From a virus, in IMG/VR virus record IMGVR_UViG_3300025154_000384, positions 1 through 23,920 of that record: a stretch of DNA of 23,920 nucleotides. One strand, 5' to 3'. Positions within the stretch are counted from its first letter, which is position 1, and the number at the start of each line of letters is the position of its first letter. The notes beneath the pieces are model-generated. The model had not been told where the DNA came from. It did not search any database and saw only the letters and a list, made by a program, of their open reading frames with translations. Made by a program: the position numbers and the translations under genes. Shown one piece after another: positions 1 to 23,920 of the stretch.

Positions 1-96
1 ACTTTGTTTTTTAGATTGGAAAATATGATAAAAACTTGCCACCGCGTATATCAGAATCACAGCGACAATTGAGTAGAAAATTAGATTTTTTTTCAT
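1..96 (-). CDS. Small membrane-anchored protein, 3' end outside window
   Basis: An ATG at 94-96 opens a frame that runs off the left edge, so only 32 residues are visible. They begin MKKNLIFYSIVAVILIYAVA: a short basic start, one hydrophobic segment at about residues 5-21, then polar sequence (FQSKKQS). This predicts a single membrane-spanning or signal-anchor protein. It follows the Thr/Ser-rich protein at 176-841, whose N-terminus is built the same way, so the two may be a related pair of surface proteins. The bases before the ATG are AT-rich with no clear Shine-Dalgarno. Function unknown. Confidence 0.5.
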   Translation of the reverse strand, partial: MKKNLIFYSIVAVILIYAVASFYHIFQSKKQS

Positions 97-134
97 GTCT
101 TAATTTTTAATTTTTAATCTTAATGTTTCCAGTT

Positions 135-165
135 CTATCGCCTTGTTCACAAGCCAAAGCGATAG
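135..165 (-). other. Intergenic hairpin after the Thr/Ser-rich gene
   Basis: CTATCGC at 135-141 pairs with GCGATAG at 159-165, and CTTGT/ACAAG inside the loop can pair as well. It lies between the stop at 176-178 and the next start at 96. No T-run follows on the minus strand, so it is more likely an mRNA processing or stability hairpin than an intrinsic terminator. Confidence 0.35.
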
Positions 166-175
166 TTTGAAAACA

Positions 176-841
176 CTAAGGTTGAACGAACTCCGCTGAA
201 CAAGAACCAACCAACGAAAACTTATTCCCTGCTCCATTCGTTCCTTCCGCCCACACAACAATTGATTCATCGGGACCAATTACCGCCGTATCACGGCCAT
301 AAGGTCTGAAAGAAATTGTTCGGCTGGTATTAGCCGCAACAGTTTCGGCGGCAAAATTAGTTAGTATGCCTGCCGAGGTTGTGGCGAAAGCCGTTGAAGT
401 AGTTGCAATTCGGATAACAGCCGCCGTTGAAGTGCTGGTGTTATTGACGAATTGAAACAAAGTGAGAGTAGAAGTCGCTTTTAATGGATTCACTAAGTTG
501 CAAGGAACATTCGTGTTTTGGTCTAAAGCTACTCTTGTATTCGCATACTTAACACCTCCTCTCGTTTCATAACCATAAGAAATGGTTGATGTGGCGTTTT
601 GCGTATAAGTAGATCCAAGAGTAGAAGTAGAAGTAAGAGTTGTAGCACCATTTACAGTTAAAGTAGTCGTCAAGACTTGACCAGCTGAAGGGGCAGTTGA
701 AGTCGTGCTCAATCCATTGACATATCTTGTGCCAGCGCCGACTACTTGTTGAAGTTGCTGAACTTGCGTAGGAAAGAAGTATGCTCCGATTGCAATTACA
801 ATCGCAATCGTGATACTTCCATAAACAATGTTTTTATTCAT
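176..841 (-). CDS. Thr/Ser-rich membrane-anchored or secreted protein
   Basis: The protein has 221 aa. Residues 1-25 (MNKNIVYGSITIAIVIAIGA) are an uncleaved-type signal anchor. A low-complexity Thr/Ser/Ala section follows (about residues 45-85, many TST repeats), then a beta-rich domain with lone Cys residues (PCNLVNP, GSCSAEF). The C-terminus resembles a small beta-sandwich. Thr/Ser-rich secreted proteins of this style are common in Patescibacteria, but I do not recognise a family. It comes 26 nt after the capsid gene in the head operon, so it could be a minor virion or host-surface protein. A membrane anchor is unusual for a virion protein. Ends with TAG. Confidence 0.6.
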   Translation of the reverse strand: MNKNIVYGSITIAIVIAIGAYFFPTQVQQLQQVVGAGTRYVNGLSTTSTAPSAGQVLTTTLTVNGATTLTSTSTLGSTYTQNATSTISYGYETRGGVKYANTRVALDQNTNVPCNLVNPLKATSTLTLFQFVNNTSTSTAAVIRIATTSTAFATTSAGILTNFAAETVAANTSRTISFRPYGRDTAVIGPDESIVVWAEGTNGAGNKFSLVGSCSAEFVQP

Positions 842-867
842 AGATGATTGCGATTAAACGATTGTAA

Positions 868-1842
868 TTAAGCTCCCGAGAGCATTTGATAACCCTCCCA
901 TGTAGCAGGAAACGCTACCTCCAAATAACGCGAGCGATACTCCCAACTATCAGTCCTTGAATATCGCGGTTCAATCAAGTCATTTTCAATTTCTGATAGA
1001 ACTTTGCGATAAAGGCGATGATAATCGGAAACGATGTGGATTGCGGTGGATTTATAAGTCCCGCTGTCCCACGCGCTATTAAGATACAAGCTTTGACCGA
1101 GAGCTACGCGACCGTAATCGGTTTCAAAGATGTTCAGATTATTTTCCCCGCCATCCGCTATCAATTCAGAATTCAGAATTTCTTTGAGATGCTTATATTG
1201 CGTCGTGCAGGTAAGCAAACCTCGCGGAGAATGAATGCCTGAAATTTCACCGTCTTGGCCGGCTTGAGTGGTAAGACTGACGAACGCCGTCCAAAGAGTG
1301 TCGGGCGTAAGAGCACCGGTGTCCAGATTATCTTCCGTTCCGCCAGTTTTCAGTAAAGTGTGAGAGTTGGAAGCGAGATTGGCGGCATCGGGAGTCGTAA
1401 AGTAAGTACCGTCGGCCGCATCGCCATAAACGCGAACCATCGCAGTTCGGTCTTTGGTAACGCGCATACGAGAACCGATTTGCTCTCCAATTTGCTGTCT
1501 CTTGCCGACTTGGTCGGTTTTGAACGCTTCCACCGACACGCCAATTGATTTCATCCACTTTTTCACACGGACGGTCTTTTGGTTGCCGATGAAAGTATTT
1601 TCCGACTTGATTTCTTCCTGTTCCGAAGTCTCCAAGAACCCGCCAACATTGGAATCTTCATCCCAAATGTAAGCAATGGTATCTATTGGACTGGTTCGGA
1701 AAAATACAGGAGAATCAACGCCAACATAAGAAGGCGCAAGCGGTCTTTCAAGAGCTTCAAACAGAGCTTCATCAATGGCAGTTTGACAGGCATCGGGAGA
1801 AAGTTGTGTCGTGTGACCTCCAGTTATAAGATTAATGGTATT
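868..1842 (-). CDS. Major capsid protein (HK97-fold type), start unresolved
   Basis: The frame is open from just after a TGA at 1843-1845 to the TAA at 868-870, about 324 codons. The N-terminal part (NTINLITGGHTTQL, then PDACQTAIDEALFEALE) and the later ITGAL-like, LLTCTTQYKHLKEI and ADGGENNLNIFETDYG segments match the layout of Mu gpT-like/HK97-fold major heads. Position after scaffold-like and decoration-like genes agrees. No ATG, GTG or TTG exists in frame before a TTG at 1633-1635, and starting there would drop about 70 conserved residues. An out-of-frame ATG at 1844-1846 would join the frame if ATGAAATACC were one base shorter (ATGAATACC, M-N-T-I-N). The 5' end is therefore a lesion, a sequencing error, or a non-standard start created when the HNH gene arrived. 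Confidence 0.72.
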   Translation of the reverse strand, partial: NTINLITGGHTTQLSPDACQTAIDEALFEALERPLAPSYVGVDSPVFFRTSPIDTIAYIWDEDSNVGGFLETSEQEEIKSENTFIGNQKTVRVKKWMKSIGVSVEAFKTDQVGKRQQIGEQIGSRMRVTKDRTAMVRVYGDAADGTYFTTPDAANLASNSHTLLKTGGTEDNLDTGALTPDTLWTAFVSLTTQAGQDGEISGIHSPRGLLTCTTQYKHLKEILNSELIADGGENNLNIFETDYGRVALGQSLYLNSAWDSGTYKSTAIHIVSDYHRLYRKVLSEIENDLIEPRYSRTDSWEYRSRYLEVAFPATWEGYQMLSGA

Positions 1843-2405
1843 TCATTTGATACTGACACTAACTCCTGAAAATATGGAGTTAGTCGTTTCTCTTCTTCCC
1901 ACTTTCTTGGATGGTGGAAATGGCACAATGTAATGCCATTATTAATTTGATAACGAAGTTCGGGGAAATCAATCCAATTAAGAATGTGATGAGCATAAAT
2001 TTTTCCAGAACAATCTTGATTAGAAATTTTACATTTCCATCCATCACGATTTTTTATCGTTTTAACCCATTCTTTATTTTTCAAGTCATACTCACGATAT
2101 TTGTTGTGAATAATTTCTGTTCTATCAATTTTCCAATTTGGATGATTTTTACCTTTCATAGCCTCACGTTTTTGTTTTTTCCATTCTTCTGTGTGCTTGA
2201 AAGTTCCTTTTTTCCCTTTATTCCAAGAATCCTTTCCTTTTTGAAATTGAGTTTGCGGAGAAATACTTATTCCTTTTTTGAATCTAGTCGCAATTGATTT
2301 TAAATTCTCGTGATTTTTATTTCCCTTTTGAAAACCCATTTGAGGATGGGTTTTTCCAATTTTCAAACCTTTATTCCAAGATGGTTTTCCATTAAGAAAA
2401 GGCAT
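1824..2405 (-). CDS. Free-standing HNH homing endonuclease with NUMOD3 motifs
   Basis: The protein has 193 aa. The N-terminal third holds repeated NUMOD3-type DNA-binding motifs (PSWNKGLKIGKTH near residue 8, GFQKGN near 24, FQKGKDSWNKG near 54). The C-terminal third is an HNH nuclease: WKCKISNQDC, then AHHILNW (His139-His140), then NNGITLCHFHH with Asn156 and closing His residues. Such enzymes cut at a target site and spread by repair. The gene fits between the decoration-like gene (20 nt away) and the capsid gene, and its last 19 nt overlap the capsid frame. There is no room for a group I intron. Its base composition is more AT-rich than the head genes, consistent with recent arrival. Confidence 0.85.
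   Translation of the reverse strand: MPFLNGKPSWNKGLKIGKTHPQMGFQKGNKNHENLKSIATRFKKGISISPQTQFQKGKDSWNKGKKGTFKHTEEWKKQKREAMKGKNHPNWKIDRTEIIHNKYREYDLKNKEWVKTIKNRDGWKCKISNQDCSGKIYAHHILNWIDFPELRYQINNGITLCHFHHPRKWEEEKRLTPYFQELVSVSNEIPLIL
1858..1884 (-). promoter_or_regulatory. Hairpin masking an SD-like GGAG before the capsid frame
   Basis: ACTAACTCC at 1858-1866 and GGAGTTAGT at 1876-1884 form a perfect 9-bp stem with a 9-nt loop. On the minus strand the 3' arm contains AGGAG-type sequence ending 16 nt before the ATG at 1844-1846. It lies in the last codons of the HNH gene. It could regulate capsid translation or simply be part of the homing target; both are inferences. Confidence 0.4.
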
Positions 2406-2425
2406 ATCAAATAATCAGTTAATTA

Positions 2426-2941
2426 TTAAGCACTAACATCAGCTCTAAAAGCTCTAACATCGACCACTACATCTACTAAACCTTGCTCCCAAATTCCGCC
2501 TTGAATAATCAAACCGGATGTATCCGCCGCGCCTGTTTCATCAATCGTAAAGGTGCTTGATGTAAGGTCAAACAGAGAAAAATCCCACAAAACACCAACC
2601 AATTCAGTCAAAGTGTCCACATTTGCTGTAGTCTTTGCTTTTGAGCGCAATCTAGTCCAATGCGGGATAACAGTGGCAACATCCACCCAATCAGCATCAA
2701 CAGTGGTGTCAGTCCCAACCGGAGCGTCTTGAGCGGCAACGCCAACAAAATTATCGGTGCCGATCACCGGCGTTGCGTCAGCCGCTTGTACAACGGTATT
2801 GACCGAAGCCACACCCGTTGTATAAGTGCCGTTGAATTCCAAAGGCTCGCCTGCGTAAAAACGGGTAGCGCTTGCCGCAACACGATGCTTCTGCACCGCG
2901 CTTGAACCAATTACCTCAATATCTATTCTTGTTGAACTCAT
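2426..2941 (-). CDS. Probable capsid decoration / head accessory protein
   Basis: The protein has 171 aa and is rich in Val, Thr, Ala and Asp with little Lys or Cys, predicting an all-beta fold. It opens MSSTRIDIEVIGSSAVQKHR, continues with a FYAGEPLEF turn and a NFVGVAAQDAPVGT segment typical of small beta-barrel head decoration proteins (the gpD/DUF2190 style), and ends VVVDVRAFRADVSA. It sits between the scaffold-like gene and the capsid gene, the usual place for a decoration protein. The identification rests on composition and position, not on a catalytic motif. Only 20 nt separate its stop from the inserted HNH gene. Confidence 0.5.
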   Translation of the reverse strand: MSSTRIDIEVIGSSAVQKHRVAASATRFYAGEPLEFNGTYTTGVASVNTVVQAADATPVIGTDNFVGVAAQDAPVGTDTTVDADWVDVATVIPHWTRLRSKAKTTANVDTLTELVGVLWDFSLFDLTSSTFTIDETGAADTSGLIIQGGIWEQGLVDVVVDVRAFRADVSA

Positions 2942-2980
2942 TTTCGGTAAAGTTAATAATAAACTATACCGATAATTAGA

Positions 2981-3679
2981 TTATTTAGTTGGAGCGTTTT
3001 CTGTCCAGCGTTTTTTCATGTCGGAAGCAACGAATAAAATCTTGCGTCCCCCAGCGATAGTCTTGCGGTATGCTCGTTTGGCATTGTCCCAAACGAAACC
3101 AGCAAGCACTGTCTTATCAGTCGGATTGAGAGATGGAGCCTCTTTCGGAACGGGTTTGCGTTGAGCATTCTCGCCAGAGGTCTCTATGTTTTCTTTCCCG
3201 GCTAGGGCGCGCAAAAGTTCGTTGTTCTTGGCATTGAGTCGCTTTGAAATGGCAATGGCGCGGGCTTCATTAAGTTGCTCGCGAAGTGTGCCCGCCAACC
3301 TGCGATTTTTCCAAACTGTAAGGATTAGTTCAGCCTCTTTCGGGCTTTCGGAAAGTTCTTTGGCAATATCGTTCGCCTGTTCTTCCCGTGTTTCCTTTCT
3401 AATTTGGTCATCGCGGTCAGAGAGTAGTTTCGTAAGCTCTTTTTTGGTGAGAGGTTTATCCTCTTCACTTTCCAAATCACCTTTTTTTTCTTCAAAGCGT
3501 TCTTTCGCTTTAGTTTTTGTTTTTTCCGCTTCTAAAAATTGGTCTAACTCGGTATCTTTCAAAGAACTTGAAGCTCGTTCCTCAATCTTTTGAGCTTTTT
3601 CCTCATCGGATAAGCCCTCAAGATTTTTTTGAAACTCGGCTTCTGCCGCCTCAGCGGCCTTTTTTTCTTCTTCATTCAT
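2981..3679 (-). CDS. Probable head scaffolding protein
   Basis: The 232-aa protein is highly charged and almost entirely helical. It has an acidic N-terminus (MNEEEKKAAEAAEAEFQKN), coiled-coil stretches to about residue 160, and a basic C-terminal region (about 195-232) with AGGRKILFVASDMKKRW. An acidic helical body plus a basic C-terminal tail that binds coat protein is the usual design of phage scaffolds. It lies immediately upstream of the decoration-like and capsid genes, where scaffolds are found. No protease motif is visible, so capsid maturation cleavage, if any, must come from another gene. Confidence 0.6.
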   Translation of the reverse strand: MNEEEKKAAEAAEAEFQKNLEGLSDEEKAQKIEERASSSLKDTELDQFLEAEKTKTKAKERFEEKKGDLESEEDKPLTKKELTKLLSDRDDQIRKETREEQANDIAKELSESPKEAELILTVWKNRRLAGTLREQLNEARAIAISKRLNAKNNELLRALAGKENIETSGENAQRKPVPKEAPSLNPTDKTVLAGFVWDNAKRAYRKTIAGGRKILFVASDMKKRWTENAPTK

Positions 3680-3815
3680 AGAATTAGTTTTAGCACTAAC
3701 GGCATCAGGTTATAGTCCCTGTAACTATCGGAGAGTTACTTCTCCGAGAGAAACCGCTTTGAGCAGTTTGATAAGTTGTTCTAAAAAACAACCTACAAAC
3801 CGCCCACTTAATAAA
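3680..3815 (-). other. 136-nt leader before the scaffold gene with hairpins
   Basis: No gene is visible. Two inverted repeats stand out: TCGGAGA/TCTCCGA at 3728-3734 and 3741-3747, and GTTGTT/AACAAC at 3775-3780 and 3787-3792. A small TTAGT/ACTAA stem lies just before the scaffold ATG. They are probably mRNA processing or attenuation structures within the head operon; no clear promoter was found. Confidence 0.35.
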
Positions 3816-4190
3816 TTACTGTCGCAATCTCTGAAGTCTTGTCTGAATTGTATCCCAAAGAAATGTAAGTAATTGGGACCAAACCACATCTAAATCAATT
3901 CTCGCTTCCTCAAACATTTTCTTTCTTATCTGGTATTCAATATCCTTTTTGAGCACTTTCCATAACAACAATTTATCCAACATATCCGCTTGAGTTTTGA
4001 GGTCTTTCATATATGAAGCATCAAGCGTTTTGTCCTCAAACCTCCAAGTGCCGTCAGGATTTCTCCGCAGAATATCTTCAACATCTATCGCTTTGAATAA
4101 ATCCTTGACAGCCAAACGCAGAATTTCTCTTTTGGTTTTCTCATCGCTCCATTTCAAACACCACAGAGATATTTTGGCAAAAAACTTCAT
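3816..4190 (-). CDS. Hypothetical helical protein in head operon
   Basis: The protein has 124 aa and is predicted mostly helical, with Trp and Leu throughout and basic patches (KTKREILRLAVKDLFKAI at about 18-35, ending QTRLQRLRQ). No known motif is recognised. Its ATG (4188-4190) shares one base with the stop of the previous gene (TAATG), so the two are translationally coupled. Its place between portal and scaffold suggests a head-assembly or connector accessory role, but the sequence itself does not prove that. Confidence 0.55.
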   Translation of the reverse strand: MKFFAKISLWCLKWSDEKTKREILRLAVKDLFKAIDVEDILRRNPDGTWRFEDKTLDASYMKDLKTQADMLDKLLLWKVLKKDIEYQIRKKMFEEARIDLDVVWSQLLTFLWDTIQTRLQRLRQ

Positions 4191-4597
4191 TATTGTTCAT
4201 CTTTAACTTTTTTTTTCTTTTCAGCTTTCTTTTCTTTCTCTTGCTTTTTAGCTATTTTAACCTCAAGAGTTTCAGGTTCACCTTCTACTTGCTCCACAAA
4301 TTCACCGTTGACGCGAATTACCAAAACAACAATTGGTTTTTCTACCGATTTATGATTTTTACGGTCAAAAAAACAGCCGTTTTTGACTTTATGGCCATCT
4401 TTAGTGATATAGCCGCCCAATTCATCATACTTGTCTAAAATCACCCTCGCTTCAGCATTTTCACCCACACCGCCCACTAATCCTCTTGAAGTAGCAAGAC
4501 CAAATACAGCCCGATTAACTTTTTCGGAATTTTCCATAACAAAACCTAATTCGCTTAAAACTTTATCTACAAATACTTTTTCTTTTTCTACTGACAT
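4190..4597 (-). CDS. Hypothetical protein with Lys-rich tail, head operon
   Basis: The protein has 135 aa. Residues 1-100 look globular (GLATSRGLVGGVGENAEARV, then NGCFFDRKNHKSVEKPIVVLVIRVNGEF). The last 30 residues are almost only Lys, Glu and Val (KKQEKEKKAEKKKKVKDEQ), a disordered charged tail. It follows the portal gene and overlaps the next gene by one base. I do not recognise the family. A small head-associated or DNA-contacting protein is possible from the tail and location, but unproven. Confidence 0.55.
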   Translation of the reverse strand: MSVEKEKVFVDKVLSELGFVMENSEKVNRAVFGLATSRGLVGGVGENAEARVILDKYDELGGYITKDGHKVKNGCFFDRKNHKSVEKPIVVLVIRVNGEFVEQVEGEPETLEVKIAKKQEKEKKAEKKKKVKDEQ

Positions 4598-4629
4598 GTT
4601 TTTTTAATTAGCTTATAAATTTATCGACC

Positions 4630-4638
4630 ATTATACCA
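4630..4638 (-). promoter_or_regulatory. Possible extended -10 promoter at portal stop
   Basis: Read on the minus strand the sequence is TGGTATAAT, an extended -10 (TGn-TATAAT), overlapping the portal stop codon. A weak -35 (TTGCTT) lies 15 nt upstream. It would add transcription of the genes from 4597 leftward. Sequence-only call. Confidence 0.3.
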
Positions 4639-6568
4639 TACCCACAGGCGAAGCAACAGGTGTCGGCATTTTTTGTCCACCTTCCAAATGTTGTTTCGCT
4701 CGCTGTTGTAATTGTTTCATGCCATTTGGGTTAATAAAATCATCGCCCTTGCTTCGGAAGAAAGCATACATATATTCGCGGAGCAAAGCTTCCGGGTCAA
4801 TCAATGGGTCAGCGCGAAGTTGAGCATACATATTTTGTAACATTACTTGCATTTGTTGTTGATTTTGAGAAAACATTTCTTCAGGGTCAAACGAGATAAG
4901 ATATTTCATTCTCGCGGCCATTTCAGGGTTCATTTCAATAATTTCGGATTTGCTGTCAGGATAACCAGTTTCTTCGGCAAGTCCAATTTCATACATCTTT
5001 TTTTCTTTTTCCCCCATTTCTTTGCCGACAAAATCACCGTTGAATCTCAATACTTTACCAATCCTTTTTCCTTTGGAAATCCTATTGGGAAGCATAAATT
5101 GGCGGTAGCGGTCTTTTAACATTCCACCGGTGATTTCTTGAACTTGAACAATAGATAAATATCTAACGGCAATGTCCACCATAAGACGGGTATAAGCCAC
5201 AATGGATTGTCCCATTGTTCTGCCAACCCCACGAAGAAGTGTTTTTGAGGCTAATGTTGATTGGATAATTGCAGTCGCTTTTTGTGAAGCTTCAGGCAAT
5301 TGCCCCGACTGAACATCGGAAATTGACAAATCCTCCATTGACTTTTTAACTTCTGATAATGCCGCGTATCTATTACCCGACGATGGAGGTAGAATTGATC
5401 TGATATCAAAATCTTTACTTTTAGCGGTTACATGAGCGCCAGGAAAAATAGTTGAAGTTTTTACTACTCCTTCTTCATCTCCCACTGAAACAGTCGGCGG
5501 AATAAGGTCAAGCAATTCTTTATTCAAAACATTTCTTGAAAACTCATCATAAAAAGAATCTTCCCATTGGAGAGTGTTCATTAAAGACTTATAAGCAAAA
5601 AAGTGTTCACTGATTAAACCGTAACCAAAGGGTGTAACATTATATTTTGGATTATTCTTCAAATCCCTGTGCTTCATTGGATTCCATTCGGTATTTTCAT
5701 TTCCCATATACACACCATTCAAATATGGAATTTCCAAATCATCGCCTCGCCAAGAGCAAATAGTTTCTTTCACCAAATTGGGGTTCTCATCATCTTTCAC
5801 ATCATAAAATAATCCGTCAATTTCATTAAAAACTGAAATTAAACCGCGTTGGACATATTCAAAGTTTGGATGATTGCCGTATTTCTTTTTGGCATCGGAA
5901 TAATCTAAATATCTATTTTTAATTACACAAGTCTGCCGTTGAAAATTGAAAGGCGAGAGATAAGGATTGGTAACCATAATATCCGTGGAACCATAAACAG
6001 GCGCTCGAAAACCAGAAAACTCCTCATCCAAAACCTCGCTGACTTTCCAACCATTGTTCACTTTCTCCCTGACTTTCTGCATAACCTCAGCATATTCAGC
6101 TCCAAGGTAACTGATTGGATTCATCAACATTCCCATTGTTACTTGAATAAATGATGAGGTGTAATCTGAATTTTCCGCCATCCATTCCACAAGTCCTCTC
6201 ATAAAATCCCCAGCCGCTCGGTCTTCCTTGTCATCTTCATCTTGAGCTGAAATACCGGCAAAAAGAAAACCCGCGGTCAATTGGGCGTGCATTGCCACTC
6301 CTCGTTTCCTTGCTTCACTTCTCGTTCCTTGCCATTTCCAAGCTTCAAATGGGTCGGGAGTAGATTCATCCACATAAGCGTTCCAAATCTTTTTTCCAAT
6401 TCGCTCGTCTTCAATAATAGAGCGGTCATTTAATTCAGGATAAGATTGGTTCAAAACCCGATGCCCTTGGTCGTAAACTTGTTTGGCGTATTGAGTAAGC
6501 TCACTGACTTTTTCATCAGGCTGATAAAGAGAAGGCGTGGAATAATTTATAAAATCATTTGAATACAT
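4631..6568 (-). CDS. Portal protein
   Basis: The protein has 645 aa, the size of large (P22-like) portals, and follows the terminase genes as portals do. It begins MYSNDFINYSTPSLYQPDEK and has an early RSEARKRGVAMHAQLTAG helix. A central receptor/tube-like region contains YDEFSRNVLNKELLDLIPPT, a segment style I associate with phage portals. The C-terminus is a helical, Gln/Met-rich part (EEMFSQNQQQMQVMLQNMYA) that would form the barrel. The portal ring is the DNA entry channel and binds TerL. The call rests on size, gene order and helical architecture. A promoter-like TGATATAAT lies only 7 nt before its ATG. Confidence 0.75.
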   Translation of the reverse strand: MYSNDFINYSTPSLYQPDEKVSELTQYAKQVYDQGHRVLNQSYPELNDRSIIEDERIGKKIWNAYVDESTPDPFEAWKWQGTRSEARKRGVAMHAQLTAGFLFAGISAQDEDDKEDRAAGDFMRGLVEWMAENSDYTSSFIQVTMGMLMNPISYLGAEYAEVMQKVREKVNNGWKVSEVLDEEFSGFRAPVYGSTDIMVTNPYLSPFNFQRQTCVIKNRYLDYSDAKKKYGNHPNFEYVQRGLISVFNEIDGLFYDVKDDENPNLVKETICSWRGDDLEIPYLNGVYMGNENTEWNPMKHRDLKNNPKYNVTPFGYGLISEHFFAYKSLMNTLQWEDSFYDEFSRNVLNKELLDLIPPTVSVGDEEGVVKTSTIFPGAHVTAKSKDFDIRSILPPSSGNRYAALSEVKKSMEDLSISDVQSGQLPEASQKATAIIQSTLASKTLLRGVGRTMGQSIVAYTRLMVDIAVRYLSIVQVQEITGGMLKDRYRQFMLPNRISKGKRIGKVLRFNGDFVGKEMGEKEKKMYEIGLAEETGYPDSKSEIIEMNPEMAARMKYLISFDPEEMFSQNQQQMQVMLQNMYAQLRADPLIDPEALLREYMYAFFRSKGDDFINPNGMKQLQQRAKQHLEGGQKMPTPVASPVGMV

Positions 6569-6575
6569 TGCCTAT

Positions 6576-6584
6576 ATTATATCA
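6576..6584 (-). promoter_or_regulatory. Extended -10 promoter upstream of portal
   Basis: On the minus strand TGATATAAT lies at 6584-6576, and transcription would start at about 6568-6570, virtually on the portal ATG. If real it makes a leaderless portal mRNA. A TTGACT lies too close (11 nt) to act as its -35. The identical nonamer precedes the replication gene leader and the structured RNA. Confidence 0.4.
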
Positions 6585-6604
6585 TAAAATAAAGTCAAGA
6601 GTAA

Positions 6605-7018
6605 TTATTTTAATCTAATCATTGCTTCTGAATGCTTAATTATCCCACCATAACGAGAACTTGCCAATTCACTGGCCAAGGCAAATTTAATTTTAGCAAG
6701 CTTGTTTCTATCTTTGTATGCCTTTTTACAAAAATCAAATTGGGCTTGAAAAGCAAGTAGCTCTTCGTTAAGACGAAAATCAATATCAGTTAAATATCTT
6801 TCCCACCATCGTTCGGCTTGTCGTTCATTCATTCCTTGTCTTTGACAATGAGTCAATTCGTGAGCCAGTAAATCTTTACTCATTCCTTTGGCTGGACAAT
6901 AAATTTTGTTTCCATAAGCGACTATAACTTCATCTTCCAAAACGCCAAAACGTTCCTTGAGAATAGCAAGATTCGGCGCTTCGGCAATGGGTTTAATTTG
7001 TAATTTACCTTCTTTCAT
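6605..7018 (-). CDS. HExxH zinc metallopeptidase-like protein
   Basis: The start at 7018 gives 137 aa (MKEGKLQIKPIAEAPNL) and overlaps the TerL stop by 14 nt. An upstream in-frame ATG at 7063 would add 15 residues lying wholly inside TerL. The core motif is LLAHELTHCQRQGM, a HExxH zinc site, followed by a helix with RLNEELLAFQAQFDFCKK that may supply a third ligand (Glu), as in small gluzincins. Genes of this kind recur near terminase/portal in environmental phages. It could be a head-maturation protease or a remnant fold without activity. There is no signal peptide, so it acts inside the cell. Confidence 0.6.
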   Translation of the reverse strand: MKEGKLQIKPIAEAPNLAILKERFGVLEDEVIVAYGNKIYCPAKGMSKDLLAHELTHCQRQGMNERQAERWWERYLTDIDFRLNEELLAFQAQFDFCKKAYKDRNKLAKIKFALASELASSRYGGIIKHSEAMIRLK

Positions 7019-9380
7019 AACCTCTAAAATTAGGAATGCTGACAATAACACTGGGTTGCCCAAGAGTTTCCCGATTATAAAATGTCAGTGAAAGCGCGTC
7101 AGCGACATCGGGCGATAAAACGCCATCTTTCAACATCTCATCTTTACCTTTTATCTTAACCCGTCTGTCGCTTTGAATCTTATATTTAACATCTAACAAA
7201 TCCTGCCAGCCGTTGCCTTCAAGTTCCGAAGTTGCCAACCATTCTCGCAACCGCCAAAACATTTCAGCTCTTTTGTTAAAATAACTGGCATCTTCATCAG
7301 CTTTTTCACCGGCTACGACACCGACAACTCTGTCGGCAATTTCTTCAAACTCTTTCAATCTATCAAATACGGGTTTTCCTATACCAACTTTATCTATATA
7401 GATTTTGCTCGGCGCCGATTCACTGGCCAATGCCGCGATAATACCGGCGAAATTCATCGTGTCAGGATTGTGTTCTTTGTATAAAATCTTCGCTCCATTT
7501 TTAGCTCTTAAAGTTATTACCGAATAATTTGAACCTTCACCAGCGACATCACAACCCATTTTTAACTCTCCAAACAGTTTAATTTTAGGTTTAATCTTTC
7601 GCGCCAAAGTATCATCGTCCACAAGAATCGAATATCCGCTTGCGTCAATGGCGTCAGCGCTGGGAAAATTACATTCAAACAAAACACCAAAATAAGGTTT
7701 CATTTTTGCTTCATCTATAAATTCCTCCGTATATCTTCCTTCTTTAATTCCCTGCTTGTAATCCACAAGAATTTTGTGATAAGTCTCATCTCGCCAACTT
7801 TTAAGAAAGTGATTGCGATAAAATGGATTGCCGATTTTACAATAAAAAGCTTCTTCACCTTTACCGGCTATCATCCGGAACACGGTAGCTTCAATTGGAT
7901 CGGGGATTAAACAACTTTCGTCTTGGATTACATTTTTCGCCCCCGCTCCCATAGCCGCTTCAATTCCCTTTTTAGAATTACCAGCTTGAACGGAAATAAC
8001 GAATATGCCACCGCCATTCCGCAAAATAATTCTTTCCTTGCTTTCTTCCATTCGTAATCTTTCAAGTTTTGTATCTTTTTCCAATTGGGAATAAAACAAA
8101 GGCGAGTCTCCCAAATGCTCAATGTAATACCTCATTATTATCCTTGCTTTCTCGTTCGTTGGCGCCACCACGGCCACAAGTTCTTTTTGAATACAAGTGA
8201 TGACGACACAAGCTAAAGCGACTATAAAAGAATTATGAGTTGGTATCATTTGCTCGCCTACTAAATAAATTCCACCATCAACTTGAATACAATTACCTGA
8301 AACTGGTTCAATTTCTCTTATTTCTCTAATCCTTACGCGCCGTTTATTCGGTTGTATAGTTATCTTTTTTCTTAAAACTCTAGTAGGAATATCTAATATA
8401 GGCTTAAACCCTATATAATATGTATCTTTTCTTCCTTGAATACCGCTTGAAGAAATACACGCCTTCACTTTTGTAATACTTGGCTTCATTCCCAAAGAAC
8501 GAATCAAATCACACACATCATCAATAAGACGCTTATTTGTATTGATAAAATAAACACGCCCATTTCGCCACCCTTTCTCCCGTTTTTGTTTATTTACACT
8601 ACCGTCTGTATCAATAAGTCCAGCTAATAATTGCAAACGAGATTGTATGCTAGCTAATTTATATACATCCGGGATATGTTTGTTTCCTATTAAATCAAGC
8701 TGTCGTAATGATTGAAAAACAACTGTTTTGTAAAAACCGTATAAGACAACTCCTGTATCCTTGTGAGGATGTTCTGTGGATATTTTGTAAGGAATCGCAG
8801 AAACGATATTTCTGTCCTTTGGGTCAATAGTTATTGCAGGTTTGGTAGATATGCCATCGCCAAGCCAAACTCCAAGAGTATATGAATCTAATAGTAATCC
8901 CTTATCGTTGCCCTCTAATGGCACAATGTTTGGTATAGAAAATGATGACTTCTCATATTCAGCAATATATTTCGTCTCTATTTTCCTATAATCTTTCCAC
9001 GCCCTATGTTGCGCAAACCATTCGTGTTTCTCGTGGACTTTTATTTTTGCTCCATTTGTGAAAATAACTTCTCTATTCGCTATCCCTTTCGGAGCAATAC
9101 CTTTAACTTTAACTGCCTTGCCAAAATGATTAAACACATAATCCCCTATCTTGAGGTCGCCATGATTTTTCCACCCTTTCGTTGTCCACACTGGTGTATC
9201 ATCACTTACCAGTTTTCCGTATTGAGTCGCGCAAAGAATTTGAAGCCTTTTATGTTTTCTGAATATCAACTCGTAAAATATCTGTATCTGACTTTCGGTC
9301 ACAATTTGGTCGGCAGTTTTATTTTCAAATCTAAAAAGTTTCAAAAGTCCCAAACACACTTCTCTTTCTTTAGGATTCAT
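7005..9380 (-). CDS. terL: Terminase large subunit containing an intein
   Basis: The precursor is 791 aa. The N-extein ends ...CATQYGK (residue 56) and the C-extein resumes SFIVALACVV (residue 384), so joining restores the Walker A loop ATQYGKS. After it come Walker B (NVIQDES) and the RNase H-like nuclease with its acidic residues (GCDVAGEGSNYSV, IYIDKVGIGKPVFD, SPDVADALSLTF). The spliced protein is about 464 aa, normal for TerL. TerL packages and cuts phage DNA at the portal. The start overlaps the upstream small-terminase-like gene by 11 nt and its end overlaps the HExxH gene. Without splicing the ATPase would be dead, because the intein sits between the Walker A Lys and Ser. Confidence 0.92.
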   Translation of the reverse strand: MNPKEREVCLGLLKLFRFENKTADQIVTESQIQIFYELIFRKHKRLQILCATQYGKLVSDDTPVWTTKGWKNHGDLKIGDYVFNHFGKAVKVKGIAPKGIANREVIFTNGAKIKVHEKHEWFAQHRAWKDYRKIETKYIAEYEKSSFSIPNIVPLEGNDKGLLLDSYTLGVWLGDGISTKPAITIDPKDRNIVSAIPYKISTEHPHKDTGVVLYGFYKTVVFQSLRQLDLIGNKHIPDVYKLASIQSRLQLLAGLIDTDGSVNKQKREKGWRNGRVYFINTNKRLIDDVCDLIRSLGMKPSITKVKACISSSGIQGRKDTYYIGFKPILDIPTRVLRKKITIQPNKRRVRIREIREIEPVSGNCIQVDGGIYLVGEQMIPTHNSFIVALACVVITCIQKELVAVVAPTNEKARIIMRYYIEHLGDSPLFYSQLEKDTKLERLRMEESKERIILRNGGGIFVISVQAGNSKKGIEAAMGAGAKNVIQDESCLIPDPIEATVFRMIAGKGEEAFYCKIGNPFYRNHFLKSWRDETYHKILVDYKQGIKEGRYTEEFIDEAKMKPYFGVLFECNFPSADAIDASGYSILVDDDTLARKIKPKIKLFGELKMGCDVAGEGSNYSVITLRAKNGAKILYKEHNPDTMNFAGIIAALASESAPSKIYIDKVGIGKPVFDRLKEFEEIADRVVGVVAGEKADEDASYFNKRAEMFWRLREWLATSELEGNGWQDLLDVKYKIQSDRRVKIKGKDEMLKDGVLSPDVADALSLTFYNRETLGQPSVIVSIPNFRGYERR
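8232..9212 (-). mobile_element. LAGLIDADG intein in TerL, class 3 signature
   Basis: A 327-residue in-frame insertion. It starts LVSDDTPVWTTKGWK (block A, but with Leu at position 1 instead of Cys or Ser) and ends VGEQMIPTHN followed by Ser. Endonuclease blocks are LGVWLGDGIS (about 113-122) and LLAGLIDTDGSV (about 195-206). The class 3 residues are all present: Trp65 two positions after the block B His (KHEW), Cys308 in block F (GNCIQV), Thr325 in block G (PTHN). In class 3 inteins the block F Cys starts splicing, which explains the missing N-terminal nucleophile. The block B Thr of the TxxH motif is His here (HEKH). Endonuclease motifs look intact, so it may still home. Confidence 0.88.
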
Positions 9381-9699
9381 TTTTTACTTTTTCAATGAGC
9401 TGTTTATAACCATCGCTAATATCTTTAATGTTCACAGTTAAATCAGTTTCTTGTTTATCAGCAACTTTGCCGTCAATTCTTTCCCAAATCTCTTTCATTA
9501 AAGGGTCTGATTTTGTCATTGCTCGCAACACCGCCGCCTTTTTTAACTTCTCGCCATAGGTCTCGCCATCTTTGGCTTTTTCCAAAAGAAATTCTTTTAC
9601 TTTTGTGGTCAAAGAAAAAGCACCTTTGGGCTTACCTTTTGGATTGCCTGAAACACCTTTCTTGAATTGAGTTTCTTTTGGTGGAGGTAATTTTGCCAT
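9370..9699 (-). CDS. DUF5681-type protein, probable small terminase
   Basis: The protein has 109 aa. The start MAKLPPPKETQFKKG followed by SGNPKGKPKGA is the DUF5681 signature (FxxGxSGNPxGRPKG). The rest is helical and charged, with IWERIDGKVADKQETDL near the middle. DUF5681 genes regularly sit directly upstream of terL and are widely treated as small-terminase or terminase-associated DNA-binding proteins. Here it overlaps terL by 11 nt, so the two are coupled. It is the first gene after a good promoter at 9721-9749. The exact DNA-recognition function is inferred from context. Confidence 0.7.
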   Translation of the reverse strand: MAKLPPPKETQFKKGVSGNPKGKPKGAFSLTTKVKEFLLEKAKDGETYGEKLKKAAVLRAMTKSDPLMKEIWERIDGKVADKQETDLTVNIKDISDGYKQLIEKVKNES

Positions 9700-9720
9700 A
9701 GTTGCCTGTTATTCCCCTGA

Positions 9721-9749
9721 ATTATAACACTTTATTTGATTTTGTCCAA
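9721..9749 (-). promoter_or_regulatory. Promoter for the packaging/head operon
   Basis: On the minus strand: TTGGAC (-35, 9744-9749), 17-nt spacer, TATAAT (-10, 9721-9726) preceded by TGT, i.e. a sigma-70 promoter that also has an extended -10. Transcription would start near 9714, about 15 nt before the DUF5681 ATG. It is the best promoter in the window and fits a late/structural operon start. Confidence 0.65.
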
Positions 9750-9793
9750 ATTATTTTTTTTCCGTTCTTTTACTAATTTCTCTAAAATACATT

Positions 9794-9958
9794 TTACTTC
9801 TTTGTCATTTTCCACCCCTTAGAAAAAGCTTCGCGCATTTTCATTCCTTTGCGTCTTTCAGCCGATGAACCATAACAATAAGTCATACCAGACGATTTAT
9901 TGGTCATACAATAAACCATTTTGTTATTTCGTTGTTGAATTGAAAGATTATATGGCAT
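9794..9958 (-). CDS. Small basic hypothetical protein (54 aa)
   Basis: ATG at 9956-9958, TAA at 9794-9796. The 54 residues include MPYNLSIQQRNNKMVYCMTN and RRKGMKMREAFSKGWKMTKK: very basic, Met-rich, two Cys. Its ATG lies only a few bases after the stop of the preceding gene, as in an operon. No family recognised. High positive charge suggests nucleic-acid binding, but that is only an inference. Confidence 0.5.
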   Translation of the reverse strand: MPYNLSIQQRNNKMVYCMTNKSSGMTYCYGSSAERRKGMKMREAFSKGWKMTKK

Positions 9959-9959
9959 T

Positions 9960-10154
9960 TTATTTTTTCTTTGATTTATTGTATTCCGCCCAATCCATCA
10001 CACGGCCGGCATAATGAGTTAAAGAACCGGGCACATTCGGGTCCATCATTCTCTCGCTCCCTTTTTTCCAATTTTGATATGTTCCTTTTACCATAGACTT
10101 GGCAAATTTCCCGAACTTACTCAACTTTTGTCGCATTATACTTGATAGTGGCAT
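9960..10154 (-). CDS. Hypothetical basic protein (64 aa)
   Basis: I place the start at the ATG at 10152-10154 (MPLSSIMRQKLSKFG), immediately after the TAA of the gene ending at 10156. A start at 10226 would overlap that neighbour by 71 nt. The product is basic, with NWKKGSERMMDPNVPGSLTH in the middle and a Lys-rich end (NKSKKK). No family recognised. It belongs to the run of small genes between the chaperonin and terminase genes. Confidence 0.5.
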   Translation of the reverse strand: MPLSSIMRQKLSKFGKFAKSMVKGTYQNWKKGSERMMDPNVPGSLTHYAGRVMDWAEYNKSKKK

Positions 10155-10155
10155 T

Positions 10156-10341
10156 TTACGTTCGCTTAAAAGTTCTAATAAATGAATTTTTATGCTTTTC
10201 CAAAAGAAATTTGATTTCTTTTTCACTCATCCCCAATTGTCTCCACTTATCCCGCTTCACGACCTTCCATTTTGCGAGAGATTCATTTTTCTCTTTCAAA
10301 ATCCTAAAAGCTTTTATAAGTTTTATAAAAAATCTAATCAC
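10156..10341 (-). CDS. Hypothetical basic helical protein (61 aa), GTG start
   Basis: It starts with GTG at 10339-10341, overlapping the chaperonin stop (AGTGATTAG) by 8 nt, which indicates coupled translation. It begins MIRFFIKLIKAFRILKEKNE, an amphipathic basic helix, followed by KRDKWRQLGMSEKEIKFLLE, which resembles a short helix-turn-helix-like or protein-binding unit. The whole protein is strongly basic. It is not a GroES: length and sequence differ from the co-chaperonin beta-barrel. Function unknown. Confidence 0.5.
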   Translation of the reverse strand: MIRFFIKLIKAFRILKEKNESLAKWKVVKRDKWRQLGMSEKEIKFLLEKHKNSFIRTFKRT

Positions 10342-12055
10342 TTAATTCTTTGTTAATAAGCGCTTCTTGTTTTTGAAGTTCCTCCGCATTTGTTTCATCC
10401 ATTCCTTCTTTGAAAAGAGCTTTATCTTTGGCAAAGAAATAAGTGTATTGTTTGATTGCATCGGCTATAAGTTTATATGGGTCTTTGGGGTCGCGTTCAT
10501 CAAACTCCGGTATTACCGCTTTGACAGTAATAAGATTGGCAGCAACTCCAAAACCGTGTTCCACCTCCAATTCTACCACACGGGCGGGGTCTATAATATC
10601 TTTACCGATTTTTAATTCACTGCCACAGTTTTCTTGAATCTGATTAAACGGCGCGCAAAGAGCGCCGTGAATTAAAACATCATCTTTGAAAAGCTCATCA
10701 GCAATTTCTTTCAAACACAACCCCCCGCCTTTTACATATCCATTTCGTAAAGCGTTTTGTCCGGCGAAAATAGCATCTTCAATTTTATGTTTCAGTGGTA
10801 ATGCTTCCGCATCTGTTGAAGCTCCAACTTTAATCATACCCCCAGCCGAAGACATTGAAGCAATGCGTTTTTGGATTAAAGCTTTGTGTTCCGGCATTTT
10901 CGTTAAATTCACTCTGCTTTTCAAATCCTCAATATGTTTTTTTATTTTCTCGCTTCTCACTCCTTTTCCGCCCAAGATTACAGCATCTTCTCTGTCTTCC
11001 ACGCTTTTGACAGTCAGTTTTTCCACAAAACCCAAATCATACTCTTTGATATCTTTCAATTTATCGCCTTTGTCTTTATCAATGAACCGAGCATCGCAAA
11101 ACAAAGCAAGATCAACAAAATTATGGGGAGTTAAATCCGCCGAACCAAGAGAAGGACATTTAACTGGGAATATCTGAATTCCCGAAGGTTGAGTTTGTCC
11201 ATTCGGTAATAAGCGAGGTTGTATCAGTTTTACCATCTGAACCAAAACCTCATCAGAAAAATTAGGCGCAAAAATAACTAGCTTATTTACTTTTATATTA
11301 TTCCAAAAATCAGCAAAATCCCGAATAGAATCAATTTTGTAATTCGTTACCAATACTAAAGATTCTTCTACCACCATTTCATAGCGTTCAGGATGATTAA
11401 GAAAAACCGGAGCGACAATTTTCATAGGAAATCTAGCGCCTTCAATAACCTCGGTTTCTAATTTACCTTGAAAACCATCAGCGAGAGTAATAAATCCATC
11501 TTCACCGGTTTTCCACACTATTTCCGCTAAAATTTTTGCCACTTCTCTGTTGCCGGCCAAAGAAACATCAATGATATCTTCAAGTTCTTTAATAGTCTTG
11601 ATTTTTTTGGTTCGTTCTTTAATTGCTTCTTTAATCTTTGGAACACAAGAAATTATATGTTTTCGTAAAGAATTTACCCCACCAAAATTTGAATCAAGCC
11701 CCCTTATTTCAGTATTATTTTTATCGCTTAATCGTGAAAAAGCGTCGTTGATAAGTTTGGCTGAAATGCTGATTGTGCTAGTTGTGCCATCGCCAACTCG
11801 TTCTCCAGTCTTACTTGCGCCTTCAATAAAAGCCCTTGCGATTAAATTTTCAAATTCATCTTTGGGAACAATGTTTTTAGCAACAGTTACGCCATCATTA
11901 GTAATTCTTGAACCGCGATTAAAACTTCTATCCAACAGAACCCCCGCCCCTTCGGGGCCAAGAGTAAGTTTCACCGCATCAGCGACTTTATTCACAGCTT
12001 TCAAAATGACTTTCCGCGCCTCACCGTGTAGTTTTTGTTCAGTTTTTCTGCTCAT
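10334..12055 (-). CDS. groL: Phage-encoded GroEL-type chaperonin (Cpn60)
   Basis: I start it at 12055 (MSRKTEQKLHGEARKVI), giving 573 aa; the longer start at 12115 has no support from the fold. Group I chaperonin landmarks are all visible: VKLTLGPEGAGVLLD (29-42), ITNDGVTVAKNI with Asp54, the nucleotide loop GDGTTS (88-93), the apical region ETEVIEGARFP, KVGASTDAEA (409-418), KIEDAIFAG with Asp427 (equivalent to the GroEL ATPase Asp398), GGGLCLKEIA (443-452), and DPYKLIADAI near the end. ATP-binding and hydrolysis residues are kept, so it should be active. The GGM tail is absent, and the apical domain around 280-330 is diverged. No groES gene is visible. Position just before the head genes suggests it folds capsid or other virion proteins. 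Confidence 0.93.
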   Translation of the reverse strand: MSRKTEQKLHGEARKVILKAVNKVADAVKLTLGPEGAGVLLDRSFNRGSRITNDGVTVAKNIVPKDEFENLIARAFIEGASKTGERVGDGTTSTISISAKLINDAFSRLSDKNNTEIRGLDSNFGGVNSLRKHIISCVPKIKEAIKERTKKIKTIKELEDIIDVSLAGNREVAKILAEIVWKTGEDGFITLADGFQGKLETEVIEGARFPMKIVAPVFLNHPERYEMVVEESLVLVTNYKIDSIRDFADFWNNIKVNKLVIFAPNFSDEVLVQMVKLIQPRLLPNGQTQPSGIQIFPVKCPSLGSADLTPHNFVDLALFCDARFIDKDKGDKLKDIKEYDLGFVEKLTVKSVEDREDAVILGGKGVRSEKIKKHIEDLKSRVNLTKMPEHKALIQKRIASMSSAGGMIKVGASTDAEALPLKHKIEDAIFAGQNALRNGYVKGGGLCLKEIADELFKDDVLIHGALCAPFNQIQENCGSELKIGKDIIDPARVVELEVEHGFGVAANLITVKAVIPEFDERDPKDPYKLIADAIKQYTYFFAKDKALFKEGMDETNAEELQKQEALINKELSD

Positions 12056-12191
12056 TTTTTCCTTGTTTATTAAAATAGCACTCTCTACACCTCCACTCCT
12101 TCTCCAATGTTTCAAATCTTAATTCACAGTCCATCTTATCACATTTGGCGCATTTTTTCCAATTCGGTATTTCAGTTGGTATTTCGGTCAT
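12039..12191 (-). CDS. Mini zinc-ribbon protein (50 aa)
   Basis: The best start is the ATG at 12189-12191, forming an ATGA overlap with the stop of the gene ending at 12188; a start at 12260 would overlap that gene by 73 nt. The product holds two Cys pairs, KKCAKCDKMDC and WRCRECYFN, making one zinc ribbon. It overlaps the chaperonin start by 17 nt. Small zinc ribbons bind nucleic acid or proteins; nothing more specific can be said. Confidence 0.6.
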   Translation of the reverse strand: MTEIPTEIPNWKKCAKCDKMDCELRFETLEKEWRCRECYFNKQGKNEQKN

Positions 12192-12361
12192 TTCTTTTTC
12201 TTTACTAATTGAAAATCCAAAATTATCTTGCTTATCTTGCCACACTTTTTGTTCTCGCATATATGTTCAATTTGCCCGCAACTTTCGGCGTAACTGACAT
12301 CTTCCTGTTCGTTTCCGCAATAAGGACACTTTAGATGTGATAAAAAATATCTATCCCCCAT
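12188..12361 (-). CDS. Mini zinc-ribbon protein (57 aa)
   Basis: ATG at 12359-12361, TGA at 12188-12190. Residues 11-15 are KCPYC; a second Cys set (ESCGQ, HICENKKCG) completes a zinc ribbon, and the end is Lys-rich (LVKKKK). ATGA overlap with the next gene shows operon coupling. It belongs to the group of very small Cys-rich proteins in the early region. No specific family recognised. Confidence 0.6.
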   Translation of the reverse strand: MGDRYFLSHLKCPYCGNEQEDVSYAESCGQIEHICENKKCGKISKIILDFQLVKKKK

Positions 12362-12369
12362 ATTTACAA

Positions 12370-12555
12370 TTATCTTACAATTAAATTAACTACCTTTACA
12401 ATACTTTTTCGCCGCTCTTTTTGTCTTCTCTTTTTACAGTTGAAACAAACATATCTAACCTGCTTTTTTTGTCTTTTTAATTCTACCCCGCATTCATCGC
12501 AACTGGTAAAAAAGAAATCGTAAATGCGTTTTCGTTTCTCAACCTTTTCCTTCAT
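12370..12555 (-). CDS. Small zinc-finger protein (61 aa)
   Basis: I prefer the start at 12555 (MKEKVEKRKRIYDFFFTSCD), which overlaps the upstream membrane protein by 17 nt; an ATG at 12612 would lie deep inside that gene. TSCDECGVEL and VCFNCKKRRQKERRKS form a Cys4 zinc ribbon with a very basic C-terminus, typical of nucleic-acid binding. The reading frame is well supported by the two spaced CxxC motifs. Confidence 0.55.
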   Translation of the reverse strand: MKEKVEKRKRIYDFFFTSCDECGVELKRQKKQVRYVCFNCKKRRQKERRKSIVKVVNLIVR

Positions 12556-12703
12556 TGATTTGAATAGGAGAATTAAATTCTTTTTGTGGCGCGGGCGTGA
12601 AAACATCGTCAATGGATTTTTCCGGACTGATTAAATACCACACGAAAGCAAATGCTATTATCCCCACGATTGTTACGGCGATTAAAATTAGAGTTTTTTT
12701 CAT
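12539..12703 (-). CDS. Small single-pass membrane protein (54 aa)
   Basis: ATG at 12701-12703, TGA at 12539-12541. Residues 1-26 (MKKTLILIAVTIVGIIAFAF) form one hydrophobic helix with a basic start; the remaining 28 residues are polar. It is directly downstream of the best DnaA-box-linked promoter (12713-12759), so it is the first gene of that transcript. Role unknown; a membrane-acting early protein (for example superinfection exclusion or host takeover) is possible but unproven. Confidence 0.55.
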   Translation of the reverse strand: MKKTLILIAVTIVGIIAFAFVWYLISPEKSIDDVFTPAPQKEFNSPIQINEGKG

Positions 12704-12712
12704 GTTCCAATA

Positions 12713-12759
12713 ATTATATACTAAAACTAACTATAAATCAAGAAAAAATTTGTGGATAA
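12713..12759 (-). promoter_or_regulatory. Sigma-70 promoter with an upstream DnaA box
   Basis: Minus strand: TTGATT (12736-12741), exactly 17 nt, TATAAT (12713-12718), start near 12706, just before the membrane-protein ATG at 12703. An exact DnaA box TTATCCACA lies at 12751-12759, 9 bp upstream of the -35. The same arrangement is seen at 16799-16820 and 19394-19438. Confidence 0.55.
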
Positions 12760-12821
12760 GTTTTAATTATTTCCTCATATTCTTTAATCAATTTCTTAAA
12801 CCACAAGCAATCGGCTTTCAC
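12738..12821 (-). CDS. Possible 27-aa micro-ORF, GTG start
   Basis: A GTG at 12819-12821 overlaps the TGA of the HNH gene (TTGTGA) and opens 27 codons: one Cys, aromatic residues and a charged helix (FKKLIKEYEEIIKTYPQIF). The product looks protein-like, but the frame also contains the DnaA box, so it may be coincidental. Low confidence. Confidence 0.25.
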   Translation of the reverse strand: MKADCLWFKKLIKEYEEIIKTYPQIFS

Positions 12822-13597
12822 AATTTTCTGTTTATAAATTCTTCAATTTGATCTTTTATATTATCAATTTTACCATATTTTTTGTGAAATTCTTTATGAC
12901 AATTTCTACACAAAGTAATGCCATTTTCTATAACAAAACGGAGTTGTGGGTATTGAGCAAAATTTTGGATATGATGAGCAACTAAAAATTTCTTTTTTCT
13001 ATCACCACACAAAGAACAACAATAACCATCTCTAATAAAAACCTCTTTCTGCCATTGTTTATATTGTATTGATGCCCTTATTTTATTGTGTATTGGGGTA
13101 ACTCCACCTTTCCAAAGATAAGAATTTTCACCACTATGCGATTTACCGTTACATTTTTGAGAACAATATTTATATTTATTTCTATATTTTCGTTCAAATT
13201 GTCCTCCACAAATTAGACAATGAAATTTTTTAGGTTCAATTTCCTTAGCAACATTTTTACATTTATTTGAACAAAATTTAAATCTTTTATATTTTTTTGC
13301 TATATCATAATTATTATTATTTATAAACATTTTACCGCAAATTAAACATTTATATGAATATTTTTTTCTTTTAAAAATTCCCGCACATCTTACAGAACAA
13401 CAGCCAGTTCCTTTTTTATTAAAAGCAGGAGACCTTTTGGGAAAAGATTTACCACAATTTTTACAAACAACATTTAAATCTTTTGAACAAAGAATACAAA
13501 CCCAACCAGAATGAGCAATATTTTTTCTCCTCATTTTTTCTATACTCATTTTTTTCTTACACCTATTACAAGTTAAAAAGAATTTTTTTGTATTCAT
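12818..13597 (-). CDS. HNH endonuclease with an N-terminal zinc-finger array
   Basis: The protein has 259 aa and is very AT-rich. Residues 1-150 carry about five CxxC-type zinc knuckles (TCNRCKKK, VCKNCGKSF, KCLICGKMF, KFCSNKCKN, HCLICGGQF, YCSQKC). The HNH domain follows at about 160-259: SYLWKGGVTPIHNKIR, CCSLCGDRKKKFLVAHHI, then ENGITLCRNCHKEFHKK. It is a free-standing homing-type nuclease. Its start overlaps the end of the ninG-like gene by 32 nt, and it has its own promoter inside that gene, so it appears to have inserted there. The multi-finger array is probably the DNA-recognition part. Confidence 0.85.
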   Translation of the reverse strand: MNTKKFFLTCNRCKKKMSIEKMRRKNIAHSGWVCILCSKDLNVVCKNCGKSFPKRSPAFNKKGTGCCSVRCAGIFKRKKYSYKCLICGKMFINNNNYDIAKKYKRFKFCSNKCKNVAKEIEPKKFHCLICGGQFERKYRNKYKYCSQKCNGKSHSGENSYLWKGGVTPIHNKIRASIQYKQWQKEVFIRDGYCCSLCGDRKKKFLVAHHIQNFAQYPQLRFVIENGITLCRNCHKEFHKKYGKIDNIKDQIEEFINRKL

Positions 13598-13973
13598 TTA
13601 TTTTATTTTGATAAAAAATTTTATCTGCTTTTATTATAACATGATTTTTATCAGCAAACAATTTATCCACCGCTTTTTTACCAACTTCTTCCACCATTCG
13701 TCGGTAAAACTCGGCGCCATTGCCACCTTCCCACAAATTACATCTAGCACACTGCCACCTTAAATTTCTTTTAACATCATATCTTAAAAACACCCCACAA
13801 GTTGACGAAGGAATTAAGTGTCCCAAATGTTTATTTTGTCCAAATACAGGAACATCACAAGTATAACATTTTGAATTTGGATAAAGTTTTTCGGCAAGTT
13901 TGCGACATAAATTCCATAATTCTTTTCTCAAAGATTTAACACTATTTTTTTTCATTTTTGAATTTCGGTTCAA
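13566..13973 (-). CDS. ninG: NinG/Rap-like recombination endonuclease
   Basis: The protein has up to 135 aa. KCYTCDVPVFGQNKHLGHLI at about 35-54, then FLRYDVKRNLRWQCARCNLW, then GGNGAEFYRRMVEE, match the NinG (lambda Rap) layout: two CxxC zinc pairs around a His/Asn nuclease site. Rap is a Holliday-junction/D-loop resolving nuclease used in phage recombination. Two starts are possible: TTG at 13971-13973, which has an AGGGA Shine-Dalgarno and a TTGA overlap with the previous gene, or ATG at 13953-13955 (MKKNSVKSLRK). It lies in the replication block beside other DNA-processing genes. The final 32 nt are overlapped by the inserted HNH gene. Confidence 0.72.
   Translation of the reverse strand: MNRNSKMKKNSVKSLRKELWNLCRKLAEKLYPNSKCYTCDVPVFGQNKHLGHLIPSSTCGVFLRYDVKRNLRWQCARCNLWEGGNGAEFYRRMVEEVGKKAVDKLFADKNHVIIKADKIFYQNKINEYKKILFNL
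13633..13661 (-). promoter_or_regulatory. Private promoter of the HNH gene inside ninG
   Basis: Minus strand: TTGTTT (13656-13661), 17 nt, TATAAT (13633-13638) preceded by TGT (extended -10). Downstream, GATAAAA/TTTTATC can form a hairpin before the HNH ATG. An imperfect DnaA-like box (TTATCCACC, 13663-13671) lies in the opposite orientation one base above the -35. Confidence 0.4.
13954..13973. repeat. 20-bp direct repeat, copy 1 (operator-like)
   Basis: On the minus strand this is TTGAACCGAAATTCAAAAAT, identical to 17083-17064. It contains the inverted half-sites TTGAA and TTCAA separated by 6 bp, like a small regulator's operator. Copy 1 spans the junction between the 49-aa gene and ninG. 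Confidence 0.55.
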
Positions 13974-14119
13974 TTTTTCCCTAAATAATTATCTATTGCC
14001 TTTATCAAGGCTTCTCGGTCTTCTTTGTTGGTATATTCGCAATCCAACATCCAGTTCTGATGACCAGCGCAATTTGTATGATTGTTAAATCTGGGTATTG
14101 GTTTATATTCACTTTTCAT
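13970..14119 (-). CDS. Hypothetical protein (49 aa)
   Basis: ATG at 14117-14119, TGA at 13970-13972. The product begins MKSEYKPIPRFNNHTNCAGH and has NWMLDCEY and KEDREALIKAIDNYLGK. The start overlaps the end of the DUF1016-like gene and the stop overlaps the TTG start of ninG, so it sits in a coupled operon. Two Cys and two His could hold a metal. No family recognised. Confidence 0.55.
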   Translation of the reverse strand: MKSEYKPIPRFNNHTNCAGHQNWMLDCEYTNKEDREALIKAIDNYLGKN

Positions 14120-14564
14120 TGATGATTTTAATTTGTTCTGATAATTCTACGACCAATTCTTTACAAAACTTTTCACCATGCTTTTTCAAAAGTTTTTCGG
14201 CGATAACGCTAATTTCCAATTCTGGTTTTTCGTCCTGCGGATGAGCCGGCAGAAGTTTCCGCACTTTGCTCCAAGATGCGACTTTTCCATCCGGAAGTTT
14301 ATCTATCTCTGGAAACTTCTCGGCGAATTTCACGGCGTAATACAAATTGCGTTCGTGAATGTTTAAGTCCCCAGAAAGCGGTTTGATGATTTCGCTCCAT
14401 TTGGCGTTTTTGCTTTCCTCTAAAATTCTTTTGCCGATTAAATGATAAAGTTCCACCAGCTCCCAGCGGTGATTAAAAAGTTTCTCGGTGAAAATAGCCC
14501 GACATTCATCCGCCATTTCGCTATACCAAAATTTTGAGGTTAAGTCAGTCATAAGCCAATTCAT
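14109..14564 (-). CDS. DUF1016 N-terminal-like protein
   Basis: The protein has 151 aa. The segment RWELVELYHLIGKRILEESK, followed by AKWSEIIKPLSGDLNIHERN and LYYAVKFAEKFPEI, resembles the DUF1016 N-terminal (YhcG-type) pattern in which 'LYWxIGxxIxxxQ...WG...L..DL' is conserved. Full-length DUF1016 proteins carry a C-terminal PD-(D/E)XK nuclease; that half is missing here, so this is a stand-alone DNA-binding module or a divergent relative. The start may be 14564 or an internal ATG at 14552 that overlaps the upstream stop. It lies among replication and recombination genes. Confidence 0.5.
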   Translation of the reverse strand: MNWLMTDLTSKFWYSEMADECRAIFTEKLFNHRWELVELYHLIGKRILEESKNAKWSEIIKPLSGDLNIHERNLYYAVKFAEKFPEIDKLPDGKVASWSKVRKLLPAHPQDEKPELEISVIAEKLLKKHGEKFCKELVVELSEQIKIINEK

Positions 14565-14934
14565 AAAATAAACTAATAAATTTTCTAAATCCCACTCGCT
14601 TAATGGTTTGATAATCGCCTTCTTTTAACCAAACGGCGGGGTGATTCATTGGTTTAGTTAAAATGCTTTTCCATTTTGAAATCACACTTTTCCCAGCAGT
14701 TATTTTTTCCACAAGATTTTTTCTGTCATCGTAATTCACCCCTTGTTGCCTTTTCATAAAATTATCGCTTTCCAATTCTTTTATTCTATTTTCACTCCAT
14801 TCAATTTTTTTCCGCAAATCATCTTTAATCATTCCGTCAACATCGTGTTTGTCAAACACCGCCAAAATTTTCGGCAGTTCTTCTCTGAACCATCTGTGCT
14901 TCCACCCTAAAATTATATCGTAGATTTCGTTCAT
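14545..14934 (-). CDS. Hypothetical protein in replication block
   Basis: The 129-aa protein is mostly helical, begins MNEIYDIILGWKHRWFREEL and has a coiled-coil-like middle (KKIEWSENRIKELESDNFMK) and a compact end (VWLKEGDYQTIKRVGFRKF). It starts 1 nt after the helicase-like gene stop and its end overlaps the DUF1016-like gene. No motif is recognised. Tight packing with the helicase suggests a replication-associated role, by context only. Confidence 0.55.
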   Translation of the reverse strand: MNEIYDIILGWKHRWFREELPKILAVFDKHDVDGMIKDDLRKKIEWSENRIKELESDNFMKRQQGVNYDDRKNLVEKITAGKSVISKWKSILTKPMNHPAVWLKEGDYQTIKRVGFRKFISLFYELAYD

Positions 14935-14935
14935 A

Positions 14936-15799
14936 TTACCAATTTCCTAATTCATCTTTTGATTTTTGTTCTTCCAAAAAATGATTACGATGATAAACAA
15001 CACAAGTTCCTTTCGTTCCTTCGCGCCGGTTTTTCAAAATCCTGATTTTGGCTTTGTTGTCTTCCGGCCCGACTTCGGACATATACCGACCGTCTTTTAC
15101 CACTCCTTCAGAATTTGGTATCCGCCAAACACCAATAGCTGAATCGGCAATTCGCGGTATCAACCCAGAATCCCGTATGTCAGAAAGCACCGGTTCCGAC
15201 TTGTTGGGATTGTCTCGCGAATGAGCAATCATAAAAATCACTACACCGTGAGTTAAACAGATATTTTTTATGTAAGCCACCATATCGCCAATTTCCAAAG
15301 ATAAATTTTTCACGAACTGGTTTATAGAAAAAATCTGATGGATGTTATCTATAAAAACCGCTTCAACATTAAATTTCACTTTGGCTTCAATTATTTTTTT
15401 CTCCATCCATAAAATTGTGTTTTCGGTCATTTGGCGAGGAACATAAAAAACCGGCGGCGTAGAATCTTCAAGAGTAATTTTTTTTAATAAATTCTGCGGC
15501 GCTTCTTCAAAAGAAAACAACAAAGTCGGAATTGATTTTGCGGACATATTTTTCAAAGAGGAAGTTAAAAAAGTTGTTTTTCCGCCATCAGCGGGGCCAG
15601 TTACCAAAATCAATTCTCCGACTTCAAAACCATTAAACCATTTGTCTAAAGACGGGAAACCGCACTCTAACCTTTTTCGTTCCGGCAGTTTTTTATATTC
15701 TTCCCAGATTTCAGTTGAGGACACAACCCGGTCTTCGCCTTTGTATTCGGCGAGTTCTTTTTCCAGTTGGGTTATTTCTTGTTCGGTTTTCTTTTTCAT
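14936..15799 (-). CDS. DnaB-type replicative helicase / RecA-like ATPase
   Basis: The protein has 287 aa. Walker A is GPADGGKTT (68-76), Walker B is EAVFIDNIH (Asp151). DnaB/KaiC-like hallmarks follow: a TLLFSFEEAP strand, VVIFMIAHSRDNPNKSE, and the LSDIRDSGLIPRIADSAIG segment that matches the DnaB 'L.DLR.SG.I...AD' pattern. It lacks the DnaB N-terminal primase-interaction domain (about 50 residues precede the ATPase core), as in short phage helicases. It should unwind DNA at the fork. Overlaps the upstream gene by 4 nt (ATGA). KaiC-like ATPase without helicase activity is the main alternative. Confidence 0.82.
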   Translation of the reverse strand: MKKKTEQEITQLEKELAEYKGEDRVVSSTEIWEEYKKLPERKRLECGFPSLDKWFNGFEVGELILVTGPADGGKTTFLTSSLKNMSAKSIPTLLFSFEEAPQNLLKKITLEDSTPPVFYVPRQMTENTILWMEKKIIEAKVKFNVEAVFIDNIHQIFSINQFVKNLSLEIGDMVAYIKNICLTHGVVIFMIAHSRDNPNKSEPVLSDIRDSGLIPRIADSAIGVWRIPNSEGVVKDGRYMSEVGPEDNKAKIRILKNRREGTKGTCVVYHRNHFLEEQKSKDELGNW

Positions 15800-16179
15800 T
15801 TTATTCCTGCGATAACTTTATAAGAGTTTAAGCGATTATCGGATAAAGCTTGTGTGATGTGAATTATATCCTCTCGTTTTTTATCGGTGCGATTGAACCA
15901 CTGTTCAAAAGAATCGTAAATTTGCTGTTCGGTTAAGTTGTGAGTGGTCAAAGCTCTTAAAATTATTATATATTCTTTTTTCCCCATTATCGGCTCAAAA
16001 CCCGCGACTGATTTTGCTCGTCTTTTAAAATCACTCATAATCCTTAAAACTATCTCATTTCTTTTTTGTTTGGGTTTCCAAACTCTTTTTACCGGCTCGC
16101 CAGTTTCGGAATCAATAATATCTTCAAAAGAATCAGATGTATCGGTTTCATTGTAAGAACCGAAAGTGTTAAATTTCAT
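15796..16179 (-). CDS. Hypothetical protein, possible helicase loader/partner
   Basis: The protein has 127 aa: a disordered acidic start (FGSYNETDTSDSFEDIIDSE) and a helical body with KKEYIIILRALTTHNLTEQQ, FNRTDKKREDIIHI and NRLNSYKVIAGIK. It lies between the initiator-like and helicase-like genes with ATGA overlaps on both sides, the classical position of a helicase loader. No AAA+ motif is present, so a loader role would be of the small DnaC-independent kind and is an inference. Confidence 0.5.
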   Translation of the reverse strand: MKFNTFGSYNETDTSDSFEDIIDSETGEPVKRVWKPKQKRNEIVLRIMSDFKRRAKSVAGFEPIMGKKEYIIILRALTTHNLTEQQIYDSFEQWFNRTDKKREDIIHITQALSDNRLNSYKVIAGIK

Positions 16180-16667
16180 AGTTTTTTTTTAGATTCCGAT
16201 GCGTTAGCATCGGATATCTTATTCTGAGAAGCAGAAGCAGAAGCAGAAGCAGAAGCAGAAGAGGGTGGCCTATCCATAGGATATGGATAGCCTATGTATA
16301 GGCTATCGCATAATTCCTTTATTTCTTCCCAAACATGACTAGGAATTTGGTTTTTAGCTATTTCTGCTCCTTTTTTTGTTTTTGGATTTTTTGAATGATA
16401 CTTTTCAAATTTCAAAATCCATATCCACTCGCTTTTTAGGTAAAATGCTTTAGGTTCTAATCTTTTAAGCATTTCCCTATTTAATTCGTCTTTATCAATT
16501 CCTGTTTCAAAAGACATTATCCGTAATGGTATTTCATAAATACCACATAAATTTGTGTGATCGTTTGTTAAAAGATATAAAAATAAATACCTATCAAGTG
16601 GATTAAGTTTATTTGTTATCCAACCATCAGACCAAAATTTTGTATCTATCATTCGTTCTTTAGCCAT
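16176..16667 (-). CDS. Replication initiator / replisome-organiser-like protein
   Basis: I use the ATG at 16667 (MAKERMIDTKFWSDGWITNK), giving 163 aa. The N-terminal ~90 residues look like a winged-helix phage replisome organiser: LNPLDRYLFLYLLTN, then CGIYEIPLRIMSFETGI, then a WIWILKFEKYH strand. Such proteins bind the phage origin and recruit the helicase loader or helicase, which follow here. Residues around 140-152 are a Ser-Ala repeat (SASASASASA) encoded by a hexanucleotide tandem repeat, a flexible linker. The gene also contains two adjacent palindromes that may be the origin itself. Expression runs from a promoter and ~100-nt structured leader at 16668-16820. Confidence 0.68.
   Translation of the reverse strand: MAKERMIDTKFWSDGWITNKLNPLDRYLFLYLLTNDHTNLCGIYEIPLRIMSFETGIDKDELNREMLKRLEPKAFYLKSEWIWILKFEKYHSKNPKTKKGAEIAKNQIPSHVWEEIKELCDSLYIGYPYPMDRPPSSASASASASASQNKISDANASESKKKL
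16227..16307. repeat. Tandem hexamer plus twin palindromes, origin-like
   Basis: AGAAGC is repeated almost six times at 16227-16261. Next come two overlapping perfect palindromes: CTATCCATA-GGA-TATGGATAG (16270-16290) and GATAGCCTA-TGTA-TAGGCTATC (16286-16307). They lie inside the initiator-like gene, as the lambda origin lies inside gene O. They code for the Ser-Ala linker and the DSLYIGYPYPMDR segment, so coding use is not excluded. Confidence 0.45.
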
Positions 16668-16772
16668 AATAATTTTTTTAAACAAAAATCTTCACAAGAC
16701 AGAGCAAGTTCGGGTGAACCATTTGTCTCGTGAAGATTCTTAATTATAAAAATTATTTCGAACTTGCTCATA
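16668..16772 (-). ncRNA. Structured 5' leader with an H-type pseudoknot
   Basis: Stem 1 pairs GAGCAAGTTCG (16769-16759) with CGAACTTGCTC (16712-16702), 11 perfect base pairs. Stem 2 pairs AATCTTCACGAGACA (16738-16724) with TGTCTTGTGAAGATT (16701-16687), 15 pairs with one wobble. The stem 1 3' strand lies in the stem 2 loop and abuts the stem 2 3' strand, the geometry of a coaxially stacked pseudoknot. Stem 1 begins at the predicted transcript 5' end. The stem 2 arm is followed by TTTTTGTTT, so stem 2 alone resembles a terminator, and GTTCACCCGAAC in its loop is an alternative hairpin that would break stem 1. This suggests a switchable leader controlling the initiator gene. Confidence 0.6.
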
Positions 16773-16778
16773 TCTTTT

Positions 16779-16820
16779 ATTATATCACAAAACTTTTAAC
16801 GCAAATATAAGTGTGGATAA
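16779..16820 (-). promoter_or_regulatory. Extended -10 promoter with DnaA box, initiator gene
   Basis: Minus strand: TGATATAAT at 16787-16779, a weak TTGCGT -35 at 16799-16804 (14 nt spacing, so it probably relies on the extended -10), and an exact DnaA box TTATCCACA at 16812-16820, 7 bp upstream of the -35. Predicted transcription start about 16772. Confidence 0.55.
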
Positions 16821-16821
16821 C

Positions 16822-16935
16822 TTATTTTTCCAAATCCCCTTCCTCCCAACACTTATCGCAAAGTTGAGTTTCGGGGTCAGATTTTTCTTGATCAAATAAT
16901 GGACGACCACATTCGGAACATTCACCTTTTTTCAT
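16822..16935 (-). CDS. Mini zinc-ribbon protein (37 aa)
   Basis: ATG at 16933-16935, TAA at 16822-16824. It starts MKKGECSECGRPLFDQEKSD and ends with LCDKCWEEGDLEK: two CxxC pairs 20 residues apart, a complete small zinc ribbon. The ATG lies 3 nt after the stop of the membrane mini-protein at 16938, so both are one transcript. Role unknown. Confidence 0.55.
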   Translation of the reverse strand: MKKGECSECGRPLFDQEKSDPETQLCDKCWEEGDLEK

Positions 16936-16937
16936 AT

Positions 16938-17045
16938 TCAATCAAACAACTTTTCATAAACCGGCATTGTAAAATACACGAATAAAACTATTGGGACATA
17001 AAAAGGAAAAAGAATAATAAAGATTAAGAATTTCCACCAAGTCAT
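16938..17045 (-). CDS. Tiny membrane protein (35 aa)
   Basis: ATG at 17043-17045, TGA at 16938-16940. MTWWKFLIFIILFPFYVPIV and the following LFVYF form one long hydrophobic helix, then the polar tail MPVYEKLFD. It follows repeat copy 2 and a double hairpin. A first ATG (17048) stops after two codons. Function unknown. Confidence 0.45.
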   Translation of the reverse strand: MTWWKFLIFIILFPFYVPIVLFVYFTMPVYEKLFD

Positions 17046-17063
17046 ATCATTTATTTATTACTA

Positions 17064-17083
17064 ATTTTTGAATTTCGGTTCAA
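17064..17083. repeat. 20-bp direct repeat, copy 2 (operator-like)
   Basis: Identical to 13954-13973. Here it is intergenic, just downstream of a strong hairpin and upstream of the tiny membrane and zinc genes. TTGAA-N6-TTCAA symmetry suggests a dimeric regulator site; the 49-aa HTH protein encoded at 19424-19573 is one candidate. Confidence 0.55.
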
Positions 17084-17135
17084 ATGGAAGCCCTTATAAA
17101 AGGGCAACCATTTAAGTCAAAATTTATTTTTGACT
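17082..17135 (-). terminator. Two tandem hairpins after the ssDNA-binding gene
   Basis: First hairpin on the minus strand: AGTCAAAA/TTTTGACT (17115-17135). Second: AAATGG-GCCCTT/AAGGGC-CCATTT (17082-17113), 12 bp with symmetric AA/TT internal bulges. They follow directly on the stop at 17138. No long T-run follows, so termination may be partial or they may protect the mRNA 3' end. Confidence 0.45.
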
Positions 17136-17137
17136 AA

Positions 17138-17764
17138 TTACCACGGAATATCGTCTGCGTTGATTTTCTCCTCTGGATAATCAATCGTCTTATCTGCTGG
17201 GTCTGGCGCGCCTTCCAATTTCCTCTTGGCTTTGTCCTTCATTTTTTGGATTATCTGGTCTACCGGCGTTTTCTTTGACAGTGCCCCCATTTCCTCATCA
17301 GTGATTTTGGTTTCCTTTTTGGAGGGAATCACCGAATACACGGCAGTCGTCTCACCAGCATTCTCCACCTTAATGTTTATATCATACGGCATCGGGAAAT
17401 CCTGAAAGCCATAACCATCTTTGGTGTCTTGCGCCAAATTCTTTAATTGAACCATCACCTTGTAAGGCAACCGAAGCAAACCTAATTCTGGTTCGGTTGC
17501 TTCTCGGCGAATAATTGCCCAGCAGAGCCACTTTTTGTTGAGTTGGGCCGGCTTGCCGTTTTTGTCTTTGGCTTTTTCAAGTTCTTCCTTTTTACAATAC
17601 GGTGCCCCTTCGTAGCAAGCACCGAATTCTTTGCCGAAACGCGAGACATAGATTTCCGGCGTGGAGAGGACACGGACTCGGTTGTCGCCCTCGGTCCAGT
17701 TATAGAAATCCCCTGTAAGTCCGAACTTTTTAGCTTCTCGTTCAAAATTTTCTGCGAATCCCAT
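17138..17764 (-). CDS. Single-stranded DNA-binding protein (gp32-like)
   Basis: The protein has 208 aa. The N-terminal half has an OB-fold-like start (EGDNRVRVLSTPEIYVSRFG) and a Cys cluster (GACYEGAPYCKKEE ... KKWLCWAI) reminiscent of the zinc-containing core of phage gp32-type proteins. The rest becomes acidic and disordered and ends INADDIPW, very like the DDDIPF tip by which bacterial SSBs recruit partner proteins. It would coat single strands at the fork and contact the helicase or nuclease. It is encoded right after the RecB/Cas4-like nuclease, whose frame overlaps it by 283 nt. Assignment rests on these features and context. Confidence 0.68.
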   Translation of the reverse strand: MGFAENFEREAKKFGLTGDFYNWTEGDNRVRVLSTPEIYVSRFGKEFGACYEGAPYCKKEELEKAKDKNGKPAQLNKKWLCWAIIRREATEPELGLLRLPYKVMVQLKNLAQDTKDGYGFQDFPMPYDINIKVENAGETTAVYSVIPSKKETKITDEEMGALSKKTPVDQIIQKMKDKAKRKLEGAPDPADKTIDYPEEKINADDIPW

Positions 17765-18537
17765 TTTATTGTTTCAATGTTAATTGATAATTCATCGGGC
17801 ATTTCCTTAATGTCTTTCGGGTCAAAGGGTTCGTTTTCCCTTTGATACAACGAATAGACCGAAAGGAAATCAAGATAATTTTTCTTTGTTTCCGCCGGTC
17901 CATACACCACAAACTCATAACCTTTCTTGTGGCGTGTGCCGATGCGGAGAACGGCAGTAGAAATTGTTTTGTCTTTAATCGTTCCCCAATAAGCCGCCAG
18001 TTGGAGAGGATAATCCCCCCAGATTGCGGACGAAGTTTTGAAATCAATCACACACAGAATTTTTTTGCCCTCGTATTCAATCTCCCCGAACCAGTCCAGT
18101 GTGCCGGCATATTTTTCATTACAAACCGAGTGTTCATTCCAGATTGTCTTCGGCTTGTATTCTTCCGCCCAACTGATAAATGCCAAAACTGTCCGCCATT
18201 CAACAAAAGTCAACGGAGACGATATACCACTCAACTCATCGTTATATTTCGTCCCTAGCGTGATTTTATGCCCTTTCACTAGGTCAGAAATGGCTTGATG
18301 GACGCGAGAACCCTTATTTCCCGCGAATTTCAACTTTCTGTCAGCTTCTTCTCGGGTAGAATTCAGTAAATATCGATAAAAACCATCACCTTTGTTAAAC
18401 GCCTTGCCGAGAATGTAATTTACCGCTGGCAGATATTTTCCGGTGGAAATTTGCTTATAATGAGTCCAATCTCCTTCCCAATCACAATTCCGAACTAAGT
18501 CGGGATTATTTGTTTCTTGTTCAATATACGATTTCAT
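17482..18537 (-). CDS. PD-(D/E)XK nuclease (RecB/Cas4-like) with odd C-tail
   Basis: The frame is 351 codons. Nuclease motifs: GSRVH (His80), YAGTLDW (Asp148), CVIDFKTS (Asp165-x-Lys167) and QLAAY (Gln179, Tyr183), the full Cas4/RecB/AddB set, so it is a probable DNA exonuclease for recombination or end processing. The domain ends near residue 258. The remaining 94 residues are read out of frame through the ssDNA-binding gene and look unnatural (Arg/Ser/Lys-rich). A neighbouring frame has TAA at 17766-17768, 1 nt before the next ATG, which looks like the natural end. A single-base shift near 17.8 kb would restore a 257-aa protein. Confidence 0.8.
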   Translation of the reverse strand: MKSYIEQETNNPDLVRNCDWEGDWTHYKQISTGKYLPAVNYILGKAFNKGDGFYRYLLNSTREEADRKLKFAGNKGSRVHQAISDLVKGHKITLGTKYNDELSGISSPLTFVEWRTVLAFISWAEEYKPKTIWNEHSVCNEKYAGTLDWFGEIEYEGKKILCVIDFKTSSAIWGDYPLQLAAYWGTIKDKTISTAVLRIGTRHKKGYEFVVYGPAETKKNYLDFLSVYSLYQRENEPFDPKDIKEMPDELSINIETIKWDSQKILNEKLKSSDLQGISITGPRATTESVSSPRRKSMSRVSAKNSVLATKGHRIVKRKNLKKPKTKTASRPNSTKSGSAGQLFAEKQPNQN

Positions 18538-18679
18538 TTTCTTTTGCGAGACCTTTAATCAAATTTTGATATTGTGTCTCAATTTTATTTAATTATTCGC
18601 GAGCTTGACTAAAGCCCTCAATAGAACGCTTTGTTAATAATTGATTCTGCTCATTTTTGAGCGTTATTTCAATAAGCAT
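18521..18679 (-). pseudogene. 52-codon frame broken by an in-frame TAA
   Basis: ATG at 18677-18679 opens MLIEITLKNEQNQLLTKRSI..., stops at TAA (18593-18595, codon 29), and continues in the same frame as LNKIETQYQNLIKGLAKENE until a TGA at 18521-18523 that overlaps the nuclease start by 17 nt. The two halves form one smooth helical, coiled-coil-like protein; CAA (Gln) in place of TAA would give ARE-Q-LNKIETQYQ. The end overlapping the next gene is typical of an intact operon member, so the TAA looks like a recent mutation or an error. Confidence 0.45.
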
Positions 18680-18712
18680 TTTTTTCTAATTTGGCTTATA
18701 AATACGACCTTT

Positions 18713-18880
18713 TTATTTCCCCTTATTCCACCTTCCCCAATTTACTATCCAAAGTTCTAAATAGTAATTGGCAAAAGGCAGAATAAGAGGCACTTTGTTA
18801 ATTTGACCATCAATGTTGTTTAACCGTATGTTTTTTAAGCGAGTTTTTTCTCTGTTGACATCTTTGTCGCACTCACAGGT
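18713..18880 (-). other. 55-codon open frame without a start codon
   Basis: This 240-nt gap (18680-18918) holds no ordinary gene. A frame opens after TAA (18881-18883), has no ATG/GTG/TTG for about 35 codons, and reads REKTRLKNIRLNNIDG, KVPLILPFANYYLELW and NWGRWNKGK to a TAA at 18713. The composition is protein-like. It may be a decayed gene or chance. The upstream edge also contains a GTTTAAAC palindrome and two GTGCGAC copies. Confidence 0.25.
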
Positions 18881-18918
18881 TTAAACGCGGGAAAAGTCGC
18901 ACAGTGAATGAAATTCGC

Positions 18919-19149
18919 CTATATTAAACCGACATGGTAATCCTTATCTTTGACACATTTATCACAAATCACTCTCACTTCCTCATTTTCCTTCATTTTT
19001 GAGTTAATCATTCCTCTGTTGAAACAAATCGGGCAAAATTTCTTTTTACATTCCCAACAAACCTCTAATTTGTTCGTATAACATTTTTTTAACCCACAAT
19101 TCGCGCAATGTTTAACGCCTCCCCTTATTTTAGACCAATCTGGTTTCAT
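18919..19149 (-). CDS. Small multi-Cys zinc-finger protein (76 aa)
   Basis: The start MKPDWSKIRGGVKHCANCGL is followed by KKCYTNKLEVCWECKKKFCP, ICFNRG and VICDKCVKD: at least four CxxC-type pairs, enough for two zinc ions in a treble-clef or RING-like cross-brace. It is a likely nucleic-acid- or protein-binding adaptor of the early region. Immediately upstream are two mini-genes in the same direction. No specific family is assigned. Confidence 0.6.
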   Translation of the reverse strand: MKPDWSKIRGGVKHCANCGLKKCYTNKLEVCWECKKKFCPICFNRGMINSKMKENEEVRVICDKCVKDKDYHVGLI

Positions 19150-19152
19150 AAT

Positions 19153-19245
19153 TTAATCTGAATTACTAATGTCATTTAGTTTATTTTCTTTTTCTTTTTG
19201 CCAAAATTCATTTTCTATTTGTTTTGTTTCTTCTTCGCCAGACAT
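19153..19245 (-). CDS. Acidic micro-protein (30 aa)
   Basis: ATG at 19243-19245, TAA at 19153-19155. MSGEEETKQIENEFWQKEKE is followed by a short polar end. Its first base pair positions overlap the stop of the membrane mini-gene upstream (TAAAATG), and its stop is just before the next ATG, so it is packed like a real operon member. Charged single helix; function unknown. Confidence 0.4.
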   Translation of the reverse strand: MSGEEETKQIENEFWQKEKENKLNDISNSD

Positions 19246-19246
19246 T

Positions 19247-19357
19247 TTATTCAATTAACTTTAACATCCAAGTAAGCTGAACGGCGACTCCGACCAAAGC
19301 GCCGATAACCGCGCCAATTACGAATCCGCCAATCCACTTTTTGTTTTCCAGTTTCAT
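19247..19357 (-). CDS. Glycine-zipper membrane micro-protein (36 aa)
   Basis: ATG at 19355-19357, TAA at 19247-19249. MKLENKKWIGGFVIGAVIGA continues ALVGVAVQLTW: one hydrophobic helix with regular Gly/Ala spacing (a glycine zipper), suited to oligomerise in a membrane, then a short basic end. Possible membrane-perturbing or exclusion protein; only the topology is supported by sequence. Confidence 0.5.
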   Translation of the reverse strand: MKLENKKWIGGFVIGAVIGALVGVAVQLTWMLKLIE

Positions 19358-19393
19358 TTAATTTGTTGTGATTGACTGCGACCTTCAAATATA

Positions 19394-19438
19394 ACTTTAC
19401 ACTAACAAGAAAAGTAAAGCAAGTTATACTGTGGATAA
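19394..19438 (-). promoter_or_regulatory. Weak promoter with an upstream DnaA box
   Basis: Minus strand: exact DnaA box TTATCCACA (19430-19438), 7 bp, TTGCTT (19417-19422), 17 nt, TAAAGT (19394-19399). The -10 is poor. The box also encodes part of the HTH C-terminus (Lys-Leu-Ser-Thr). It would feed the mini-gene/nuclease/ssDNA-binding block. Confidence 0.4.
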
Positions 19439-19573
19439 CTTACCTATCTTTTTAATAATGTTATAGACCGCTTGGCGGGTGAGATTATAATGTTTGGCAA
19501 TATCAGGTATCCGCCATTTAGCTTTAATTTTCAACATTATTTCAGTATCTCGTTGAGGCTTGGATTTTCTCAT
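19424..19573 (-). CDS. Helix-turn-helix DNA-binding protein (49 aa)
   Basis: ATG at 19571-19573, TAA at 19424-19426. MRKSKPQRDTEIMLKIKAKW is followed by IPDIAKHYNLTRQAVYNIIK, a clean helix-turn-helix (IxxIAxxYxxTRxAVYxII), then a basic end. It resembles the HTH of resolvases/sigma-like regulators reduced to a minimum, so it is a transcriptional regulator candidate. It is divergent from the only rightward gene, the usual place of a phage control switch. Its promoter places the transcript start 2-3 nt before the ATG, so the mRNA may be leaderless. Confidence 0.68.
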   Translation of the reverse strand: MRKSKPQRDTEIMLKIKAKWRIPDIAKHYNLTRQAVYNIIKKIGKLSTV

Positions 19574-19582
19574 TTGCTTGGA

Positions 19583-19614
19583 ATTATAGCACATTTTGCT
19601 CCCGTCAATACTCT
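19583..19614 (-). promoter_or_regulatory. Promoter of the HTH gene
   Basis: Minus strand: TGCTATAAT (extended -10, 19591-19583) with TTGACG upstream at short spacing (14 nt). The -10 ends 9 nt before the ATG, implying a nearly leaderless mRNA. Confidence 0.5.
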
Positions 19615-19672
19615 TTACTTTACATTAAATTTGTTTTATATTTCAAAAACACTTTTTATTTCTTTACAACTG

Positions 19673-19681
19673 TGTTATACT
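19673..19681 (+). promoter_or_regulatory. Extended -10 promoter of the rightward gene
   Basis: TGTTATACT at 19673-19681 (TGn-TATACT), in an AT-rich tract, 27 nt before the ATG of the secreted protein. The -35 region is poor, so the extended -10 would carry the promoter. It is divergent from the HTH promoter with about 80 bp between them. Confidence 0.45.
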
Positions 19682-19708
19682 CTCGCATTATTAGTTAGCA
19701 ATAAAATT

Positions 19709-20032
19709 ATGAAAAAAATAATTTTGCTTGCGGTTATGTTTCTCGTTGCTTTGCCTGCGTTCGCCGATGTATTAAAACCAAGCAACGGCAATCCTCAATT
19801 AGTTTCCCAAGTGTGGGGTCTGAATGGATTGTCAACGCCGGTCGTTTCAAAAGGCTCGGTAATTTCCGATGAGGCGGGTTTCAAAACAATCTGCATAGAG
19901 ATTCAAGGTTGTTTTGATTTAACCAAAACCTCGTGGTATCGGAATTCTATGAAGTCATTGGCGCAGACACTTAAAACGAATGGCTTTATAGTTCAGTTCC
20001 CGCAATTCGCCTATTGGTTGAACGCAATATAA
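19709..20032 (+). CDS. Small secreted protein, only rightward gene
   Basis: The protein has 107 aa. MKKIILLAVMFLVALPAFA is a textbook signal peptide cut after AFA; an upstream in-frame ATG at 19472 would add 79 residues that cover the opposite-strand HTH gene and the promoters, so it is rejected. The mature part (88 residues) has two Cys (TICIEIQGCFD), probably disulfide-bonded, and the repeat-like aromatic end VQFPQFAYWLNAI. No family is recognised. Its own promoter, terminator and opposite direction mark it as a separately controlled moron-like gene, possibly changing the host envelope or excluding rivals. It lies opposite the HTH gene. Confidence 0.72.
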   Translation: MKKIILLAVMFLVALPAFADVLKPSNGNPQLVSQVWGLNGLSTPVVSKGSVISDEAGFKTICIEIQGCFDLTKTSWYRNSMKSLAQTLKTNGFIVQFPQFAYWLNAI

Positions 20033-20053
20033 ATTACTCCGAAACAGACAACC

Positions 20054-20087
20054 AAAAACCACTTCTTAAATTAAGAAGTGGTTTTTT
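20054..20087 (+). terminator. Strong intrinsic terminator
   Basis: CCACTTCTTAA / TTAAGAAGTGG (extended by flanking AAAA/TTTT) makes a hairpin followed by TTTTTT, 22 nt after the secreted-protein stop. The A-run on the other side lets it work in both directions. Confidence 0.85.
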
Positions 20088-20116
20088 GGTGGTTTTTACG
20101 CCTCCATCGCAAGTAT

Positions 20117-20149
20117 AACACAAAAGGGCGAACAATGTCGCCCTGTGTT
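20117..20149 (-). terminator. Terminator of the zinc-finger transcript
   Basis: On the minus strand GGGCGA-CATTGT-TCGCCC is followed by TTTT, and outer AACACA/TGTGTT can extend the stem. It sits between convergent genes and would end leftward transcripts coming from the zinc-finger genes and structured RNA. Confidence 0.65.
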
Positions 20150-20271
20150 AGTCGTGGTGAGGATAACTTGACTCATTAAGAGCAAGCAACCGCACCAGTG
20201 TTTTGAATCTTCGTGGGGCCTTGAAGGCGACCCTGACAGGTAAGAGTTTTGACTGCCGGATAACCGGCCGG

Positions 20272-20463
20272 TCAATGGCGAGCTTCTTGTATCTCATAGC
20301 GGTAAGTGCTTTTGAGTTTGAACACTTCCGAACATTTATCGGAGCAAAAACACCCGAAGGAGCTCCGACACGCGCCGTATTGCCCGCGTTTGACCCAAGC
20401 GAAAGGGAAAATCGCGCCGCAAGTCCGGCACTTCACCGAGTTGTTGGGAACTTCAGTCATCAT
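20272..20463 (-). CDS. Small zinc-finger protein (63 aa)
   Basis: The start is the ATG at 20461-20463 (or the next one), in an ATGATGACTGA overlap with the upstream gene stop. TEVPNNSVKCRTCGAIFPFA and FGCFCSDKCSEVFK form a Cys4 zinc finger. The frame remains open for 32 more codons after its TGA (20272-20274), reading AGYPAVKTLTCQGRLQGPTK to a TAA, but has no start of its own there. Similar style to the neighbouring upstream zinc-finger gene, so they may be an ancient duplication. Function unknown. Confidence 0.6.
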   Translation of the reverse strand: MMTEVPNNSVKCRTCGAIFPFAWVKRGQYGACRSSFGCFCSDKCSEVFKLKSTYRYEIQEARH

Positions 20464-20614
20464 AGTAAATTTCCAATTCTGTTTGGTTATCCGGTTCGGC
20501 CGGTTGATGTTTTTCAGCGCAAACTTTTGAGCAGAAAAATGTCCCGTCCTCTTCTTGGATACAATCGGCAATCGTCATCGTTTTGCCGCAATTATCACAG
20601 CTTCCGAGATTGAT
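20453..20614 (-). CDS. Zinc-finger protein with non-AUG or damaged start
   Basis: The frame is limited by TAG at the Shine-Dalgarno and ends at TGA 20453-20455. It reads NLGSCDNCGKTMTIADCIQ, then DGTFFCSKVCAEKH: a treble-clef zinc finger that needs the first CDNC pair. The only ATG lies after that pair. An AGGAG lies 6 nt upstream of ATC (20612-20614), which may be the start (AUC) or a mutated ATG (ATGAATCTC vs ATCAATCTC). An intact ATGAATCTCGGAAG occurs 118 nt upstream. The gene is coupled to the next zinc-finger gene. Confidence 0.5.
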   Translation of the reverse strand: MNLGSCDNCGKTMTIADCIQEEDGTFFCSKVCAEKHQPAEPDNQTELEIYYDD

Positions 20615-20732
20615 ATAATTCTCCTATTTTTGATGGTTAAAATTGCGTTAGAAAGTTAGACAAGAAAAAGAAATGAACGATATTTTTTTTCCGCTTCTTG
20701 TCTAACTTTCACTATATCCTTCCGAGATTCAT
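20601..20732 (-). repeat. Imperfect 14-bp direct repeats flanking a 104-nt segment
   Basis: AT[C/G]AATCTCGGAAG occurs at 20614-20601 and 20732-20719 on the minus strand (one mismatch, in the start codon). Removal of one unit (118 nt) would fuse ATG AAT CTC GGA AG directly to the zinc-finger frame. The segment between contains a 16-bp inverted repeat. Confidence 0.55.
20651..20710 (-). repeat. Perfect 16-bp inverted repeat
   Basis: GAAAGTTAGACAAGAA (20651-20666) and TTCTTGTCTAACTTTC (20695-20710), 28-nt spacer. On the minus-strand RNA it forms a long stem in the leader of the zinc-finger genes, 40 nt before the Shine-Dalgarno. No T-run follows, so it is not a normal terminator. Confidence 0.7.
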
Positions 20733-20752
20733 AACAAAGAACTTTTGCCTAT

Positions 20753-20761
20753 ATTATAGCA
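20753..20761 (-). promoter_or_regulatory. Extended -10 promoter of the zinc-finger genes
   Basis: Minus strand TGCTATAAT at 20761-20753, start near 20746, 13 nt after the structured RNA ends. No convincing -35. It gives the zinc-finger genes a ~130-nt leader. Confidence 0.45.
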
Positions 20762-20773
20762 TTTTTTACTCTC

Positions 20774-20967
20774 TTTGTCCTCCCAGCGAGTCCGGTGGTT
20801 TAAGCCTTCTCTCGCAAGCTTCAGCGCACGCTACTAACCAACATAGTTAATTGTTGTTGGAGTTTGCCTCTACAGCCCAGCTCCGGCAACCTCATCCATT
20901 CGGACATACTTTGCCGACTGGCACCTTAACCCATAGCGCAGGGTTTATTCGGTCATGGGAGGACAAA
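20774..20967 (-). ncRNA. ~190-nt structured RNA, possible raiA-motif relative
   Basis: Ends pair as a 12-bp terminal stem, TGGGAGGACAAA (20956-20967) with TTTGTCCTCCCA (20774-20785). Inside, on the minus strand, are AACCC/GGGTT, GCC/GGC around AGTC, TCC/GGA around GAAT, GAGGTTGCC/GGCAAACTC, CCAAC/GTTGG, AGCG/CGCT and AAGC/GCTT hairpins, plus a possible long-range GTCCG/CGGAC contact. Local GC is higher than in the surroundings and no frame is coding. A promoter at 20993-21022 drives it. The order of stems and segments such as GGGTTAAGGTGCC and GCTTGCGAGAGAAGGC remind me of the raiA motif RNA; this is from memory and unverified. Other options are a different large phage ncRNA class or a new one. 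Confidence 0.6.
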
Positions 20968-20992
20968 AAGAACAAATAATTATTATTGACTT

Positions 20993-21022
20993 ATTATATC
21001 ATTTTTCAACCACTGCCCGCAA
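20993..21022 (-). promoter_or_regulatory. Promoter of the structured RNA
   Basis: Minus strand: TTGCGG (21017-21022), 18 nt, TATAAT (20993-20998) preceded by TGA (extended -10). Start near 20986, about 20 nt before the RNA's terminal stem. The -35 lies inside the GC-rich hairpin of the adjoining inverted-repeat element. Confidence 0.55.
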
Positions 21023-21097
21023 TAGCGGGCGATGGTGAAAGTTTAGCATATATTGATAATGCTAACTGCTCCATTAAACGAGCAGTGGTTGAAAAAT
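21001..21097. repeat. 97-bp cruciform-like element with 16-bp arms
   Basis: Outer arms ATTTTTCAACCACTGC (21001-21016) and GCAGTGGTTGAAAAAT (21082-21097) are a perfect inverted repeat. Between them: GCCCGC-AATA-GCGGGC (21015-21030) and TTAGCAT/ATGCTAA (21043-21065). ACTGCTC (21065-21071) can also pair with GAGCAGT (21080-21086), competing with the outer arm. It spans from the transglycosylase-like stop codon to the structured-RNA promoter. Confidence 0.65.
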
Positions 21098-21507
21098 TAT
21101 TTTCTATAACAAACCCAAGGCGCAAATCCAAAGCGGTCATACAAAATTCTCGCCATTCCAAAATTACCTTCAATGGTGTGAATATCAAGTCCAAGTTTTT
21201 CAGCTTCTTTTTCCCAAACCAAACTGCGAAGTTGGAAAAAACCTAAATCAAAACCATCGGGGCCTTTAACGATTTTACCATTTATGGTTTGATTTTCTCC
21301 ACTCTCGCATTTGGCAATTTTACGCATAGTCACTTGAACTTCCGGTTCCGGAAAAAAGTTATTGTAGAGAATTTCTTTTTTAATCGGTTGAACTATTCCA
21401 TCAATCATCATACATTCTACAATTTTTCCGCTTTCAAGTCCGCACCACCAACCGGCGGTGGCGACAAAAGGCAAGGCAATTAACCCTACCAAGATTAAAT
21501 ACTTCAT
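21097..21507 (-). CDS. Secreted lysozyme/transglycosylase-like protein
   Basis: The 136-aa protein starts MKYLILVGLIALPFVATAGW, a signal peptide. The C-terminal ~75 residues form a small lysozyme-fold domain: MRKIAKCESGENQTINGKIV with the presumed catalytic Glu in CESG, DLGFFQLRSLVW, GLDIHTIEGNFGMARILYDR, ending PWVCYRK. This is the pattern of SLT/Rpf-like domains ('xxESGG...D.GLFQ...G.D...N...A..L....G..PW..S') frequent in Patescibacteria and their phages. It would cleave glycan strands outside the membrane, as an endolysin or host-wall remodelling enzyme. It ends the lysis operon at the cruciform-like element. Confidence 0.72.
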   Translation of the reverse strand: MKYLILVGLIALPFVATAGWWCGLESGKIVECMMIDGIVQPIKKEILYNNFFPEPEVQVTMRKIAKCESGENQTINGKIVKGPDGFDLGFFQLRSLVWEKEAEKLGLDIHTIEGNFGMARILYDRFGFAPWVCYRK

Positions 21508-21509
21508 AG

Positions 21510-21695
21510 TTATGTCCTTGGCGCGAACCCAATGACAGGTTTACCGGTCGCCAATCTTAACATCACATCCAATACTGATTTTACGATAGCCACCCAGCCA
21601 ACGCCGGGCAATTCAGTTTCCAAAATTACTATCACGCCGGCAACCCCCTGAATAATAGCTAACCAAAAAGTGCGAGATTGAACAAGTCCTTTCAT
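21510..21695 (-). CDS. Holin-like small membrane protein (61 aa)
   Basis: It opens MKGLVQSRTFWLAIIQGVAG, continues VIVILETELPGVGWVAIVKS and VLDVMLRLATGKPV. Two hydrophobic helices (about 10-27 and 34-48) with a short turn and basic ends resemble phage holin-like or holin-associated proteins of this 'TFWLA..Q...G' style. It lies between the amidase and the transglycosylase-like gene, where a holin is expected. The following gene starts 3 nt after its stop... on the leftward transcript, so both are coupled. The alternative is a simple membrane accessory. Confidence 0.55.
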   Translation of the reverse strand: MKGLVQSRTFWLAIIQGVAGVIVILETELPGVGWVAIVKSVLDVMLRLATGKPVIGFAPRT

Positions 21696-21718
21696 ATTAT
21701 TAAGTTAATGATAATACG

Positions 21719-21787
21719 CTATGGCGGGAGAGGGAGATTATATTAAAATTGCCTCATCTCCCGCCTTTTTGTCCGCGAGCGCCATAG
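21719..21787 (-). other. Nested/competing hairpins before the holin-like gene
   Basis: GGCGGGAGA (21723-21731) pairs with TCTCCCGCC (21757-21765), followed by TTTTT on the plus strand. CTATGGCG (21719-21726) also pairs with CGCCATAG (21780-21787). The two share bases, so they can compete. It could be an mRNA stability or attenuation structure in the lysis operon, or a rightward terminator. Confidence 0.4.
21738..21785 (-). CDS. Possible 15-codon leader peptide
   Basis: ATG at 21783-21785 preceded by a strong AGGAGGGG at good spacing, reading MALADKKAGDEAILI then TAA. It lies within the competing hairpins, so ribosomes translating it would alter that fold. Too short for coding statistics. Confidence 0.3.
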   Translation of the reverse strand: MALADKKAGDEAILI

Positions 21788-21798
21788 GGTTTCCCCTC

Positions 21799-21861
21799 CT
21801 ATAAAGTGCCGTAAGCGTTGGGTGCTTCATTGCCCCTGTCTTCGTTGATGTTGGTCGCCAT
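21799..21861 (-). CDS. Possible 20-codon micro-ORF
   Basis: ATG at 21859-21861, reading MATNINEDRGNEAPNAYGTL then TAG, directly upstream of the 15-codon frame. Located in the 180-nt gap after the amidase gene. No strong Shine-Dalgarno; may be chance. Confidence 0.25.
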   Translation of the reverse strand: MATNINEDRGNEAPNAYGTL

Positions 21862-21879
21862 CAACAAAGAAAGGGAAAA

Positions 21880-22533
21880 TCAAGCGGTTTTTAGAACACC
21901 AAAATACTTCTTAACCCACATTATTATATCATCCAACGACATCACCTTTTTCAAGGCTTCAAAGACATTTTTCCAGTTTATTACAGGTTCCACTGTCTCA
22001 ATCGGCCCCATAACCTCATTTATTGCGTCAAAAACACCGTTTGCCGCTAGTTTCTGCCCCTCCTGCGTGATTATGAGGTTCCGCTCTTGAAAGTGCGTTA
22101 AATAGCAGGTTTCCACCAAAACACTGCGACAGGAAGTTATAAAACGAAGGAAACCAAGTGAACCGACATAGGTCTCGGAATCGTGTTTCGCCCCATTGTC
22201 GGGAATACCCAATCTTTTAGAAACACATCTGGAAAATATAGCCGCAATTCTTGGGTCGCTGACATAATACGCTTCAGTGCCTCTTTTTAATTGAGATTGA
22301 TTTGAATTCACATGAATTTCAATTGCCAAATCTTCGGGTTGTGGATTTTGAGAATTGATATAATCAATAGTTTCCCGTAAAGTCAAATCATCGGGAACAT
22401 AAATAGCTTCGGGTAAAAGTTCTTTTATCTTGTCTCTGATTTTTATTACCAATTCCGATTCGGCGATATTGCCCCAGCGAACGCCGGAATCTATTCTGCT
22501 ATGGCCTGCAGATATAAATACGCGAGGTTTCAT
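21880..22533 (-). CDS. N-acetylmuramoyl-L-alanine amidase (amidase_3)
   Basis: The protein has 217 aa. Zinc and catalytic positions of the amidase_3 fold are visible: ISAGHSRIDSG (His11), Glu25, IEIHVNSN (His74) and VLVETCYLTH (Glu141). It cleaves the bond between glycan and stem peptide. The catalytic domain fills residues 1-175; the last 40 residues (VEPVINWKNVFEALKKVMSL) are a helical tail. No signal peptide, so it needs the holin-like protein or another route to reach the wall. Starts in an ATGA overlap with the cysteine peptidase gene. The main endolysin of the cassette. Confidence 0.88.
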   Translation of the reverse strand: MKPRVFISAGHSRIDSGVRWGNIAESELVIKIRDKIKELLPEAIYVPDDLTLRETIDYINSQNPQPEDLAIEIHVNSNQSQLKRGTEAYYVSDPRIAAIFSRCVSKRLGIPDNGAKHDSETYVGSLGFLRFITSCRSVLVETCYLTHFQERNLIITQEGQKLAANGVFDAINEVMGPIETVEPVINWKNVFEALKKVMSLDDIIMWVKKYFGVLKTA

Positions 22534-23414
22534 TTTTTGAAAATATCTTTAATGAAAGCTAATAGCGACCTAATTATACCCCATACCCAATTTTCACCAA
22601 GTTGCCGCCCTGTGGACAAGTATTGTTCGGCTTCTTCCTTGTTCAAATCCAAAAGCATAAATGCCCCAAATTGTTTGACAAATTTTTCCACCACCCTCCA
22701 ATGGAAATAATGCGTGCCATTATAGCCGGCTTCTTTGCCGTAAGAGTTTTGAACTATAAAATATAATTCATTATCAATGTGTTTGTAGCCGATTATAAGC
22801 AAGGCGTGGCCGATGCCGGATTCTGGTATCGTGTTAATTTTAATTTCCTTAACATCCCAACCCCATTGAACGCCAAACAATACCGCCCGTTTTTCGTTGC
22901 GGAAATACCACAAAGCGGAACGGATATCGTTTGTAATAGTTTGTTGCCCGGATACTTCCCAATAAGTTTTTTTGCGATGAAAACCGGCGTAAAGTTTCAT
23001 TTCTAACGGCCAGTTTTTTATATCAGCCAGAAAATCTCTGTCTTTTGTTTCCACCGAAAATGGACTATTCTTTTTTTCAATCGCCCCGACTTGAATATGA
23101 GCTTTCAAGACATCGTAAAAAGACAAACCGAAACCTTGAATATCACCTGAGATTTCTTTGGCAGCGGCAAAAGTAAATTCAGGAGCAAGCAAAACGCTCT
23201 CCTGTAATTCCGAAGCGGTGGAACTGGAAAATGAAGCGCAAAAATCCGTGTCTTTTTGGTTTTTAATTTCCAATGTTTCAAGACAAAACTCATCTGGAGT
23301 CAAATCATAAGCAGGCAAGCTGACAATTCTGCCTAATTGCAGGTTACGAGGGTCTTTTTCTTTAAGTATCAATCCTCCTTTAATCATATTTTGTAGTTGT
23401 TGCCATTTTAACAT
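22530..23414 (-). CDS. Papain-like (C1A) cysteine peptidase
   Basis: The protein has 294 aa. Catalytic elements: NQKDTDFCASFSSSTASEL with Gln53 and Cys59, SGIGHALLIIGY with His203, and FIVQNSYGKEAG with Asn223, the complete papain-type triad plus oxyanion Gln. No signal peptide or propeptide. The last 30 residues are hydrophobic/helical (NWVWGIIRSLLAFIKDIF), perhaps a membrane anchor. Position between coiled-coil/membrane genes and the amidase suggests a role in lysis, virion penetration or processing of surface proteins. A second start at 23387 is possible. Enzymatic class is solid; the role is inferred. Confidence 0.85.
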   Translation of the reverse strand: MLKWQQLQNMIKGGLILKEKDPRNLQLGRIVSLPAYDLTPDEFCLETLEIKNQKDTDFCASFSSSTASELQESVLLAPEFTFAAAKEISGDIQGFGLSFYDVLKAHIQVGAIEKKNSPFSVETKDRDFLADIKNWPLEMKLYAGFHRKKTYWEVSGQQTITNDIRSALWYFRNEKRAVLFGVQWGWDVKEIKINTIPESGIGHALLIIGYKHIDNELYFIVQNSYGKEAGYNGTHYFHWRVVEKFVKQFGAFMLLDLNKEEAEQYLSTGRQLGENWVWGIIRSLLAFIKDIFKK

Positions 23415-23640
23415 TGTTCTTTTCCACCCACTGAAGAAGTATGTTGTTAATGTTTTTAATGGACTCCCTCACTTCGCTCATATCTCGCGTGTATTGTTCA
23501 CCCTTAGTTTCCAGTATGGCGATTTGACGGTCTTGTTCCGCTTGTCCTTTTGAAAGCCAAGACCCGCCGCCAAGAAAAGACAAAACACCTACAACCGTAG
23601 TGATTAAAACAAATCCGATTGTTGTTTGACCTTTACTCAT
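23380..23640 (-). CDS. Membrane-anchored coiled-coil protein (holin/spanin-like)
   Basis: The protein has 86 aa. Residues 5-28 (QTTIGFVLITTVVGVLSFLG) form one membrane helix; residues 33-75 are a coiled coil (AEQDRQIAILETKGEQYTRD, VRESIKNINNILLQWVEKNN). This is the form of XhlA/Rz-like lysis accessory proteins or of membrane-linked tail components. It overlaps the upstream coiled-coil gene by 8 nt and the peptidase gene by 35 nt, so the three are translated together. Confidence 0.55.
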   Translation of the reverse strand: MSKGQTTIGFVLITTVVGVLSFLGGGSWLSKGQAEQDRQIAILETKGEQYTRDMSEVRESIKNINNILLQWVEKNNVKMATTTKYD

Positions 23641-23920
23641 TTATTGGTTGTTCTAAAGTCGCTTTCGCCGCTTCCTCTGCTAATCTAACCTCTTCTGCTT
23701 TAGCATCTTTGTCGGTTTTGTATTCAATGTAAGTGGCAAACTTATTCAATGTGGCGACCTGCTGTTCCACATCGGCAATGGTGGCTTCCATTTCGGCAAT
23801 CTTGGCGTCGTAAGACACGGCTGTCGCCGCCATTTTGTCCAGAACATTTTGCTGTTCATTGAGCGTCTGTTGCTTGTTGAATTTCAACTGATTCAAAAGA
23901 GTGTAAAGATGACCTAAATC
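23633..23920 (-). CDS. Coiled-coil protein, 5' end outside window
   Basis: The frame is open to the right edge (visible start residues DLGHLYTLLNQLKFNKQQTL), so a TTG at 23896 is probably not the real start. The visible ~95 residues are Ala/Glu/Gln-rich and helical, e.g. EMEATIADVEQQVATLNKFA and KDAKAEEVRLAEEAAKATLE. No motif recognised. It may be the C-terminal end of a tail-fibre-associated or lysis-operon protein. Confidence 0.5.
   Translation of the reverse strand, partial: DLGHLYTLLNQLKFNKQQTLNEQQNVLDKMAATAVSYDAKIAEMEATIADVEQQVATLNKFATYIEYKTDKDAKAEEVRLAEEAAKATLEQPINE

Follow-up and report, generated by a model that had tools for sequence, protein, structure and literature searches.

The manA RNA (RF01745) occurs in T4-like cyanophages and marine metagenomes. 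It was put forward as a 5' UTR element and riboswitch candidate (Weinberg et al, PMC2864571), a status that dates from 2010, and no later functional study of it was found in the literature searched. Directly inside the closing stem P1, true cyanophage manA RNAs have the order UG, 3-bp helix, GAAYA, helix AAC...GUU, AA, 3-bp helix and G. ROOL and GOLLD are structured phage-borne RNAs of unknown function, as is the RNA described here (RNA-1), but they are several times larger and gave no Rfam match. The phi29 pRNA resembles RNA-1 in being short, in having a promoter of its own and in pairing through a loop; in contrast, the RNA-1 phage has an ordinary large terminase gene, and phi29 pRNA is absent from the Rfam scan listings. 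The raiA RNA is known from Bacillota and other bacterial genomes and is not known from this kind of phage. A raiA pseudoknot of 7 bp pairs the loop of a 5' hairpin with a junction strand further on (PMC11751092).

RNA-1 lies in the IMG/VR virus record IMGVR_UViG_3300025154_000384, analysed over 23,920 bases (the window). Nearly all genes of the window are on the minus strand, including those for capsid, portal, terminase, chaperonin, a DnaB-like helicase, exonuclease and a lysis set, and RNA-1 is the middle one of three structures in a gene-free stretch between a lysozyme-like gene and two small cysteine-rich reading frames (Table 1). A search with the portal protein recovered related contigs, of which one (G001) is the same phage, 100% identical, and stops at window 20668 inside the flanking palindrome, while another (G003, 73%) ends before the RNA-1 region. 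The 43.6-kb contig G004 (61% identity in the portal and 94% in the capsid; portal search with two-sequence alignment) carries a homologue of RNA-1 in syntenic position, with lysozyme on one side and a small zinc-finger gene on the other. The order after its lysozyme gene is as in the window: a structure of long inverted repeats, then a structured stretch (~6841-6996), then a promoter with TATAAT, and finally the zinc-finger gene with a Shine-Dalgarno (SD) sequence. RNA-1 was accordingly compared between two independent sequences, the window and G004. Searches via peptidase, amidase, lysozyme and major capsid protein found no relatives beyond G001, G003/L003, G004 and the short contig L021, scans of genome contigs found no relative, and a nucleotide search of phage records with regions of both phages returned short chance matches only. 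The exact terminal-stem pattern occurs at four loci in viral contigs, all of them unrelated. Phage MW202577 was rejected as a relative, having a weak lysozyme match only and genes after lysozyme that run the opposite way. Judging from protein style, for example the GNVGIGTTSP repeats in G003, the hosts of the phages carrying RNA-1 may be Patescibacteria.

Table 1. Features of the RNA-1 region of the window, in the order of minus-strand transcription
Feature	Position	Strand	Remarks
Lysozyme-like gene	21097..21507	-	Upstream of RNA-1; synteny anchor; 45% identical to L017 6060-6503
Element 2, structured, four-way junction	20998..21100	-	Between lysozyme stop codon and RNA-1; kept in G004 (L017 6627-6804, +)
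Extended -10 promoter TGATATAAT	20993..21001	-	29 nt upstream of P1 core, aimed at RNA-1
RNA-1, structured noncoding RNA (P1, P1a, P2, P3, P4, P5, pseudoknot)	20776..20966	-	Fold z -4.1; G004 homologue with compensatory changes
P1 closing stem, 5' strand	20956..20976, core 20956-20964	-	
manA-like 5' module UG-ACC-GAAUA-AAC...GUU-AA-GGU-G	20921..20955	-	R2 model, PSSM, pair counts
P1a, 3-bp helix in manA-like module	20953-20951 with 20925-20923	-	Topped by GAAYA/AA internal loop, then hairpin P2
Hairpin P2	20928..20945	-	8-nt loop UGCGCUAU (20940-20933) is the pseudoknot 5' half
Hairpin P3	20877..20921	-	Predicted only; G004 equivalent shorter
Hairpin P4	20838..20860	-	Predicted only
Pseudoknot 3' half GUAGCGUG	20827..20834	-	Pairs with P2 loop
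Hairpin P5	20786..20815	-	Abuts P1 3' strand; in G004, both sides changed at 3 of 5 pairs
P1 closing stem, 3' strand	20765..20785, core 20777-20785	-	Its AGGACA doubles as -35 of the next promoter
Next promoter AGGACA-N17-TATAAT	20753..20781	-	Overlaps RNA-1 3' end in both phages
Long palindrome	20651..20710		Flanked by 15-nt direct repeat (20601-20615, 20719-20733)

The sequence-only reading had described a structured phage RNA of ~190 nt on the minus strand, with a terminal stem, raised GC, no coding frame, a promoter aimed at it and an inverted repeat on either side, and all of these features were recovered. The arms of the terminal inverted repeat (20761-20785 and 20956-20980) are 84% complementary over 25 nt, the GC content of the stretch is 52% compared to 38% in the window and 29% in the downstream flank, and no ORF >50 aa overlaps it. 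The minus strand folds with -76.9 kcal/mol (z -4.1) and the plus strand with z -5.0, none of 200 shuffles being as stable in either case; since both strands fold better than chance, thermodynamics alone does not pick the strand. Read on the minus strand, the helices of the window include six G-U pairs, of which three belong to the pseudoknot; the plus strand would have A-C in their place, which indicates the minus strand as that of the RNA. Instead of the at least six local hairpins counted initially, the supported model has four enclosed hairpins and a 3-bp helix.

Compensatory changes in G004 bear out both the RNA and its fold. Across 27 base pairs in five helices (P1 7 bp, P1a 3 bp, P2 5 bp, pseudoknot 7 bp and P5 5 bp), all standard in both phages, 15 are changed on both sides, one is changed on one side, 11 are the same and none is broken. 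The helices were compared by position because MAFFT applied to the whole RNA misplaces P2; the 5' block from the P1 5' strand to the end of the first domain is 42 nt long in both RNAs and aligns gap-free with 22 of 42 positions identical. The pseudoknot, which had been noted as possible, is now on firmer ground. All eight loop nucleotides of P2, the first hairpin, are able to pair with the strand just before P5, and G004 keeps the contact, pairing its P2 loop UCGCAACG with GUUGCGA where the window has UGCGCUAU and GUAGCGUG; six of the seven pairs are doubly and the seventh is singly changed. The duplex amounts to -8.8 kcal/mol in both phages against a cost of 3.9-4.9. A loop complement of that length, if the pseudoknot is taken alone, is not rare by shuffling in the window (P = 0.13), compared to P = 0.008 in G004, and it is the same position in both phages together with a sequence differing at nearly every pair that carries the weight of the pseudoknot evidence. 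At the level of sequence, the two-phage comparison supports P1, P1a, P2, the pseudoknot, P5 and the RNA strand, and we regard the structure of RNA-1 as well supported.

Rfam at gathering thresholds gave no match in the window, and for RNA-1 and element 2 neither the gathering nor the permissive scans yielded anything above cut-off, the microRNA, snoRNA and plastid hits being rejected as chance. In the permissive scan of the RNA-1 stretch with 4227 families, manA was the only family in register, with its 5' module only. The full model scores 8.6 bits (E 5.7) against a gathering threshold of 55.2, covers model positions 25-60 only and has no match in G004; taken alone, this match means nothing. 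However, the manA module order is present inside P1 of the window (UGACUGAAUAAAC...GUUAAGGUG). With the R2 module model, which was built only from 11 cyanophage manA modules and whose pairing (AAC/GUU and the third P1a pair) was revised after the window sequence had been seen, the window site ranks first in 91.5 kb, with 23.6 bits and E 0.0045 compared to 16.1 bits for the second; P-SSM7 (L034) supports this pairing within manA. An earlier module model with Rfam-like pairing gave E 0.053, and the best non-manA place in 74 kb of control sequence reached 13.6. A PSSM for the module scores 31.4 bits at the window site compared to 12.5 at the next best place of the window, with none of 20,000 shuffles as high, and 5.9 bits at the homologous position in G004 (P ~ 0.03). 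All six module pairs are standard (100%) in a comparison of manA, the window and G004, and three of them have changes on both sides, with P-SSM7 providing one inside manA.

In the P-SSM7 manA (L034 50-89) the second AAC/GUU pair has turned from A-U into U-A, a change on both sides that supports a helix absent from the Rfam structure of manA, where these bases are unpaired.

Outside the module the two RNAs share comparable overall length, a last hairpin placed against P1, an own extended -10 promoter ~30 nt upstream, and an upstream gene and terminator-like structure that precede the RNA. In contrast, the middle and 3' domain of RNA-1 cannot be aligned with manA, and its P2 is shorter, with the 8-nt loop forming the pseudoknot, whereas in manA the pseudoknot is formed between the loops of the final two hairpins (CUGUA/UACAG in cyanophages; GAGUA/UACUC in L042). 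No helix equivalent to the latter is in the dot-plot list of the window RNA, and the manA 3' domain (GUGGUG/ACCA, AAUGCCC) was not seen on inspection of the window and G004 RNAs. As the full model stays far under its cut-off and the remainder differs, we do not file RNA-1 as a manA member; the best reading is a variant with a shared module, that is a divergent cousin of manA.

RNA-1 might instead be a new class unrelated to manA, its GAAYA/AA module being a small three-dimensional motif reached by convergence. The end of the likeness after the 5' module, the score of the full covariance model far under cut-off and the lack of matches to the module models (first and revised) in G004 all speak for such a class, and the blind P-value, corrected for 4227 families, is ~0.1. 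However, ~22 of 23 bases on either side of P2 agree with manA and lie in the same register relative to P1, and the distance from promoter to module is similar (37 nt in the window and 32 nt in L026); register and strand regain much of what the correction for 4227 families costs. We consider an unrelated class rather unlikely, and note that it would be compatible with an RNA acting in trans. The manA kinship of RNA-1 is fairly supported: its 5' module is probably homologous to the cyanophage manA 5' module, as far as these scores and pair counts allow, while the 3' domain differs.

The sequence TGnTATAAT occurs nine times on the coding strand of the window, the RNA-1 promoter being one of them, versus twice on the other strand, and the copy at 6584 (TATAATATAGGC) is followed by the portal start codon. 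In G004 the RNA-1 promoter is weaker (TGTGATAAG). The spacing of the next promoter is kept there (-10 at L017 7014-7019) and an SD sequence and ATG follow. Since this promoter starts after RNA-1, transcripts from it would come without RNA-1, which weakens the case for a leader and strengthens that for a separate RNA. The alternative is that RNA-1 works in cis, as a leader or intercistronic element in late transcripts reading through from lysozyme to the zinc-finger gene, with riboswitch-like control of the downstream early genes. It draws on the role proposed for manA, on the position of RNA-1 between genes of the same strand and on the absence of an intrinsic terminator after RNA-1 on the minus strand. 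The conserved second promoter, which leads to an SD sequence and ATG in G004, argues against RNA-1 as the leader of that gene, and the next feature after a cyanophage manA can be a tRNA (L032) or an antisense gene (L028). On balance, control in cis seems unlikely.

All eight cyanophage manA loci with upstream sequence (L026-L033) have a near-consensus promoter, TTGACA-N16/17-(T/C)ATANT, directly upstream, the TTGACA mostly sitting inside a terminator-like repeat and being followed by TGnTATAAT or a close form. With the promoter directly before the RNA, manA may be a stand-alone RNA rather than a 5' UTR element; the loci fit a separately transcribed RNA better than a riboswitch, both being possible.

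For RNA-1 we slightly favour a separate small transcription unit, probably trans-acting, with the 5' module as the site of partner contact. RNA polymerase would start at the extended -10 promoter, at a predicted start site, and produce a minus-strand RNA of ~190-220 nt. In the predicted fold, P1 would close around P1a with its GAAYA/AA internal loop and P2, followed by P3, P4 and P5, the last stacked on P1. Pairing of the P2 loop with the strand between P4 and P5 would tie the 5' module to the 3' half and hold it there. The stable structured RNA would then act in trans, its conserved 5' module presumably binding a host or phage partner. More tentatively, RNA-1 and cyanophage manA could be two branches of an old family of promoter-driven, trans-acting phage RNAs in very distant hosts that kept one recognition module and swapped the rest, which would make manA a stand-alone RNA and not a riboswitch. 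The occurrence of a divergent manA relative in phages of quite another group, combined with a promoter before every cyanophage manA locus checked, suggests separate phage products, and narrows the part worth study to the ~35-nt module. If the structure holds in more relatives, RNA-1 would be a pseudoknotted RNA supported by covariation, from phages whose hosts may be Patescibacteria and for which the literature searched offered no described phage RNA.

It is very improbable that the inverted repeats work as DNA, for example as an origin, packaging or recombination site with an incidental RNA fold: several palindromes do share the intergenic region and one contig breaks there, but compensatory changes affect local hairpins as well as a pseudoknot with G-U pairs, and a promoter lies on the same strand as RNA-1, all of which points to RNA. 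Least credible of all is a raiA RNA or raiA mimic, the kinship first suggested for this locus, which we reject: neither the dedicated RF03072 search (cut-off 101.3 bits) of the window and G004 nor the permissive scan of the RNA-1 stretch, which did not list ROOL or GOLLD either, returned raiA at E <= 10. A loose topological likeness consists of a length of ~200 nt, a closing stem, and a 7-bp pseudoknot between the loop of a 5' hairpin and a junction strand further on. Features of raiA are P1-P8, pk-1, pk-2 and highly conserved noncanonical junctions, and RNA-1 has a pk-1-like contact of 7-8 bp.

Both neighbouring structures have features of their own. Element 2 folds with z -8.3 and -6.5 in the two phages, which have AUUAUCAAU and ACUUUCAC in common, and one of its stems is paired in both with different sequence (AGUUAGCAU/AUGCUAAACU and AGUAUUA/UAAUACU); it has no Rfam match. 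The 15-nt direct repeat that flanks the long palindrome (window 20601-20733) includes what looks like the beginning of a cysteine-rich reading frame, as though this gene had been interrupted by a small palindromic insert. In G004 the palindrome was not found and the gene is without such an insert. A symmetric terminator-like hairpin at window 20054-20086, between a plus-strand reading frame for a secreted protein and the minus-strand genes, is probably a bidirectional terminator.

The genome holds further observations apart from RNA-1. A papain-like cysteine peptidase (Peptidase_C1, window 22530-23414, minus strand), unusual for a phage, adjoins the amidase in the lysis region. The terminase large subunit (window 7005-9380, minus strand) has a LAGLIDADG-type intein inside, and the match with the G004 terminase is confined to the portion downstream of the intein. 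The phage also encodes a GroEL-like chaperonin (window 10334-12115, minus strand), which scores well under the NCBIfam GroEL cut-offs and is retained in G003 (76%) and G004 (67%).
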